Shown here piece after piece: positions 1-64,000 of a stretch of 64,000 nucleotides of DNA. The notes under the pieces were generated by a model. That model did no database searches. It was not told the DNA's origin and saw only the letters and a program-made list of their open reading frames with translations. Made by a program: the position numbers and the translations under genes. This DNA is from Gemmata massiliana (GTDB lineage Bacteria > Planctomycetota > Planctomycetia > Gemmatales > Gemmataceae), in the NCBI RefSeq assembly GCF_901538265.1, contig NZ_LR593886.1, positions 7,151,738 to 7,215,737 on the forward strand. Reading direction: 5' to 3'. Each line of letters opens with the position of its first letter. Position 1 is the stretch's first letter.

Positions 1-2345
1 TAAATCGGGTTCTGCACTTGTTGCGGGGCCGTGGTGACGTGCGCGTTCACCTGTTTCAGAACGGCGTTCTTGGCGAGGTCGTAGGTCCGCAGAACGCCGT
101 CGTGACAACCGGTCGCGAGCACGTTCCCGGTGTCGTCGAACGCGACACAGTCGACGAGATTCGGGTGCTGGAACGTCTTCACCGGAACGTCGGTCGCGAG
201 ACGGAACCGGCGCGCCTGTTTGTCGGCCGCAGTGATAGTGAACTGGCCGTCCGCACTGAACGCCACCGCGCTCGCCGCCACCGGGTGCGGGAACGTCTGG
301 ATCTGGCGCCCGAACTCAGCCGGCACGGGTTGCCCCGGAGTGAAGCCCACGTTCCACGCGACCGCGTTGTTCTCCTTGTCCTTGACCAGCGCGACCAGCA
401 CCGTGTTCGTCGGCTGGAACGCAAGACCCACGACCGGCCCGCCGGCGGCGATCGTGCCCACGAGCTTCGCGTCGCTCACCGTGTAGACCTTGATGGAGCC
501 GTCCGCAACACCGACCGCGACGCGCTGCGAGTCCTTGGAGATCGCAACCGCCGTTGCATCTCCTCCGGCCTCGAACACGCGCTCCTTCGTGCCGTTGTTC
601 GTGTTCCAGCTCACGACGTCCTTACCCGGCCCGATGCTCAGCACGCGCTCGCTACCGGGCGACACCACTACGCCCGCGGGCTTTCCTTTTCCCAGGGTGA
701 TGAGGCGTGTGCAGGTAACGGGCGAAATCACGACGCTCTTGTCCGCACTCGCGGTGATGACGGCGGAAGTGGTGGGGTGCGCAACGACTCCTCGCACCGC
801 CCCGGTGTGCAGAAACGTCTGATAAGCCGTGCCCGTTGCGACATCCACGAGTACCGCGATGTTGTCGCTGCGCCCGACGAGCAAGCGCGTTTTGTCCGCG
901 TTGAAGCTGAGGCTGAGCACGTCGGCCGGTTGCGTCAGTTTCCCAGCCTCTTTGCCGTCCATGAGGGTCCAGAGCAACACGTCCTTACCCACACTGGCCG
1001 CGAGCGTGAGGTTATCGCGGCTCTGGGTGAGTGTGGTTGCAGGGGCCGCAAGCGGGCCAATCTCGCGCACCGGCTTCTCGGGCTTGGTCACGTCCCACAC
1101 ACGAATCAGCTTGTCCGCGCCCGCGGTGATAACTTGGCCGTTCGCGCGGTTCACCAGCGCCGCAGTGACCTTGCCCGTGTGCGCCTTGATGTCGTACTTC
1201 GTGCGGCTCGGTTCCTTGCCGTCTTTGTCCTTCGGCAGTTTCGTATCGAGGGGCAGGTTCCACCCTTTCAGCGCGCCGTCCGCACCTGCGGTGAACAGGA
1301 TCGGTTGCGAGGGGTGAAACACCGCTGCGGTTGTGCCGCCCGCATGCGCCAGTACGTCGCCTTTTGGCTTACCCTGGCGGTCCCAGGCGATCACCTGACC
1401 GTCCGCGCCGCCCGCAACGACCGTATTCGTGTCCGGAGACAGAGCAACGCTCTCGATGTTCCCCTTCGCGCCCGCGAACGTGCCTGCCGCCTGGTTGTTG
1501 CTCGTGGAACCGATCGTCACGACTTTGTCCGCGGTCGCGTAGAGCACGGTGTTGCCGTCGGCCGTGGAATAGAACGCAGTCACGGCTTCTTTGAGTCCGG
1601 GGAAAGTCCGCGTTGGTTGTGCGGGCGTCTGCCAGAACCGCAACACACCGTCGGCACTCGTCGTAAAAGCCCCCTGACTATCGGGGCGAACGGCGAGGCC
1701 CGTAATATCCGCGGTGCCCGCACCGTAGCTCGCAATCAGCTTCCCGTCCGCACCGTTGAAGAAGCGAATCAACTTGTCCGCACCCGCCGTTACCCACACA
1801 TTCCCCGAAGCGAGGTAACCCACTCCCAGAACCGCACCGGTGTGTCCCTTCAGTTCGATCGCGCCCTTCTCTTCACCAACTGGGAACACTTTCACCACAC
1901 CGTCCGCACCGGCCACCGCAAACGTCTTGCCGTCACTCGCGACCGTCACGTTCATTGTGGCGCCGGTGGTCGCGAACGTTTTCACGGGTGCTGATACCGG
2001 AACGTCCCAAACGCGGACGCTGTTGTCCGCCCCGCCGGTCGCGAGCAGATCGCCCTTCGCCGAGAACGCGACGCACAGCACTTGCCCCTTGTGGCCCTGT
2101 TCGCCCCCATAGGTCCGCAATTCCTTACCGGTAGCCGTGTCCCATAGCTTCACCGTTTTGTCGAAGCTCGCCGTCGCAACGAACTTCCCGTCCGGACTGA
2201 CCGCGACCGCCTCGACTGTTTCCGTGTGCGTTTTCAGCACCGCGACGACATCGGGGGCATTCGGGGGCTGAGCCGGCAGCCCGCTGACTGAGATGAAGAG
2301 AGCAGCACACAACGCGACGCGACTAATTTGGCGTGAGGTGGGCAT
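1..2345 (-). CDS. Secreted WD40-repeat beta-propeller protein (partial, C-terminus off the left edge)
   Basis: The reading frame is open from an ATG at 2345 to the window edge (about 781 codons seen, no stop), so the protein is truncated only by the window. The N-terminus has a short hydrophobic segment ending near LPAQPP, which reads as a signal peptide. The rest is a chain of roughly 40-residue WD40 repeats: VAVSPDGKFVATASFDKTVK then KLWD, VAFSAKGDLLATGGADNSVR then VWD, VAFDDTGNVLATGCHDG near the left edge, and many degenerate copies between. No kinase or protease domain is fused in the visible part. WD40 propellers are protein-interaction scaffolds; the partner is unknown. Planctomycetes encode many exported WD40 proteins of this type. 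Family call is firm, role open. Confidence 0.85.
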   Translation of the reverse strand, partial: MPTSRQISRVALCAALFISVSGLPAQPPNAPDVVAVLKTHTETVEAVAVSPDGKFVATASFDKTVKLWDTATGKELRTYGGEQGHKGQVLCVAFSAKGDLLATGGADNSVRVWDVPVSAPVKTFATTGATMNVTVASDGKTFAVAGADGVVKVFPVGEEKGAIELKGHTGAVLGVGYLASGNVWVTAGADKLIRFFNGADGKLIASYGAGTADITGLAVRPDSQGAFTTSADGVLRFWQTPAQPTRTFPGLKEAVTAFYSTADGNTVLYATADKVVTIGSTSNNQAAGTFAGAKGNIESVALSPDTNTVVAGGADGQVIAWDRQGKPKGDVLAHAGGTTAAVFHPSQPILFTAGADGALKGWNLPLDTKLPKDKDGKEPSRTKYDIKAHTGKVTAALVNRANGQVITAGADKLIRVWDVTKPEKPVREIGPLAAPATTLTQSRDNLTLAASVGKDVLLWTLMDGKEAGKLTQPADVLSLSFNADKTRLLVGRSDNIAVLVDVATGTAYQTFLHTGAVRGVVAHPTTSAVITASADKSVVISPVTCTRLITLGKGKPAGVVVSPGSERVLSIGPGKDVVSWNTNNGTKERVFEAGGDATAVAISKDSQRVAVGVADGSIKVYTVSDAKLVGTIAAGGPVVGLAFQPTNTVLVALVKDKENNAVAWNVGFTPGQPVPAEFGRQIQTFPHPVAASAVAFSADGQFTITAADKQARRFRLATDVPVKTFQHPNLVDCVAFDDTGNVLATGCHDGVLRTYDLAKNAVLKQVNAHVTTAPQQVQNPI

Positions 2346-2459
2346 GGCGGGTTCCGTGCGGGGAGTAGCCGGAGGGCAGACAGGTAGTGTCTCAGGACGC
2401 GGTGCGCGGGTCAACACCGCGCGCCACGAACTATCCCCGCGGGAACTCCCTCCCAGGAA

Positions 2460-3386
2460 TCACTTCCCCTTCGATCCGTGACCGCGCTCGCGCCACGCCC
2501 ACCGGAACAAGTTCCGCGCGTCCGCGTAGCGGCTGTCGTTCGAGGTACAGCCCAATACGACCACGAGCACGTGATCGCCCTCGTAGCGCCCGCTCGCCAC
2601 GAGACACGAGCCGGCCGCGGTCGTGGTGCCGGTCTTCACGCCCTCGTACCCCTCGATGTCGAGCAGTTTGTTCGTGTTGTTCCAGGTCACTTCGCGCTTT
2701 TTGCCGTCCGCGTCGACCACCTCGCACGTGTGGCGCCGCGTCTGCACGTACTTCGCGAACAGAGGGTTCTTGAGCGCGGTGAACGTCAGCGTCGCGAGGT
2801 CGTGTGCGCTCGCGAGATTCTTGCTCAGCCCGTGCGGATCGAGGTACTTGGCTTCTTCCATTTTGAGCGCCTTCGCGGTGCGGTTCATCTCGGCGACAAA
2901 CTTCGCTACCGCGTCGTCTTCCTTGCCCTCCCCTTTGAAGCGTCCGCCGAAGTGTTCCGCGAACGCGGTCGCGGCGTCGTTGCCGGACGGGAGCAGCAAG
3001 CCGAACAGCAAGTCGCGCACGGTCACTTTCTCCCCGGCCTTGAGATCGGAAGAGCTGCCCGGCGTTTTGTCCGCGGCCTCGGAAAACGCGACCACTTCGT
3101 CGAGCACCTTCGCGTTCTCGGCCGCGAGGCGCAGCACGATGTGCGCGGTCATGATCTTCGTGGTACTCGCGATCGCGAGCGGGTCGTGTTCCTTCGATCC
3201 CCACAGTACCTTGCCCGTCTTGCCGTCGGCGACGGCCCACGCCTTCGCGCTCACGACCGGCGGGCCGTCGATCTTCTCCGCGGGCGCCTTCGCCGGGAGC
3301 GGTTTCTCTTCGACCGAATACACGGGAGCGAGAACAATCGACAGTGCGGTAACCGCGAACGCGAACGAGCGGGGCCATCGGAGCAT
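2460..3386 (-). CDS. D-alanyl-D-alanine carboxypeptidase (penicillin-binding protein, peptidase S11)
   Basis: Serine D,D-carboxypeptidase that trims the terminal D-Ala of peptidoglycan stem peptides in the periplasm. All three active-site motifs are present at normal spacing: SxxK as STTK at residues 74-77, SxN as SGN at 134-136, and KTG at 251-253. An N-terminal hydrophobic stretch (about residues 8-24) is the signal peptide. I start at the ATG at 3386 because it sits just before the signal peptide; upstream in-frame codons would add about 60 polar residues. At 308 residues it is short for the DacA/DacC type, ending soon after the KTG domain, so the C-terminal beta domain and membrane-anchor helix seem absent. 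It agrees with the presence of peptidoglycan in planctomycetes. Confidence 0.88.
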   Translation of the reverse strand: MLRWPRSFAFAVTALSIVLAPVYSVEEKPLPAKAPAEKIDGPPVVSAKAWAVADGKTGKVLWGSKEHDPLAIASTTKIMTAHIVLRLAAENAKVLDEVVAFSEAADKTPGSSSDLKAGEKVTVRDLLFGLLLPSGNDAATAFAEHFGGRFKGEGKEDDAVAKFVAEMNRTAKALKMEEAKYLDPHGLSKNLASAHDLATLTFTALKNPLFAKYVQTRRHTCEVVDADGKKREVTWNNTNKLLDIEGYEGVKTGTTTAAGSCLVASGRYEGDHVLVVVLGCTSNDSRYADARNLFRWAWRERGHGSKGK

Positions 3387-3595
3387 GGTCGTGTTCCAGG
3401 TGGGAATCGGGAGCGTGGACCGGCGCGCGGGATTGGTGCAGCGCGTGTGCTTACGAGCCTTATCTTCGGGCGCGCACGGGTTATCGACACTAGTGGAATG
3501 TTCAGTGAATTGACTCAGGCCGTGAAGCGCTCGAACCAGAAGAAAGAAGTGGCATTCACTGCAAAGCAAAAACGCGGACGGTTGACGGGTTCATC

Positions 3596-3623
3596 CGGGC
3601 GCCCCGGATTACCGGGGCGCCCG
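3596..3623. terminator. Perfect 12-bp hairpin after the small lipoprotein gene
   Basis: CGGGCGCCCCGG and its exact complement are separated by ATTA. It lies 9 nt past the stop of the minus-strand lipoprotein gene. No clear U-tract follows on the minus strand, so it may be a weak terminator or an mRNA 3'-end hairpin. Confidence 0.5.
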
Positions 3624-3631
3624 AACGGAGT

Positions 3632-4042
3632 TCAATCCAGTTTCACTTCCAATTTCTCGGCGTCCGGCGCAAGCGTGTAGACCAATCCGGAAGTCTTCAC
3701 ATCCTTGTACTTGTCCGGAATGCGCACCCGCTTCGCGGCGGCCCCGGCGCCCGGTCCCGCGCCGCTCGAACCGCTGGCGGTGTCGACGATCGCGATCCGG
3801 ACCTCACCGGGCGGAACGTCCGTCACCGCGAACGTCCCGTCCGGCCGGATTTCCGCGGTCGCGAGCTGGTCACCCGGCCCGAGTATGCGCACCGTTCCGG
3901 CGGTAAGTTTCTCACCCTTGAACGTGACCGTACCGTGAACCGTTTGCCGCTTGTCACGCGAGCACCCGGCGCTCAGCCCGACGGCCAGAACGAGAGCAAA
4001 CATCCACCCGCCGCGAACGAACTGTAAACGATCGCTACTCAT
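3632..4042 (-). CDS. Small lipoprotein with carboxypeptidase-regulatory-like (transthyretin-like) domain
   Basis: Predicted lipoprotein of 136 residues. The N-terminus has a hydrophobic segment followed by the lipobox LSAGC, then one beta-sandwich-like unit (VHGTVTFKGEKLTAGTVR, then a GTFAVTDVPPGEV stretch) typical of planctomycete carboxypeptidase-regulatory-like proteins. The start ATG at 4042 is preceded by a GGAGCC ribosome-binding site; the longer open frame upstream has no better site. It lies 29 nt downstream of the DUF1559 gene on the same strand, a pairing that is very common in planctomycetes and suggests co-transcription. Function unknown; envelope location is inferred from the lipobox. 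Confidence 0.75.
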   Translation of the reverse strand: MSSDRLQFVRGGWMFALVLAVGLSAGCSRDKRQTVHGTVTFKGEKLTAGTVRILGPGDQLATAEIRPDGTFAVTDVPPGEVRIAIVDTASGSSGAGPGAGAAAKRVRIPDKYKDVKTSGLVYTLAPDAEKLEVKLD

Positions 4043-4071
4043 GAAGGCTCCAGTTGTGTTGAGCGACAGGT

Positions 4072-4950
4072 TTACCAGTCCGACCCGAGAACCAAGCCGT
4101 CGTTCGGGAACATGGCAGCGTACCACGTGCTGCTGTTAATGGACGTGGAGACCGTGCGCACGCTCCCGTCGAACATCCCCACCTGGCACCCGCCCGCGTC
4201 CATCGCCTGGAGGTTCCACGGGTTGCAGTCGGCCACTTTGGGCATGTTCTGTGGCGTCGCGGACGGCGCGGTCCACTTCGGGGCGGTCCCGCTGCTGAGG
4301 TTGCCCGGGTGGAACAACGACCCGCGGTGCTCGTCCCACGGCGGGTAGTAGGCCCACAGTTTGCCCGTATCGGCGCACAGCCCGTACTGCTCGCCGAACG
4401 AGACGGTGTTGGACGTCCCGTCGCCGATCCCGGTGAGCTTGCGCTTCGGGTTCCACGTCACGTAGGGCTCGGTGAACACGGCCTCGTTGAAGGCGTAGTT
4501 GCTGATGCCCCACAGCAGGTGGGCCGTGGTCCACGGGTCGGTCCAGTAGTCGCCCGGGTTGGACGGGTCGCGCGGGGAGATGAACACTTTCACCTTTTGC
4601 GCCGCGGGGACGTCCGGGGTGATGCCGATCAGCCCGTTCTGCGAGGCGACACGGTACAAGTTGTCCTGTTCCAGGTACGGGAGCAGGAGCGTGTGAACCG
4701 AGGTCTGCCCGTTCCCGATGCCCCACGGGGTCGTGAGATTGTTGATCTTCCCGTCCACGTCCGGCAACTGGTTGTTGGCGTCGTGAAAACTGTGACAGGC
4801 GAGCGCGATTTGTTTCAAATTGTTCGCCGACTGCATCCGGGCCGCGGCCGCCCGAACCTTTTGGACCGCGGGGAGGAGAAGGCCAATGAGGATCGCGATA
4901 ATCGCAATCACCACCAACAGTTCAATGAGCGTGAACCCGCGACGACGCAT
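4072..4950 (-). CDS. DUF1559 protein with prepilin-type N-terminal methylation motif
   Basis: Planctomycete pseudopilin-like protein of 292 residues. The N-terminus [20 protein letters not shown] is a textbook type IV prepilin cleavage/methylation site (cleavage after G, then FTLIE) followed by the hydrophobic helix. The body shows the DUF1559 landmarks: [39 protein letters not shown] and a C-terminal [16 protein letters not shown]. These proteins occur in tens of copies per genome and probably form extracellular or periplasmic fibres; the substrate is not known. It probably forms an operon with the downstream lipoprotein. Confidence 0.92.
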
Positions 4951-5219
4951 GGGTCACTCCGGAAAAGGGAGAAAATGCAACTCCACCGCCTACTTACGGG
5001 CGGGGTACGAACGGTGATGTCCGATCTGGCTGAAGAGAGCGAGGCGAAAGGAACCGCTCTCCCGGGCAATTCACGGATAGGCGCGTCCGTGCCTGATAAA
5101 GCCAAACACCACAACAAGCTTATAATACCAACTCAGAGAGGCGATCCAACACACGCCGACAATAACGAGACGATTAAACCCGATGCTATCCTGCTACTTC
5201 TCACTTTTGAATTCTCGTC

Positions 5220-6839
5220 TCACTCAGCAAGTCCCAGAACTTTGATCCGCGACGCCAACGTGGTCGGCCTCACCCCGAGCAACTCGGCCGCCCCGCCCGG
5301 GCCGGACACTTTACCCTTCGTCTGGCGCAGCGCGACGCGGATGTTGTTCGCCTCCAGTTCTCGCACCTCGGCGTCGGTCAGCACGCGGTCCTCACTGCCC
5401 GCAGCAGGTACGGCAGCTGCTTTACTCGTGGTCCCGGGAGAACCGACGGGCAGATCGATGGTCAAACGAGAGCCGTCGGCCGTAATGACCGCGCGCTCGA
5501 TGACGTGCTGTAACTCGCGGACGTTCCCGGGCCAGTGGTACCTCTGAAGCTGCTGAACGTTCGCTAGCGTGAGTCGCGGTTTCGAGCGCCCGAGTTTGCG
5601 CGCGGTCAGCGCGAGAAAGTGCTCGGCCAATAGCGGAATATCTTCCCCGCGTTTACGGAGCGGCGGAAGCTCCACCGGGAACACACTCAACCGGTAGTAC
5701 AGATCTTGCCGGAACCGCCCGGCCTCGGCTTCGGCGCGGAGATCACGATTGGTGGCCGCAATGAGCCGCACGTTGATCTTGCGGGTGCGCTCTTCGCCCA
5801 CGCGCTCCAGTTCACCTTCCTGAAGCACGCGGAGCAATTTCGCCTGAAGTTCGAGCGGAATCTCTCCCACCTCGTCGAGGAACAGCGTTCCGCTGTCGGC
5901 CAACTCGAACCGCCCCGCCCGGTCGCGCAGCGCTCCTGTGAACGCCCCCTTCGCGTGGCCGAAAAACTCGCTCTCGTACAGTTCGCGCGGCACCGCGGCG
6001 CAGTTCACTTTGACGAGCGGGCGGGCCGATCGTTTGCTCCGACGGTGAACCTCACGCGCGACCAGTTCCTTTCCGGTACCGCTCTCGCCCAAAAGAAGAA
6101 CGGCCGAATCCGTTGGCGCGACCAAATCGATCTGGCGCGCAACCGCTTCGAGCGCGGGACCGCCCCCAACTAACTCGCCGAACGCGCCGGTCCGCGTCAC
6201 TTCTTCGCGCAGGTACTCGTTCTCCAGTTCCAGTTTGGCGCGTAACTCCTCGATCTGCTCGAACGCCCGCGCGGTCGCAATTGCGGCAGCAGTGTGGTCC
6301 GCGATGGTCCGGAGCCAACTCATGCACTCGGTGCCGATAGCTCCGCGTGCGAAGACGGCCAGCACACCGAGCACCTGACCGCGGTGAACGAGCGGCTGCC
6401 CGCCGAACCCCGCGATGCCCTCCGCACGCACCCACTCGGGCCGCGCGACCCATTCGGGCGGCTCGGGCGACGAAAGATTCGGCACCTCGATCGGTTCGCC
6501 AGTCGCCGCGATTCGTCCGACTTTGCGCACGCCGAGCGGAATGCGCCGAAACGCACCATCGAGCCGCGTCCATTCGACACGCGGATCAACCGCCGACCGC
6601 CCCGCACTGGCAACCAACTGGAGACACGTGGGGCGCCCGTTGCACTCGGTCGGCGTCAGACACTTCGCACAGTCCGCGGTCCGCTGCGCCAGCCAGATTC
6701 GCGCGAGAGCCACACGCGGAGTCTCCGCGGCGCGCTCAACCACCATCCGCAGTAGTTCCGGCAACCGGTGCTCACGAGCCATGTCGAGCAGCAGCCGCTT
6801 GGGATCAGCGAACAGCGGATTGGTACCGTCGGAATCCAT
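5220..6839 (-). CDS. Sigma-54-dependent transcriptional activator with N-terminal GAF domain
   Basis: Enhancer-binding protein of 539 residues. Residues about 20-190 form a GAF sensor domain containing four closely spaced cysteines (C57, C60, C66, C72), a possible metal or redox site. A short coiled coil (about 192-215) leads to the AAA+ domain: Walker A GESGTGKE at 251-258, the sigma-54 contact loop GAFTGA at 298-303, Walker [11 protein letters not shown] at 317-326. The last 40 residues form a Fis-type helix-turn-helix ([20 protein letters not shown]). It is transcribed divergently from the plus-strand operon starting at 7045. The 206-bp gap holds repeated CGAAA sites and a -24/-12-type promoter, so control of that operon is the straightforward inference. 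Architecture resembles FhlA/NorR-like regulators. Confidence 0.93.
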
Positions 6840-6852
6840 TACGGCCCCTCAA

Positions 6853-6918
6853 CGAAATTTCGCAATCGAATTACGAAAAATCATATCGATACGAAATTTC
6901 GTTATACCGTTACGAAAA
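6853..6918. promoter_or_regulatory. Array of four CGAAA sites, likely activator-binding enhancer
   Basis: Four CGAAA motifs on the plus strand begin at 6853, 6874, 6892 and 6913, spaced 21, 18 and 21 bp, i.e. about two helical turns apart. Two of them are palindromes: CGAAATTTCG (6853-6862) and ACGAAATTTCGT (6891-6902). The region is AT-rich against the surrounding GC-rich DNA. It lies about 55-120 bp upstream of the proposed sigma-54 promoter, a suitable distance for an enhancer bound by the divergent activator. Confidence 0.6.
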
Positions 6919-6973
6919 CCCATTTCCGTCTCAATTACTTGGTGAATCGCATGTTACGCGATTCTTTTTGTGT

Positions 6974-6988
6974 TGGCACGCGGCGTGA
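6974..6988 (+). promoter_or_regulatory. Candidate sigma-54 (-24/-12) promoter
   Basis: TGGCACGCGGCGTGA matches the -24 block TGGCACG exactly. The -12 block reads GTGA instead of TTGC, but the G at -13 is at the right distance (10 bp between the two GG/G positions). It would start a transcript near position 7000, 45 nt ahead of the first gene of the operon. Its placement next to a sigma-54 activator gene makes the match more believable despite the imperfect -12. Confidence 0.55.
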
Positions 6989-7044
6989 TTTATCTGATGC
7001 CAAGCTGCCCAAATAATAGCAGGCGACACGAAAGGACCAAAACC

Positions 7045-7614
7045 ATGTCTCGTCTCAACCAACTCCATCCCGATACCGCGACCGGCCGGGCCAAAGAACT
7101 GTTAACCGCCGTGAAGGGCAAACTCGGACTCGTCCCGAACATGACCCGTGCGATGGCGAACTCCCCGGCCGTTCTCGACGGCTACCTGCAATTCAGTGGC
7201 GCGTTGAGCAAGGGAGTGTTATCAGCCAAGCTCCGCGAACAAATCGCCCTCACGGTGTCTCAAGCGAACGGGTGCAACTACTGCCTGGGGGCGCACTCGG
7301 CGGTCGGCAAGATGGTCGGGCTGACGGCGGAACAGATCCGCGACAGCCGACTCGGGACCGCGGTCGACCCGAAGACCGACGCGGTTCTCCGCTTCGCCCG
7401 CCGCGTGGTCGAGACGCGCGGCCGAGTTGATGACGGCGACGTCAACGAGATCCGCGAAGCCGGTTTCGGTGACGATGCGATCGCCGAAGTCATCGCACAC
7501 GTCGCGCTCAACGTGTTCACGAACTACTTCAACGAAGCCGTTAAGACCGACCTCGATTTCCCCAAAGCCGAAGCTCTGCCCGATCAACGGTTGCAAGCAA
7601 GCACTGCCGAATAG
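7045..7614 (+). CDS. Carboxymuconolactone decarboxylase / AhpD-like alkylhydroperoxidase protein
   Basis: Protein of 189 residues with the AhpD active-site motif: C77-N-Y-C80 followed by H84 (NGCNYCLGAHS). In AhpD this redox-active cysteine pair and histidine reduce peroxides or act as a general disulfide reductant. The start ATG at 7045 follows an AAAGGACC ribosome-binding site; an upstream in-frame ATG would run through the promoter. First gene of a five-gene plus-strand run with small gaps, downstream of the sigma-54-type promoter. The substrate is unknown; peroxide or electrophile detoxification is inferred from the motif and its neighbours. Confidence 0.88.
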   Translation: MSRLNQLHPDTATGRAKELLTAVKGKLGLVPNMTRAMANSPAVLDGYLQFSGALSKGVLSAKLREQIALTVSQANGCNYCLGAHSAVGKMVGLTAEQIRDSRLGTAVDPKTDAVLRFARRVVETRGRVDDGDVNEIREAGFGDDAIAEVIAHVALNVFTNYFNEAVKTDLDFPKAEALPDQRLQASTAE

Positions 7615-7677
7615 TTCTTTCCGCTCAACACCCGCGAATTCGTCGCGGGCACTCGTTCTCATCTAATTGGAGAAGCC

Positions 7678-8151
7678 ATGAACCCGAGTCCCAGCGTAAT
7701 CGCTCCGCCGTTCACTCTGGAAACTGCCACTCAAAAGGTGCGACTGGCCGAGAACGCGTGGAACACCCGCGACCCGGAGCGCGTCGCGCTGGCCTACACC
7801 GAGGACTCGGTTTGGCGCAACCGGAGCGAGTTCCCGGTCGGGCGCGACGAGATCCGCGCGTTCCTCACCCGCAAGTGGGAGAAGGAACTCGGCTACCGGC
7901 TGGTGAAGGCGCTGTGGGCGTTCACCGCGGACCACATCGCGGTCCGGTTCCGCTACGAGTGGCACGACCACGCCGGGAACTGGTTCCGCAGCTACGGCAA
8001 CGAGTTGTGGGAGTTCGACGAGCGCGGGCTGATGCGCCGGCGCGAAGCGAGTATCAACGACCTCGCCATTCGCGAAGACGAGCGCACGTTCTTCTGGCCC
8101 GCGCCCGGTCCCCGGCCGGCGGACCACCCGGGCATCCCGGACGTTCGGTAA
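7678..8151 (+). CDS. DUF1348 family protein (SnoaL/NTF2-like fold)
   Basis: 157-residue soluble protein. Recognisable DUF1348 features are the early [20 protein letters not shown] segment, the [21 protein letters not shown] stretch that follows, [19 protein letters not shown], and a C-terminus with [14 protein letters not shown]2-like folds bind small hydrophobic ligands or act as isomerases/hydrolases; for DUF1348 no reaction is established. A TTGGAGAAG ribosome-binding site precedes the ATG. Second gene of the redox operon; members of this family often sit beside oxidoreductases and hydrolases. Confidence 0.85.
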
Positions 8152-8200
8152 GTTGTGCCCCTCAACTTCTATTCGACGAGTGTTTCGCGGAGCATCTGTC

Positions 8201-8827
8201 ATGAACCGGATCAACCAAGTGTTCGAGCTGGCCGCACGAGCGGATAAGTTTGGGGTCGCCCTCACCCGCGTCGGGCTGATTGTGGTGCTGGTGTGGATCG
8301 GTGGCCTCAAGATCTACAAGTACGAGGACGAGGGAATCGTCCCGTTCGTGGCCAACAGTCCTCTCATGAACTTCTTCTACCAGCAACCCGCGGGCGAATA
8401 CCGTAAACACATGAATCGCGAGGGCGAGCTGGTGCCCGCCAACCGCGAATGGCACGAGCAGAACCGGACGTACCTGTTCGCTTACGGTCTCGGTTCGGTG
8501 ATCGTCGCTTACGGTGTCCTCATCGCGCTCCACCCGGTGTTCCCACGAGTCGCGGCCGTCGGCAGTTTCCTGGTGTTCGTGATGTCGTTCGCGACGCTGT
8601 CGTTCCTCATCACGACTCCCGAAACTTGGGTTCCGCCGCTCGGAAGCACGGAGCACGGCTTTCCGCTTCTGTCCGGCGCCGGTCGGCTCGTTATCAAGGA
8701 CGCAATTATGATGGGCGCCGCAGTGGTTACAATGGCCGATTCTGCAAAAGCATATTTGCGAAAGCGGGACGCGAAGTCGGCAGTCGCAACCGCGACAATC
8801 AACGCAGAGCCTGCGACCGCGGTCTAA
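8201..8827 (+). CDS. DUF417 (YkgB/RclC-like) inner-membrane protein
   Basis: 208-residue membrane protein with about four hydrophobic segments (GVALTRVGLIVVLVWIGGLK, YLFAYGLGSVIVAYGVLIAL, and two more around the VAAVGSFLVFVMSFATLSFL and IKDAIMMGAAVV regions). The motif GLKIYKYEDEGIVPFVANSP is the DUF417 signature. The E. coli member RclC (YkgB) belongs to the reactive-chlorine resistance operon rclABC. The start ATG at 8201 is chosen because the upstream in-frame ATG at 8153 overlaps the end of the previous gene and adds a non-conserved tail. Third gene of the operon; supports a role in oxidative or electrophile stress. Confidence 0.85.
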   Translation: MNRINQVFELAARADKFGVALTRVGLIVVLVWIGGLKIYKYEDEGIVPFVANSPLMNFFYQQPAGEYRKHMNREGELVPANREWHEQNRTYLFAYGLGSVIVAYGVLIALHPVFPRVAAVGSFLVFVMSFATLSFLITTPETWVPPLGSTEHGFPLLSGAGRLVIKDAIMMGAAVVTMADSAKAYLRKRDAKSAVATATINAEPATAV

Positions 8828-8881
8828 TTCAGCACCGTGAATCCCGAATCCCCCTCACGCCTTCAAACAGGAGACACGATC

Positions 8882-9847
8882 ATGATCCGCCTGGCAGTAT
8901 TCGCCCCGATTGCCGCCGTCGCGTTGACGGTCGGGCTGGCTGGTTCCGCTGTCGCTCAACAGCCGGCGCCTGCCGTCAAAGTGGCGCACAAGACAGTGAA
9001 AATTGGCGACCTGGATATCTTCTACCGCGAGGCCGGACCGAAGGACGCCCCCGCGATCCTTCTGCTCCACGGGTTCCCGACCAGCTCGCAGATGTTCCGC
9101 AACTTGCTCCCGGCGCTGGGCGACAAGTACCGCGTGATCGCACCCGATTACCCCGGGTACGGGCACAGTTCGATGCCGTCGCGAGACAAGTTCAAGTACA
9201 CCTTCGATAACCTCGCGGACGTGATCGATCAGTTCACCGAGAAGGTGGAACTCAAGAAGTTCGCCCTCTACGTGCAGGACTACGGGGCGCCGGTCGGATA
9301 CCGAATCGCAGTCAAGCACCCGGACCGCATTACAGCGATCGTGGTACAGAACGGTAACGCCTACGAAGAGGGACTGGACAACGAGTTCTGGAAACCCATC
9401 AAGGCGTACTGGAGGGAACCCACTAACAAGGACAAGCGCAATGCCCTCCGCGACGCCCTGACTTACGAGACTACGAAGTGGCAGTACACGCACGGAGTCA
9501 AGAACCCCGAACTGGTCAGCCCGGACGGTGCGGCCCACGACCAGTTCCTGCTCGACCGCAAGGGGAACGACGAGATCCAGCTCGACCTGTTCCTGAGCTA
9601 CGGCAGCAACCCGCCGCTGTACCCGAAGTGGCAGGAATACTTCCGCAAGCACCAGCCGCCGGTGCTGATCGCGTGGGGCAAGAACGATCAGATCTTCCCC
9701 GCGGCCGGGGCCGAGCCGTACAAGCGCGACCTGAAGACGCTCGAGTTCCACCTCCTAGATGCGGGGCACTTCGCCCTGGAAACGAACGGGAGCGAGATCG
9801 CCGAACTGATGCGCAATTTCCTCGGTAAGCACGTGAACAAGAAATAA
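8882..9847 (+). CDS. Exported alpha/beta hydrolase (haloalkane dehalogenase / epoxide hydrolase-like)
   Basis: 321 residues. Signal peptide at residues 1-26 (ending SAVAQQ). The hydrolase core shows the oxyanion-hole motif HGFP (63-66), and a nucleophile elbow VQDYGAPV in which aspartate D133 replaces the usual serine, as in haloalkane dehalogenases and epoxide hydrolases. The catalytic histidine is likely H296 ([10 protein letters not shown]). AGGAG lies just upstream of the ATG. Fourth gene of the redox operon. The aspartate nucleophile argues for C-halogen or epoxide hydrolysis rather than an esterase, but the substrate cannot be told. Confidence 0.88.
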
Positions 9848-9864
9848 CCCGATGAGGGTGTCCC

Positions 9865-10488
9865 ATGCGAAAATACTCCAGCGACGTCGCCTTCACCCCC
9901 GCAGTGAAGGCCCTTCAGGAGCGAAAAGGCTCTCGCAACAGCTACGCCCGGATGGAGCGCAGCGGCAGTTGGGAAACCACGGTTACGCCCGAACTGGCCG
10001 CCTTCATCGCCGAACGGGACATGTTCTATCTGGGCACCGCGACCGCCGACGGGCAGCCGTACATCCAGCACCGCGGCGGCCCGACGGGGTTCCTCAAAGT
10101 CGTCGACGAACGCACGCTCGGGTTCGCCGACTTCGGCGGCAACAAGCAGTACCTTACGCTGGGCAACCTGTCCGAGAACCCGAAGGCGTTCATCTTCCTG
10201 ATGGACTACGCGAACCGCCAGCGCGTGAAGCTGTGGGGCACCGCGCGGGCGGTCGAGGGCGACCCGGACCTGGAAGCGAAGCTCCGCGACCCGAGCTACC
10301 CCGGCAAGGTGGAGCGGGCGATCTTGTTCACGGTCGAAGCGTGGGACAGCAATTGCCACCAGCACATTCACCCGCGGTACACGAACGAAGAGATCGCCCC
10401 GGTCGTCGAGAAGCTCCAGGCGCGGATCACGGAACTGGAGGCCGAAGTCAAGCGCTTGCGCGCGGCCGCGCCAGCCGGTCCGCAGTAA
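9865..10488 (+). CDS. Pyridoxamine 5'-phosphate oxidase-like flavoprotein
   Basis: 207-residue protein of the PPOX/FMN-binding split-barrel family. The N-terminal half has the barrel strand MFYLGTATADGQPYIQHRGG, followed by GFADFGGNKQYLTLGNLSEN and a FLMDYANRQRVKLWGTAR strand. The C-terminus is a short coiled coil (EKLQARITELEAEVKRL). Members bind FMN or F420 and reduce varied substrates. It begins 17 nt after the hydrolase gene and is the last closely packed gene of the operon. Confidence 0.87.
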   Translation: MRKYSSDVAFTPAVKALQERKGSRNSYARMERSGSWETTVTPELAAFIAERDMFYLGTATADGQPYIQHRGGPTGFLKVVDERTLGFADFGGNKQYLTLGNLSENPKAFIFLMDYANRQRVKLWGTARAVEGDPDLEAKLRDPSYPGKVERAILFTVEAWDSNCHQHIHPRYTNEEIAPVVEKLQARITELEAEVKRLRAAAPAGPQ

Positions 10489-10533
10489 GGCCACTCACAA
10501 TCGGTCCAGGTTCGCGAACCACGCGGTACATCA

Positions 10534-10585
10534 GGGCGCACTATCGAAATGGCTGAGACAAATTCCGCATTTCGATAGTGCGCCC
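10534..10585. repeat. 18-bp perfect inverted repeat between the redox operon and catalase
   Basis: GGGCGCACTATCGAAATG at 10534-10551 is matched exactly in reverse complement at 10568-10585, with a 16-nt loop. It has no U-tract. It could end the upstream transcript, act as an operator for the catalase gene 120 bp downstream, or be a dispersed palindromic element. The arms carry CGAAAT, resembling the CGAAA sites at 6853-6918. Confidence 0.7.
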
Positions 10586-10705
10586 GTCCTACGCGGCACA
10601 CGCGCTTTGTGCGGCCCCTCCGCTTCTATAAGTTGTGCGGTATCTCCGCTGCGCATTTCAGGCCGTGCCCTGCACGATTCACCCACGATCCCGGAGTCTC
10701 GTAAT

Positions 10706-11641
10706 ATGTCGTCTGCACTGATTACCGACCTGCTCGACGTCCTCGACAAGCTCTCCGGAGGCGCTCACGCCGGGTTCCGGCCGGCGCACGCAAAGGGGTT
10801 CCTGTACTCCGGGATGTTCGCTCCCGCACCCGAAGCCGCAAAACTGACACGAGCGCCGCACGCGACCCGGCCGTCCACCCCCGTCACCGTGCGGTTCTCG
10901 CTGTCCGGCGGAATCCCGACTCTGGCCGATAACGATCCGAAGGGGTCGAGTCCACAGGGGTTCGCGGTCCGCTTCAACCTGGGCGACCACGTCCACACGG
11001 ACATCATCGCCCACTCGCACAACGGCTTCCCGGCCCGCACGGGGGAAGAGTTCCTGGAGTTCCTGCGTGCGGTCGCGGCCAGCGGTCCCGACGCGCCGAC
11101 GCCGCCACCGGTCGCGCAGTTCCTCGCCACGCACCCCGTAACGAGGCAGTTCGTCGAAGCCCCGAAGCCGATCCCGTCGAGCTTCGCCCGGCAAGCGTTC
11201 TTCGCCGTAACCGCGTTCAAGTTCACGAACGCCGAGGGCGCGAGCCGGTTCGGGCGGTTCCGCCTCGTACCGGACGCGGGAACCGAGTTCCTCAGCCCGG
11301 AACAAGCCGCGACGAAGACCGCGGACTTCCTCGTGGCCGAGCTTTCCGAGCGCCTGTCGAAAGGCGCGGTCACGTTCCGCGTTGTGGTGCAACTGGCCCA
11401 GGACAGGGACGACGTCACGAACGCCACGGCCGTGTGGCCCGAGTCCCGCGAACTGGTTCCCTTCGGCACGCTCACGATCACCGAACGGGTCGACGAGCTG
11501 AACCCGGAAATGCGGAAGATCATTTTCGACCCGATCCCGCGCGTGGACGGAATCGACTCCGCGGACGACCCGCTCACGGACGTTCGGTCCGATATCTACC
11601 TGCTAAGCGGTCGGCGCCGCCGAGCCGCCGCCGCGAAGTAA
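10706..11641 (+). CDS. Catalase-family heme peroxidase (SrpA-type mini-catalase)
   Basis: 311 residues, the size of catalase-related peroxidases rather than full catalases (about 480 or more). The catalytic histidine motif appears as AHAKG (H28; canonical VHAxG), followed by VRFSLSGGIPTLADNDPKG, GFAVRFNLGDHVHTDIIAHS and FRLVPDAG. The proximal heme tyrosine is probably in DVRSDIYLLSGRRRR near the C-terminus. GGAG precedes the ATG at 10706. Same strand as the upstream redox operon but separated by 217 bp containing an inverted repeat, so it may have its own promoter. Function: peroxide-dependent oxidation or removal. Confidence 0.88.
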   Translation: MSSALITDLLDVLDKLSGGAHAGFRPAHAKGFLYSGMFAPAPEAAKLTRAPHATRPSTPVTVRFSLSGGIPTLADNDPKGSSPQGFAVRFNLGDHVHTDIIAHSHNGFPARTGEEFLEFLRAVAASGPDAPTPPPVAQFLATHPVTRQFVEAPKPIPSSFARQAFFAVTAFKFTNAEGASRFGRFRLVPDAGTEFLSPEQAATKTADFLVAELSERLSKGAVTFRVVVQLAQDRDDVTNATAVWPESRELVPFGTLTITERVDELNPEMRKIIFDPIPRVDGIDSADDPLTDVRSDIYLLSGRRRRAAAAK

Positions 11642-11655
11642 ATTGCGAAGGCACC

Positions 11656-11725
11656 CACCCGCTCGTTAACACGCGCGGTTCGCCCGAAGGTCTCTTGGCG
11701 AACCGCGCGTGTTAACGAGCGGGTG
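11656..11725. repeat. 29-bp perfect inverted repeat, CACCCGCTCGTTA family
   Basis: The arm at 11656-11684, beginning CACCCGCTCGTTAACACGCG, is repeated exactly in reverse complement at 11697-11725 with a 12-nt loop (CGAAGGTCTCTT). Parts of the same sequence recur at 35828, 36664 and about 43465-43496. This is a dispersed palindromic element; it may double as terminator of the catalase gene, 14 nt upstream. Confidence 0.8.
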
Positions 11726-11788
11726 AATCAACAACCACAGCAAATCAATGCCCCTAAGACCGAATACAGCACTGGCTTTTCAATCCAG

Positions 11789-11882
11789 TCGATCCTGTTA
11801 ATCCTGTCAAAAGTCTTCTGCATTCGGAGTGCATTACCGGCCGGCTCACACCGACCGTTCGCCTCTTGTCTTGGCGAGCCGC
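11789..11882. repeat. Fragments of the GATCCTGTTAATCCTGTC dispersed repeat
   Basis: 11791-11808 matches the right arm of the repeat at 40057-40172 and 43303-43430. 11841-11882 (CCGGCTCACACCGACCGTTC and a following CTTGGCGAGCCGC) resembles the second module at 43436-43475. The 313-bp gap between catalase and the UvrA-like gene is essentially made of such repeats; no gene is seen. Confidence 0.7.
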
Positions 11883-11953
11883 ATGCTAACAAATGCTGAC
11901 ATTCTCGGCCCTCCGGCCATCTACCCCGGCCGGAGTTGCCCGGGACAGCGCGA

Positions 11954-14203
11954 TCAGTCTTGAATATAGGCACTGGTAAGCGACCGCTTGGCCCGCTGAA
12001 GGTCTCGAGGGGTACCTTCAAACATGACGGTACCGCCCTTACTGCCGCCCTCCGGCCCGATATCGATGATCCAATCGGCGTTCTTAATCACGTGCAGATT
12101 GTGTTCAATGACGATCACTGTGTTTCCGGTATCTACTAGACGATTCATGACCCCCAAAAGATGGCCGATATCCGACATGTGCAAACCGGTGGTAGGCTCG
12201 TCCATCACATAAACGCTGCCCTTTTTGTGCAGCTCGCTGGCCAACTTGATGCGCTGGCACTCCCCGCCCGAGAGCGTGCTGAGCGGCTGCCCCAAACTCA
12301 GGTAGTCCAGCCCCACGTCACTCATCGCTTGTAGTTTGCGCCGCACTTCCGGTAGCTCAAAGTGCTCCAGCGCCTGCTGCACGTTCATAGCCAGCACGTC
12401 GCTGATGGACTTACCCTTCAGTTTGTAGGCCAACACGTCGTCTTTAAAGCGCTTGCCGCCGCACACTTCGCAGGGCGTCTTCACTTCGCTTAAAAAGGCC
12501 AGATCGGTGTAGATCACGCCGAGTCCCTGGCAGTTGTCACAAGCACCCTTGGAATTGAAACTGAACAGCGCAGCAGAAACCTTGTTGGCCGTGGCGAATG
12601 CCTTGCGGACGTCGTCCATGATGCCGGTGTAGGTCGCGGGGTTGGAGCGGCTGGACGCGCCCACTGCGGATTGATCGATGACAATCGCGTCGGGGTGCTG
12701 CTGCAAAAACACCCGGTTTATCAGGGAACTCTTCCCCGAGCCGGCCACACCCGTTACTACCGTCAGCACACCAGTAGGAATATCCACGCTGACGTTTTGG
12801 AGGTTGTTCGCTTTGGCGTTCTTAACTGACAGCTTCCCCCTAGGCTTGCGGAACTCGCCCTTGAGCGGGACGTTCTGCTTGATGTGTTTGCCGGTTAGCG
12901 TATCGGCACGCAGTAAATCCTTATAGCTACCCTCGAAGACGATCTCGCCGCCGTGCCGCCCCGCTCGCGGCCCCACGTCGACGATGTGATCCGCCACTTT
13001 AATCACGTCCGGATCGTGCTCCACGACGATGACCGTGTTCCCCTTGTCGCGTAACTTCTGTAGCAGCTCGTTCATGCGGTGAACGTCGCGCGGGTGCATG
13101 CCCGTGCTGGGTTCGTCGAAGACGTATGTCACGTCCATCAGGCTGCTACTGAGGTGCTTGACGATCTTGATGCGCTGCGATTCACCGCCGGACAGCGTGT
13201 CGGTCTCGCGGTTCAGGTTGAGGTATTCGAGGCCGATATCCACCAAGTGTTGCAGACGCTCGACCAGCGTATTCACGATGGGCCGGGCGATCGGGTCTTG
13301 AATCGCCTTCAGGAACCCGATCAACTCCGTGATCTCCGTGTTCGCCAGCTCAGCAATGTTGCGATCGTTGATTTTGCACTTCAGCACGGCCTGACTGAGC
13401 CGCCCTCCCCCGCACACGGAACACGGCCCCATCGTCATGTAGGGAGCCACCGCCTTTTGTGTGCGCTCCGACATCGTTTTGATGTCGCGTCGGATGTATT
13501 TGGAGGCGAACTTCTCGAGAATGCCCTGGAAAGTCAGATTGATCTCTTTGGCGCCGATCTTGGTCTTGATCTTCATCGGCTCGCTGTACAGCAGCGAGTC
13601 CATTTCCTTTTTGGTGTATTTCGAGAGTTTCTTATCCGCGTCGAACAATCCGGATTGAATGCAGAGGCTCCAATCCCATTTGTCTACCGCGTAGTCCGGG
13701 AACAGGAGCGCGCCTTCGTTGAGCGATTTGGACGTGTCGAGGAACTTATCCAGATCGACGTCCAGCTTGCGCCCGAGTCCGTTGCAGTTCGGGCACATGC
13801 CCTGCGGGTCGTTGAAGCTGAAGACGTTGACCGAGCCGGCGAAGGGCTGGCCGATGCGCCAAAAGAGGCGGCGCAGGATGCTGTAAATGTCTGTCACTGT
13901 TCCGACGGTCGAGTGGGAGCCGCCGCCGAGCCGCTTCTGGTCCACGACGACGGCCATACTCAGGTTTTCGATCGCGTCGGCTTCTGGTTGGGGGTAGCGC
14001 GGTAGGAAGTTGCGGATGAACAGGCTGAAGTTCTCGTTCAGCAACCGCTGCGCTTCGTTCGCGATCGTGTCGAACACGATCGACGATTTCCCGGAGCCGG
14101 ACACGCCCGTAAAGATCGTGATCTTGCGCTTGGGGATGCGCAGAGACACGTTCTTCAAATTGTTCTCGCGCGCGCCGCGGATCTCGATGTATTCCTGGGG
14201 CAC
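11954..14203 (-). CDS. UvrA-like ABC ATPase (UvrA2/class III, lacking the UvrB-binding insertion)
   Basis: 749 residues against about 940 for canonical UvrA. Two ABC cassettes are complete: Walker A GVSGSGKSS near residue 33 and GVAGSGKSS in the second half, signature loops LSGGESQRIK and LSGGECQRIK, Walker B regions VFDEPSTGMHP and VMDEPTTGLHM. Zinc-type cysteine pairs CPNC, CSVC, CDNC and CEVC are kept. The region between Walker A and the first CPNC is short, consistent with loss of the UvrB-interaction domain as in UvrA2/drug-resistance UvrA paralogs. Such proteins bind DNA or act in antibiotic self-protection rather than UvrABC excision. The gene is visibly richer in AT-containing codons than its neighbours, suggesting acquisition by transfer. 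Confidence 0.9.
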   Translation of the reverse strand: MPQEYIEIRGARENNLKNVSLRIPKRKITIFTGVSGSGKSSIVFDTIANEAQRLLNENFSLFIRNFLPRYPQPEADAIENLSMAVVVDQKRLGGGSHSTVGTVTDIYSILRRLFWRIGQPFAGSVNVFSFNDPQGMCPNCNGLGRKLDVDLDKFLDTSKSLNEGALLFPDYAVDKWDWSLCIQSGLFDADKKLSKYTKKEMDSLLYSEPMKIKTKIGAKEINLTFQGILEKFASKYIRRDIKTMSERTQKAVAPYMTMGPCSVCGGGRLSQAVLKCKINDRNIAELANTEITELIGFLKAIQDPIARPIVNTLVERLQHLVDIGLEYLNLNRETDTLSGGESQRIKIVKHLSSSLMDVTYVFDEPSTGMHPRDVHRMNELLQKLRDKGNTVIVVEHDPDVIKVADHIVDVGPRAGRHGGEIVFEGSYKDLLRADTLTGKHIKQNVPLKGEFRKPRGKLSVKNAKANNLQNVSVDIPTGVLTVVTGVAGSGKSSLINRVFLQQHPDAIVIDQSAVGASSRSNPATYTGIMDDVRKAFATANKVSAALFSFNSKGACDNCQGLGVIYTDLAFLSEVKTPCEVCGGKRFKDDVLAYKLKGKSISDVLAMNVQQALEHFELPEVRRKLQAMSDVGLDYLSLGQPLSTLSGGECQRIKLASELHKKGSVYVMDEPTTGLHMSDIGHLLGVMNRLVDTGNTVIVIEHNLHVIKNADWIIDIGPEGGSKGGTVMFEGTPRDLQRAKRSLTSAYIQD

Positions 14204-14248
14204 GAATTCTCTCCTTGAATGATTAGATCCCGATACCGCGACCGTATC

Positions 14249-15529
14249 TCAGGAACGCGCGATGGTCGCAAGACCGAGGGCGCGCCGGCAATCGGCAAGT
14301 CGGCGGCGCAGGAACTCTTGATCGGCGCTCGCGCTCGTTAACCGCAGCGCCTCCAGCCAGGCGCGCTCGGCGGCGGGGTGTTGACCGAGGCGCGAGTGGA
14401 GTTCGCCGATGACCGCGTACCAGCCGGGGTAGCGGGCGGGAACGTCTTCCGGGGCCACGGCTGCCAGCCGGTCGAGCCCGGCTTGCGGGCCGCGGAGATA
14501 AACTTCGGCAACGGCACGGTTAAGGGCGTGAATCGGCGACGGGGCAATGCGATCGAGCACGTCGTATCCAGCGGCGATCCGGTGCCAGTCGGTGTCCGCA
14601 ACGCTCGACGCGCGGCAGTGCTCCCAGGCGATGCCCGCTTCCACGTGATAGCGCGTCAACTCGTCGCCGGCAGCGGCCCGCGCGAGCCACTCCATGCCCT
14701 CGCGCACGTCGCCCCAATTCCAGGTAGAACGGTCCTGTTGCTCGAACAGGACGATACCGCCGTCGAGAGCGACCCGCGCGTCGAAACGGGCCGCGTGGAA
14801 GCACATTAGCGCGAGCAGCGCGTGTACCACCGGGACATCGCCAACGGGGTGCGCGGCCAGCATTTGCGCCAGCCGCCGGGCCTCGTCACACAAGTCGCGT
14901 CGAATCGGAACATCGGCATGAGTGGCGTGGCAGCCCTGACTGAACAGGAGGTAGATGACCGAGAGCACCGCGTCCAGTCGGGCGCGGAGTTGGGGGGTGG
15001 CGGGTGCCTCGAAATCGATGTCCAAATCGCGCAGCCGATCCCGCGCCCGTTCGATGCGCTTCTGGACGTTGGCTTCGGTTGTAAGCAAGCCGCGTGCGAT
15101 CTCGGCCGAACTGAATCCGCACAGCGTCCGAAGCGCGAAGGCGACACGCGACTCCGCCGGTACCTCTTCGTGGCAGCTCACGAAGAGGAGGCGGAGCGGT
15201 TCGTCGCCGATCTCGTCGGCGAAATGCACTTCGGGTGGCGCCGCGACCTGCTCGGCTCCGTCCGACAGGTGCGGCAGTACCCGAGCGTAGGTTTGCTCCC
15301 GCCGTAAGGCGTCGACCGCCAGATTGCGGGCGGTGCGATAGAGCCAGCCGGCCGGGTCTTCGGGAACGCCGCGGCGCGCCCACGACTCCAGAGCCTGCAC
15401 GAGCGCGGCCTGCACGACGTCCTCGACCAGATCGAGTCGGCGCACGCCGAGCGACCGGGTCAGCACGGCGACGAGCCGACCGAACTCGTGACGGAAAAAG
15501 TGCTCCACGAGGGCGCGCGGTTCACTCAT
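14249..15529 (-). CDS. ECF sigma factor with C-terminal TPR-like extension (ECF42 type)
   Basis: 426 residues. Region 2 is seen at about residues 10-80 (EDVVQAALVQALESWARRGV, then PAGWLYRTARNLAVDALRRE) and region 4 around 130-175 (FALRTLCGFSSAEIARGLLT). The C-terminal about 230 residues are helical with repeats such as ALLALMCFHAARFDARVALD and AVAEVYLRGPQAGLDRLAAV, the DUF6596/TPR-like extension. Sigma factors of this form are group ECF42, which characteristically pair with DGPF/YCII genes. Here a YCII gene overlaps its start by 4 bp (ATGA), so the pair is translationally coupled. The activating signal is unknown. Confidence 0.9.
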   Translation of the reverse strand: MSEPRALVEHFFRHEFGRLVAVLTRSLGVRRLDLVEDVVQAALVQALESWARRGVPEDPAGWLYRTARNLAVDALRREQTYARVLPHLSDGAEQVAAPPEVHFADEIGDEPLRLLFVSCHEEVPAESRVAFALRTLCGFSSAEIARGLLTTEANVQKRIERARDRLRDLDIDFEAPATPQLRARLDAVLSVIYLLFSQGCHATHADVPIRRDLCDEARRLAQMLAAHPVGDVPVVHALLALMCFHAARFDARVALDGGIVLFEQQDRSTWNWGDVREGMEWLARAAAGDELTRYHVEAGIAWEHCRASSVADTDWHRIAAGYDVLDRIAPSPIHALNRAVAEVYLRGPQAGLDRLAAVAPEDVPARYPGWYAVIGELHSRLGQHPAAERAWLEALRLTSASADQEFLRRRLADCRRALGLATIARS

Positions 15530-15852
15530 GCGTAGCCGCCCAGTTCGCGAATCTCGATCAGGTTGTTACCCGGGCACTCCCGGGCAATGGCCAGCGCCGC
15601 GTCGTAGTTCTCGGCCTGAATCAGACTGAAGCTGGCGACGAACTCCTTGGCTTCGACGTAAGGACCATCAGTTACGATTTCCCCCCGAAGAACCCGGCCG
15701 CCCGGTTTCAGCCCGTCGCCACCAGGGAGGATCGACGCATTGAACTTCTGCATCCAGGCGTACCACTGACCCGCCAGGGTTTGCATTTCCTCCGGGGACG
15801 GCTGAGATTGAGGATCGGTGGAGTGACGGAAGATGAACAGATACTTCGACAT
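15526..15852 (-). CDS. YCII-related (DGPF) protein, partner of the ECF42 sigma factor
   Basis: 108 residues, ferredoxin-like YCII fold. MSKYLFIFRHSTDPQSQPSP opens the domain, and the family motif appears as TDGPYVEAKE (DGPY where the canonical form is DGPF). I start at the ATG at 15852, which has GGAGAACC upstream, rather than the in-frame ATG five codons earlier. The stop overlaps the start of the sigma gene by 4 bp. In other ECF42 loci DGPF genes are targets or partners of the sigma factor; the biochemical role is unresolved. Confidence 0.85.
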   Translation of the reverse strand: MSKYLFIFRHSTDPQSQPSPEEMQTLAGQWYAWMQKFNASILPGGDGLKPGGRVLRGEIVTDGPYVEAKEFVASFSLIQAENYDAALAIARECPGNNLIEIRELGGYA

Positions 15853-16040
15853 GGGACGGTTCTCCAAACAGTTTCACGTGCTCGGACCGGGGCCGTATCC
15901 CCGATTCCGGAAGGACAACGAACGAGCCACGAGCGTTCGGACACTCGCCCCGGATTATTTTTTCGAGAACACATCACCGTGAGTGATTGATAGCTTCCGC
16001 GCGCAATGCACCCTACCAATAGTATACGCAATATCACATA

Positions 16041-16075
16041 AATTACAAAAAAGAAACGCCGGCTTTTCGCCGGCG
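16041..16075 (-). terminator. Rho-independent terminator of the kdgK/eda operon
   Basis: CGCCGGC and its complement (16057-16063 and 16069-16075) with a 5-nt loop, followed on the minus strand by TTTCTTTTTTG. It lies 26 nt after the kinase stop codon. Confidence 0.85.
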
Positions 16076-16101
16076 CGACGCGCACTCCGCCTACAAAACG
16101 C

Positions 16102-17085
16102 TCAGCGCTTGATGCGCAACCCCTGCCCCTGCATGGCGGCTTCGACCTCGTCTTTTGTGAGCCACGGAAGGTCGCCCGGGACGGTGTGTTTGAGGGCGCC
16201 CATTGCGGCGCCGTAGTCGAGCCCCTTCTTCAAATCGCCGTCGATTAGACCGTGAATCAGCCCGGCCGCGAGCGCGTCGCCCGCGCCCAACCGGTCCACG
16301 ATTTCGACCTCGTACCACGCCGATTCGTAGGTCTGACCGGCCGAATAACCCACCGCCGCGAACCGATTCCGCCACACGAGCGACGCCTCGCGCCGCGTAC
16401 CGACCACGGTCGACACGCCGAATTTCTCCACAAGTCCTTCGGCCACCTCGGTGAAGTCCGCCCCCGTGATGCCGAACAGGTGCTCCGCGTCGGCTTCGCT
16501 CGCGATGAGCGCGTCCACTTGGGGGAGCAAGATACCCATGACCTCGGCCGCGTGGTCCTTCGCCCAGAGTTTCGAGCGGTAGTTGAGGTCCATGCACACT
16601 TTCACGCCGGCGTCGCGTGCCGCGTGCATCGCTTCATCGACCACTTCGGCCGCGCCGGGGCTGAGTGCCGCCGCGATACCGGAGACGTGGAACCACTTCG
16701 CGCCCCGAAAGATCGCGGACCAGTCGAACATACCGCGGTGCGCGCGAGCGACGGACGAATCCTTGCGATCGTAAAGAATGGAACTGGCGCGCGGGGACGC
16801 GCCGAACTCCAGGAAGTACAGCCCGCACCGCCCGTCTTCGGCGAACTGCACGAACTGATCGGACACCCCGATCTCGCGCACGCGGTTCGCCACGAGTTTG
16901 CCGAGCGCGTTATCGGGCAACCGCGACACCCACGCCGCCGAGCGCCCGAGCCGCACCAGCCCGGCCGCGGTGTTCAGCTCCGCGCCGCCGATTTCCAGAT
17001 CGAGTGAGCGCGCCTGCTCCAACCGCTGAAAGTGCGGCGGCGCGAGCCGCACCATAACTTCGCCGAACGCGACGATATCGGGCAT
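16102..17085 (-). CDS. kdgK: 2-dehydro-3-deoxygluconate kinase (PfkB family)
   Basis: 327 residues. PfkB-family sugar kinase: N-terminal DIVAFGEVMVRLAPP and the glycine-rich GGAELNTAAGLVRLG, and the C-terminal anion hole/catalytic base motif DRLGAGDALAAGLI. The substrate call (KDG) rests on overall similarity (FGEVMVRL, SRLPDNALGKLVANRVREIG) and on the adjacent KDPG aldolase gene; together they convert 2-keto-3-deoxygluconate to KDPG and then to pyruvate plus glyceraldehyde-3-phosphate. Start ATG at 17085, since the upstream extension would begin inside the space between the genes. Acts in the cytoplasm, probably in uronate or polysaccharide breakdown. Confidence 0.85.
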   Translation of the reverse strand: MPDIVAFGEVMVRLAPPHFQRLEQARSLDLEIGGAELNTAAGLVRLGRSAAWVSRLPDNALGKLVANRVREIGVSDQFVQFAEDGRCGLYFLEFGASPRASSILYDRKDSSVARAHRGMFDWSAIFRGAKWFHVSGIAAALSPGAAEVVDEAMHAARDAGVKVCMDLNYRSKLWAKDHAAEVMGILLPQVDALIASEADAEHLFGITGADFTEVAEGLVEKFGVSTVVGTRREASLVWRNRFAAVGYSAGQTYESAWYEVEIVDRLGAGDALAAGLIHGLIDGDLKKGLDYGAAMGALKHTVPGDLPWLTKDEVEAAMQGQGLRIKR

Positions 17086-17146
17086 GACGTCTTTCGCTTT
17101 GTTTTGGGAAACGTACCGGGCACCGAACACGGGTGGTCGCCCGCGC

Positions 17147-17797
17147 CTACGACGTCTTCCGGTACTGCTTCACGACCTCGGCGTATTGTTTCGCCAGTTG
17201 CGTGATGCGGGCGAAGTCGCCGGCCGCGACCGCCTTCGGCTCTACCATTTGCGACCCGACGCCCAGGCATACCGCCCCGGCCTTCAGGAACTCCGGCGCG
17301 GTGTTCAGATCGACCCCGCCCGTGGGCATCAGCTTCACTTGCGGGAGCGGCCCGCGCAGCGCTTTGAAGAACGGGGGGCCGACTACCTCAGCCGGAAACA
17401 CCTTCACGATGTCCGCACCCGCCTCCCACGCGGTCAGAACTTCCGTCGGCGTGAACGCACCCGGCATCACGAGTTTGTCGTAGCGCCGGCACACCTTGAT
17501 GACGTCCAGATTCAGGCTCGGTGCGACGATGAATTCGGCCCCCGCGAGGAGCGCGGCGCGGGCCGTTTCCGGGTCGAGGACGGTCCCCGCACCGAGCAGC
17601 ACGCGGTCACCGAGCTGCTTCTTGGCGGCGCGAATCACGTCGAGCGCGTTCGGCACGGTAAAGGTGACTTCGGCCACCGTCACACCACCGTCGGCGAGCG
17701 CCTTCACGACCTCGACGAGCGGTTCCGGGGAAGAGAAACGCACAACAGCGACGATGCCGCACTCGGTCACGCGCTGCAAATCTTGTTCACGGCTCAT
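17147..17797 (-). CDS. eda: KHG/KDPG aldolase
   Basis: 216 residues. Class I aldolase of the Entner-Doudoroff pathway. The Schiff-base lysine is in DIVKVFPAEVVGPPF; other family landmarks are CGIVAVVRF at the N-terminus, EVTFTVPNALDVI, GAGTVLDPETARAALLAGAEF and LMPTGGVDLNT. The ATG at 17797 gives the normal family N-terminus. It is followed 61 nt later by the KDG kinase on the same strand; the two form a compact operon ending at the terminator at 16041-16075. Confidence 0.92.
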   Translation of the reverse strand: MSREQDLQRVTECGIVAVVRFSSPEPLVEVVKALADGGVTVAEVTFTVPNALDVIRAAKKQLGDRVLLGAGTVLDPETARAALLAGAEFIVAPSLNLDVIKVCRRYDKLVMPGAFTPTEVLTAWEAGADIVKVFPAEVVGPPFFKALRGPLPQVKLMPTGGVDLNTAPEFLKAGAVCLGVGSQMVEPKAVAAGDFARITQLAKQYAEVVKQYRKTS

Positions 17798-17956
17798 GCA
17801 GCGGATTGTCCGCAATTCCGGCCAAACGGCAACGGTCCGGCGCGAGAGTTCGCGCGGGCGCGGCGGAAATACCGGTACCGCCTCCCGTTCGGCACCCGAC
17901 TTGAATACACTTCTCCCGTCGTGCCCGTGCCCAATCCTCCATTTCGGACGCTGCCA

Positions 17957-19138
17957 ATGCGCCGCCCGCTCCCGCTTTACGTCTTATCGGTCGGGGTCGG
18001 TCTCGTGCTGTTCACCGCGCTCCGGCCCGTGTTCGCGCACGCAGACGCGGACGTGGTACCCGCCGACGACCCCACACAGTACCCGACGGTGGAGATCAAA
18101 ACCGTTTCCGGCCCCACAGTGGTCCGGAAGCTCAAGCTCTCGGCTGTCACGCTGAAGACCGAGACGGGCAGCACGACCGTCGGGATGCAGCACGTCAAGC
18201 GGATCACGTTCCAGAGCGACCCCGAGGGCCAGTCGAGCGACACCGTCCAGCTCGCGGACAAGTCCATCGTGCGCGGGCGCGTGACCACGGACCCGTTCGT
18301 GGTCGAGGCGGACGGCGCCGACACCCCGTTGAAGAAGAGCGAGATCCGCGAAATCAAGGTCGTGCGCATCGAACAGCTCTCGCTACTCGCGGCCCTGCTG
18401 GGGCTCCTCACGCTCACCGCGATGGAAATCGTGCTCGGCATCGACAACGTGATCTTCCTAGCCATCGTCGCGGACAAACTCCCCGCCGACCAGCGCCCGC
18501 GTGCGCGCAAGATCGGCCTGACCGCGGCACTGGGCACACGCCTGCTGCTGCTGCTCTCGCTGTCGTTCCTGCTCGGCCTCACGACACCGATCTTCACGCT
18601 CCCGGAACTCGGGTTCCTGCACGACATGGAGGCGCGCGAGGTATCGTGGCGCGACCTCATCCTGCTCGCCGGCGGGCTGTTTCTGATCGGGAAGAGCACG
18701 TTCGAGGTTCACGAGAAGATGGAGCACGCGAAGGCCGAACACGCGGGGACCAAACCGACCGCACCCGCGAAGGTGGTGAGTTTCGCTCGCGTCATCATGA
18801 CCATCGCGGTCATCGACATCGTGTTCTCGCTCGACTCAGTTATTACCGCGGTCGGTATGGTCGATCAGGTGTGGGTGATGATCGTGGCAATGGTGATCGC
18901 GATGCTCGTGATGCTCTACTTCGCGGGTCCGATCGCGACCTTCGTGGAAAAGAACCCGACGATCAAGGTACTGGCGCTGAGTTTCCTCATCCTCATCGGC
19001 GTGATGCTGGTCGCGGAGGGCCTGGGCCAGCACATCGACAAGGGGTACATCTACGTCGCGATGTCGTTCGCGCTGATCGTGGAGATGGTCAACATGAAGT
19101 TGCGCGGGCCGAAGAAAGAGGTCGAAGCGAAGACGTAA
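17957..19138 (+). CDS. TerC family membrane protein with an extra N-terminal extracytoplasmic domain
   Basis: 393 residues. From about residue 150 on it is a TerC protein: MEIVLGIDNVIFLAIVADKL, DLILLAGGLFLIGKSTFEVH, and DIVFSLDSVITAVGMVDQVW with the acidic membrane residues typical of the family, and about seven membrane helices. TerC proteins handle Mn2+ export/metalation of exported proteins or tellurite resistance. Unusually, a signal-like segment (1-30) and about 110 residues of soluble beta-rich sequence precede it (VEIKTVSGPTVVRKLKLSAV, then IVRGRVTTDPFVVEADG). Divergent from the aldolase gene. The ATG at 17957 directly precedes the signal segment. Confidence 0.88.
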   Translation: MRRPLPLYVLSVGVGLVLFTALRPVFAHADADVVPADDPTQYPTVEIKTVSGPTVVRKLKLSAVTLKTETGSTTVGMQHVKRITFQSDPEGQSSDTVQLADKSIVRGRVTTDPFVVEADGADTPLKKSEIREIKVVRIEQLSLLAALLGLLTLTAMEIVLGIDNVIFLAIVADKLPADQRPRARKIGLTAALGTRLLLLLSLSFLLGLTTPIFTLPELGFLHDMEAREVSWRDLILLAGGLFLIGKSTFEVHEKMEHAKAEHAGTKPTAPAKVVSFARVIMTIAVIDIVFSLDSVITAVGMVDQVWVMIVAMVIAMLVMLYFAGPIATFVEKNPTIKVLALSFLILIGVMLVAEGLGQHIDKGYIYVAMSFALIVEMVNMKLRGPKKEVEAKT

Positions 19139-19151
19139 GAACGGGCGTTCC

Positions 19152-19194
19152 AAACGCAGCAGCCCCAAGCAGATGGCTTGGGGCTGCTGCGTTT
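19152..19194. terminator. Bidirectional terminator between terC and the giant ECF sigma gene
   Basis: A perfect 19-bp inverted repeat (AAACGCAGCAGCCCCAAGC and its complement) with a 5-nt loop sits between converging genes, 13 nt past the terC stop and 16 nt past the stop of the sigma gene. Confidence 0.85.
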
Positions 19195-19209
19195 ACGTTA
19201 CGGGCGCCG

Positions 19210-21828
19210 TTACTTTTTGGGGCGCTCCAGGCGCTTGATGGCCTCGGTCGCGGCGCGCTTGACTTCGTTGTCCTGGTGGTCCAGGGCGACTTTGAGGGCC
19301 GGCAACGCAGAACGGTCACCGAGTAGCCCGAGGGCCGTGGCCGCTTCCCGTTGTACCCCTCCTCCGGCGTCCTCCTGCAGCGACTGAATGAGGTCAGGGA
19401 CGGCCGCCAGTGCCCCAGGGCCGATCTTGCCCAGTGCGGCCGCTGCTTCGTACCGAACAGAGTTGATCGGGTCGCGCTTCAGCACCTCGATCAGCGCAGG
19501 GACCGCTTCGGCCGCATCCGCACCCAGCTCTCCGAATTGGCGCGCGGCTTCTTCGCGGTTGTACCGATCACCCTGCAGCTTCTTGAGCAAGCCCGGAACG
19601 GCCTTCTTACCCCACCAGTCCAGTCGGATCTCCCCGATTTCGTGAATCTCTCCCGACTTCAGCACAAAGGTCTTGGAGTGATTTCCGAGTTGGTACCCGG
19701 GCGCTCGAACTTCCAGGGAGTACGTCAGCCCGGGAACCAAGCCCGCTATCGTGTACTTTCCCGCCCCCGTGTGTTTAACGGGACCGTGTTGGTCGGAACT
19801 GCCGCTCGCGTAGACGATATTGGTCTGATCCGCGTCCCGCGGCGGGTGGTGCGAGAGCACCATGTTGGCATTGGTGATCGGCTCGCCGTCCGGGTTGAGA
19901 ACGCGCACCCGCGCACTAGCGGGTTCAGCGAGCACGATCTTCAGGGGATCGACCCGGTATCCGTCCTGGGGGCTGGTCCGCACACTTGCGACGCCGGAGA
20001 ACGTGCGATCCGGTCGGCGCGCGATTGCAAGCAGTCCGACGACCCGAACGTTACTGTTAGGACGTGCCCCCACCATATGCCCAGTGAAGTTCCCCTCGGC
20101 GTCACTTGTGAGGTGAATGGACCGGTCGAACCCGTCGTAAACACCACCGCCAGGAGGGACGTTGAGGGGCGTGCAGCGGACCTCAACGACCACCTCCACC
20201 CCCTTCGCCAGCTTCCCGTCCGGCAGCAGAACCTGCCCCGTAAACTTCGGCGCGCTCGCGATCTTGAAGTCGATTCCCGCGACGTGCTTGTCGGCACTCA
20301 CATCGACCGTTTGCGGTTGATCGGCCTTGTTGTACCGGACCGCCGTGCCGTTACAGTAGATGTCTATCTTGCGCGGCGCCACGAACAGGCGGTACCGCCC
20401 GTCGGCGTCGGTGATGAGACCGTCGCGGTTCCCGTCAGCAGTGGGGAAATTGAGGCTCGCCCCGGGTACAGGTTTCCCGGTGTCTGCGTCGATGACCGTC
20501 CCGGAAACACTTTGCGGCAGTTCGATAAAGAGATCCTCGGCGCGCCCCGCGCGGTCCTTGAATTGGACCCGTGCCCACTCGCTCCAAGTGCCCACATCCT
20601 TGTGAGAGCGCACTTCGATCCACTTTTCGTAGGCGTTCGGTTCGCCTGGCCGCTCATCCCGTCTCGGATCTGCATCTGTCGATCCCAAACCGATCGCTTT
20701 ATTCTTAAATCCCGCGCCCGTTCCCTTTCGGGGGCATTCCTCGATCCACACCCGGTGGTGCTCACCGGGTAACACGTTGGCAAACGAGTACGCGCCCTCT
20801 TCGTCCGTTCGCGCGGTCCACCGCGAGGGCGAAGCGCCCCAGCCCTCGCCGTTCCAGAGCGTCACCACTACGCCCGCAACGCCCTTCCCGCCCGGCGCGG
20901 ACAGCACGCGACCGGTTACCGTGGTTCTCGCGGGTTGTTCTTTGGGTTCTTCACCAGGGGTGACTTTCACCGCCGCGTGCTCCTCCGGTGCGGGGGCATC
21001 GACCGTGCGCGGGCCGGCGAACACGGGAACCGCAAGTACAACGGCGATCAACACAACGGCCGCACGTTTGAACTTGGCGGCGAATACCGCCCCCAGCGTG
21101 CTTTCGGCGATTCGACGCGGGCCGTCCGGTACGGGGCCGGTGCGGGAGGCGAAATTGAGGGCGGCTCGTGCGGTCAGTGCGCGAAGCCCGGGTGTGACGG
21201 TCGAGGCCATCGTGATTCGGGACACGCCCGCCAGCGCCAACACCGCGGCCGGCGCGAGTCCGCGTGCGGAGAGGCGCGCACGCAGTCGGGTGCGCCCGCG
21301 TTCCAGGCGCCCGCGGAGCGCGCCGGTCGCGCACCCCAGCCGAGCGGCCGCTTCTTCCAGCGTCAGCCCTTCCAGACAACACAAGACAACGGGAAGTCGG
21401 TAATCGGAGGGCAACCGGCGAACCTCCTCGTCCAGAACCGCCAGCAGTTCGCGCCCGGACAGTTCGTCCAGCGGATCGCTACTGCGGCCCTCGGTTTCTT
21501 GCGGCGGAAGTGATTCGGGCCGTGCCGAGCGCGTTTTGAGCGCCACGCGCCGGGCGACGCCGTACATCCACCGCGCGAGGGCTTCGGTTCGCGGAAGCGA
21601 CGCGGCCCGGCGCGCCAGAACCAGGAACGCGGCCTGAAATGCGTCTTCGGCCGCATGGGAGTCGTAGAGGATGCGCCGACACGTGCCCATCACCATTGGG
21701 CCGTGGCGCTCCACGAGCGCCGCAAACGCGGCTTCATCTCGGTTGCGGACGAAGCTCGTGAGGAGGTCGGTATCGGTTTCCGTGGGTGCGGACGCGCGAG
21801 TCAGCGCGGACGCGAAACGTGCAAGCAT
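19210..21828 (-). CDS. ECF sigma factor with long membrane-anchored C-terminal extension (carboxypeptidase-regulatory-like and HEAT repeats)
   Basis: 872 residues, over four times a normal ECF sigma factor. Region 2 (about 20-95): FAALVERHGPMVMGTCRRIL, DAFQAAFLVLARRA, WMYGVARRVA. Region 4 (about 130-185): YRLPVVLCCLEGLTLEEAAA, RLGCATGALRGRLERGRTRL. A membrane helix follows (AAVVLIAVVLAVPVFAG, about 260). Beyond it are two or three carboxypeptidase-regulatory-like beta domains (VTGRVLSAPGGKGVAGVVVT; VSGTVIDADTGKPVPGASLN) and three C-terminal HEAT repeats (AAEAVPALIEVLKRD, ALAAVPDLIQSLQED, ALPALKVALDHQD). This matches the planctomycete-specific ECF01-Gob-like class, where the sigma domain is cytoplasmic and the tail presumably senses outside the membrane. 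GGAG precedes the ATG at 21828. Confidence 0.9.
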   Translation of the reverse strand: MLARFASALTRASAPTETDTDLLTSFVRNRDEAAFAALVERHGPMVMGTCRRILYDSHAAEDAFQAAFLVLARRAASLPRTEALARWMYGVARRVALKTRSARPESLPPQETEGRSSDPLDELSGRELLAVLDEEVRRLPSDYRLPVVLCCLEGLTLEEAAARLGCATGALRGRLERGRTRLRARLSARGLAPAAVLALAGVSRITMASTVTPGLRALTARAALNFASRTGPVPDGPRRIAESTLGAVFAAKFKRAAVVLIAVVLAVPVFAGPRTVDAPAPEEHAAVKVTPGEEPKEQPARTTVTGRVLSAPGGKGVAGVVVTLWNGEGWGASPSRWTARTDEEGAYSFANVLPGEHHRVWIEECPRKGTGAGFKNKAIGLGSTDADPRRDERPGEPNAYEKWIEVRSHKDVGTWSEWARVQFKDRAGRAEDLFIELPQSVSGTVIDADTGKPVPGASLNFPTADGNRDGLITDADGRYRLFVAPRKIDIYCNGTAVRYNKADQPQTVDVSADKHVAGIDFKIASAPKFTGQVLLPDGKLAKGVEVVVEVRCTPLNVPPGGGVYDGFDRSIHLTSDAEGNFTGHMVGARPNSNVRVVGLLAIARRPDRTFSGVASVRTSPQDGYRVDPLKIVLAEPASARVRVLNPDGEPITNANMVLSHHPPRDADQTNIVYASGSSDQHGPVKHTGAGKYTIAGLVPGLTYSLEVRAPGYQLGNHSKTFVLKSGEIHEIGEIRLDWWGKKAVPGLLKKLQGDRYNREEAARQFGELGADAAEAVPALIEVLKRDPINSVRYEAAAALGKIGPGALAAVPDLIQSLQEDAGGGVQREAATALGLLGDRSALPALKVALDHQDNEVKRAATEAIKRLERPKK

Positions 21829-21965
21829 GGGACGCACTCCGGGCGGAACTGCTATTCAGTAGTATCTGCCCAGATGGGAGCCAACGTGCGCGCGAGTTTT
21901 GAGAAGTGACCGATTTCTGCCTCGCGTCGCTTCGGGAATCAACCGCCCAAAGCCGATCTGCATTG

Positions 21966-22562
21966 TTATTCGTCGATCAGCAGCCGGCGCCGAACTTCGT
22001 CGCTTACTGAGTACACGCGCTCGGACGGGAGCAGGCGCTTGGCTCGGTCGGCCCGGCCCGATTGCAGGAAGTCGTAGATCTTGCGCACGCGGGGCGTGTA
22101 GTCCTCGATGCCGACGATCCAGTCTTCCACGAACGCGCGGATCACGTGTCGGCTCAACCCCACTTGAATGCTGGAACACGGTAACCCCGCTCCGCGCAGC
22201 GAACGCTCCGGGTCCCACTGGACGTGAACGCGCGCGTTCGCGAACTTCTCGGACCAGTCCGCGTGCGATGTGAAGGCACCCGGAACGAAGGACGTCAAAA
22301 CACCCGCTGCAAGCGCCTCTTCCCACCCGGCGCGCGTGATGCGAACGGCAAGGACGCGTTCCTGCCCGCTCTTCTGGCCCCAATTACTGCGGTGCATGAG
22401 CCACAAGAACGAGGGCTTGATCCAGGTCATGCGCTGGAACGAGAACGGCGGAACGAAGCGCTGTGCGTCCAGTGCGGGTTCGGCGATTTGAGGGGAGTAA
22501 GCCTGGTAGATGACGATCGTTTCGCGGTCGAAGTCCGCGCGGATCTCGCGTTGCGGGGGCAC
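21966..22562 (-). CDS. DUF4291 family protein
   Basis: About 198 residues. Clear DUF4291 signature: [59 protein letters not shown], and [11 protein letters not shown]-like C-terminal strand. The frame is open further upstream, but the GTG at 22562 is preferred: it has GGAGAG seven bases upstream and gives the normal family N-terminus ([11 protein letters not shown]). Function is unknown; the fold is used in diverse bacteria and fungi as a single-domain protein. It is preceded by a small secreted-protein gene in the same orientation with about 110 bp between. Confidence 0.87.
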
Positions 22563-22671
22563 GGGCGCTCTCCGAGGCCAGGAGCGAGGGCGCTGAAGCG
22601 CCCCTGATCCCGACAGCACGCGCGGAGAGAAGGTTCGGCCCGAAGGCCGTGCCACCCGACGATGACTGCGA

Positions 22672-23181
22672 TCACTTCTCGGTTTTGATTTCACTCTCGG
22701 GTTTGGAAAGGCGCCGAACGGAAAGTTGCGGATCGATCCGACCCGATACGGGTTCGTACCGCCCGTCCTTCAAACCCTTCAGAAAGAGCAGATGCTCGGG
22801 AGCATTTTTGGACGGGAAGGCGACGAGCAATGGCCCGTTGAAGATAAGCCCGTCGAGGATGCCATCGAGATTTCGTTCTTTCTTGAGATCCCCGAACTTG
22901 AAGTGGAGCACCTTGATTTGTTTATCCGGTGCCTTCCCCTTGAGTGCGTGCTGGACCTCGAACGTGGTATTTTGGCCGACGAGTTCCGCGGGCCAAGAGT
23001 GCTTCGGGGGCGCATCGCCCGCGTCCTCGGTCTTCACCGCCGTCGCGACGACCACGAGGTCGGATTCCTTCATCAGCTTATCGTAGGGCCAGTCTTCAAG
23101 AAACCGGCGCGCCGATCCCGGAGCGGAGCCCGCGACCAACCCGATCGACACAGCGACAACGAGCACGAATCGCTTGCTCAC
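22672..23181 (-). CDS. Hypothetical secreted protein
   Basis: 169 residues. A GTG at 23181 with GGGGA upstream gives a signal peptide ([20 protein letters not shown]). The mature part has no domain I can name; it contains [15 protein letters not shown] and [20 protein letters not shown], which recall small planctomycete proteins that follow a 'transport of cost into a ratio' style beta fold only loosely, so I leave it unnamed. The ATG at 23253 would add 24 residues ahead of the signal peptide and is less likely. Confidence 0.65.
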
Positions 23182-23201
23182 GGTCCGTCCCCACAAAGAT
23201 A

Positions 23202-23225
23202 ATGGTGCGGTTAGACCCGCACCAT
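23202..23225. terminator. Hairpin between the RidA-like gene and the secreted-protein gene
   Basis: ATGGTGCGG and its complement with a 6-nt loop; about 100 nt past the RidA-like stop and just upstream of the GTG start of the next gene on the minus strand. No U-tract. It may terminate the upstream transcript or be a leader hairpin. Confidence 0.4.
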
Positions 23226-23322
23226 CGTACCCGGGGGAGAGTCTTCGACACAACGGCTACTGTGGCGCGCGAGTTTGTGAAGCGCGCCTCTCACCCGGTA
23301 AGTGGTCGGCCCAGAGACCGCA

Positions 23323-23724
23323 TCACCCGGCGACGACGGCGATCACTTCGATCTCGATGAGCCAGTCCGGGACCGCCAGCGCCGCGACGCCGACCAGCGA
23401 GCTCGCCGGGGGCTTCTCCTGGTTCAGGTGCTTCTTCCGCACCTCGCGGATGTGCCCCAGGTGCTCGGGCTTCAGGTCGACGACGAAGTACGTGACCTTC
23501 ACCACGTCGTCGAGCGTCGCGCCCGCGGCCGCGAGCGCGGACTTGAGGTTCTCGAACACGTGCTCCGTCTGGGCACGCAGATCCCCCTTACCAACCACCT
23601 CGGCCCGCTCGTTCAGGCTCACCTGGCCCGAAACGTAAATCGTCTTCCCGGCGGTCGCGGTGACGACGTGGGAGTACCCGTTCGCGGGGTTCAGCGCGGG
23701 CGGGTTGAGAAACTGCTTCTGCAC
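23323..23724 (-). CDS. RidA/YjgF-family protein lacking the catalytic arginine
   Basis: 133 residues, single YjgF/UK114 domain: GKTIYVSGQVSLNERAEVVG, VFENLKSALAAAGATLDDVV, KVTYFVVDL, LIEIEVIAV. In archetypal RidA enamine/imine deaminases the segment before the last strands carries an invariant arginine (as in ...PARS...). Here it reads KPPASSLVGVAALAVPD, with no arginine, so imine deaminase activity is doubtful and it belongs to one of the other Rid subfamilies. Starts at a GTG with AAAGGACC upstream. Confidence 0.85.
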   Translation of the reverse strand: MQKQFLNPPALNPANGYSHVVTATAGKTIYVSGQVSLNERAEVVGKGDLRAQTEHVFENLKSALAAAGATLDDVVKVTYFVVDLKPEHLGHIREVRKKHLNQEKPPASSLVGVAALAVPDWLIEIEVIAVVAG

Positions 23725-23821
23725 GTTCGCGGTCCTTTCGTTTGCGGGAGAGATCCCGATGCGATTGTAGTGAAGTCATCACACCGGACACCGCGAAGTG
23801 TTCGCCGCCCCCGCGACACGG

Positions 23822-24199
23822 TTACTTGTCCTTGATGCGGACGAGCGTTTCCTCGTTCTTCCCGTCCTCGTCTTTGGTCAGCAACTCGGTATCCGTCAGC
23901 TTGACAATAATTGTTTTGACAACCACCTCCTTCCCATCTACTTTCTCTGTCGTTATGATATTATTGCCATCCACCTTGTACTTTTGAGTCAGCTTCATCT
24001 CCTTGCCATTGAGATCGAACGTCAACGTGAACGTGCCATCTTTTGCGAATTCAATTACCGTCGGCTCATCTTTTTTCTTGTTCTTCGGCTCCCACTTGCC
24101 GATGATCTTTTTGGCGTCGATCTTCTCCCCTTTTTTGTCATCGGCAAGTACCGGGTAGCAAACCAGCACCGCCAGCGTTCCGAGTAGCATCGCGCGCAT
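23822..24199 (-). CDS. Small secreted lipocalin-like protein (resembles the Gemmata paralogous family TIGR03066)
   Basis: 125 residues. Signal peptide MRAMLLGTLAVLVCYPVLAD. The mature protein has the pattern IIGKWEPKNKKKDEPTVIEF, FAKDGTFTLTFDLNGKEMK and YKVDGNNIITTEKVDGKEV, i.e. alternating short beta strands as in lipocalin-like 'KWxx...FxxDGTfT' proteins that are duplicated many times in Gemmata. The TIGR03066 assignment is from memory and needs a profile search. Notably lysine-rich and AT-richer than its neighbours. Role unknown. Confidence 0.7.
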   Translation of the reverse strand: MRAMLLGTLAVLVCYPVLADDKKGEKIDAKKIIGKWEPKNKKKDEPTVIEFAKDGTFTLTFDLNGKEMKLTQKYKVDGNNIITTEKVDGKEVVVKTIIVKLTDTELLTKDEDGKNEETLVRIKDK

Positions 24200-24265
24200 C
24201 ACGTGCCCTTTCGTAAAAGTGTTCCCGATAGCCCCAACCACACCACTCCCGTCACGGAAGGTCGA

Positions 24266-24833
24266 TTACTTCTTCTCTTTCACCTGGAAGGATTTCAGCA
24301 ACCGCGTCACGGTTTCCTTCCCGCCGGGCTTCTTCTCCACGCGCTTCACCTCTCCGACGCCCGGCGCGTACCAGGAGGTGAGCCGCCCGCCCTCGTGCTC
24401 CCACACCACGCGCAGGGCCGTGAATTTCCCGGCCGGTACCTCGATCGGCTCCGGGCCGTAGACCGTCCGCTTCCCCCCATCCGGGACGTCCCAGGAGTCG
24501 CCCGGCCGGAGCCCGCTCTTGAGCAGCCACGCGGACTTGCCGTCCGCCCCCTCCCGCTCCTGGCGCAGCCCCTCGGCCGACACGACCATCTTCGTGTACC
24601 GGGTCTCGTTCCCGTCCGCCCCGGCCCGCGCGACCACCAAATCGTCCCCGACCTTCTCCACCCCGGAGACCACCGCGACCTCGTCCACCCCGCTGACCTT
24701 CTCGTACACCCACTTGGCGCCCGGGGGTGATCGGGAAGTAGATCGTCGTCCCCGCGCCCTTCGGCACCGGCGCCGCGGTGGGACTCGAAAGGGCCGTTAC
24801 GAGCGCGCAGCACCCGGCGAAGTGAAGTGTCAT
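24266..24833 (-). pseudogene. Secreted protein gene split by a single-base frameshift
   Basis: The ATG at 24833 opens a frame with a signal peptide (MTLHFAGCCALVTALSSPTA) and APVPKGAGTTIYFPITPG; continuing in that frame gives arginine/glycine-rich nonsense. One base out of phase, from about 24720, a coherent protein follows to the stop at 24266: AKWVYEKVSGVDEVAVVSGV, KSAWLLKSGLRPGDSWDVPD, LRVVWEHEGGRLTSWYAPGV, GEVKRVEKKPGGKETVT. Removing one G from the CCCCCGGG run at about 24721-24726 joins both halves. Either a true disruption or a sequencing error in a homopolymer. The product would be about 188 residues, similar to planctomycete proteins with a GxxxSWYAPGVGxVK motif. Confidence 0.7.
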
Positions 24834-24911
24834 CCCCGTCACCCAGGAGATTCGGCGCCGGAGCGCCCGGGATCAGTGCTGTGCGATTCTACCCCAGCGC
24901 CGAACGCAAAA

Positions 24912-25050
24912 CTACTCTCCGCGCCTAGCCACTCGCCCGCTCTCACGCCCTCTCCGGCGTGGGTTGCCAGGGCGCCAGGGCGCGAACGGGAAGCCGTTGC
25001 ACGTGAACCGCACGCTTCCGTCACACGGCACCACGTTGTTGGAGCAACCC
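24912..25050 (-). pseudogene. Relic of a DUF1559 gene C-terminus
   Basis: On the minus strand the translation VVPCDGSVRFTCNGFPFAPW followed by RPGNP closely matches the end of intact DUF1559 proteins (compare [20 protein letters not shown] at 25800 in this window). No start, prepilin motif or body of such a gene is found upstream; the rest has been lost or overwritten, and a plus-strand gene now begins at 25165. Confidence 0.65.
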
Positions 25051-25164
25051 GAGGTCGGATCAATAAATTTCCGCGACGCGCTGATACGAAACGCCGGCGC
25101 GCGGAGTATGTGGAGCTGAACCTTCACCAAAGGCGGAACTCGACCGCCCCCGCGGAGACGTGTC

Positions 25165-25653
25165 ATGTCGAACTGGCTCAAAGGTCCGAACGGAGAGCGC
25201 GTGTACTTGGCCGGTACGCTGGTCAAGCGTGATTTCGATACCCAGGAGAAAGAATTCCTCCTCAAACTCGCGCTCACTCCCAAAGACGACGGCATGATTA
25301 AGAACATCAAGATCGGCGAGGACGTGGCGCCGAACAAGGAAAAAAACATCCCCGCGACCAAAGCGAAGGCGCTCACGTGTTTCCACCAAACCATTCCCCG
25401 CGCCAACTTTACGGCCTTCTACCGGCGGCTGAACAGCACGGAAATTATCCTCATCGGAGAGGGGGAGCACACGACCGATAACCAGCACTACGAGGTCGAT
25501 TGGGCCGACGGGACGAAAACGAGCATTTTCCTGAAGAAGAAAGCCACGACGGGCGCCGACGAGTATTTAGCGACCCCCAAGCAACTGAGCGAAACCGGAG
25601 CCTTCCGACCCAAGGGAAGCGCGGGTACCAAGAAGAAGAAGATGAAAGGGTAG
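25165..25653 (+). CDS. Hypothetical protein, lysine-rich
   Basis: 162 residues, no signal peptide, no domain recognised. GGAGA precedes the ATG. It has a regular alternation of charged and hydrophobic residues (YLAGTLVKRDFDTQEKEFLL; AFYRRLNSTEIILIGEGEHT; HYEVDWADGTKTSIFLKKKA) and a basic tail (KKKKMKG). Codon usage is AT-richer than the surroundings. Situated between a DUF1559 relic and an intact DUF1559 gene on the other strand. Confidence 0.6.
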   Translation: MSNWLKGPNGERVYLAGTLVKRDFDTQEKEFLLKLALTPKDDGMIKNIKIGEDVAPNKEKNIPATKAKALTCFHQTIPRANFTAFYRRLNSTEIILIGEGEHTTDNQHYEVDWADGTKTSIFLKKKATTGADEYLATPKQLSETGAFRPKGSAGTKKKKMKG

Positions 25654-25732
25654 AGGCGGCCCCGGCGCACGAAAACGCTCCTACAAGGTTATTGCCCCGG
25701 TATATAAGAAACGTGCGGCCGTCACGAGGCTT

Positions 25733-26692
25733 TTATTCACTGTTCCCCGGTTCCCCTCCCGCACGGGTCGCCAGCGCGCGCCACGACGCGAGCGGGATGT
25801 CGTTGCGCACGAAGCGCACGCTCCCGTCGCACAATGTCACGTTCACCCCGCCCGTGTGAGCACTTCGGGCCGCGAGCCTTCCTTTTTGTTGGGTCGCGTT
25901 CAGGCAGTCGCCACCGGGCGGATTCGGTGTCTCGGCGTGGTTGTACAACGTGTTCCCGTAGTTCCCCACGATCCACTTCGCCCCGCGTTCCGTGTTCCAC
26001 GACCCGTTCGCGGGCACGCACGTCGCCGCGGTCGTGTCGCCGGCACCGGGAATTTCCAGCATCACGCGCTGGAGGTCGCTCGTGTTTGATGCGCCCGGCC
26101 CGATCGTTCGTTCGGAGAATGCCGCGGTGTTCGAGGTGCCGTCGGCGATGTCCCCCAGGCGCACCGCCGAACCCAGGTAAAACACCCCGTCCGCGTTCGT
26201 CAGCGCACCGGAGTTCGCGCCGCTACTGGCGTTTGCCGCGTAGCTCGCTCCCCCGAATGCCGACCCGAACACGCGCCCGTCGGAAGGGTCCGCGGGGCAC
26301 ACGAACGTGCGCACCAGCGTCGCGGCCGCGGGGTAATTTCGGGCGCCGTCGTACACAGTCGCGGGTGGGACCGTGAACGCGGCCGGCGGCGCGGTGTAGT
26401 CGATCAGCCCGCGCAGGTTGTCTTGCTCCAGATACGGGAGCAGGTAAGCGTGGGGAGAAAAGATGGCCGGAGTGGGCGCTCCGCGCCCCGCCGGGAACCG
26501 GCCGAGCGCGGAATGGTGGTTGTGGAGCGCCAACCCGATCTGCTTCAGGTTGTTCTGGCACAAGAGCTGGGCCGCGGCCGCGCGCACCTTCTGCACGGCC
26601 GGCAGGAACAGCCCGATCAGCACCCCGATGATGGCGATCACGACCAACAGTTCGATCAACGTGAACGCCCCGGGTACGCGCGGGCGCGTCAC
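25733..26692 (-). CDS. DUF1559 protein with prepilin-type N-terminus, translationally coupled to the sugar dehydrogenase
   Basis: 319 residues. N-terminus [20 protein letters not shown] is the type IV prepilin methylation site. Body motifs: [70 protein letters not shown]. The start is a GTG whose last bases overlap the TGA of the upstream dehydrogenase gene (GTGA, 26689-26692), so translation is coupled. Such coupling of a DUF1559 pseudopilin to an enzyme gene hints that the two products work at the same site outside the cytoplasm, which is an inference. Confidence 0.9.
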
Positions 26693-27966
26693 TTCTTCAC
26701 CGGGGCGACGCGCCAGATGCGATCAGTCACGTCGTCAGTGACCAGAAGCGCGCCGTCGGGCGCCACGCACACGCACACCGGGCGGCCGTACACTTCGTCG
26801 TCGTTGGCGATGAAGCCGGTGAGGAAGTCTTCGGGGCCGCTCGCCGGCTTGCCGTCCTTGAACGGCACGAACGCGACCCGGTACCCCGCGAACTTCGACC
26901 GGTTCCACGACCCGCGCTGGCCGATGAACGCCCCGCCGCGATATTTCTCCGGGAACGCAGATCCCGTGTAGAAACACAGTCCCAGCGACGCGGTGTGCGA
27001 TCCGATCGCCAAGTCCGGCGCGGTGGCCTTCGCCACGAGGTCCGGGCGCTCACCCTTGCGCCGCGGGTCTTCGTTCTTGCCGAAGTACGAGTACGGCCAC
27101 CCGTAGAACCCGCCGTCCTTCACGGACGTGATGTAATCGGGCACCAGTTCGTCGCCGAGTTCGTCGCGCTCGTTGACCGCGGTCCACAGCGTTTTGGTGG
27201 TCGGCTCCCATGCGGTGCCGACCGGATTACGCAGCCCCGCGGCGAACACGCGCAGCCCGGTGCCGTCCGGGTTCACTTCGAGGATGTTGGCGCGCAGCGC
27301 CTCTTCCTTCATCCCGTTCTCGCCGACGTTGCTCGCCGACCCGACCGTAACGTACAGCTTAGACCCGTCGGCACTGGCCACGATGTTCCGGGTCCAGTGG
27401 TTGTTGTACCCGCCGATCGGCAGGTGCAGGATCGGCGTACCCTTCGCGGTGATCTTCGTGTCGCCGGTCTTGTAGGGGAAGCGGAGTACGCCGTCGGTGT
27501 TGGCGACGAAGAGCTGGTCGCCGATGAGGGCCATTCCGAACGGCTGGTTGAGGTCGCTCAGGAACGTCTCGCGCACTTCCGGGGTACCGTCCTTGTCGGC
27601 GTCGCGGAGCAGCGTGATGCGGTTCGCGGAACCACCGGTGACGGTCTTGGACTGTTTCAGCCCTTCCTTTACCTCGGGCTTCGCGTCCTTTTTCGGGAGC
27701 GTGCGTGCTTCCGCCACGAGCACGTCACCGTTCGGCAGCACGTAGAGCCAGCGCGGGCTATCGAACTTCTCGGCAAACAACACAACTGCGAAGCCCGCAG
27801 GGGCAGCGGGCGTTTTCCCGGCGGGCCAGCCGATCACCTTCGGGTGTTTGACGACGGACTTGGTATCGAATGGTGGCGGGAGTGTAGGCGGGGCGGGCGG
27901 ATCGGCGGCTAGCGCCGGCGCAGTGCTGAAGGTCAGCGCGCCGAGCGAAAGGAGAAGCGTGCGCAT
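26689..27966 (-). CDS. PQQ-dependent sugar dehydrogenase / L-sorbosone dehydrogenase family protein
   Basis: 425 residues with a signal peptide ([20 protein letters not shown]). Six-bladed beta-propeller of the soluble glucose/sorbosone dehydrogenase type: [133 protein letters not shown]. These enzymes oxidise sugars in the periplasm with PQQ. Many planctomycete members lack biochemical proof, so the substrate is open. Its stop overlaps the start of the DUF1559 gene. Confidence 0.88.
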
Positions 27967-28156
27967 CGTGGTCTCCGGGACACCGGGAACGCGAGGTCGC
28001 GCGTGTGGGTGCGCGGGTGCGCAGCGATCCCCTCATTCCCGGCAGAAACGCGAACGACGGCACAGGTAGGCAATCCGTATGCCGCGGAACCGCTACCACG
28101 CGCACCGTCAGCCACGAACGGCGGACGGCGATCGGGAGCGTTCGCGAATTTGTCCT

Positions 28157-28582
28157 TCAATCCCCTTTCGGAACGTCCACCATGAACTCGAACACGTGCT
28201 CCTTGCCCGCCTGAATCTCGCGCTCCAGGCCCGAGAGGTCCGGGCGCGCGAGTTTCGGCGGAAACACGGACGAAATGCCCTCTTCGACGCTGGCGGGTGG
28301 AGGGGGTGCCAGCGACACGCGGTACCAGCCCGGCGGGATGTTGCTCGACCGATTGACTTGCAGCGCGTATGAGCCGTCGGGACCAGTTTCCCCAAACGCA
28401 GACTTCCCGCTCCCACCGCGCTCGGGGTGCGGCGTGAACACAACTAGCCCGCCCACAACGGGTTGCCCGTTCAGGATCACTTTTCCGCGGACCGTTGTCG
28501 TTACGGGTGCGGGCGCACTGGTCCCGCACCCACTCCCTGCCAGCACCAGAGCGGGGAGCCACAACCTCATTGCCGTTTTCAT
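28157..28582 (-). CDS. Small lipoprotein with carboxypeptidase-regulatory-like domain
   Basis: About 141 residues. Signal/lipobox region MKTAMRLWLPALVLAGSGCG, then a single transthyretin-like unit: TTVRGKVILNGQPVVGGLVV, FTPHPERGGSGKSAFGETGP, DGSYALQVNRSSNIPPGWYR and VSL. This is the classical planctomycete small lipoprotein often linked to DUF1559 genes. I start at the ATG directly before the lipobox rather than the distant GTG upstream. No function known. Confidence 0.75.
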   Translation of the reverse strand: MKTAMRLWLPALVLAGSGCGTSAPAPVTTTVRGKVILNGQPVVGGLVVFTPHPERGGSGKSAFGETGPDGSYALQVNRSSNIPPGWYRVSLAPPPPASVEEGISSVFPPKLARPDLSGLEREIQAGKEHVFEFMVDVPKGD

Positions 28583-28912
28583 GAAGACCGTCCCGGGTGC
28601 GAATTGCGACCCTCTTGCCATCGACGGAATCTGCCCCGTCGGATTAAAGTGTTCGCGACTCCAGCTCGCGAAACGCACTCGTTTCAAGCGAATTTCCGTC
28701 ACCGGACACTTACCCCGTTAGCATTGACGCCCCCAAAGTGATTGGGTATCTACGCTCGCCACGGCACCAGAGGGAAATGTGAGCGGCAGCACCGAAGGCG
28801 AGGATTCGCCCGGTTTTACTGCTTACAGCGCCCGTAACGCGGGCCGGTGTGGTACTACCCGCGGGGACCGGAACCCCCGCGTTACTGGAGCGGACGAAGA
28901 GGAGGACTGAGA

Positions 28913-29695
28913 GTGAATCGCACGTTCATGTGCCTGTCGGCGGCCCTCGGCATTGCGGGCGTGGTGTACCTCACCGGCCTGTCGCACGCCCAGCCCCCGG
29001 CCGGCGGCGCGCCCGCGCCCGGTGGCGCACCGGCAGCCCCGGCCACGCGCCCGACGGTCGCGGTCTTCAACATGGCCGGCGTCATGCGCGACTTCGGCCA
29101 GGCGAAGTACCAGGTTCACCTGCTGAACCAGAGAAAGAACGAGATGTCCAAGGCCCTGCTCGCGCTGCGGGCCGAGTACCTCGGGCACCAGAAGGATCTG
29201 CAGATCAACGCGAACCATCCGGAAAAGGACGCTAAGCAGCAGCGCATGCTCGCCCTGACCCGGTCCATTGAGGACGAGGACCGGAAGATCAACAAGATGC
29301 TCAACGACGACGCGAGCAAGATCATTTCAGACCTGTACGACAGGATCAAGACTGTAGTGGACAAGACCGCCGAGATGAACGGCTACCACGTCGTGTTCGC
29401 GTACCCGGACGCGGTGACCCCGGAAGAACAGAACAGTGCGTACATCAAGGAACTGAAGCTGAAGCCACCGGCGGCCCAGCCGTTCTACGTGGCCCCGCAC
29501 GCGGACATCACCGGCGTCGTGGTGAAGACCCTCAACGCCTGGTACCCGCCGGTCGACGGCCAGGGTAAGCCGGTAGACGTGAGCAAACTGACCGTCGATC
29601 CGGCTGCTCCCGCTCCGACCACCGGTGGTGCGCCCCCGGTTGGCGGGGCACCGGCCGGTCCGGGTGGTGGGGTGCCCGTGCCGGGCAAGCCGTAA
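28913..29695 (+). CDS. OmpH/Skp family periplasmic chaperone
   Basis: 260 residues. The GTG at 28913 has a perfect AGGAGG site upstream and gives a signal peptide (NRTFMCLSAALGIAGVVYLT). A Pro/Ala/Gly-rich stretch follows, then the Skp-like domain: ATRPTVAVFNMAGVMRDFGQ, a long helical hairpin (EMSKALLALRAEYLGHQKDL to ASKIISDLYDRIKTVVDKTA) and the closing strand NGYHVVFAYPD. The C-terminus is again Pro/Gly-rich. Skp chaperones carry outer-membrane proteins across the periplasm. Neighbour of lpxC, as in many Gram-negative envelope clusters. Confidence 0.85.
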   Translation: MNRTFMCLSAALGIAGVVYLTGLSHAQPPAGGAPAPGGAPAAPATRPTVAVFNMAGVMRDFGQAKYQVHLLNQRKNEMSKALLALRAEYLGHQKDLQINANHPEKDAKQQRMLALTRSIEDEDRKINKMLNDDASKIISDLYDRIKTVVDKTAEMNGYHVVFAYPDAVTPEEQNSAYIKELKLKPPAAQPFYVAPHADITGVVVKTLNAWYPPVDGQGKPVDVSKLTVDPAAPAPTTGGAPPVGGAPAGPGGGVPVPGKP

Positions 29696-29723
29696 GCTGG
29701 GCAGATTGGTGTTAGCGCCGAAC

Positions 29724-29760
29724 CGCGAACGTGGTACAGAGTGCAAAATCCACGTTCGCG
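29724..29760. terminator. Hairpin between ompH-like gene and lpxC
   Basis: CGCGAACGTGG (29724-29734) and CCACGTTCGCG (29750-29760), 15-nt loop containing AAAA; 29 nt past the stop. No U-tract. Confidence 0.4.
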
Positions 29761-29919
29761 CTCGCTCCGGATCGTCCGATCGGACCGGGGAACGCGATTC
29801 GGTAAGGTGGTTAAACTTGGGCCGGTCGGGGCGCCGATATAAGGTGTCGCGACCGGCCCGAATGGGTACGAGTGACTCGACCTCGATTCGGAACGGTTAC
29901 GCCAGGGAAGGCGGACATC

Positions 29920-30849
29920 GTGCGCGTCATCGGCTATCGACACCAGCGAACCCTCGCCGCACCGGTTTCGGTCGAAGGCGTGGGCTTCATCACCGGGACA
30001 CGGGTATCCCTACGGTTCCTGCCCGCCGAACCGGACACGGGTCTGGTGTTTCGGCGCACGGACCTGCCGGACGCGCCGACGGTACCCGCCCGCGCCGCCC
30101 GCGTGAGCGGGACGCAGCGCCGCACCACCCTCGGCCCCCAGCACACCAGCATCACGCTCGTCGAACACGTTCTGGCGGCCCTCGCCGGGCTCCGCATCGA
30201 CAACTGCGTCGTGGAACTCGACGGCGCGGAACCGCCCGGGCTCGACGGGTCGGCCGCGGGCTTCGTGTCCGCGCTGTCCGCCGTCGCGACCGTGAACCAG
30301 CGCACGCGCCGGGCCATTTATGGCGTTTCCAAGCCCGTGATCGTCCGCGCGCCGGGAGCGACGCTCGGGCTGCACCCGACCACCGGCAGCGAACTGCGGA
30401 TCAGCTACCGGCTCGACTACGGCCCCGGCAGCCCGATCGCGCCGCAAACGCACACGCTCGCGATCACACCCGACACGTTCGCGCACGAACTGGCCGCGTG
30501 CCGAACGTTCCTCACCGAACCCGAAGCACACGGGCTCCGCGCCCAGGGCGTCGGCCGGCACCTGACCGGCGCGGACCTGCTCGTGTTCGGCAAGCACGGA
30601 CCGATCGAGAACGCGGTCCGGTTCGCCGACGAACCGGCCCGGCACAAGATCCTGGACGTGATCGGCGACCTCGCGCTGTGCGGGTTCGATCTCGCGGGCC
30701 ATTTGGTCGCGTACCGGTCCGGGCACTCACTGAACGTGGAACTGGCCCGGCAACTGGCTTGTGCGGCCGGGGCCGGCGCTGAGGCCGAGTCCAAAAGTCG
30801 AAAGTCCACGGGTCGGAAAGTCGTGAAGCCCGCGAGCCGGGCCGCCTGA
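29920..30849 (+). CDS. lpxC: UDP-3-O-acyl-N-acetylglucosamine deacetylase
   Basis: Committed, zinc-dependent step of lipid A biosynthesis. Zinc and catalytic residues are all present: LVEHVLAALAGL (H83), RHKILDVIGDL (H242, D246) and SGHSLN (H269). With the GTG at 29920 these lie exactly four residues past the E. coli positions (79, 238, 242, 265), which supports this start (MRVIGYRHQRTL); a GTG at 29872 would add 16 residues. Upstream AAGGCGGA can serve as ribosome-binding site. The C-terminal 20 residues (ESKSRKSTGRKVVKPASRAA) are basic and look like a late extension from a low-complexity repeat. It indicates that this planctomycete makes lipid A. Confidence 0.92.
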   Translation: MRVIGYRHQRTLAAPVSVEGVGFITGTRVSLRFLPAEPDTGLVFRRTDLPDAPTVPARAARVSGTQRRTTLGPQHTSITLVEHVLAALAGLRIDNCVVELDGAEPPGLDGSAAGFVSALSAVATVNQRTRRAIYGVSKPVIVRAPGATLGLHPTTGSELRISYRLDYGPGSPIAPQTHTLAITPDTFAHELAACRTFLTEPEAHGLRAQGVGRHLTGADLLVFGKHGPIENAVRFADEPARHKILDVIGDLALCGFDLAGHLVAYRSGHSLNVELARQLACAAGAGAEAESKSRKSTGRKVVKPASRAA

Positions 30850-30902
30850 CGTTCGACACCGGACCCGACGACGATCTTCGACGTGCAACAATTGGGGTTG
30901 AT

Positions 30903-32003
30903 ATGGACCGTTTGCGGATGGCGGTGATTGGGGTCGGACACCTGGGACAGCACCACGCCCGCATCCTGGCGAACCTGCCGGACGTGAACCTAGTCGGCGT
31001 GGTCGACGCGAACCCGGACCAGGCCCGCGCGGTCGCCACGAAGCTCGGAACGACCCCCTACGAGTGTTTCGAGCCGCTCCTCGACAAGGTCGAAGCCGTC
31101 AGCATCGTCACCCCCACCATCCACCACCACTCGGTCGCGAGCGCGTTCCTCCGGGCCGGGGTTCCGGTCCTGGTCGAGAAGCCCGTGTGCCGCACGGTCG
31201 CGGAGGCGGACGACCTCATCGCCCTGGCGAAGAAGGCCAAAGTCCCGCTCCAAGTGGGGCACATCGAGCGGTTCAACCCGGCGTTCGAGGAGCTGGTGAA
31301 GCGCCCGATCCGCGCGAAATTTGTCGAGGCCGAGCGCCACGGGCCGTTCACCGGGCGCTCGGTGGACATCGGCGCGGTGCTCGACCTGATGATCCACGAC
31401 CTCGACATGCTGCTCGCGCTCGTGGGCGGGAAGGTCGCGCGCGTCTCCGCCGTGGGCGCGGTGGTGTTCGGCGGGCACGAGGACATGGTGAACGCGCGCC
31501 TGGAGTTCGAGAACGGGTGCATCGCGCACGTCACCGCGAGCCGCATCACCCGGCACCCCAAGCGCCGGCTCCGCATCTGGGCGCCAGAGGGGTACGCGGG
31601 CATCGACTTCGTCACGCGGAAACTCACGCTGGTGCAGCAGAGCGAAGAGGTGCGGAAGTACGGGCTGCGCGTCTCCGAGATGGACCAGGCCACACGCGCG
31701 CGACTGAAGGACGAAGTGTTCGGTCGCTACCTGCAAGTGCTGAACCTGGACGCCGACCGGAAGCACGACCAGCTCACGGCGGAACTCCGCCACTTCATCG
31801 ACTGCGTGCGCACCGGGAAGACGCCCCGCGTGACCGGCACCGACGGCCGTGACGCACTCGAACTCGCCGAACGGGTGCTGGACGCGCTCCGCGTTCACCC
31901 GTGGGAAGGCACGCCTGCCGGCCCACACGGTCCGGGCGGTCTACCCACCCCCGCCGGGTTCCTCTTCCCACCGATCCAGCTCGCACGCATCGAAGCAGCG
32001 TAA
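30903..32003 (+). CDS. Gfo/Idh/MocA family NAD(P)-dependent oxidoreductase, lpxC neighbour
   Basis: 366 residues. N-terminal Rossmann fold MAVIGVGHLGQHHARILANL, then VDANPDQARAVATKLGT, the family motif VLVEKPVCRT (EKP), and the C-terminal substrate domain with QVGHIERFNPAFEELVK, DIGAVLDLMIHDLDMLLALV. The HxxD of MIHDLD is the usual catalytic acid region. It follows lpxC by 53 bp on the same strand. Proteins of this subfamily commonly lie in lpx clusters, and GnnA (a UDP-GlcNAc 3-dehydrogenase of amide-linked lipid A synthesis) is of this superfamily; a lipid A-sugar role is therefore inferred, not shown. Confidence 0.85.
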   Translation: MDRLRMAVIGVGHLGQHHARILANLPDVNLVGVVDANPDQARAVATKLGTTPYECFEPLLDKVEAVSIVTPTIHHHSVASAFLRAGVPVLVEKPVCRTVAEADDLIALAKKAKVPLQVGHIERFNPAFEELVKRPIRAKFVEAERHGPFTGRSVDIGAVLDLMIHDLDMLLALVGGKVARVSAVGAVVFGGHEDMVNARLEFENGCIAHVTASRITRHPKRRLRIWAPEGYAGIDFVTRKLTLVQQSEEVRKYGLRVSEMDQATRARLKDEVFGRYLQVLNLDADRKHDQLTAELRHFIDCVRTGKTPRVTGTDGRDALELAERVLDALRVHPWEGTPAGPHGPGGLPTPAGFLFPPIQLARIEAA

Positions 32004-32067
32004 GCACTAGAATGCACAGGGCGGCAGTATGTGGAGTTTCCGCCCGGGCGTTCCTCGCGACTGTCTC

Positions 32068-32328
32068 TCACTCCAGTGATCGATCCGCAACGTCCTTGTC
32101 CAAATTGAGTTGCGCGGCCTTCTCGCGGCCGCGTTCGGACAGGCCATAACGCGCGTTACGGCCGACCGATCGGCGCTCGAACCAACCGTGCGACAGAGCG
32201 GCAATGACAGCGAACCGGTGAGTTCCCAAACCGACCTCGATCTCCGGAATCGTGAGCGTGTCTCGGTCGGTAAGCAACTGAACCAGAGCGAGCCTCCGCT
32301 CCATCATGGAGGGATACTTGTCGTCCAC
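32068..32328 (-). CDS. Small winged-helix-like protein
   Basis: 86 residues from a GTG at 32328 that has GAGGAG eight bases upstream. The sequence SMMERRLALVQLLTDRDTLT, IPEIEVGLGTHRFAVIAALS and HGWFERRSVGRNARYGLSER looks like a short winged helix-turn-helix (helix, helix, recognition helix, then the RYGLSERGREKAAQ wing typical of PadR/MarR-like ends). No partner domain. Probably a DNA-binding regulator; target unknown. It converges with the Gfo/Idh gene. Confidence 0.6.
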   Translation of the reverse strand: MDDKYPSMMERRLALVQLLTDRDTLTIPEIEVGLGTHRFAVIAALSHGWFERRSVGRNARYGLSERGREKAAQLNLDKDVADRSLE

Positions 32329-32681
32329 AACCCATCTCCTCGTCCGCCCGTCCTCGGGTGGCACCGGTTTCAGGGACGATCTCTTGCGCGCAAACTAACC
32401 TTTCATAATTTCTATTCTGGTTCCAACAGCCGGGTTCCGTCGCGAAAAACACAAGTAATTCTCGTTACTCTCGTGGTCAACTGGTGCGCAGCACATCGGG
32501 GGCCGGAGTGTGTTTCACACTCGGCTCTCGCGCACTGGTGCGCGAGTCCCTGAAGGCGAAGTGGCGGCACCTGTTTCAGCGGTACGTTGAGCGGAAAGTC
32601 TCTTTCTCAAAGAACTTTCGGCTGCAATAATTGAATGGCCGTTACCCCGGCGCACGAGCGATTGAGATTGGGCCAAAACGA
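32329..32681. other. Gap with no recognisable gene
   Basis: This stretch lies between the small winged-helix gene and the S9 peptidase terminator. No coding frame has a convincing start or composition, and I see no RNA gene. It likely holds the promoter of the winged-helix gene. Confidence 0.5.
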
Positions 32682-32712
32682 AAGCGGCCCCTGGAACAAC
32701 CAGGGGCCGCTT
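32682..32712 (-). terminator. Terminator of the S9 peptidase gene
   Basis: AAGCGGCCCCTGG and its complement around a 5-nt loop; on the minus strand it is followed by CGTTTTGG. Located 38 nt past the peptidase stop codon. Confidence 0.85.
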
Positions 32713-32749
32713 CGTGACCACGAATGCGCGAGAAGTACCCGCTGCGGGT

Positions 32750-35641
32750 TTACTTACGCTTAACGTCCTTGATGTTGATGTCCGCCCCGGTTTGGCGATC
32801 GTTCAGCAAATTTTCTGCGAAGAAATCCCACATCCGCTGCGTGAAGTACGGCTGGGCGTTCCCGAAAGCGTGCCGGGCACCCGGGATCATCAGCATGTCG
32901 AACCGCTTGTTCGCCTTGATGAGCGCGTCCACGAGGCGCATCGTGTTGGCGGGGTGAACGTTGTTGTCGATCTCCCCGTGAACGAGCAGTAGGTGGCCCT
33001 TCAGGTTCGCGGCCAGTTCCGCATTCGTCGGAATGTGGATGTCGAACCGCATCGCCGGCAGCGTGACTGCCGGGAGCGCGGCCCCCGCCGGGCGCGGCGG
33101 CGGCGCTTGTTGCACCTGGGCCGCCGAGTTCTTGAGCGCGGCCAGTTTCGCGTTCAGTTCCGCGAGTTTGCGCTCCAAGTCCGCGACCGAGTCCTCGTTC
33201 CGCGGGTCGAACGAATCGAGGAGGTCTTCGAGTTCGGCTTCCAGCGCCTCCTCCGGCGTCGGACCCTTCTTGCGCCCGCCCGTTCCCTTCCCGAAGCCCT
33301 TTCCGCCCCCGGTGTTCGCGTCGGTCGCGGTGGTCGTGGCGGAAGTGCCCTTCCCGTCGCTGACCGGAACCTCTTTCAGACCGTGGTAGGTCTCGGACCA
33401 GTTGTCGTTGTAGATGTTGTTGTCGTGGTTACCGGCGCTGGCGACCGCGGCCTTGAAGAAGTCGTTGTAGGGTTTCTGCAGCACCGCCGCGGCCGACATG
33501 AACCCGCCGCCCGAGTGCCCGTAGATCCCCACGCGCTCGATATCGATAAAGCTGTGTCGCGCAGCGAGCGCTTCGAGGGCGGCTTTCTTGTCCACCAGCC
33601 CGTAGTCTCGGAGGTTGAAATAACCAAATGAGTGGTACGCCTTCGACCGCTCCGGGCTGCCGCCGCGGTGCCCCACTTGAATGACGATGAACCCGAGTTG
33701 CGCTAACTGCATCGTCTGACTGTGGGCCGAGAACCGGTACACGACGCCCTCGGTTTGCGGCCCCGGGTACACGTGGGCGATGATCGGGTACTTCTTCTTC
33801 GGGTCGAAGTCGAACGGCTTCCACATGTTCCCGTACAGATCGGTGACGCCGTCCGCGGCCTTCACCGTGAACGTTTCCGGCATCTGCCAGCCGGCCTTCT
33901 TGAGCGCGGACAGGTCGGTCGTCTCCAGCACCATCAGCACCTTACCGGCGTCGTCGCGGAGCGTGGCGAACGGCGCGCGATCCACGCGCGTGCTGTTGGT
34001 CACGACGAACTTCTTCGACGGCGACAGCGACGATGACTGGTTGAAGCCACTCAGGGGCGGCTTCTCGCTCCCTTCAACCGTAGTGGAGCCGGCCGAAGCC
34101 GCGGTCGGTTCCTCGCTCGGGTCGAGGCAGGTCAGGCCGGTGCCGTCGAGCTTCACGCGGTAGAGGTGCGTGTAGTAGAGGTTCTCGCCCGGTTCGCGCC
34201 CGTTGCCGATGATGTAAACGAACCCGGCCTTCGCATCGACCTCGACGATCCGGCTCGCGCGCCACGCGCCACTCGTTAGTGCGTTCTTGAACGTGCCGTC
34301 GCGCCCGTAGCGGTAGAAGTGGCCCCACCCGCTGCGCTCCGACCACCACACGAACTCGTCGGTTTCTTCGATGTAGCGCGGCGCCTGCATGTCGAGGTAC
34401 GCGGCGTCGAACGCCTCGTTCACGAGGCACTTGCACGTGCTGCTGAGCACATCGAACGCGCAGATTTCGAGGTTCCGCCGGAGCCGGTCGCGCCGGATGA
34501 ACCGCAGTTCGCCCGGGCTCTTCCCCCAGCGCAGGTCCGAGTACCGCTCGTCCTTCCACTTCGGCGTGATCCGCGTGAGCGTCTTGCTGTCGGCGACGCA
34601 GTAGTAGAGTTCCGTCTTTCGAACGAGTTCTTCGCCCGGCATCGGGTACTTGTACTGTTCGAGCTTGGGCCGCGGGTCGGCGATCGAGTCCACGAGGTAG
34701 AGGTCTTTTACCCCGCGGCTGTCGGACCGGGTGATGTAGAACGCCTTCGAGTCGGGTGACCACGTCACGTTGGGCCGCGTCTTGCGGTCCGTCGGGGTGG
34801 TGCCACCCTTCCCGGTGTTGTTCCCTTTTCCGAAGCCGCCGCCACCACCGCCACCGCCACCGAAGCCGCCCACGAACGTGTACTCTTCCGCGCCGTCGGT
34901 CGAGAGCTGCGTCGCCTTGTCTTCGGGCTGCCCCTCGTCGCAGAGGTAGAGGTTGTACTTCAGCAGGAAGACGTACTTCTTCTTGTCCGGCGAGTAGTTC
35001 TTGTACGCGGACGCCGGATCGGTCGGGTTCTTGGGCTGGTTCTCGCCCATCCCGCCCGTCCCGCCGCCCATGTCGTCCTTCTTCTGCTCGGTTTCGCCCT
35101 CGCGCAACCGGCGGAGCATCTCGTTCACGCGCTCGTCGCCGAGCTGCCCGCGCAGGCGCTCGATGGCTTCCGCGTTGAGGGGGCCGTTCCCGGGCGCGGA
35201 CGCCTTGCCGGTCGCCTTCAGCTTGTTCGCGCCCAGGTCGTACTCGTATTGGCCCTCACCGAACGCGAAGGTGAACTTCTTCCCGTCCGCCGCGACAACG
35301 ACGCGGTCCAGCCGGAGCGTGTCGCCGTCGAGCGGCTTCTTCGACGCTTCCGAGAGCGCCGCGGCCAGCACCACGTGATCGAACAGCGGCACCTTTTCCT
35401 TCTTCGTGGGGTCGACGCGCCAGTACCGGTTCCCGGTCGCGGTGCGGGCCGCGTACCAGAACGTGTCCGTCTTGCCGATCCACTGCGGCGCAACGGACGC
35501 TTCTTGAACGTTGCGCGTCACGAAGTCGCGATCGAACTTTTGAGCGAGGGGGTAATTCGCCCCGGTGATCCGCTCTTGAGCGGAAACGAGGGGAGCGAGC
35601 GCGATCACAACGATCGCGACAACCGCGTGGCAGCGAGTCAT
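32750..35641 (-). CDS. Secreted S9 prolyl oligopeptidase (DPP-IV-like) with an inserted coiled coil
   Basis: 963 residues. Signal peptide (MTRCHAVVAIVVIALAPLVS). Residues about 30-600 form the beta-propeller (TWSPDSKAFYITRSDSRGVK, WWSERSGWGHFYRYGRDG), the rest the alpha/beta hydrolase domain with catalytic Ser710 (GIYGHSGGGF), Asp892 (HGEIDNNVHP) and His924 (GARHAFG). Two glycine-rich, disorder-like tracts occur: one in the propeller (FGGGGGGGGGFGKGNNTGKG) and one in the hydrolase domain (GGGKGFGKGTGGRKKG). The second introduces about 90 extra residues (about 760-850), including an acidic coiled coil (EALEAELEDLLDSF, DLERKLAELNAKLAALK) between the Ser and Asp. The enzyme should cut proline-containing peptides outside the cytoplasm. 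Confidence 0.92.
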   Translation of the reverse strand: MTRCHAVVAIVVIALAPLVSAQERITGANYPLAQKFDRDFVTRNVQEASVAPQWIGKTDTFWYAARTATGNRYWRVDPTKKEKVPLFDHVVLAAALSEASKKPLDGDTLRLDRVVVAADGKKFTFAFGEGQYEYDLGANKLKATGKASAPGNGPLNAEAIERLRGQLGDERVNEMLRRLREGETEQKKDDMGGGTGGMGENQPKNPTDPASAYKNYSPDKKKYVFLLKYNLYLCDEGQPEDKATQLSTDGAEEYTFVGGFGGGGGGGGGFGKGNNTGKGGTTPTDRKTRPNVTWSPDSKAFYITRSDSRGVKDLYLVDSIADPRPKLEQYKYPMPGEELVRKTELYYCVADSKTLTRITPKWKDERYSDLRWGKSPGELRFIRRDRLRRNLEICAFDVLSSTCKCLVNEAFDAAYLDMQAPRYIEETDEFVWWSERSGWGHFYRYGRDGTFKNALTSGAWRASRIVEVDAKAGFVYIIGNGREPGENLYYTHLYRVKLDGTGLTCLDPSEEPTAASAGSTTVEGSEKPPLSGFNQSSSLSPSKKFVVTNSTRVDRAPFATLRDDAGKVLMVLETTDLSALKKAGWQMPETFTVKAADGVTDLYGNMWKPFDFDPKKKYPIIAHVYPGPQTEGVVYRFSAHSQTMQLAQLGFIVIQVGHRGGSPERSKAYHSFGYFNLRDYGLVDKKAALEALAARHSFIDIERVGIYGHSGGGFMSAAAVLQKPYNDFFKAAVASAGNHDNNIYNDNWSETYHGLKEVPVSDGKGTSATTTATDANTGGGKGFGKGTGGRKKGPTPEEALEAELEDLLDSFDPRNEDSVADLERKLAELNAKLAALKNSAAQVQQAPPPRPAGAALPAVTLPAMRFDIHIPTNAELAANLKGHLLLVHGEIDNNVHPANTMRLVDALIKANKRFDMLMIPGARHAFGNAQPYFTQRMWDFFAENLLNDRQTGADINIKDVKRK

Positions 35642-36044
35642 GGCGGGGTGCCCTGGTGATGAAGATGCCGTTTAGCCAGATTATCTAGATTCGCATGAAA
35701 GTGCAAACTGATAGCAGGAAAGCAGTTAGCCGCCATAATATCTGAGAAATATATGAGTTGCCACTGAAGAATCGAAAGAATCGCGACCCATCACCAGGGC
35801 GGTTGAGTCCTCGTAGTTGCGTGTACCCACCCGCTCGTTAGCACTTGCCCGGAAGTCGTACTTGTTTAACTGCCCCACCCGTTACGCGGTGCGGCTGAAC
35901 CGCGACGGGTCTGGTAGCATCGCGTATGGACGACTCCGCGTGTTCCGGTTGCCGGAACCTCTCCAAATCGGCTATCGGCTCCGGCCGCGCCCACTGTTCG
36001 GACGACGAACGAATATCGTTTTCTAGCTTCGAGAGGGTACACGG
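35642..36044. other. Gap carrying one arm of a flanking repeat
   Basis: About 400 bp without a supported gene. It contains the repeat arm at 35828-35842 and presumably the promoters of the peptidase (minus) and the 36045 gene (plus). It is more AT-rich (35680-35790) than the rest of the window. Confidence 0.5.
35828..35842. repeat. CACCCGCTCGTTAGC, left arm of a pair flanking the 36045 gene
   Basis: 15 bp identical in inverted orientation to 36664-36678. Same core as the palindrome at 11656-11725. Confidence 0.75.
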
Positions 36045-36668
36045 ATGACGCTTGAGGAGTACGCGGCGGAGGTGGCAGTGGAACTGGCGGCGAGGAACGC
36101 CGACATCCCCTTCGACGCCGTCCTGATGTTGGAGCAGAAGACGTGGCCACCGGGCGGGCCGAAGATCACCCCGCGACAGACAGCGGACGTGTTGTTCCAA
36201 ATGCAAATCGTCGTTTCGATGACCCCGGCGGAGTGGGAGATCGCTGCCGACCCCTACTCGATGCTAACCCGGGTCCGCTTCCACGTGTCCAACGAGGCGT
36301 TCACGCGCTTCGCCTGCGCGTGCTGCCGGCGGATCTGGGATCTGATACCCGGGGACGATGTCCGACGGATTGTGGAGGCGACCGAAAATGTCCTTCAAGG
36401 TAAACTCAGTCAACGTAAGCGGGAAAAGTTATTTGATGTCCTGACCGAGTCATTTATGGCGGGTCTCTCCGGTGCGGCCCGGAGCGCGTCGGAGGCCGTG
36501 GGGGAGCTGTTCGAGCTTGGGTTCTACGCGGCCCTTGCCTCATCACTCCATGCCGCGAAGGCCCGGGCGGGTGGGGCAACCGAGGGGTCGGCGTACGTAG
36601 CCGAGTTAGCAACACAGGCGACGCTGTTGCGGGAATTAGTTGGTAACCCGCTTCGCGGTAGCAGCTAA
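36045..36668 (+). CDS. Gemmataceae-type hypothetical protein with FACACCRRIW motif
   Basis: 207 residues. No signal peptide. The second half starts with MTPAEWEIAADPYSMLTRVR and FTRFACACCRRIWDLIPGDD, a motif block that recurs in many Gemmata hypothetical proteins (general form MTEAEWL..DP..ML, then RLFACACCRRI). The C-terminal 90 residues are helical. The stop codon lies inside the right copy of a 15-bp inverted repeat, and the matching left copy is at 35828, so the gene behaves like a cassette framed by repeats. Function unknown. Confidence 0.75.
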   Translation: MTLEEYAAEVAVELAARNADIPFDAVLMLEQKTWPPGGPKITPRQTADVLFQMQIVVSMTPAEWEIAADPYSMLTRVRFHVSNEAFTRFACACCRRIWDLIPGDDVRRIVEATENVLQGKLSQRKREKLFDVLTESFMAGLSGAARSASEAVGELFELGFYAALASSLHAAKARAGGATEGSAYVAELATQATLLRELVGNPLRGSS

Positions 36669-36678
36669 CGAGCGGGTG
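36664..36678. repeat. GCTAACGAGCGGGTG, right arm overlapping the stop codon
   Basis: Exact inverse of 35828-35842; the TAA stop of the 36045 gene (36666-36668) is part of it. Confidence 0.75.
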
Positions 36679-36927
36679 ATACTGACTGCCCACTTCCGCA
36701 CCTAACGGCACTCATCACATCGCGCAACGATAACAGCGAATAATTCAATTTAACCAATCATATCAATTACAACAACAAGCCAATCTATGCAGGTTGCGTC
36801 CTCTGGGTTCTCAACGATGTGGCCAATTCTCTATCGGAAGATGTGTCTATACGGGGAACAATAACGTTTAAAATCCCGTTCCGATATTCCCGACCCGAGT
36901 TCCCGCGCTCGCGATTCAGGAGCCGTC

Positions 36928-38721
36928 ATGGTTAGGGGTTCGCGCGCCTTCACGCCCATGTTGCGTGTCCCGTTACAAATGGAAGCACTGGAGGCCCGGT
37001 GGGTGCCGGCGGCCTACACCCAGACACCGGTCGTTCCGGTCGTTGACGCGGCAATGGCGGCTCGGCTGTCGGCGGTGATCCAGCGCGGGGCGGCCGTCGG
37101 GAACCAGGCGAACGTCTTCACGCGGGCCGGCGACAGTATCACGTTCTCGAACAACTTCCTCATCCCGCTCGCAACGCCTTCCGTGGGAGTCGACCTCGCC
37201 GGGGACGGCTCGCTCAACGACACGCTTGCCTACTTCCGCGCCGGCCAAATCGCTGGGGCCAATTCCTTCGCGCACCCGAGCGTCGCGGCGGTAAGCGGGT
37301 ACAAGTCTGCGGACGTGCTCGGGCTGTTGCCCAGCGAGCTCGCACTCAGCAAGCCCGCGTTCGTCCTCATAATGGCCGGGACGAACGACATCGCCGCGGG
37401 CGTGCCGCTCGACACGTTCCGGCAGAACCTGACGCGGATCGCAGAGACCGCACTGAACATGGGCGTGGTTCCCGTCCTCAGCACGATTCCGAACAGCAAG
37501 TTCTCGGCCGAACTGGAACGACTGCAACCGAGTTACAACCAGGTCATCGAAGACGTCAGCGAAGCCCTCCAGGTGCCGCTCTGGAACTACTGGCGGGCGC
37601 TCCAGCAGCTCCCCAATTTGGGGATCAGCGCGGACGGAGTTCACCCCAACGTGTCCCCAACTGGTGGAGGCGATTTGACCGAGAAAGGACTTCAGTTCGG
37701 CTACAACGTCCGCAACCTCACCGCGCTCCAGACGCTCGATAAATTGCGGCGCGTTCTGATTTCGGGCCAGTCGCCCGACCTGCCGAGCAACAACCAATCG
37801 TGGGCGCCGCTAACGAACGCCCTCGCCGTGGCCGCGGGAGATACAACCGGTTTCCAGGTCGAAGTGATCGACACGGTCACGCGGCGCACGCTGTTCCGTT
37901 TCGATCCATTCCCGGGGTTCGATGGAAGTGTCCGCATCGCGCTGGCGGACGTGAACCACGACGGTGTACCGGACCTCATCGCGTCGGTCGGTCCCGGTGG
38001 GCCGCCACACGTCAAGGTGTTCGACGGCCAAACGGGATCGCTGATCGCGAGCTTCTACGCCTTCGATGCCGGCCTAACGACGGGTCTGAGCCTCGCCACC
38101 GGAGACGTGAACCGCGACGGTTTCGCCGACATCATTGTGTGTCCGGAGGCCAACGCCCCCGCTCACGTGAAAGCGTTCAGCGCGTCCGGTGAGTTGCTGG
38201 ACAGCTTCCTCGCGTTCCCGTCGGCGTTTATGGGGGGCGGGCGCGTCGCGAGCGGCGACGTAAACCGCGACGGCGCGGCCGACATCATTGTCACGGCCGG
38301 GACCGGTGGGCAGGGACACGTCATGGTGTTTTCGGGAACGGATCTCAGTTTACTGGCCAGCTTCTTCGCGTTCGGACCCGCGTTCGCGGGCACGTTATCT
38401 GTGACCGCGAGCGACTTCGATGGCGACGGCGTTGCGGAAGTCGCCGTTGCCCCTTCGACCGCCGGGTACGACCCACATGTGAAAGTGCTCCACCCGCTGA
38501 CGGAAGAAGTCGTGAGCAGCTTCTACGCTTACGATCCCGGGTTCCGAGGGGGCGTGCAACTCGCCACGACCGGCCGCAACGGGCACCGCGCACTGGTCAC
38601 CGCCACGAACACCGCGGCCACAACAGACATTCGGATTCTCGACACCTCTTCAAACGGCTTGTTGGATGCGTTCTTCGTGTACGAAGCCGGGTTCCGCTTC
38701 GGTGCGTCGCTCGGGGGGTAG
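36928..38721 (+). CDS. SGNH/GDSL hydrolase fused to FG-GAP/VCBS repeats, exported
   Basis: 597 residues. The N-terminus carries LQMEALEARWVPA, the LExR..P motif common at the start of large exported planctomycete proteins. Residues about 65-275 form an SGNH esterase: AGDSITFS (Ser block), GTNDIAAG (block III Asn) and DGVHPN (catalytic Asp/His). The C-terminal 300 residues are four or five FG-GAP-like repeats of DVNHDGVPDLIASVGPGGPP then HVKVFDGQTGSLIASFYAFD form, a calcium-binding integrin-type propeller. Likely deacylates polysaccharide or glycoconjugates outside the cell while the propeller binds the target; this is inferred. AGGAG precedes the ATG. Confidence 0.88.
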   Translation: MVRGSRAFTPMLRVPLQMEALEARWVPAAYTQTPVVPVVDAAMAARLSAVIQRGAAVGNQANVFTRAGDSITFSNNFLIPLATPSVGVDLAGDGSLNDTLAYFRAGQIAGANSFAHPSVAAVSGYKSADVLGLLPSELALSKPAFVLIMAGTNDIAAGVPLDTFRQNLTRIAETALNMGVVPVLSTIPNSKFSAELERLQPSYNQVIEDVSEALQVPLWNYWRALQQLPNLGISADGVHPNVSPTGGGDLTEKGLQFGYNVRNLTALQTLDKLRRVLISGQSPDLPSNNQSWAPLTNALAVAAGDTTGFQVEVIDTVTRRTLFRFDPFPGFDGSVRIALADVNHDGVPDLIASVGPGGPPHVKVFDGQTGSLIASFYAFDAGLTTGLSLATGDVNRDGFADIIVCPEANAPAHVKAFSASGELLDSFLAFPSAFMGGGRVASGDVNRDGAADIIVTAGTGGQGHVMVFSGTDLSLLASFFAFGPAFAGTLSVTASDFDGDGVAEVAVAPSTAGYDPHVKVLHPLTEEVVSSFYAYDPGFRGGVQLATTGRNGHRALVTATNTAATTDIRILDTSSNGLLDAFFVYEAGFRFGASLGG

Positions 38722-38756
38722 TTCCTTCTTTCCCACGGCAACAACACATCAAAACG

Positions 38757-38788
38757 AACCGGGGCGCGGATCGGGCCGCGCCCCGGTT
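38757..38788 (+). terminator. GC-rich terminator after the SGNH/FG-GAP gene
   Basis: AACCGGGGCGCGG and its complement with a 6-nt loop, 35 nt past the stop; CGTTTTAC follows 12 nt later. Confidence 0.7.
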
Positions 38789-39151
38789 GATCGGCTCGTT
38801 TTACTTCCCGACCTGGGGTGTGGAAGGCTCACGGCAACGCCGACCCCTGGGGCCACCCGGGGTGGAATTAAACCGCGACTCGCGAGGTTGTCCCAGCAAT
38901 TCCACCCCGGGTGGCCCCAGGGGTCGAAAGCGGTGCTGGAACAGCCTTCCCCGCGCCGAACGGCACAGTAACAGCTCGGCTGACGCAACATCAGCCTGGT
39001 GCAGGGCACCGAGCTAAACACAAGCACGACCAGTGAGCGATGTTTTACCCGACGCCCGGTGCGCCCGCAAGCACGGTAACCGGTCTGTTGCACCGGCGCG
39101 GGATTCGCAATAATGCCCTCAACGCCCGCATTCACCGAGAACGGACCTCTC
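38789..39151. other. Gap dominated by a palindromic element
   Basis: About 360 bp up to prmC. It contains the inverted repeat 38841-38926; otherwise no gene, tRNA or clear promoter is visible. Confidence 0.5.
38841..38926. repeat. 29-bp perfect inverted repeat with 28-nt spacer
   Basis: The left arm 38841-38869 begins CGACCCCTGGGGCCACCCGG; the exact reverse complement occupies 38898-38926. Spacer contains CCGCGACTCGCGAGG. Too long and too GC-rich for a normal terminator; resembles a palindromic mobile or REP-like element. Confidence 0.75.
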
Positions 39152-40027
39152 ATGCCCGCACCGACGCCGACCGTCTGGACGATCAAAGCGCTTCTCGCGT
39201 GGACGACGGACTTCCTCAAGTCGAAAAACGTCGAGGGGGCCAAACTGGAGACCGAGATACTCCTCGCGCACGTCCTCGGCTGCAAGCGCGTGGACCTGTT
39301 CGTGCGGTACGATGAACAACCCACGGAGGCCGAACGAGCGAAGTTCCGCGAACTGATCCACCGCCGCGTGGCCGGGTGGCCGACCGCGTACCTCATCGGC
39401 TCGCGCGATTTCTACCTCCTCTCGTTCGAGGTGGACCCGGCGGTGCTGATCCCGCGCTCGGACACCGAGACCCTGGTCGGCGAAGCGTTCAAGATCCTCA
39501 AACCGCTGGCCGCCCCCGCCGTACTCGACCTCGGTACCGGCTCCGGGTGCATCGCGATCAGCCTCGCGCACCAGAAGAAGGACTCCCGCGTAACCGCGGT
39601 CGATGTCTCCCCGGACGCGCTCGGAGTCGCGAAGCGCAACGCCACCAAGCACGGCGTCGCGGACCGCGTGACGTTCCTGCAAGGCGACCTGTTCGGGCCG
39701 GTCGCGCCGGGCAGCGCGTTCGACGTGGTCGTGAGCAACCCGCCGTACATCGCGCAGTCCGAGTTCGCCGAACTCAGTGCCGAGGTGCGCGACCACGAAC
39801 CGCGCCTCGCGCTCGACGGCGGACCGGACGGGCTGGCGTTCTACCGGCGCATCGCGGCCGGCGTCGGGCCGTTCCTGAAACCGAACGGGTCACTGCTGCT
39901 GGAAATCGGCTGGAAGCAAGAAGACGCGGTGCGGGGCCTCCTGAACAACCGCCCGGAACTGGAACTCGGCCCCACCATCAAAGACCTGAACAAGAACCCG
40001 CGCGTCGTTACTGCGAAGAAGAAGTGA
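39152..40027 (+). CDS. prmC: Peptide chain release factor N5-glutamine methyltransferase
   Basis: 291 residues. HemK/PrmC methylates the GGQ glutamine of release factors RF1/RF2 with SAM. The N-terminal helical domain (WTIKALLAWTTDFLKSKNVE, LETEILLAHVLGCKRVDLFV) is followed by the SAM-binding core: PRSDTETLV, VLDLGTGSGCIAISLA, and the catalytic NPPY in FDVVVSNPPYIAQSEFAEL, then EVRDHEPRLALDGGPDGL. The ATG at 39152 gives the usual short lead before WTI; an in-frame ATG at 39113 would add 13 residues. Stands alone between repeat-rich gaps. Confidence 0.92.
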   Translation: MPAPTPTVWTIKALLAWTTDFLKSKNVEGAKLETEILLAHVLGCKRVDLFVRYDEQPTEAERAKFRELIHRRVAGWPTAYLIGSRDFYLLSFEVDPAVLIPRSDTETLVGEAFKILKPLAAPAVLDLGTGSGCIAISLAHQKKDSRVTAVDVSPDALGVAKRNATKHGVADRVTFLQGDLFGPVAPGSAFDVVVSNPPYIAQSEFAELSAEVRDHEPRLALDGGPDGLAFYRRIAAGVGPFLKPNGSLLLEIGWKQEDAVRGLLNNRPELELGPTIKDLNKNPRVVTAKKK

Positions 40028-40056
40028 ACGGGGAGAAAGCAAGGAAGAGATCAGAA

Positions 40057-40172
40057 GACAGAACCGCGGATAAACGCAGATCAAGACAAGAAACAGAATT
40101 TTGGACAGGATCAACAAGATTAACAGGATTGAAATTCCGAATCCGGTTGATCCTGTTAATCCTGTCAAAAAG
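40057..40172. repeat. Dispersed repeat unit (GGACAGGAT...ATCCTGTC module)
   Basis: Begins GACAGAACCGCGGATAAACG, includes TTTTGGACAGGATCAACAAG, ATTAACAGGATTGAAATTCC and ends GATCCTGTTAATCCTGTC. Nearly identical to 43303-43422, which carries an extra 9-nt AACGCGGAT. The two ends form an imperfect inverted repeat in which the left arm holds a 9-nt insertion (CAACAAGAT). Confidence 0.85.
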
Positions 40173-40217
40173 GTTTCTGGCCTTTGCATTTCGCCGGCTC
40201 TCACCGGCCCAAAGCGA

Positions 40218-41354
40218 TCACTTCTTCTTGCAGTAGCTCAGCGCCATGAGTGCGTAACCGGTTACGAGGTTCTTGTCGCCCTCCATCCACCGGTCGTTGT
40301 CGTTCACGAAGCTGCCGTCGGGCTTCTGGCGCTTCGCGATCGCGGCGAGCAGGTCCGCGCGCCAGTCGTGCTTCACGCCCTTCGCGTCGGTGAACTCGTC
40401 GACGCCGAGCGCGTCCATCGTCTTCGCGAACGTGTGGTAGTAGTAGTACAGCCCGCGCTGGCTGTTCACCTCCGGCATGCCCGGGTTCGCGTCGAGGGTG
40501 TAGTTCTTGCCGATCCACTCCAGCGCCTTCTGCACGCGCTTGTCGTCCTTCGCGATGCCGCAGTAGATCATGCTCTTCACGCCGGCGTAGGTCATGCTCC
40601 CGTAGCCGCCGAGGTCGTTCTTCGTGTCGTCGCTGCGCCGGTTCTCGCCGCCGTTGGCCCCGGTGTACACGAAGCTCCCGTCGTTGTTCTTCTTGGCCCA
40701 CGGCGCGGTGTTGTACTCGCTCTCGAAGTTCTGGCACCGGCTGATGAACACCTGGGCCTTCTTGAACGCCGGGTCGTCCTTCGCGACGCCCGCGGCCTTG
40801 AGCGCTTCGAGGAAGAACGCGGTGTTCGACAGGTCCGGGCGCGACTTGTCGCCCGCGTACCCGGCGCCGCCGTAGTAGTCGCTGTCGTCCTTCTTCCCGC
40901 GGGCCTCGTCCCACTGGTACTCCTTGAGGTACTTCGTGGCGTTGCCGATCACGCCCTTGTACTTGTCGCCCTTGTTCGCCGCGTTGAGCGCGAGAATGTT
41001 GATGCTGGTGGTGTAGTTAATCAGCCCGGCCTTCGAGTCGTCGCCCGCGATGTGCCCGGACTTCGCGTTCACCAGTTTCTCGATGAACTTCACGCCCTTC
41101 GCCGCCGGTTCGTCTTCGGGCTTGGTCCCGGTGCGGATCAGGCCCGTGACCACGATCCCGGTGATACCGCGGTTCTGGGGCTCCGCGGACCAGCTCCCGT
41201 CCTCTTTTTGCGCCTTCTTCAGGTACTCGGTAGCCTTTTCCACGGCCGCTTTCAGCGCGTCTTCGTTCGGCTCTGCGGCCGACGACGCGGGCACGAGTGC
41301 GAGCGCGACCAGCGCGGTGAACGCGAGCAGGGACACGAGCAATCGCTTCTTCAT
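40218..41354 (-). CDS. Secreted prenyltransferase/squalene-oxidase-repeat protein (alpha/alpha-toroid fold)
   Basis: 378 residues. Signal peptide MKKRLLVSLLAFTALVALAL ending near ASSAAE. The remainder has repeats of the terpene-cyclase/prenyltransferase type: YLKKAQKEDGSWSAEPQNRG, TGIVVTGLIRTG, YQWDEARGKKDDSDYYGGAG, PDLSNTAFFLEALKAAGV, RQKPDGSFVNDNDRW and VTGYALMALSYC. No DxDD cyclase motif is seen, and the protein is exported, so it is not a squalene-hopene cyclase; planctomycetes encode many such secreted toroid proteins of unknown role. Confidence 0.85.
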   Translation of the reverse strand: MKKRLLVSLLAFTALVALALVPASSAAEPNEDALKAAVEKATEYLKKAQKEDGSWSAEPQNRGITGIVVTGLIRTGTKPEDEPAAKGVKFIEKLVNAKSGHIAGDDSKAGLINYTTSINILALNAANKGDKYKGVIGNATKYLKEYQWDEARGKKDDSDYYGGAGYAGDKSRPDLSNTAFFLEALKAAGVAKDDPAFKKAQVFISRCQNFESEYNTAPWAKKNNDGSFVYTGANGGENRRSDDTKNDLGGYGSMTYAGVKSMIYCGIAKDDKRVQKALEWIGKNYTLDANPGMPEVNSQRGLYYYYHTFAKTMDALGVDEFTDAKGVKHDWRADLLAAIAKRQKPDGSFVNDNDRWMEGDKNLVTGYALMALSYCKKK

Positions 41355-41554
41355 GGGAACACTCCGAAGGAATGGACGCCCTTCATCGTACTGAGCAAAA
41401 CCGGCGCCCGCAGTGAAAAGGGCGCGACAACCCGGATCTCATTTTGGCGCTGAGCAAAACGCGCCCACGTGTGGCCACGCGGCGCCCGCGCAGCCCGGGT
41501 TGACCGGAATTTCGGTTCTGTGCGATAACCCTCCATCTTTGTTGGAGGCGGGGC

Positions 41555-43258
41555 ATGGGTGCGCGCGAACGCGGGGGGCTGATCGGGTGGTGTCGGCTGC
41601 TTTTCACGGACATTTTGTTTCCGGGTAAGGCCGACGCCGACACCCGGGTGCGCCGGCTGTCGCTACTGTTGGTCCTGCTCCTGCCCGCGATACTGCTGTA
41701 CCCCACGCGCGGGTTTCACCTGCTGGAACCGGACGAGGGGCGCTACGCGCAGATCCCGAAGGAGATGCTGGTCAACGACTCGTGGGTGGTTCCGACGCTC
41801 CAGGGCGAACCGTACCTCGATAAGCCGCCGCTTATGTACTGGCTGACCGCGCTAAGCTACCGCGCGTTCGGTATCTCGCAGGAATCCGCCCGACTCGTGC
41901 CCGCGCTGTGCGTTCACTTCACGATTCTCGTCGTGTACCTGATCGGGCGCCGGAGCGTGGGCGAACGAAGCGCGTTCTGGGCCGCGATGCTGCTTTCCGT
42001 CGCGCCCGGCTTCGTGAGCGTGGCGCGGCTGCTCTTGCTCGACGGCCTCCTCGTGCTGTGCGTGACGACGTCCGTGTTGTGCGGGTTCGAGGCCGTGCGC
42101 ACAAGTAAGCTGAAGCGCGGGTGGTGGATCGCAGCCGCGGTCGCGTCGGGGTTGGGGTTCCTCACGAAAGGGCCGATCTCGGAAGTGCTGCTGTTCGTGC
42201 CGCTGTGGGTGTACGGGTTCCTGATGCGGGAGGGGGTGAAGAACCCCTCCCCAACCCCTCCCCTAAGCGGAGAGGGGCTTAATACCGAAGAGGGTTCTGC
42301 TCCCCCTTCCTTCTTAGGGAAGGGGGTCGGGGGGTTAGGTTCTTCTCGCTCCCCCGCGGTCGTTCGGTGGTACTGGTACCTCACGTTCTTCGGCGTGGTG
42401 TTCGCGGTGAACCTGCCGTGGTACGTGGCGATTTACTTCCGCGAGCCGCAGTTCCTGAAGTACTTCTTCTGGGAACACAACGTGATGCGGTTCCTGCAAC
42501 CGTTCGACCACCTGCAACCCATCTGGTACTACGTCCCCATTCTGCTTGGTGGGCTGTTGCCCGGAACGCTCCTGTTCGCGGCGTACTTCTGGCGACTACT
42601 CCGCCCCGCGCCCGGGGACAGCGCGAACCGCTCGTCCGCGGGCGGGTTCTGGCTCCTCACCGGGGCGTGGTGCGTGTTCTTCTTCAGTTGCTCCGGCAGC
42701 AAGTTACCGACTTACGTGCTCCCGGCGTACCCGTTCCTGTGCCTCGCAATCGGCGAGTTCGTGGCGCGCACGAAGTGGAACACCGCGTTCCGCACCCGGG
42801 CACTGATCGGGGGAATGGCCGCGCTCGTGATGGTGGCGCACTACGTCGCGGTGCCGTGGTACGCACGCGAGCGGTCGCCGTTCGGCCGACCGGAACTGGT
42901 CGAGCGGTTCGTGAGCGACCACGACGTCGCGGTGGTGTGCTTCCCGCGGAACTGCGACTCACTCGCGTTCTACCACGACCGGTCCGACATGCGCAACGTG
43001 CGCACCAAGAGCGTGAACCAGCTCATGGTGGACTGCCACCACCGCCCGCGCACGGTGATCCTGTTCACGCACCACGACTCGCTCCAGGGCTTCAAGAACA
43101 CGCTCCCGCCGAGCCTGGAAATCGTGGAGACGAGCACCCTCAAGCGCAAAGGGAAGTCGCTCCTCGACAAGTTCGCGGGCGCGACCCCGTGGGGCCTGTG
43201 CGACGTGGCCGTCGTGGTGCCGAAGTACCACGTCCCCCCGCGCGACGGTGCGGAGTGA
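41555..43258 (+). CDS. GT39/ArnT-like membrane glycosyltransferase with an in-frame repeat insertion
   Basis: 567 residues, about ten membrane helices. The N-terminal loop holds the family hallmark LEPDEGRYAQIPKEML and LDKPPLMYWLTALSYRAFGI (catalytic Asp of the first periplasmic loop as in PMT/ArnT), followed by ESARLVPALCV and GLGFLTKGPI. The lipid-linked sugar donor and the acceptor are unknown; ArnT modifies lipid A. Residues about 226-265 (NPSPTPPLSGEGLNTEEGSA and the following PPSFLGKGVGG) are encoded by a dispersed palindromic repeat that expanded a cytoplasmic or periplasmic loop without breaking the frame. TTGGAGGCGGGGC precedes the ATG. Confidence 0.88.
   Translation: MGARERGGLIGWCRLLFTDILFPGKADADTRVRRLSLLLVLLLPAILLYPTRGFHLLEPDEGRYAQIPKEMLVNDSWVVPTLQGEPYLDKPPLMYWLTALSYRAFGISQESARLVPALCVHFTILVVYLIGRRSVGERSAFWAAMLLSVAPGFVSVARLLLLDGLLVLCVTTSVLCGFEAVRTSKLKRGWWIAAAVASGLGFLTKGPISEVLLFVPLWVYGFLMREGVKNPSPTPPLSGEGLNTEEGSAPPSFLGKGVGGLGSSRSPAVVRWYWYLTFFGVVFAVNLPWYVAIYFREPQFLKYFFWEHNVMRFLQPFDHLQPIWYYVPILLGGLLPGTLLFAAYFWRLLRPAPGDSANRSSAGGFWLLTGAWCVFFFSCSGSKLPTYVLPAYPFLCLAIGEFVARTKWNTAFRTRALIGGMAALVMVAHYVAVPWYARERSPFGRPELVERFVSDHDVAVVCFPRNCDSLAFYHDRSDMRNVRTKSVNQLMVDCHHRPRTVILFTHHDSLQGFKNTLPPSLEIVETSTLKRKGKSLLDKFAGATPWGLCDVAVVVPKYHVPPRDGAE
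42230..42350. repeat. Dispersed CCCTCCCC-type palindromic repeat inside the GT39 coding region
   Basis: Left part CCCCTCCCCTAAGCGGAGAG and right part CTTCCTTCTTAGGGAAGGGG form two hairpins; flanks GAACCCCTCCCCAACC and GGGGGGTTAGGTTCTT are mutually inverted. The whole looks like a widespread bacterial intergenic repeat (protein reading NPSPTPPL...), here accommodated in frame. Confidence 0.75.
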
Positions 43259-43302
43259 GAAGACAGAAGACAGAAGACAGAGGATAGAGGACAGAAGGCA
43301 GC
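43259..43302. repeat. Short tandem AGACAGA-type tract
   Basis: About six imperfect copies of AGACAGA/AGGACAGA directly after the GT39 stop codon. A shorter version (AGAAGACAGAACC) precedes the repeat at 40057. Confidence 0.7.
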
Positions 43303-43497
43303 AGACAGAACCGCGGATAAACGCAGATAACGCGGATCAAGACAAGAAGCAGAGTTTTGGACAGGATCAACAAGATTAACAGGATTGAAATTCCGAATCC
43401 GGTCGATCCTGTTAATCCTGTCCAAAACTCTTCGCGGCTCACACCGGCCGTTCGTCCTGAGTCTCTTGGCGAACCGCGAGTGTCAACGAGCGGGTGG
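43303..43497. repeat. Composite dispersed repeat (GGACAGGAT module plus CGAACCGCG...CGAGCGGGTG module)
   Basis: 43303-43422 is a near copy of 40057-40172. It is followed by GCGGCTCACACCGGCCGTTC (compare 11841) and by TCTCTTGGCGAACCGCGAGT and CAACGAGCGGGTGG, the right arm of the 11656-11725 element. A further fragment, TTAATCCTGTCAAATAA, is at 43558. The 510-bp gap between genes is otherwise featureless. Confidence 0.85.
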
Positions 43498-43769
43498 AGC
43501 ATTCCGTACCAGCTTACTTCCACACATCAAACGGCTCGGATTGGAATTCCAAATCCAGTTAATCCTGTCAAATAATCTCTTTTCTCTTGTCTTGATCCGT
43601 GTAAAGAAACTCGTTCGCCGCGCGACTCGAATGTAACAATAAAGGTGATGAGGTAAACAATAAACCACTCTTCTGGTTGTTAGCTCGCCGCTACCATTCG
43701 CGATGTCCTTCGGCGATCCGCTGACGTTGCGAGATCGCAGGGCGACAGAAATCAAAAGGAGATCGGATC

Positions 43770-44612
43770 ATGAAGAAACTCCTATTGGCCCCCTTAATTC
43801 TCGCGACGTTCGGTGCGGCAACGGCTTTCGCGGGCGGGCGCCCGGTGATGTACGTCGTCGTCGATCGGGTCGAAACGACTCAGGACCAGTCGTCGATTTC
43901 GACGATCAGAATCTGGGGCAGTTTTACCCGTGCCAAGAACCCGACCTTACAACTCGCAGAGTTCAGTACACCGATCGATGGCTACGTCCAATTCGGCCGC
44001 GGGAGCGACAAGGAAGCCCCGAAATGGCAAAAAGCCGCCGGAACCGGCAAGGCCGTTCTCGTCGGCAGTTGCGCTGGCGCGGGGGGCTTTGAGACGGTGA
44101 CGATTCACCCGGCCAACGAAAAGCCAAAAGACGTCGGAGAAAACGTCCCGTATCCGACGGGGCATATCGAGCTTTTCGGCGACATGTTCGCCGGCGGGCG
44201 CGACAACCATCTGCCCGAAGTGAAAACTCTGTTGGCGTTTGTTGCGGCCAAACAGAAAGTAAGTCCGCTCTGTGGAGGCGCAACCATTGTTGCGAAAAAT
44301 AGAGGCGCGCAACCGGTCGATGACGCCTGGGTTGGGCAATGGACCGTCGAATTTGCGAACGGAGTCATGGAAACGTGTGACCTCGTCAAGGAGGGCACGG
44401 CGAATGTCACCGAACCGAAGCGGCGTTCCCCGGGAAAAGTCCGCGACACAATGAACGGCGTTGTGGTACTCGCATTCGATGACGACCGGGTCGAGCGCTG
44501 GACCAAGATCGGGCATCGTATGGTCGTGGAACACTGGGCTTCATCGGATCAATTTCCTGGCGGTGCGCCCGTATTGGGAATTGCGGAGCGTACCGTTGGG
44601 GCGAAGAAATGA
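43770..44612 (+). CDS. Hypothetical secreted protein
   Basis: 280 residues. Signal peptide MKKLLLAPLILATFGAATAF. The mature N-terminal part (RPVMYVVVDRVETTQDQSSI, STIRIWGSFTRAKN) and a cysteine-containing GKAVLVGSCAGAGGFETVTI block recur in other planctomycete secreted proteins, but I cannot name the family. The C-terminal 90 residues (DDAWVGQWTVEFANGVMETC, DLVKEGTANVTEPKRRSPGK, VERWTKIGHRMVVEHW) look like a second, lipocalin-like beta domain. AAAAGGAGA precedes the ATG. Confidence 0.75.
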   Translation: MKKLLLAPLILATFGAATAFAGGRPVMYVVVDRVETTQDQSSISTIRIWGSFTRAKNPTLQLAEFSTPIDGYVQFGRGSDKEAPKWQKAAGTGKAVLVGSCAGAGGFETVTIHPANEKPKDVGENVPYPTGHIELFGDMFAGGRDNHLPEVKTLLAFVAAKQKVSPLCGGATIVAKNRGAQPVDDAWVGQWTVEFANGVMETCDLVKEGTANVTEPKRRSPGKVRDTMNGVVVLAFDDDRVERWTKIGHRMVVEHWASSDQFPGGAPVLGIAERTVGAKK

Positions 44613-44655
44613 CCTTCGCCGCCAGGAAGACTCATACGGTCTCGTTTTGATTACC

Positions 44656-44731
44656 TTCTGTAGCCGGCCTCTGCGAGGCCGGGACATCCACGGTTTGTGG
44701 CCCCCCGGCCTCGCAGAGGCCGGCTACAGAA
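44656..44731. repeat. 28-bp perfect inverted repeat between converging genes
   Basis: TTCTGTAGCCGGCCTCTGCG and 8 further bases at 44656-44683, exact inverse at 44704-44731, 20-nt loop. It could terminate both the 43770 gene and the Ro60 gene (44757), but the arm length points to a mobile palindromic element. Confidence 0.8.
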
Positions 44732-44756
44732 GATCACTAATCAGCACGATTTGGTA

Positions 44757-46355
44757 TCACTCCGTGCGCCGGGCCGGGAGCGGGTACTCCAGGATTTCCT
44801 GGAGCAGTTCCAGCTTGCTCGGGCGGGCGAGCAGCGGGACCAGGTTCGGCAGCGCGTAGTAGTCCCCGTTGAACTGGTAGGCGTCCACCGCGATCCCCGC
44901 CTTCTTGCACTCGTCCTCCAGTTGCGAGGTCGCCCCCGAAACCTTCACGAAGCAAACGGTCGGGTCCGCCTTCAGTTCCTCGCGGTACTTCTGCAGCGCC
45001 GGGACGAACCGCGGCTCCGCGTTCTCGCCCTCGTCCGTGACGATCACGATCTGCTCGACGAACTGCTTCTTCCGGCGCAGTTGGTCGATGCCCACCCCGA
45101 CCGAGGTGTTACCTCCGGCCGTGATGCCCGTGAGCGCCCGCTCCCACGCGGACAGTTCCGGCCCGGCCGATTCGACCGGGTACGCGATCGAGTCGAAGGC
45201 GTACACGAACAGCTCCTTGTCCGCGACCGCCGCCAACAGCGACCCGAGCCGCTTGCCGATCTCGATGGCTTGGCTCATCGAGCCGGACTTGTCGATCAGC
45301 AGCGCCGTCGGCCGCGCGATCCGCCCGCGCGCCTTGACCTGCGAGTCCGCGACCGCTTCGAGCTTCTGCCGGACCGCCGCGCTCACGGGGACCGACTCCA
45401 GCGCTTTCTCGGCCTTGAACGCGCTGACCCGAGTCGCCGTCTTCGCGGACTCCAGCTTCGACTCGATGAGCGCCTTCACGCCGGCGTCGTCGAACGCGCC
45501 GCGCTTCCGAAGCATCTCGAGGTTGTTGATGACCTCCTGCGGCGACATCCGGCCCACGAGCGCCGTCAACACCTTCGGGGTCGCCCCCTTCACCAGCCCG
45601 ATCGCCACCCGAAACGGGACGTTGTGGGCCGCGATGAGCTTGGCCTGCTCGTCCGCGGTCTCGGCCTTCGCCAGATCCTTCAGCCCCGCGAGCTTCGAGC
45701 CTTCCGGCGGGCGCTCGTCGAACAACACGGCCTGCGCACGCGGCCCCGGCTTGACGTGCAGAAGCGCGTAGAGCCGCTTCAGCGTCTTGCGCGCGGTGAT
45801 CGCGGTGGAATCGAACCAGTCGGCATCCGCCTCCCGCTCGCGCAGGTAGCGCACGACTTCCGTCTTCAGCGACCGCGGTACGTTCCGGAACAGCCCGAAG
45901 GTGTCCGTGAGCGTAACAGTTCCACCCTCTGCCATCTTCGGCTTGCCCGGCTTCTTGCCGCGCGCCGCCTTCCGGTCGACCTTCGGGCGGAACGCGGACG
46001 CCGGCACGTCGTCCGGCTTGCGGTCCACTTCGATCGCGACGTCTTCCTTGCGGCCGTGGATGAAGTCGATGACGCGGCCGACCTGGTACGGCGGCAGCTC
46101 GCGCAGCATCGCCAGACCGGTGTCGCGGTGCCCCGGGAAGTCGCTCAGCGCGAGCGTGACGATGAACATTTCCTTGTGGTCGCGCACGTCACCGTGGTCC
46201 GCGTACCACGCCGCGAGGCGCACGTAGAACCGCGGATCCTGCTTCACGAGCTCCGTGTGCAGCGGGTGAACCAAACCCAACCGCCGGTGTGGGCAGGTGA
46301 GGAGGCTGTTCAACATCGACAGCCGCAAATCCGCCTCGGTCTTCGTCATCGTCAT
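44757..46355 (-). CDS. rsr: Ro60 ortholog (TROVE domain plus von Willebrand A domain), Y RNA-binding protein
   Basis: 532 residues, the length of Deinococcus Rsr. Residues 1-340 are the HEAT-like TROVE ring (CPHRRLGLVHPLHTELVKQD, YADHGDVRDHKEMFIVTLAL, LRNVPRSLK-type FRNVPRSLKTEVVRYLRERE, AHNVPFRVAIGLVKGATPKV). Residues about 348-532 are a vWA domain with a complete MIDAS: DKSGS (355-359), T417 and D441 (VTDEGE). Ro60 proteins bind Y RNAs on the outer ring and 3' ends of misfolded RNAs through the hole; bacterial ones work with PNPase in RNA decay. The ATG at 46355 has a perfect AAGGAGG. Four tRNA-like RNA units lie directly upstream on the same strand. No RtcB or PNPase gene is in the window. 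Confidence 0.95.
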   Translation of the reverse strand: MTMTKTEADLRLSMLNSLLTCPHRRLGLVHPLHTELVKQDPRFYVRLAAWYADHGDVRDHKEMFIVTLALSDFPGHRDTGLAMLRELPPYQVGRVIDFIHGRKEDVAIEVDRKPDDVPASAFRPKVDRKAARGKKPGKPKMAEGGTVTLTDTFGLFRNVPRSLKTEVVRYLREREADADWFDSTAITARKTLKRLYALLHVKPGPRAQAVLFDERPPEGSKLAGLKDLAKAETADEQAKLIAAHNVPFRVAIGLVKGATPKVLTALVGRMSPQEVINNLEMLRKRGAFDDAGVKALIESKLESAKTATRVSAFKAEKALESVPVSAAVRQKLEAVADSQVKARGRIARPTALLIDKSGSMSQAIEIGKRLGSLLAAVADKELFVYAFDSIAYPVESAGPELSAWERALTGITAGGNTSVGVGIDQLRRKKQFVEQIVIVTDEGENAEPRFVPALQKYREELKADPTVCFVKVSGATSQLEDECKKAGIAVDAYQFNGDYYALPNLVPLLARPSKLELLQEILEYPLPARRTE

Positions 46356-46390
46356 GTGAGAGCCTCCTTCTAACTCGCTGCGTGCCAACG

Positions 46391-46413
46391 AAAACGGCCG
46401 CTGACGCGGCCGT
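46391..46413 (-). terminator. Terminator between the last tRNA-like RNA and rsr
   Basis: ACGGCCGC, TGAC loop, GCGGCCGT, then TTTTCG on the minus strand. It ends the fourth RNA unit 36 nt before the rsr start codon, so rsr expression needs read-through or a promoter in this small space. Confidence 0.85.
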
Positions 46414-46593
46414 AAGAGATCCACCCGTACAAGTTCCACCGGCGAGTCCCATAAGGGACACTTTGCTGCTCCTCGCAGAGCGGCTGCCATCGACCACTCG
46501 GCCACTCCACCGTTAGAGGTGGAGGTGGGATTCGAACCCACGAATCGGTTGCCCGATTGCCGGTTCAAGACCGGAAAAGTGTGTACGCCGTTT
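46414..46593 (-). ncRNA. Y RNA-like (YrlA-type) unit 4: permuted Ser-like tRNA mimic
   Basis: Read on the minus strand. 5' flank GCGTACACAC (46579-46588); CCGGTCTTGAACCGG, close to the anticodon arm of tRNA-Ser(UGA); variable arm AATCGGGCAACCGATT (46543-46558, GCAA tetraloop); T-arm GTGGGTTCGAATCCCAC (46525-46541); acceptor 3' strand CTCCACC (46518-46524); 6-nt linker TCTAAC; acceptor 5' strand GGTGGAG (46505-46511, all 7 bp pair); D-arm GCCGAGTGGTCGATGGC; an extra GTCCC/GGGAC hairpin; 3' flank GAACTTGTACGGGTGG (46421-46436). The two flanks pair (GCGTAC with GTACG). It stands directly ahead of rsr and ends at its own terminator. The order T-arm, acceptor, D-arm is inverted compared with a tRNA gene. 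Confidence 0.8.
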
Positions 46594-46598
46594 GAGAT

Positions 46599-46604
46599 CG
46601 GATA
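46599..46604 (-). promoter_or_regulatory. Possible -10 element of RNA unit 4
   Basis: TATCCG on the minus strand, 17 nt after TTTCGA and about 10 nt before the conserved start region of the unit. Equivalent TACCCC boxes precede units 3 and 2. Confidence 0.3.
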
Positions 46605-46630
46605 CGGGTTGGTTTCAGTAGTCGAAAAAT

Positions 46631-46774
46631 ATCATCCGTACAAGTTCGGGAAGCGGTTCAACTTTTTATTCAGTGCGTTTGCCATTTCGCCACATCGCCC
46701 GTGCCCGGGCGACGGCGGGACTCGAACCCGCATACGCTTTCGCGTGCTGAATCTGAGGGTTTGTACGCTTTCCT
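46631..46774 (-). ncRNA. Y RNA-like unit 3: permuted Leu-like tRNA mimic
   Basis: Minus strand. Start region GGAAAGCGTACAAAC (flank GCGTACAAAC, 46759-46768); CTCAGATTCAG as 3' side of an anticodon-like stem; variable arm ACGCGAAAGCGT (46734-46745, GAAA tetraloop); T-arm GCGGGTTCGAGTCCCGC (46715-46731); acceptor 3' strand CGTCGCC (46708-46714); 8-nt linker CGGGCACG; acceptor 5' strand GGCGATG (46693-46699; 7 pairs, one G-U); TGGCG...CGC D-arm of Leu type; CTGAA pairing with TTCAG; 3' flank GAACTTGTACGGATG (46633-46647), complementary to the 5' flank over CGTACAA. Same permuted order as the other units. Confidence 0.8.
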
Positions 46775-46777
46775 TGT

Positions 46778-46783
46778 GGGGTA
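46778..46783 (-). promoter_or_regulatory. Possible -10 element of RNA unit 3
   Basis: TACCCC on the minus strand within CCGTACCCCAC, a block also found before unit 2; TTGTGA lies 19 nt upstream as a weak -35. Conservation between units is the main support. Confidence 0.3.
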
Positions 46784-46811
46784 CGGATTGTCTCTGAAGT
46801 AATCACAAAAT

Positions 46812-46942
46812 AAGCCCGTACGAGTTCGTGAAGCGGTGAAAACTTGATCCGAAGCTCTACCAACTGAGCTACCTCACGCTTTTGAGGGCGTGGGGGCAGG
46901 AGTCGAACCTGCGACCGTCGGGTTAACTGTTTGTACGCTTCC
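46812..46942 (-). ncRNA. Y RNA-like unit 2: permuted class I tRNA mimic
   Basis: Minus strand. GGAAGCGTACAAAC start region (flank 46929-46938); GTTAACCCGA, resembling the 3' side of a tRNA-Asn(GUU) anticodon arm; short variable loop; T-arm GCAGGTTCGACTCCTGC (46896-46912); acceptor 3' strand CCCCACG (46889-46895); 10-nt linker CCCTCAAAAG; acceptor 5' strand CGTGAGG (46872-46878; six of seven pairs, one A-C mismatch); D-arm GCTCAGTTGGTAGAGC; TCGG pairing with CCGA; 3' flank GAACTCGTACGGGC (46814-46827). A GG in the D-loop and TTCGA in the T-loop preserve the tRNA elbow contacts. Confidence 0.8.
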
Positions 46943-46947
46943 ACAGT

Positions 46948-46953
46948 GGGGTA
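46948..46953 (-). promoter_or_regulatory. Possible -10 element of RNA unit 2
   Basis: TACCCC on the minus strand, 18 nt after TTGCAC, in the same position as before unit 3. Confidence 0.3.
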
Positions 46954-46989
46954 CGGGCTGTACCCGAATAAGTGCAAGTGAACGCCGCG

Positions 46990-47121
46990 AGCGCGCCGCA
47001 CGAGTTGTGCGAGCAATTGGCACTGAGCGCTCTACCACTGAGCTATCCGCCCATAAGTGGACGGAACAGGAGTCGAACCTGTGACCTCTCCCTGAGCAAG
47101 GGATTGTGTTTGTACGCTCGT
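46990..47121 (-). ncRNA. Y RNA-like unit 1: permuted class I tRNA mimic
   Basis: Minus strand, first of the array. Flank GAGCGTACAAACAC (47106-47119); TCCCTTGCTCAGGGA hairpin ahead of the variable loop; T-arm ACAGGTTCGACTCCTGT (47066-47082); acceptor 3' strand TCCGTCC (47059-47065); 6-nt linker ACTTAT; acceptor 5' strand GGGCGGA (47046-47052; seven pairs, one G-U); D-arm GCTCAGTGGTAGAGC (47029-47043); 3' flank CACAACTCGTGCGG (46996-47009), which pairs with CGTAC through one G-U. The unit upstream lacks the CCGTACCCCAC block seen before units 2 and 3, so its promoter may differ. Confidence 0.78.
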
Positions 47122-47785
47122 CGCGTTGGGTGCGACCCGCTCGTGGCGTTCGGAATAATGGACAGAGACCAGCAAACGAGGTTCGCGAAATTCTCGGCAC
47201 GAATCCGCGGGGCAATTCACATCGGCGCAGGCGTGCCAGCGCTGACCGTATTATTCCGCCAACACCACTTGTAATCTTTTGTTCACTAGAATATAATTTA
47301 GCAAGTGCCGCCGGGCTGGGGTCGACTTCTGGGCGAACGGCCGGTGAACCCGCTAATCGCCGTTACCGCACTTAGCGCGGGAAGTGATTGTGGCTCTCAC
47401 CAGCCGTTCGCTCGAACCGGCGAACACGATGTGGCAGGATGTTAACCGTTGTTAGCAAGTCACGAGACAGGCACAACCACCGAAGGTTTTGTAGCACATG
47501 CAGTTAGCGCGAATCGCGTCCGGTGAAGACGCGGGGGGCAAGTTGCGAGCGTTTGTTAGCGTGGGTTGCGCGTCGCGTGGATCGGCGGCGGGCGCTCGGA
47601 CGGGATCAAGCAGGAGGTGAAGTAGGCGCGCTTCGATTGGGTCTGGCGCGACGATCGCCGGTCCCGAGGGGTAAGGCGATGGTTCGCGATTCAGCAGGGG
47701 CACTTGCAGCTACAGTTTGAATGCTGGAACCGAACTCGTGCCCGTTTTGCTATCACGGTCTTCGGTAAGGTGCGTTCGCGTTCGA
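47122..47785. other. Gap upstream of the RNA array; no gene seen
   Basis: About 660 bp. Short open frames exist (for example around 47452-47703 minus) but have no ribosome-binding site or recognisable product. It should contain the promoter of RNA unit 1. I see no fifth T-arm or D-arm here. Confidence 0.5.
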
Positions 47786-48307
47786 TCACATTCCGGGGCG
47801 CCGGAATGTGACGCCGTCGGTACGGGTTCCCACGAGGTTGAACCAGCACGTCCCGCCCGGTCCCGCGTACACGAGTCGGGTCGAGGAGCCACCGGTCGGT
47901 GTGAGCAGGGAGACGTTGCTCCCGCGCACCACCGTCGGCAGCGACATCGGAGCCTTGATCCCCTTGCGGTGGAGCCGCGCGGTAATGTCCCCGGCGATCA
48001 CGTTGGCGATCTCCCCGACCAGGTCGCCCATGTCGGGACTATCGAACTCGATCTCGAACCCGGCGAACACCTTCGCGATCGTGACCGCGGACTCCTCCGG
48101 GAACGCCATCGCGAACGCCCACGGCGGATCGCCCATGAACGAAATGGTGCTCATGATGCCCGCGGCACCCAGGTCGTTCTCGTCCACGGTCCCGTTGGGG
48201 ACGTGGGTCATGTTGCACGAGGACTTGAAGAACGCGGCCGCCGATTCTTCAACGGCCTTGCTCACCACGGGCGGGAACACCATCGCGGCAGCGAGAGTCT
48301 CGGCCAT
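47786..48307 (-). CDS. cheX: CheX-like chemotaxis phosphatase
   Basis: 173 residues. CheC/CheX/FliY fold; the dephosphorylation helix with the ExxN pattern appears in DLVGEIANVIAGDITARLHR (E and N three apart), preceded by the alpha-beta segment MSTISFMGDPPWAFAMAFPE. One such helix is seen, as in CheX. It would remove phosphate from CheY-P. Starts with a good ATG; immediately downstream of the cheY gene on the same strand, but separated from it by a terminator hairpin. Confidence 0.85.
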   Translation of the reverse strand: MAETLAAAMVFPPVVSKAVEESAAAFFKSSCNMTHVPNGTVDENDLGAAGIMSTISFMGDPPWAFAMAFPEESAVTIAKVFAGFEIEFDSPDMGDLVGEIANVIAGDITARLHRKGIKAPMSLPTVVRGSNVSLLTPTGGSSTRLVYAGPGGTCWFNLVGTRTDGVTFRRPGM

Positions 48308-48336
48308 GTAATCGTCTCCGGGTGGGTTCTAATAAA

Positions 48337-48357
48337 GCGCGGCGCAGAGCGCCGCGC
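48337..48357 (-). terminator. Terminator after cheY
   Basis: GCGCGGCGC, 3-nt loop, GCGCCGCGC, then TTTATT on the minus strand; 13 nt past the cheY stop. Confidence 0.8.
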
Positions 48358-48369
48358 GGGGCCAATTAC

Positions 48370-48819
48370 TTAGCTGAACAGGCCACCGAAGAACCCGCCA
48401 CCCGATTGCTGCTCGGCCGGAGCCTTGGTCTTGAGCACCTTGTTCACGAGCTTCTCGAGCTTGACGCGCATGTCGTCCGGGGTGAACGGCTTGCAGATGA
48501 ACGAGTCGGCGCCGGCCTGGTTGAGGGCCTCTTCGATCTTCGCCATCGTCTGTTCGCTGGTCACCATGACCATCGGGATGTGGAACGCGGTGCCGCCGGC
48601 GCGGGCCTTCTTGACGAACTCGACGCCGTTCATGTTGGGCATGTTCCAGTCCACGAAGCACATGTCGAACTTCGTGGGGTCGAACTTGGCCAGGGCGTCG
48701 GCCCCGTCCGACGCTTCGGTGAACTCGAACGTGGCCAGCCGGGACTGTTTCAGCGCGTTCATCACCATGTTGCGCATGATCCGGGAGTCGTCCACCACCA
48801 GGGCGCGTAACGTCGACAT
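48370..48819 (-). CDS. cheY: CheY-like response regulator with a C-terminal Gly/Phe tail
   Basis: 149 residues. Single receiver domain: LVVDDSRIMRNMVMNALKQS (acidic pair DD), phosphorylation site in MCFVDWNMPNMNG, the conserved Thr/Ser at VMVTSEQ, and the lysine at FICKPFTPDDM. The final 15 residues (PAEQQSGGGFFGGLFS) are an extra flexible tail. GAGGAGA precedes the ATG at 48819. Lies within the chemotaxis block, so a motor- or signalling-level CheY is likely. Confidence 0.9.
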   Translation of the reverse strand: MSTLRALVVDDSRIMRNMVMNALKQSRLATFEFTEASDGADALAKFDPTKFDMCFVDWNMPNMNGVEFVKKARAGGTAFHIPMVMVTSEQTMAKIEEALNQAGADSFICKPFTPDDMRVKLEKLVNKVLKTKAPAEQQSGGGFFGGLFS

Positions 48820-49024
48820 GAGATTCTCCTCGTTGCGTGGGCTAGGGGTAAAACTTAAGGTGTTGTGTGAAGGGGCGGTGCGACAATGGGCACTCCGGAC
48901 CCTCCGTCTATCATCGAACAATTCGTCCGCTTTTTTGCTCCGGTTCCGGCTCGTGCGGAACCTCGTGTTCGGGCGACCGAACGGGCCGGGCGGGAGCGCG
49001 CCGGCCTGATTTTGTGGGGCGGCG

Positions 49025-50074
49025 TCAGCTAATCATCGCTGCGGCGCGGAGCAGGTGTTCCGGGATCCGATTGAGCGGGAGTACCTCGTCGGCCCCGCCC
49101 ATCGCGATGGCCTCTTTGGGCATCCCGAACACCACACATGTGGCCTCGTCTTGTGCGTGGGTGCGTGCCCCGGCCCGGCGCATGGCGACCAGACCGCGGG
49201 CGCCGTCGTCGCCCATCCCGGTCAGGATGGCCCCGGTCACGTTGGGACCGAGTTCGCGGGCACATGAATTAAATAGCACATCAACGGACGGGCGGTGGCG
49301 ATTTACCGGTTCTCCCGGGCGCACCCGGACCGTGGTCATGGCCCCGCTCCGGACCACCTCCAAGTGGAGCCCGCCCGGGGCAATCAGCGCGTGCCCGGGC
49401 ACGACCCGGTCCCCGTCCCGGGCCTCGGACACCCGGACCGCGCAGCTCCGGTCGAGCCGGGCCGCGAAGGACTTGGTGAACCCCTCGGGCATGTGGATCA
49501 CGGACACAATACCGGGCGCGTCCGCGGGCATCCCGCCGAGCACGCTCGCGATCGCCTCGCACCCGCCGGTCGAGGCCCCGATCGCGATCACCTTGTGCGT
49601 GGTCCGCAGCCCGCCCCCGCCCGCGGTGCGGACGGCCGGGTTCGCGGCGGCGCGCGGGGTTCCGGGGCGGACCCGTGCCCGGCTCGCCGCCTTCACCTTC
49701 GTGACCAGTTCGCCCGCCAGCGCGATGGTCTTGGTCGCGACGTCGAGCTTCGGCTTGGTGACGAAGTCCACCGCCCCCAGTTCGAGGGCGCGGAACGTGG
49801 TGTCGCAGTTGCGCTCGGTGAGCGACGACACCATCACGACCGGGATGGGCCGGTGCCCCATAATGCGCTCCAGGAACGTGAGGCCGTCCATGCGCGGCAT
49901 CTCGACGTCCAGGGTGAGCACGTCCGGGGAGACCTGCTTGATCTTGTCCCACGCGGCATACGGGTCACCGGCCGAGCCCACCACCTCGAGTTCGGGGTCG
50001 GAGCGCAGGATCTCGGTGATCAGTTGCCGCATGAGGGCCGAATCGTCGACCACGAGTACTTTTGTCTTTGCCAC
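49025..50074 (-). CDS. cheB: Protein-glutamate methylesterase/deamidase CheB
   Basis: 349 residues. Receiver domain (VLVVDDSALMRQLITEILRS, phospho-Asp in VLTLDVEMPRMDG, FVTKPKLD) joined by a linker to the methylesterase domain with catalytic Ser in IAIGASTGGCEAI, His in VIHMPEGFT and Asp in LTGMGDDGARGL. Removes methyl groups from MCP glutamates. Its start is 15 nt past the stop of the cheR-cheD fusion upstream, so the two are co-transcribed. Confidence 0.95.
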   Translation of the reverse strand: MAKTKVLVVDDSALMRQLITEILRSDPELEVVGSAGDPYAAWDKIKQVSPDVLTLDVEMPRMDGLTFLERIMGHRPIPVVMVSSLTERNCDTTFRALELGAVDFVTKPKLDVATKTIALAGELVTKVKAASRARVRPGTPRAAANPAVRTAGGGGLRTTHKVIAIGASTGGCEAIASVLGGMPADAPGIVSVIHMPEGFTKSFAARLDRSCAVRVSEARDGDRVVPGHALIAPGGLHLEVVRSGAMTTVRVRPGEPVNRHRPSVDVLFNSCARELGPNVTGAILTGMGDDGARGLVAMRRAGARTHAQDEATCVVFGMPKEAIAMGGADEVLPLNRIPEHLLRAAAMIS

Positions 50075-50089
50075 GGTGCCGCCTTGCTT

Positions 50090-51628
50090 TTAAAAGAGGG
50101 TGATCCCGTCGTCCGGCGGGGTCTCGACGCGCTGGTTGAGCTCGCGCCCGAACTTCGTTTCGCTCTCCGCCACTTGGCTCTGCTCGCGCCCGGCGAGGTG
50201 CTTGGCCATCGCCTGCCCGGTGTGCGGGCGGAACCGGACCAGGCGCCCGCGGTTGCCCCCGAGCGACTGCCCCATGACCGGGATGCCCTCGGCCTCTAGG
50301 TACTTGAGCACGAACTCGGCGTTGCGCGCCCCGACGTTCAAGTGCTCGGACGCCACGTCCAACACCTTGCCGCCCCCGAACACTTTCGCGCGGAGCCGGT
50401 TCCGGTCCCCGCCCTTCTTCATGATCGCCGTAACCAGCAGTTCCATTGCGTGCGCGCCGTACCGGGCGCTGGTGCCCTCGTCCGACGAGCCGGGGAGCGA
50501 GAAGTGGTTCATCCCGCCGACGCCCGTTTCCGGGTCGTAGAGGCACGCGGCCACGCACGAGCCGAGCAGCGTCTTGATGACGGCCGGCCCCCGCGTCGCT
50601 TGAACGTCGCCGAGAATGATGTTGTACTCGTCTTCCTTCCCCCCCGGGGCATGAGCAGCCGCGGTCGGCGCGCTCGGTGCGGGTGCCGGGGCCGCGGCTT
50701 CGGGCACGGAGCGCCCCACGGACCGAGGTAGCGTGCGCGCCGGTGGGGGGGTGTCGGTCGCCCCGCGCATCTTGTACACGGTGGACCCGAGCGGCGCGAA
50801 CGTGTCCGCGAGCCAGTGGATGTTCTCGGAGTGCCCTAGGAACAGGAACCCGTTCGGGTCGAGTTGCGCGGCGAACCGCGTCAGCAGTTTGTGCTGGGTG
50901 TCGCGGTCGAAGTAGATCACCACGTTCCGGCAGAAGATCACGTCGAACTGGGCTCGGATCGGCCACGGCTCCGCGATCAGATTGATCTGGCGAAACGTGA
51001 GCAGCTCGCGCAACTCGGGGCGGGCCGAGATCTTCCCGGCCTTCGCGCCGGTGCCCCGGAGGAAGTACTTGTGCAGGAGTGCGGGCGGGATGTCGCTGGC
51101 CCGGTCCAGGTCGTATACGCCGCGCTCCGCGTGCGCGAGGACCGAGGTATCGATGTCCGACGCGAGGATGCGCGCGTCCCACCCCTCGGAGACCGGGCAG
51201 TGCTCGCGCAGAGTCATCGCCAGCGTGTACGGCTCCTCACCCGTCGAACTCGCCGCGCACCAGAGCCGCAGGCGCTTGCGCCCGCTCGCGCGGAGCTGCG
51301 GGATCACCGTGTCGCGCAGGAAATCGAAGTGGTGCGGTTCGCGGAAGAAGTCAGTTTTGTTGGTGGTCAGGCAGTTGATGAACTCCTGGCGCTCGGTGGG
51401 CGGGTCGCCGTCCTGGACCTTTCGGAGGTAAGCCCCATACGAGTTCAGCCCGAAGTGCCGCAAGCGCTTCGCGAGTCGGGAACACGCCATGTCCCGCTTC
51501 CCGGTACTCAGAGAGATCCCCGTTTCGTCGTAGAGATACTGGCGGATCGCCGCGAACTCGTCCTCGCGCATCGCGGGTCCGTTCGGGGAACCTTCGGAGT
51601 CGTGTCGTTGGGCCACGGGCGTACTCAC
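50090..51628 (-). CDS. CheR-CheD fusion: MCP methyltransferase joined to receptor deamidase
   Basis: 512 residues. Residues about 20-290 are CheR: helical N-domain (FAAIRQYLYDETGISLSTGK), LTTNKTDFFREPHHFDFLRD, SAM site RLWCAASSTGEEPYTLAMTL, and FDVIFCRNVVIYFDRDTQHK. A Pro/Ala linker (about 295-330) leads to CheD (about 335-490) with its Cys-His dyad: LLGSCVAACLYDPETGVGGM then NHFSLPG, and VFGGGKVLDVASEHLNVGAR. Both enzymes modify the same receptor glutamate/glutamine sites. The usual genome has separate genes. Start is a GTG at 51628; an internal ATG at 51571 is an alternative. Confidence 0.93.
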   Translation of the reverse strand: MSTPVAQRHDSEGSPNGPAMREDEFAAIRQYLYDETGISLSTGKRDMACSRLAKRLRHFGLNSYGAYLRKVQDGDPPTERQEFINCLTTNKTDFFREPHHFDFLRDTVIPQLRASGRKRLRLWCAASSTGEEPYTLAMTLREHCPVSEGWDARILASDIDTSVLAHAERGVYDLDRASDIPPALLHKYFLRGTGAKAGKISARPELRELLTFRQINLIAEPWPIRAQFDVIFCRNVVIYFDRDTQHKLLTRFAAQLDPNGFLFLGHSENIHWLADTFAPLGSTVYKMRGATDTPPPARTLPRSVGRSVPEAAAPAPAPSAPTAAAHAPGGKEDEYNIILGDVQATRGPAVIKTLLGSCVAACLYDPETGVGGMNHFSLPGSSDEGTSARYGAHAMELLVTAIMKKGGDRNRLRAKVFGGGKVLDVASEHLNVGARNAEFVLKYLEAEGIPVMGQSLGGNRGRLVRFRPHTGQAMAKHLAGREQSQVAESETKFGRELNQRVETPPDDGITLF

Positions 51629-51712
51629 AATCGAAAGAGAAAATGAACAGTCTGTGCCACCAGATCCAACCGCGGGTGCCCCGAACGAGGACCGCGGTCA
51701 ATCGAACTGCAA

Positions 51713-53668
51713 TCAGAACTCCGTAAATCCGTCGTCGCTCGCGGCGACCGCCGCGCGAGCGCTTACCGGGCGCTTTTGGGGAGCCGAACCGCGGCTCCGG
51801 GTTGATTTCGTTACAGTGTGTTCTTCGTTGAGTTTGAACCGCGCGACGAGGTCGCGGAGCTGACCCGCCTGGTCCGTCAGCGTTTGAGCCGTCGCCGACA
51901 GCTCCTCCGTCTGGGCCGCGTTACGCTGGGTCACCGTGTCCATCTGGGACACCGCCTTGTTCACCTGGTCGATACCCACCGACTGCTCCTTGCTCGCGCC
52001 CGCGATCTCCGTAATTATCGACGTCACACGCGTCACGCTCGTCACGATCTCACCCAGCGTCGACCCCGAGCGGTTCACCAGTTCCGTGCCCGCGTCCACC
52101 TTCTTCACCGAGTCCTCGATCAGACCCTTGATCTCCTTCGCCGCCGTCGCGCTACGCTGCGCGAGATTACGCACTTCCGAAGCCACCACCGCGAAGCCAC
52201 GACCCTGCTCACCCGCGCGAGCCGCCTCCACTGCCGCGTTCAACGCCAGCAAGTTCGTCTGGAACGCGATCTCATCGATCGTCGTGATAATGTCCGCGAT
52301 CTTCTTCGACGCACCGTTGATCGCGCTCATCGCCCCCACCGCGTCACCCACCACCTGACCACCCTTCTCCGCCACTTCCTTCGAGCTGCTCGCCAACTGG
52401 CGCGCCTGCTGAGCGCTGTCCGAGTTCTGCTTCACCGTCGCCGTGATCTGCTCCAGACTGCTCGCCGTCTCCTCCAAACTGCTCGCCTGGTCCTGAGCAC
52501 CCATCGAGATCTCTTCCGTCGCGCTCGACAACTGGCCCGATGCGTCCGCCAGCTGCACCGACACCTCCCGAACGCCCTCCAAAGCCGTCCGAACCGACAA
52601 GATCGCCTTGTTCAGCGAACGAGCCATCTGGCCCACCGCGTCCGTGCCCAGGTCCGGAACCTGTTGCGTGAAGTCCCCAGCCGCCAGCGCGTTCACGCCC
52701 ACCAGCATCTGGTCCACCTTCCCGCGAAGCTCCGCCGCCACGCGCTCGCGCTCCGCCGCCTCTGCGTGCTCCTTCTCCAACTCGCGACGCTGCTGCTCCG
52801 CCTTCTCTCTCTCGCGCGCCGCCAGCTCCCGAGCCTCCCGTTCCCCCGCCTCGCGCTTCTGGACCTCCGCGTCACGAAGAGCACCGATCGCTTTGTTCAG
52901 AGCCACCGCCATCCGACCCACCTCGTCACGCGTCGTCACAGACGCCGTTGGGGTCAGATCCCCGTGAGCCACCGTTTCCAGTACCCGAACCGTGTCACCG
53001 AGCGGGCGCGTGACCGACGCGGACAGGAGGAACCCGAGCCCGATGGCCGCGGCCGTCACCACACCCAACACGATCCACATCTCCGCCCGCAGCGCGACGT
53101 AGCGCTCGCGCGACTTCGTCCGCTCGCGCTCGGCCATCTTTTGTTGAACGTTCATCATCTGGGTCAGCGTGCTGTTCAGCTTCCCGGCGGAACTGGCCCA
53201 CTCGCGCAAGCACGCTTCCTCGGCCGCTTTCGCGTCGCCCGCTTTCGCGTGCCGCACGATCGTGTCGCAATCGACCTTCCACGCCGCCAGCGCGGAAACG
53301 AGCTCCCGGTAGAGGCCCGCCTCTTCGTCTTCCATCGGTAGTGCGGCATACGCGGACATCCCCTTATCGATGTCGCGCCACCCCTCGTCGATCCGGCCGT
53401 ACAGGTCCTGGCACCGCTTCATGTCCTTGCGCATGACGGCGAGGACCAGCGTGCGCTCGGACCGCTGCGCCGCGACCGCTGCGGTCCGGATCGTGTCCAG
53501 GTTGATGACGGACGGGAGCAGGTTGCCGGAGGTGTTATCGAGGGCAGCGTTCGTTTCGGAATTGGCGGCCAGCCCGCGGAGCCCGACCATAAAGCAGGCA
53601 ACGGTGACGATCAAGAACCCCGCGATCAGCCGGGGGCCGATATTCACTCGCGAGACGAGCCGTAACAT
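51713..53668 (-). CDS. Methyl-accepting chemotaxis protein, four-helix-bundle sensor
   Basis: 651 residues. TM1 at about 12-31, periplasmic helical bundle about 35-195 (4HB_MCP-like), TM2 at 197-216, HAMP about 217-270, then a charged coiled coil ([20 protein letters not shown]) and a second HAMP-like stretch, and the signalling hairpin with the tip [21 protein letters not shown]-terminus: a basic, flexible linker and the end SDDGFTEF, a possible CheR/CheB docking pentapeptide. ATG at 53668 with GAGGA upstream. Methylation helices are present; the ligand is unknown. Confidence 0.92.
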
Positions 53669-54043
53669 CAAATCCTCGCGTGGGCTGGGTAATGGTGGAG
53701 CTGGGGGATTCTCCAGCCAATCAAGACACTTATCGCAACATTTCTGAAGGAATTGCTTAATACTCAGCGAAACTTTGGAACACGCTTCGCGACTGGGCAA
53801 CCCTGCCCAAAAAATCTAGAGCGGGACGAACGCCGTGCCGATTTTTATCATCGTCCCGGTTTTTATCTTTTACGCGAACGACCCAGAATTATGGTCGGCT
53901 CTCAGTTTTCTGTTAAAGCTCGGTGCGATTGAGGGCGGATTTGCAGCAACGGGTTCACAAAACGGCTCGAACGGTTCGGTTTCACGAAACGCGACTACTC
54001 GCATTTGATTCGAGATCTTCAGCACTCGCAAAGGTGTTTTGAT
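53669..54043. other. Divergent promoter region, no gene
   Basis: About 375 bp between the MCP (minus) and the porin (plus). AT-rich tracts (TTTTTATCATCG, TTTTTATCTTTTACG) at 53840-53875. No promoter match I would name. Confidence 0.5.
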
Positions 54044-55789
54044 ATGCCCACGTCTCCACGTTCAGACCTTCCAGCCCCCCGTTCTCCATCGCGATTACTC
54101 GGGGCGGTGGTACTCGGGTGTGCCCTTTTCGCGTTCACGCGGGCCAACGCCCAGCAACCCGGGGCGCCGATGCCCGGCGAACTGCCCGCGCTCCCGGAGG
54201 CGCCGGGGGCCGGCCCCAGCACGGAACCGATGGGAGCGGCCCCTACAACTCCGGGAGCCGCGGCCCCCGGCGCCGCTGCCCCGGGAGCCGCACCCGCGGC
54301 CCCGGCCGCCAAAGCGCCCGAAGAAAAGAAAGGTGTGGACTGGTCGAAAGTTCCAGTCGCCGCCAAGCGCCCCCCGACCGGATGGTGGTCGGTTCCCGCG
54401 TCCGGTCCCGGGTACTACTCGCTCCGGGACTGCGTGGAAGGTAACTACCGTGACGCGCCGCCGAAATTCCCATACGGTCAATGGAGCTTGAACTCTACTC
54501 CGTACTTCGACTACGATTTCCGCTACTTGGACGACCCCAAGAACACGCAGCACGACTGGGCCGACGCCTACAAGCGAGTCCACTTCGGGCCGGAAGACAA
54601 CTTCCTGTTCTCGACCGGTGGGGAAGTGCGCTACCGGTACATGAACGAGCTGAGCAGCCGGGGCACGGGCCGAAACAACTTCTACGACCTGTTCCGGGTG
54701 CGGGCCTACGGGGACTTCTGGTACAAGGACGAGTACCGCGTATTCGTGGAGTTCGCGGACACGCAGATCTACGGCAACCGGCTCGCCCCGATCCCGAGCG
54801 ACGCGAGCGGTCCCGACCTTCAGAATGCGTTCGTCGAAGCCAAAGTTGGGAACCCGTTCGGCGGCCCCCTGTCGGTTCGCGTCGGTCGGCAGGAACTCCT
54901 CTACGGATCGCAGCGCCTAGTCTCCCCGCCAGACTGGGGCCAAACGCGCCGGACGTTCCAGGGTGTTAAGGCTTTCTGGGCGACCGAACAGTGGAGCGTA
55001 GACGCCTTCTGGGTGCAACCCGTTACGCCCAACGAGTTCAAGTTCGACTCGGTCGATAACAACCGCAATTTCTACGGGTTGTGGACCACCTACCGGCCGA
55101 AAGCAGGTACGTTCTTCGACCTGTACTACCTCGGGCTGTCGCAAGCGAACACGACGACGGCCAACGGAGACGTGCAAACCTTCGGGAGCCGGTACACCGG
55201 TGACGTGGACAAACGGTTTCTCTACGACTTTGAGGGCGCGGTCCAGTTCGGTGAGCGCGGGACGCGCCACGTGCTGAGCAAGATGTTGGTCGCCGGTTTG
55301 GGTTACCGGTTCGTGAATATGCCCTGGAACCCACACTTCTGGCTGTACTACGACTATGCTTCCGGCGACAAGGACCCGACCGGCCGGTCCGGGAGCTACC
55401 GCACCTTCAACCAACTGTTCCCGCAAGGGCACAACTACTTCGGGTACGCAGACATCGTGGGCCGGCAGAACATCCACGACCTGAACCTCCAGTTCAGTAT
55501 CAGCCCGCAGCCCTGGGCCAACATCTCCTTCCAGTACCACTCCTTCAACCTCGATTCGGTGAAGGACGGGTTGTACAACACGCGGGGCCAGATCATCCGG
55601 CAGGACGCGACCGGCCGGTCCGGGAACGCGGTGGGTGAAGAAATGGACATCTTGGCCACCTTCCACCTGTCCCCGCACCAGGACTGTATGTTCGGGTACT
55701 CGAAGTTCTTCGGGGGCTCGTTCTGGCGGCGCACCGGCAACCCGAACAACGTCGAACTCCTGTACGCTCAGTACAGCTTCAAGTGGTAA
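54044..55789 (+). CDS. Outer-membrane beta-barrel of the alginate-export (AlgE-like) family
   Basis: 581 residues. Signal peptide (LLGAVVLGCALFAFTRANAQ) then a Pro/Ala-rich linker of about 70 residues. The barrel follows: FLFSTGGEVRYRYMNELSSR, YDLFRVRAYGDFWYKDEYRV, NAFVEAKVGNPFGGPLSVRV, GRQELLYGSQRLVSPPDWGQ, TRRTFQGVKAFW, and the C-terminal strand LLYAQYSFKW ending in an aromatic residue as outer-membrane barrels do. Suggested role is export or uptake of anionic polysaccharide. It stands inside a chemotaxis block, so its cargo may be something the nearby receptors sense (inference). AAAGG precedes the ATG at 54044. Confidence 0.88.
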   Translation: MPTSPRSDLPAPRSPSRLLGAVVLGCALFAFTRANAQQPGAPMPGELPALPEAPGAGPSTEPMGAAPTTPGAAAPGAAAPGAAPAAPAAKAPEEKKGVDWSKVPVAAKRPPTGWWSVPASGPGYYSLRDCVEGNYRDAPPKFPYGQWSLNSTPYFDYDFRYLDDPKNTQHDWADAYKRVHFGPEDNFLFSTGGEVRYRYMNELSSRGTGRNNFYDLFRVRAYGDFWYKDEYRVFVEFADTQIYGNRLAPIPSDASGPDLQNAFVEAKVGNPFGGPLSVRVGRQELLYGSQRLVSPPDWGQTRRTFQGVKAFWATEQWSVDAFWVQPVTPNEFKFDSVDNNRNFYGLWTTYRPKAGTFFDLYYLGLSQANTTTANGDVQTFGSRYTGDVDKRFLYDFEGAVQFGERGTRHVLSKMLVAGLGYRFVNMPWNPHFWLYYDYASGDKDPTGRSGSYRTFNQLFPQGHNYFGYADIVGRQNIHDLNLQFSISPQPWANISFQYHSFNLDSVKDGLYNTRGQIIRQDATGRSGNAVGEEMDILATFHLSPHQDCMFGYSKFFGGSFWRRTGNPNNVELLYAQYSFKW

Positions 55790-55813
55790 GTTGAAACGCG
55801 CGACGTAACGCAA

Positions 55814-55844
55814 CGAGCGGCCGGGGTACGCCCCCGACCGCTCG
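55814..55844. terminator. Bidirectional terminator between porin and MCP genes
   Basis: CGAGCGGCCGGGG and CCCCGACCGCTCG, one mismatch, 5-nt loop, between converging genes. Confidence 0.7.
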
Positions 55845-55868
55845 CTTCATTTCTCACGACGAAGAGAG

Positions 55869-58352
55869 TCAAAAGTCGGCGAACCCGCCATCATTGCCGC
55901 GCTTGTTCTTGAGCGCCCGTGTGACCGCGGGGCGGGGCTTAGCGGGGGACTTTGAGCGCTCGGTCTTAAATGTCGTGTGGCCGTGTTCGTTGAGTTTGAA
56001 TCGCGCGACGAGGTCCCGGAGCTGACCCGCCTGGTCCGTCAGCGTCTGAGCCGTCGCCGACAGCTCCTCCGTCTGGGCCGCATTCCGCTGGGTCACCGTG
56101 TCCATCTGGGACACCGCCTTGTTCACCTGGTCGATACCCACCGACTGCTCCTTGCTCGCGCCCGCGATCTCCGTAATTATCGACGTCACACGCGTCACGC
56201 TCGTCACGATCTCACCCAGCGTCGACCCCGAGCGGTTCACCAGTTCCGTGCCCGCGTCCACCTTCTTCACCGAGTCCTCGATCAAACCCTTGATCTCCTT
56301 CGCCGCCGTCGCGCTACGCTGCGCGAGATTACGCACCTCGCTTGCGACCACCGCGAACCCGCGCCCTTGTTCTCCGGCTCGTGCCGCTTCCACCGCCGCG
56401 TTCAACGCCAACAGGTTCGTCTGGAACGCGATCTCGTCGATCGTCGTGATAATGTCCGCGATCTTCTTCGACGCGCCGTTGATCGCGCTCATCGCCCCCA
56501 CCGCGTCACCCACCACCTGACCACCCTTCTCCGCCACTTCCTTCGAGCTGCTCGCCAACTGGCGCGCCTGCTGAGCGCTGTCCGAGTTCTGCTTCACCGT
56601 CGCCGTGATCTGCTCCAGACTGCTCGCCGTCTCCTCCAGACTGCTCGCCTGGTCCTGAGCACCCATCGAGATCTCTTCCGTCGCGCTCGACAACTGAGCC
56701 GACGCGTCCGCCAACTGCACCGACACCTCGCGCACCCCCTCCAAAGCCGTCCGAACCGACACAATCGCCTTGTTCAGCGAACGAGCCATCTGACCCACGG
56801 TATCGGTGCCCAGGTCCGGAACCTGCTGCGTGAAGTCCCCAGCCGCCACCGCGTTCACACCCACCAGAATCTGGTCCACCTTCCCACGCAATTCGTCGGC
56901 GACCCGGTCGCGCTCGGCCGCTTCACGCTGCACCTGCTCGGCCTCGCGCCGGACCTGCTCCGCCTTCTCCCGCTCACGAGCCGCGCCCTCCCGGGCCTCG
57001 CGCTCCGCCGTCTCGCGCTTCCGCACCTCCGCGTCACGCAGCGCACCGATTGCCGTGTTCAGAGCCACCGCCATCCGACCCACCTCGTCGCGCGTCATCA
57101 CTTCCGCGGTTTGCGTGAGATCCCCGTGGGCCACCGCTTCGAGTACGCCCATTGTGCGGTCAATGGGCCGGGTCAGCGACCGCGCGAGCCAAGCGGCGCA
57201 ACATAAGGTCACGAGGGCCACCAGTCCACCGACCAGTGCTAGTTGAACCTGGGTCCGGTCGCCCATTTCACTCATCCGGCGCTCGCCCGCCTGGATCTCG
57301 TCTTGGGGCATGTAGACCCCAATGACCCAGTCCCACGGGGCGAAGTAGGCAAACCGAACGACCTGCGTGCGCTTCGCCCCGCCCTCGGTCCATTCGCACA
57401 CCTTCTCGGCCGTTTCTCCGGATTTCAGCGCCCGCGCGCGCTCACACACCTCGCGCAGCGCGGTGTCCTTGTCCGACGCGCCGGCGGCGAAGACGTTCCG
57501 GCCCTCGTCCGACGGGGTGGACGAAATGATCCACGTTCCGGGGGTGTCGAGCACGAACGCCCGCCCGCTCGCCCCGACCTCGACCTTTCGGATCGCGGCC
57601 CGCAGCCCCGGGACGTTCTCCTGGGGGATGCCGACGTACACGGCCCCGATCACCGCTCCCTCTGCGTTCATAAGCGGCTTGTACGCGGTGATGTACCAGG
57701 CGTTCAGCACGCGCGCGCGGCCCCGGTACGTTTTCCCGGAGAGCAAACTGGCGACGACCGGGTTCGGGTTCCCGTCCGGGTTGGTCCGGGGGATGAACGT
57801 GCCGCTCGCCCGGACGCCGTTGGCCGTCGGGTGCGTCGTACTGACGCGCAGCATGTCCCCCGTCGCGTTCATGCGCTGGAACAGGGTGCAGTGGAACCCC
57901 GTTTGTGCGCGGACGTCGTCCACGAGCCGGTTCGGGACGTTCAGATCCCGGTTCTGGCCGACCCACCGGTCCCCGAACATCATTTTGGGAATCACGACTT
58001 TGGCCGATTGGCCCGAGAGCTGGTTGACCGCGGTCCACTCCACCGTTTCGTCCGGCGCCGGGCGCACCCCGCCGACGTCTTCCACCATGTGGTCGGTGAC
58101 CTTGAGCGCCGCGGTCGTCATTTGCTCCAGACACTCTTGCTGGGGCAGGCAGAGGTTGTACGTCCCGTCGAGGGTGTGGGCCATGTCCTGGGAACTGAGG
58201 GTTCCGCACTCGCGGGCCGCGATGTCGCGCCCCTGGCGAGTGAGGTGAACCGCCAGCCCGATCACGGCCACGATCGCGAGCAAGCAAATACCCGCGAACC
58301 CGAACAGTTTGGTCCGGATGGAGGGCGAAGTTGTTGAGAACCAGGCAAACAC
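55869..58352 (-). CDS. Methyl-accepting chemotaxis protein with Cache_3-Cache_2 type sensor
   Basis: About 827 residues. TM1 at about 15-38, a large periplasmic sensor about 40-370 with Cache elements ([96 protein letters not shown]), TM2 about 375-400, HAMP, charged coiled coil, and the standard signalling tip. C-terminal end NDGGFADF. The GTG at 58352 ([10 protein letters not shown]) has AGAGGAGGT upstream; a TTG seven codons earlier is an alternative. DNA of the signalling half is almost identical to that of the 51713 gene. Confidence 0.9.
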
Positions 58353-58463
58353 GAGATACCTCCTCTGCCCCAACCGCGAGGACGATTTCGACCTCCAATC
58401 TATGCGGGCCGAGACGTTAAGTGGATTAAATATCTAACAATCAGCGAACGAAACAATTACAGA

Positions 58464-60848
58464 TCAGAACTCGGTGAACCCGTCGTTGTCGTCGTTACCG
58501 AGGCGATCGAGTTCGTGGGTGTGCCCGTTGCCGTTACCACCCGTGTGTTTGTTGTTTTTGAGGGCGCGGGTGACCGCGGGTCGAGGCTTGGTGCCCGAGT
58601 GCGCGGACCGCGGCCCCTTGGATGCCGGCTTGTGAGCGGCACGCGGCGCCGTGTCGGTGAGCTTGAACCGTGCGACGAGGTCGCGGAGCTGCGCGGCCTG
58701 GTCCGTCAGCGTCTGGGCCGTTGCCGACATCTCCTCGGTCTGGGCCGCGTTGCGCTGGGTCACCGTGTCCATCTGGGACACCGCCTTGTTCACCTGGTCG
58801 ATACCCGTGGACTGTTCCTTGCTGGCACCCGCGATCTCGGTGATGATGTCCGTTACACGCTTCACCGAAGTGACGATGTCGCCCAGGGTCGAGCCCGAGC
58901 GGTTCACCAGCTCCGTACCGGCATCGACCTTCTTGACCGAGTCCTCGATCAGATCCTTGATCTCCTTCGCCGCCGTCGCCGAGCGCTGGGCCAGGTTCCG
59001 TACTTCCGAGGCCACCACCGCGAACCCGCGACCCTGCTCACCCGCACGGGCCGCTTCCACCGCCGCGTTCAGAGCCAACAGGTTCGTCTGGAACGCGATC
59101 TCGTCGATCGTCGTAATGATGTCCGCGATCTTCTTCGACGCGCCGTTGATCGCACTCATCGCGCCCACCGCGTTACCCACCACCTGGCCGCCCTTCTCGG
59201 CCACTTCCTTCGAGCTGCTCGCGAGCTGGCGCGCCTGTTGCGCGCTGTCCGAGTTCTGGCGCACCGTGCTCGTAATCTGTTGGAGCGTGCTGGCCGTCTC
59301 TTCGAGGCTGCTCGCCTGCTCCTGAGCGCCCGTCGAGATCTCCTCGCTGGCCGCGGACAGTTGGGTCGAGGCGTCGGCGAGTTGCTCGGACACCTCGCGC
59401 ACGCCCTCCAGGGCGCTCCGAACGGACACGATCGCCTTGTTCAGCGAACCGGCCATTTGGCCAACAATATCCGTCCCCAGGTCCGGAACTTGCTGCGTGA
59501 AGTCGCCCGCCGCCATCGCCCCGACCGAGGTCACAATGGTGGAGATCTTGTGTTGCAGTTCGGCCGCCTGCGCCGCGCTGCGCTCGGCGCTCTCCTTAAC
59601 TTGCTTCTCCAGCGCGAGGCGCTCGGTGATAACGGCCCAGGTGACCATCGCCCCGATGTAGTTGCGCTTCTGATCGAACACCGGGCTGAGGTTCAGCTCC
59701 AGCGTCTCGGTACCGAGCTGGATGTTCGCCGAGTGCGGCAGGTTCTTCGGGTCGCCGACCAAGCGCCGCGGGTGCTCGGGGCGCTTGTGGAAGATGTCGA
59801 TGGACTGGCCGAGCAACTGGTCCGGCTTGATCGGCAACAGGTGCTCGACCCCGCGCAGTGTTTTAAACGTCGAGGCGTTGGCGTAACGGATCTTGAACTC
59901 GCGGTCCGCGAACATCACGTTGATCGGGGCCGAATCGAGCATGGCCTGCACGCGGGTCATGTTCGTGACGTCGGTCTGCATGTTGCCGATCGCTGCGTTC
60001 AGGGCCACGGCCAGGCGCCCGACCTCATCGCCGCTCGTGACCTCCACGCGCTGTGTCAGATCCCCGGACCCGACCGCATCGAGTACCCGGACGGTGTTAC
60101 TAAGCCCGCGGCGCACGCTCCACAAGCAGAACGCGACGACGCCCAGAATCACCAGGCTCCCGCCAATGATGGTGCCGCTAATTTGCGTGGCGAGTTGAGC
60201 CGACTGATCTAGCCGCTTCCCGATCGGGACGTCCGTTTCCAGAACGCCCCGCACCTCGCCGAGTTGCCAGTCCTTCTTGGGGCTGGCCGGGTGCTGGTTG
60301 TGGCAGGTCACGCACGCCTGACTGCTCATGCGGTCGGGGATGGCGACCCGAACCGTTTCCTCACCGTTCAGTTGTTCGACCCGGGTGAACGTTTCGGCTT
60401 GCGGGTTCGCCTTGAAGTGTGCCAGGGCGTCCTTACCGAACGAATCGAGCACGCGATCGTTCCGATTGGGGAACGGGTGCTCGCTGTACAACCGCAACTT
60501 CAGCCCGCCCTCTTTCTGAGAAATCTCCGTGCTCAAATCGTGAATGAGCGTGGCGGGTAGGGGGATCGTATCGGTCTTCTCTTTGTGATCGTGAGACACG
60601 CGCAGTTTGGAGCCGGCGTTGACCTTTTGGACCACATTATTCGTGTAATAAGCCCGCAGTGCTTTGAACTGCTCAATAGTGCCGCGCGCGCTCGTGACAC
60701 TGTTCGTGATCGTTTCGTCTCGGGTGCCGTGCCAGGTCTGGTAGACGACCGCGGCCGTGGTGGCGCCCACGACGAGCGCCACGGGAACGAGCACTTTCAG
60801 TGCGATTCCCTGGTCGCGGACCCACGCTAAAGCGCTTTGACTAGCCAT
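58464..60848 (-). CDS. Methyl-accepting chemotaxis protein with periplasmic heme (Tll0287-like/DUF3365) and PAS domains
   Basis: 794 residues. TM1 about 18-36; periplasmic domain 40-220 with the c-type heme site C179-V-T-C182-H183 ([13 protein letters not shown]) and the family context [31 protein letters not shown]2 about 222-243; HAMP 244-297; PAS about 305-415 ([28 protein letters not shown]-like [20 protein letters not shown]); then the MCP signalling hairpin ([20 protein letters not shown]) and the end [10 protein letters not shown] covalent periplasmic heme argues for sensing O2, NO, CO or redox potential; a quinone-type signal is also possible. ATG at 60848. Confidence 0.9.
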
Positions 60849-60919
60849 CTCGATCTCGCACCACTTGCACTGGTTGAGCGTCAGATCGCGCACCACACAG
60901 TGCGCGAAGTCATTATCGA

Positions 60920-63604
60920 TTAGAATTCGGTAAACCCGTCGTGAGCGTCGCTCCCGAGGCGATCGAGTTCGTGCGCGTGCCCGTTACCGTTGGAGTGCCC
61001 GCTCTTCATCGCACGGGCCACCGCGGGACGCGGCTTGGGCGCCGCGACCTTCGCACGGGCCGGCTTGGGCGCGGGGCGCGAGGCGCCGTGCCCGTCGTCA
61101 CTGAGCTTGAACCGGGACACCAGATCACGCAGGTGCGCGGCCTGTTCCGTCAGGGTTTGAGCGGTGGCGGACAGCTCCTCGGTTTGTGAGGCATTCCGCT
61201 GGGTCACCGTGTCCATCTGGGACACCGCCTTGTTCACCTGGTCGATACCCACCGACTGCTCCTTGCTCGCGCCCGCGATCTCCGTAATTATCGACGTCAC
61301 GCGCGTCACGCTCGTCACGATCTCACCCAGCGTCGAACCCGAGCGGTTCACCAGCTCCGTGCCCGCGTCCACCTTCTTCACCGAGTCCTCGATCAAACCC
61401 TTGATCTCCTTCGCCGCCGTCGCGCTCCGCTGAGCCAGGTTCCGTACCTCGCTCGCCACCACCGCGAAGCCACGACCCTGCTCGCCCGCACGAGCCGCCT
61501 CCACTGCCGCGTTCAACGCCAGCAAGTTCGTCTGGAACGCGATCTCATCGATCGTCGTGATAATGTCCGCGATCTTCTTCGACGACTCGTTAATCTGGCT
61601 CATCGCCCCCACCGCGCTGCCCACCACCTGGCCCCCCTTCTCCGCGATCTCCTTCGAGCTGCCTGCCAACTGGCGAGCCTGCTGAGCACTATCCGAGTTC
61701 TGCTTCACCGTCGCCGTGATCTCTTCTAGCGCACTGGCAGTCTCTTCAAGGCTCGAAGCCTGTTCCTGGGCACCGGTGGAGATTTCCTCGCTGGCCGACG
61801 AGAGTTGGCCCGACGCGTCCGCCAACTGCACCGACACCTCACGCACACCCTCCAAAGCCGTCCGCACCGACACCACCGCCTTGTTCAGGGCCGTGGCCAT
61901 CTGCCCCACGACGTCGGTCCCCAGATCCGGAGCGTGTTGGGTGAAGTCCCCTGCCGCCAGCGCACTCACCGAGGCCGTGATCGCCGTGACTTTCTGGTGC
62001 AGTTCGACCGCGTCCTCCTTGACCTTCTGTTCCATGTGCTTGGCGGCGGTGATGTCGGTGGCGTACTTGACCACCTTGTAGGGCTTGCCGTTGAGGTCCA
62101 GGATCGGGTTGTACGAGGCCTGAATCCAAATTTCCTTTCCCCCCTTACCCACGCGCTTGAACTCGTTCGCCACGTACTCCCCGCGGTTCAGCTTGGCCCA
62201 GAACTCGCGGTACTCGGGGCTCGCGGCGAACGCGGGCTCGGCGAACATGCTGTGGTGCCGGCCCTGGATCTCGGGCAGGCTGTAGCCCATCGTGCGCAGG
62301 AAGTTCTCGTTGGCATTCGCGATGGTTCCGTCCATCTTGAATTCGATGATCGCCTGGGCTTTGCTGACGGCCGCGATCTGGCCCGCGAAATCCGCGTTCT
62401 GCTCGCGCTGTTTGCCCACGGCCTCCCAGCTCACTTTTTCCTGCTGCAGGGCCGTTCGGATGCCCCGGACCGTGGCGTTGAACGCCTCGGCCATTTGTCC
62501 CACTTCGTCCCGGCCGTTCACGTCGGCGTGCGGGGTCAGATCCCCTTGAGCGACCTCGCCGAGGGACACCATGATCTTGCGGATCGGGCGCGCGATCGTG
62601 GCGCCCAGCCACAGGGCGACGCCGAAGAGGATCGCGGTTCCGGCCCCGGCCATCGCCAGCAACTGGAGCCGGGTCGCGACCGCAGCGGTCAGCACCTCGC
62701 TCTCGTCCTGGCGCACGAGCACGCTCCAGCCGAAGCCCTTATAGGTCGAGTACCCCGCCGACGCGGAGTAAGCATTGATCTGCGGCACCTTGCGGCGCTT
62801 GTGTTCTTCGATAATGAAGCCCGTTTTCCCCTCGGTGCCGAGTACCGCCGCTTTCAGGCCGATCTCGCGCAAATTGAGGGACAAGACCGCTTTCGGGTCG
62901 TAGTCGTCCAGCAAGACGCCGGTCTTCGAAATGAGTTGGGTTTCCATCCCTTTGTTCGATTCGCGGACCTCCTGCATGATCGGTTCAACGACCCGCGCCC
63001 ACGAGGCCCGGTTCGACCACACGCGCACGACTTTTCCGGCCTTGTCCCGGACCGGCGCGGAGAAGCTGACGGCCATCCCGCGGTTCCGGTACACTTCGGC
63101 GACCCACTTGTCCTCGCGCACGTCTTGCGCGTAGCTCTCGCCGTCCGGCACCCGCCCGTTTATGCAGGCCTGGAACCACTCCTCGTTCTTGACGTCTCGA
63201 CCCACGAGTGCGGACGTGTCGAGCGGCTTACCCTCACCGGTGACGGTGTTGGCCGCGATCACCTTGCCGTTCACGTCGGCGACGACCATCAGGTCGTACA
63301 GCCCGTAGGTCTTCGTGTAGTAGTTCGCGGCCGCGGTCACCTCGCCCGGCGCCCCCAGGGCCATCGGGTTGAACGCGAACACCTGAACGTCCCCGTACCG
63401 CTCGAAGAAGTTCCGCTCGATCTTGTCGATCGTGCCCGAGGCGCGCAGTTCGAGGAGGCGCCCCGATCGGCTCTCCAGGTCCGCACGCGCGTTCGCGTCC
63501 GCCACGTAGATCACGGCGGCCATCGGGAACAGTCCGAGCAGAACCAGGGCGGCGGTCAGTTTCCACTTCAGGCTCAGGTCGCGGAGCCGTTTCGAGAGTG
63601 ACAT
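60920..63604 (-). CDS. Methyl-accepting chemotaxis protein with double Cache and PAS domains
   Basis: 894 residues. TM1 about 14-34; periplasmic dCache_1-type sensor 38-310 ([74 protein letters not shown]); TM2 about 315-340; HAMP; PAS about 400-520 ([55 protein letters not shown]); signalling domain with the usual tip; end [10 protein letters not shown]. Domain order Cache-HAMP-PAS-MCP is typical of energy- or carboxylate-sensing receptors. Highest of the four in sequence divergence around the tip ([12 protein letters not shown] instead of [12 protein letters not shown]). Confidence 0.92.
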
Positions 63605-64000
63605 CGGTACATCTCAGAATCAATTGGGCGTGTTACGTCCGAGGCGCGCGACGAACGGAGGGCGGCCATTACACCGGCGCCCCAATCACCGACCCGGACG
63701 CAGTCAACTATGGAATGCGATATTCACACGAGCACTGTATTTTTCAGATAATGCAGTGCCCGCGCGTTCGGTGAATTCGCGCGCCCCAGGCTCCCGCTCC
63801 ACGCCGGCACGAGGCGACCGAGATGCGGGTCTCGTCGACCGCGTGCCCCTTGGGGTGTTTCTCGTAGAAGCGTCGTACCGTCCCGCGTCGTTGCACGCCG
63901 GAAACGGCAACGTAATCCGTGACCACCGGAAGTGCCGAGAACCCGATCGGGAGCGCGGTCACCGTCCGACAGTTACAGCCCTGGTGCGTGGGCACGAATC
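63605..64000. other. Right edge of the window; only a doubtful partial frame
   Basis: On the minus strand a frame is open from the edge to 63744 (product ending RRGAGAWGARIHRTRGHCII); it contains GFSALPVVTDYVAVSGVQRR and VRRFYEKHPKGHAVDETRIS. The composition is plausible for coding but no family is recognised and the start lies at or beyond the edge. I do not call a gene. Confidence 0.3.

What the first reader, a model, noticed from the sequence alone, without database searches (positions are those of the whole stretch)
46505..46774. Two of the Y RNA-like units mimic class II tRNAs (Leu- and Ser-type) with GNRA-capped variable arms
Unit 3 has ACGC-GAAA-GCGT and unit 4 has AATCGG-GCAA-CCGATT exactly where the long variable arm of Leu/Ser tRNAs lies, plus D-arms of the Leu/Ser type. 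Unit 4 also retains CCGGTCTTGAACCGG, close to a bacterial tRNA-Ser(UGA) anticodon arm, and unit 2 GTTAACCCGA resembles tRNA-Asn(GUU). This suggests several independent captures of real tRNA genes into a Y RNA frame, rather than duplication of one mimic. I know of Y RNA mimics mainly as class I-like, so a class II type would be new to me.
Basis: partly seen in the sequence, partly recalled or inferred. Interest (0 to 1): 0.75.

Follow-up and report, generated by a model that had tools for sequence, protein, structure and literature searches.

The report
Y RNAs mimicking leucine/serine tRNAs
Next to a bacterial Ro60 gene lies a row of four small RNA genes shaped like tRNAs cut open and re-joined in swapped order, and two of them copy the long-armed leucine and serine tRNAs, a form that the reference model of this RNA family lacks.

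Summary
On the minus strand, 47155-46415, lie four circularly permuted tRNA-like modules, each closed by a Y-RNA-type stem and followed by a divergent Ro60/Rsr gene (46355-44757; its 13 best structural matches are all Ro60/TROVE). Units 3 and 4 have hairpins in the variable-arm position. Both arms recur in relatives: unit 4 has compensatory changes at 5 of 6 pairs (12 sequences), unit 3 at 1 of 4 (7 sequences). Against 46 canonical host tRNAs, unit 3's D region is closest to the four tRNA-Leu; unit 4's is closest to tRNA-Ser(UGA), whose anticodon arm it matches 15/15 with two loop bases lost. A tree puts unit-3 copies with tRNA-Leu (93/94.6); one origin for all units costs 51 log units but is not formally rejected (p 0.059). 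Unit 2 as tRNA-Asn is not supported. Class II units occur in 14 of 95 family genomes and in two genomes of other planctomycete families. Circular permutation is already known for bacterial Y RNA. New here: class II modules, a stem inserted between D and anticodon arms, and varied tRNA pieces in one frame. Ro60 binding and function are inferred. Verdict: new variant of a known kind.

The parts
46985..47155 (-). Y RNA-like unit 1: permuted class I module with a whole 17-nt anticodon arm (47104-47088), 5-nt variable region, T arm 47082-47066, acceptor hairpin 47065-47046, D arm 47043-47029
   Evidence: Rfam YrlA 37.6 bits, E 1.7e-6, below gathering 69
46805..46960 (-). Y RNA-like unit 2: permuted class I module split inside the anticodon loop (GTTAACCCGA 46927-46918)
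   Evidence: Rfam YrlA 36.7 bits, E 3.1e-6, below gathering
46625..46790 (-). Y RNA-like unit 3: permuted class II, tRNA-Leu-type module
   Evidence: Rfam YrlA only 17.2 bits
46734..46745 (-). unit 3 variable arm ACGC-GAAA-GCGT
   Evidence: 4 bp, 100% of cells paired in 7 sequences, 1 pair with a double change, 3 invariant
46675..46691 (-). unit 3 D arm of Leu type
   Evidence: top 4 of 46 canonical host tRNAs by D region are the 4 tRNA-Leu
46415..46612 (-). Y RNA-like unit 4: permuted class II, tRNA-Ser-type module with anticodon-arm hairpin kept; Y stem inserted between D arm and anticodon arm
   Evidence: Rfam YrlA only 19.2 bits
46560..46574 (-). unit 4 anticodon arm CCGGT-CTTGA-ACCGG (loop 2 nt shorter than a tRNA's)
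   Evidence: 15/15 to host tRNA-Ser(UGA); 9 of the 12 aligned copies have such an arm, loop triplet differs
46543..46558 (-). unit 4 variable arm AATCGG-GCAA-CCGATT
   Evidence: 6 bp, 97.1% of cells paired in 12 sequences, 5 of 6 pairs with double changes
46446..46481 (-). two extra hairpins on the 3' side of the Y stem of unit 4 (46481-46468, 46459-46446), in relatives often GNRA-capped; not present as a pair in every relative
   Evidence: by reading
46391..46413 (-). terminator-like hairpin and T run between unit 4 and the Ro60 gene
   Evidence: 3 such sites found in the stretch, 1.6 expected
44757..46355 (-). divergent Ro60/Rsr protein (helical repeats plus vWA), P0001
   Evidence: Foldseek top 13 PDB hits all Ro60/Rsr/TROVE, E 1.9e-12 to 5.7e-10; model pLDDT 79, pTM 0.63; Pfam TROVE not listed

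Best explanation
An array of four Y RNAs belongs to the Ro60/Rsr gene just downstream. Each RNA has a shared frame: a 5' strand (variants of CCGTACCC.AC...AGCGTACAAAC) pairs with a 3' strand (variants of ACTTGTACGG) to form the presumed Ro60-binding stem. The far end carries a tRNA body in circularly permuted order, with the acceptor stem closed by a short loop and the Y stem inserted in or beside the anticodon arm. Units 1 and 2 carry class I bodies. Unit 3 carries a body derived from tRNA-Leu and unit 4 one derived from tRNA-Ser, both with long variable arms. Shown by computation: anatomy, conservation, covariation, tRNA similarity and linkage to Ro60. Inferred: the bodies came from separate tRNA genes; the stem is held by Ro60; the tRNA-like end docks the complex on proteins that bind the tRNA elbow (PNPase-type effectors, tRNA-modifying enzymes); the class II units widen that set of partners. 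They are unlikely to serve as tRNAs (no free acceptor end, interrupted or shortened anticodon loops). The confidence given is for what the units are and descend from; for the docking role alone I would say about 0.35.
For: 4 of 4 rotated units are called tRNAs, 0 of 200 shuffles each; strict scan 4 in the window, 0 in 20 shuffled windows. Variable arms conserved and covarying. Leu/Ser similarity to host tRNAs; unit-3 copies with tRNA-Leu on one branch 93/94.6, and a Ser-type plus tRNA-Ser/Tyr clade has higher likelihood than the free tree. The 14 family genomes with a class II unit (12 with model R1, 10 with R2, of 95) are all among the 24 of 95 that encode a P0001 relative. P0001 has the Ro60 fold. 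Units 1 and 2 match Rfam YrlA over the tRNA-like part. Known YrlA is a circular permutation of tRNA (PMC11472068, passages) and binds Rsr with its stem and PNPase with its tRNA-like end (PMC8394870, passages).
Against: No RNA-seq, binding or probing data. The D stem is only 3 bp and weakly predicted (0.28 unit 3, 0.12 unit 4). The window copy of unit 4 has a competing fold 2.5 kcal/mol lower. In the unit-3 alignment the number of double-changed pairs is reached in 33 of 500 shuffles, and the number of pair types in 414 of 500; only cells paired, cells double-changed and the covariation score beat all shuffles. The frame differs from that of YrlA and no unit reaches Rfam's gathering score. Single origin of all units not formally rejected (p 0.059). 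Tandem tRNA-Ser genes score well with model R1, so bits alone do not identify such units.
Confidence: 0.8

Rival explanations
1. One ancestral class I Y RNA duplicated, and two copies converged on class II shape because a long arm was useful; no tRNA genes were captured.
For: The units share one frame and orientation; one clade of all units is not formally rejected (p-AU 0.059), nor Leu- plus Ser-type as one clade (p 0.149).
Against: 51 log units worse; isotype-specific D regions (6 of 6 Leu-type, 11 of 12 Ser-type); anticodon arm 15/15 to tRNA-Ser(UGA); unit 2 of relative G010, its two strands joined, has an anticodon arm 16/17 to the window genome's tRNA-Lys(UUU), next best 12 (but its D region is nearest to Trp); insertion points differ (in the anticodon loop in units 2-3, before the anticodon arm in units 1 and 4, after it in L100).
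Confidence: 0.15
2. The class II units are decoys for an anticodon nuclease or another isotype-specific tRNA-attacking enzyme rather than adaptors for Ro60 partners.
For: Anticodon arms with 7-nt loops survive in many class I and Ser-type copies; a role as competitive inhibitor of an anticodon nuclease was proposed for YrlA's tRNA-like domain (PMC7790460, passages).
Against: The anticodon triplet is not kept: Ser-type copies show CGA, CCA, CAA, GAA, TTT and a shortened TGA loop; class I copies CAT, GAT, GTT, TTT, CGA, TCG, GCT and others.
Confidence: 0.12
3. These are true circularly permuted tRNA genes that mature into working tRNA-Ser and tRNA-Leu.
For: Permuted order and near-complete bodies; permuted tRNA genes exist in algae and archaea (PMC3978253, passages).
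Against: Normal tRNA-Ser and tRNA-Leu genes are present in the genome; the window unit 4 anticodon loop has 5 nt; acceptor loops of 3-17 nt hold no CCA in 45 of 45 units; the joint carries a conserved frame. A bulge-helix-bulge motif was not looked for.
Confidence: 0.02

Closest known systems
Bacterial Y RNA, YrlA type (Rfam RF02553; Salmonella YrlA, PDB 6CU1)
   Same: Beside a Ro60 gene; end-to-end stem; circularly permuted tRNA-like module with D, T and acceptor arms
   Different: Rfam's consensus has a 4-nt variable region (alignment); units 3 and 4 have hairpin variable arms; frame motif differs; units 1 and 4 keep an anticodon arm, with the stem inserted before it
tRNA-Leu and tRNA-Ser (class II tRNAs)
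   Same: D-arm type, long variable arm, T arm, 7-bp acceptor, Ser anticodon arm in unit 4
   Different: Permuted order, closed acceptor end, no CCA, interrupted or shortened anticodon loop
Circularly permuted tRNA genes of algae and archaea
   Same: 3' half precedes 5' half; [quoted passage not shown]
   Different: Carry a conserved frame at the joint, and no route to a tRNA was found here
tmRNA
   Same: Partial tRNA mimic, known also from permuted two-piece genes (PMC3978253, passages)
   Different: No tag reading frame or charged end is expected here; recalled, not tested

Membership tests
Bacterial Y RNA (broad sense) | Gene lies next to a Ro60/Rsr gene | tested here: met
   Unit 4 ends about 60 bases before the start codon of P0001, which has the Ro60 fold
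Bacterial Y RNA (broad sense) | 5' and 3' ends pair into a long stem | tested here: met
   Folds of the 4 units and of several relatives; recurrent frame motif
Bacterial Y RNA (broad sense) | Circularly permuted tRNA-like module in at least one unit | tested here: met
   4 of 4 rotated units called tRNA, 0 of 200 shuffles each
Bacterial Y RNA (broad sense) | Bound by Ro60 | not testable with these tools
   Needs pull-down
Rfam YrlA RF02553 | Gathering score 69 bits | tested here: not met
   37.6, 36.7, 19.2 and 17.2 bits for units 1, 2, 4, 3
Rfam YrlA RF02553 | Short (class I) variable region | tested here: not met
   Met by units 1 and 2, not by 3 and 4
Class II tRNA (Leu, Ser) as ancestry | Isotype-specific D region, long variable arm | tested here: met
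Class II tRNA gene (working) | Natural order, free acceptor end, 7-nt anticodon loop | tested here: not met
tRNA-Asn ancestry of unit 2 | Closer to tRNA-Asn than to tRNAs in general | tested here: not met
   0.54 vs mean 0.63
Ro60/Rsr (the protein) | Helical-repeat ring plus vWA fold | tested here: met
   Pfam TROVE profile itself not matched

The most novel reading that the evidence does not exclude
The Ro60-binding Y frame is a general socket that has repeatedly captured tRNA modules: permuted class I, permuted Leu and Ser, an anticodon arm alone, or a tRNA body in natural order without acceptor stem. One Ro60 protein thereby gets a set of isotype-specific tRNA-like hands that steer it to different tRNA-handling proteins or shield it from tRNA-attacking ones.
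Probability: 0.3. Interest if true: 0.85.

Novelty: new variant of a known kind. Interest (0 to 1): 0.62.

Why it matters
What the tRNA-like end of bacterial Y RNAs is for is still under study. Arrays that hold several different tRNA mimics side by side, two of them class II, let one ask directly which tRNA-binding proteins the modules recruit, because (from general knowledge) class II arms are read by only a few enzymes. The varied insertion points and drifting anticodon triplets show which tRNA features are kept and which are free, and give a worked case of tRNA genes turned into a modular regulatory RNA.

Tried and rejected
tRNA-Asn origin of unit 2: rejected. Anticodon triplet as an isotype marker: rejected for class I units and unit 4, since it differs between relatives while stems stay alike. 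R1 (Ser-type model) as a phylum-wide detector: rejected; 288 of 294 genomes match at E 0.001, and of the 29 best foreign loci 28 hold two tandem tRNA-Ser genes and one (L137) a tRNA array whose printed list was cut at 8. That suggested an origin from the junction of tandem tRNA genes, but the host's four canonical tRNA-Ser genes lie far apart, so it stays a guess. R2 phylum hits (8 of 392, own included): of the 7 foreign genomes, G275 and G314 have class II units with GNRA-capped arms (G314's D arm is not clearly Leu-type), G397 has a Leu-type D arm without a clear variable arm, G103 and G283 look class I, G149 is tandem tRNA-Leu, and for G159 nothing was printed, so it was not read. Whether a Ro60 gene lies beside the G275 and G314 units was not checked. 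Frame pattern in 392 phylum genomes: own only; I saw no other genome of the window's family in that draw, so this says only that the exact motif is rare outside the family. Papers: Chen 2014, Wang 2018 and the Sim and Wolin review are not held, so what they say of variable arms is unknown to me. Searches (0 papers; 1; 12 of 16 listed) show, by title and start of abstract, no paper on class II Y RNA mimics. Pfam on P0001 gave nothing over cut-off; the fold search settled it. ARAGORN's tRNA-Cys at 33076 lies in GC-rich sequence and is not an Rfam hit at gathering: taken as false.

Rows dropped: 10 duplicate loci before the 45-unit set (L066 was kept and its duplicate L087 dropped), 41 distinct bodies used; 1 identical Leu-type row (L080) from A2; L100_736 (Ser-like, no variable arm) left out of A1; 39 of 86 distinct host tRNAs (two clusters of odd tRNAs and other loci I judged odd) and one without a parsed T loop left out of the 'canonical' tests (the rankings printed there include the odd ones, marked; unit 3's four Leu stay on top); 45 used after leaving out selenocysteine tRNA; L064 left out of A3 after a stop-codon error.

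Full report
Setting. The window lies in a 10.1-Mb single-contig genome; the nearest named relative of the neighbouring protein is in Gemmata sp. IIL30, 99% identical. On the minus strand, 47155 to 46415, are four units followed by a terminator-like hairpin and, from 46355, the open reading frame P0001. Pfam names nothing in P0001 over cut-off, but a model built from 12 orthologues (pLDDT 79, pTM 0.63) has Ro60, Rsr or TROVE structures as its 13 best PDB matches, E 1.9e-12 to 5.7e-10. It is a divergent Ro60.

Anatomy. In transcription order each unit reads: Y-stem 5' strand, tRNA 3' half (anticodon-stem 3' strand or whole arm, variable region, T arm, acceptor 3' strand), short loop, tRNA 5' half (acceptor 5' strand, D arm, sometimes anticodon-stem 5' strand), Y-stem 3' strand. 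Rotated at the acceptor loop, 4 of 4 are called tRNAs with an intron in the anticodon loop, against 0 of 200 shuffles of each. The names ARAGORN gives (Trp, Stop, Leu, Arg) rest on the loop triplet and are not evidence of isotype. The strict permuted scan gives 4 hits in the window and 0 in 20 shuffled windows. Units 2 and 3 are split in the anticodon loop; units 1 and 4 keep the anticodon arm as a hairpin on the 3' half, so their Y stem sits between D arm and anticodon arm. Unit 4 has two more hairpins on the 3' side of the stem; the fold of the G010 relative shows the whole design as its minimum-energy structure.

Are the variable arms real? Across 12 unit-4 copies the 6-bp arm is paired in 97.1% of cells with double changes at 5 pairs; over the four helices 99.2% are paired, 10 pairs have double changes (0 of 500 shuffles), and slid controls pair 34-53%. 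The unit-3 arm (4 bp, 7 sequences) is paired in 100%, with one double-changed and three invariant pairs, so its own covariation is thin; its anticodon stem has double changes at 5 of 5 pairs. For the unit-3 structure as a whole the count of double-changed pairs (9) is reached in 33 of 500 shuffles and the count of pair types in 414, while the covariation score beats all 500. Many changes are shared by related sequences and are not independent events. Pair probabilities of the two arms are high, but window unit 4 has a rival fold 2.5 kcal/mol lower that undoes its T and anticodon arms.

Which tRNAs? With 46 canonical host tRNAs (of 86 distinct found), unit 3's D region ranks Leu(CAA), Leu(CAG), Leu(GAG), Leu(UAG) first (0.80-0.89; others mean 0.56, p 5e-4). 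Unit 4's best is Ser(UGA) at 0.90 (Ser mean 0.84, others 0.63, p 7e-4), and its anticodon arm matches that tRNA 15/15 with two loop bases missing. Units 1 and 2 show no single isotype. Over 41 distinct unit bodies the nearest host D region is Leu only for 6 of 6 Leu-type, includes Ser for 11 of 12 Ser-type (10 Ser/Tyr only; L100 is nearest to Cys), and is never Leu, Ser or Tyr for 23 class I units. On a tree of 51 columns the Leu-type units and tRNA-Leu are one side of a branch (93/94.6). Holding Ser-type units with tRNA-Ser/Tyr raises the likelihood by 7. Holding all units together lowers it by 51 (p-AU 0.059), and holding Leu- with Ser-type together lowers it by 20 (p 0.149). Separate captures are the better reading, not a proven one.

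Spread. A P0001 relative is found in 24 of 95 family genomes, the Ser-type unit in 12 of 95, the Leu-type in 10 of 95, both at E 1e-11; the union is 14, all among the 24. One, G043, has its Leu-type unit on another contig than its P0001 hits. Outside the family, class II units that match the Leu-type model, with GNRA-capped arms, appear in G275 (GATC-GGAA-GATC, Leu-type D arm) and G314 (GCCGC-GCAA-GCGGC, D arm less clear), in arrays whose frame resembles that of the Rfam YrlA hits of the same loci. The 30 YrlA-hit loci fetched were scanned: of 44 permuted units found, 41 have a class I-type start of the D region (TA at positions 8-9), 2 a Leu-type one (L190, L193) and 1 (L168) is a misregister; the G314 unit was found by the model, not by this scan.

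Modularity. In a deltaproteobacterial relative (L064) similar frames hold an anticodon arm alone or a D-anticodon-variable-T body in natural order without acceptor stem; L067 holds a permuted class I unit and a natural-order one; L095 shows neither D nor T arm (by reading and single-sequence folds). L100 has a Ser-like unit with the anticodon arm on the 5' half and no variable arm. In G010, the two strands of unit 2 joined give an anticodon arm 16/17 to the window genome's tRNA-Lys(UUU), though its D region is nearest to Trp. Anticodon triplets differ among relatives while stems stay alike, which speaks against decoding and against a decoy for one anticodon nuclease.

How it works (inference). 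By analogy with YrlA, whose stem holds Rsr and whose tRNA-like end binds PNPase (PMC8394870, passages), the units should tether this Ro60 to proteins that grip the tRNA elbow; class II arms would add partners that read long variable arms. The decoy idea comes from PMC7790460 (passages). None of this is shown here.

Known or new. Circular permutation of tRNA in bacterial Y RNA is known (PMC11472068, passages). Chen 2014 and Wang 2018 could not be read. Searches list no paper on class II Y RNA mimics in the held library (titles and starts of abstracts seen). I file the array as bacterial Y RNAs in the broad sense, not as Rfam YrlA members (gathering score not reached), with the class II modules as a new variant.

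Noticed in passing
L064 5182-5905, L067 about 4860-4980: Y-type frames in Desulfobacterota relatives hold an anticodon arm alone (CTGACTGTAAATCAG) or a tRNA body in natural order without acceptor stem, beside permuted units.
   Followed up: partly
L078 (own genome C1:4092000-4101000), minus strand about 5511-5595: Near a second TROVE gene of the same genome lies one permuted class I unit with a TTT-bearing 7-nt anticodon loop.
   Followed up: partly
L110-L138 (best foreign R1 hits): Junctions of tandem tRNA-Ser genes look like permuted Ser-type units: a possible one-step route from tandem tRNA genes to a permuted module, and a trap for covariance-model searches.
   Followed up: partly
own genome C1:8287900-8289000 and 8388800-8391500 (L048, L053): Two dense clusters of mostly low-scoring, odd tRNAs, including second copies of many isotypes.
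   Followed up: no
L098 (genome G010) unit 2: Joined anticodon arm matches the window genome's tRNA-Lys(UUU) 16/17, next best 12, unlike the window's unit 2: a possible recent recapture, though its D region is nearest to Trp.
   Followed up: partly
window 33076-33177: ARAGORN tRNA-Cys call in GC-rich sequence, not an Rfam match at gathering; probably false.
   Followed up: yes
IMG/VR loci L162-L166: Five viral contigs encode P0001 relatives (47-55% identity); one (L164, 2709) shows a permuted unit next to a Y-type frame.
   Followed up: no
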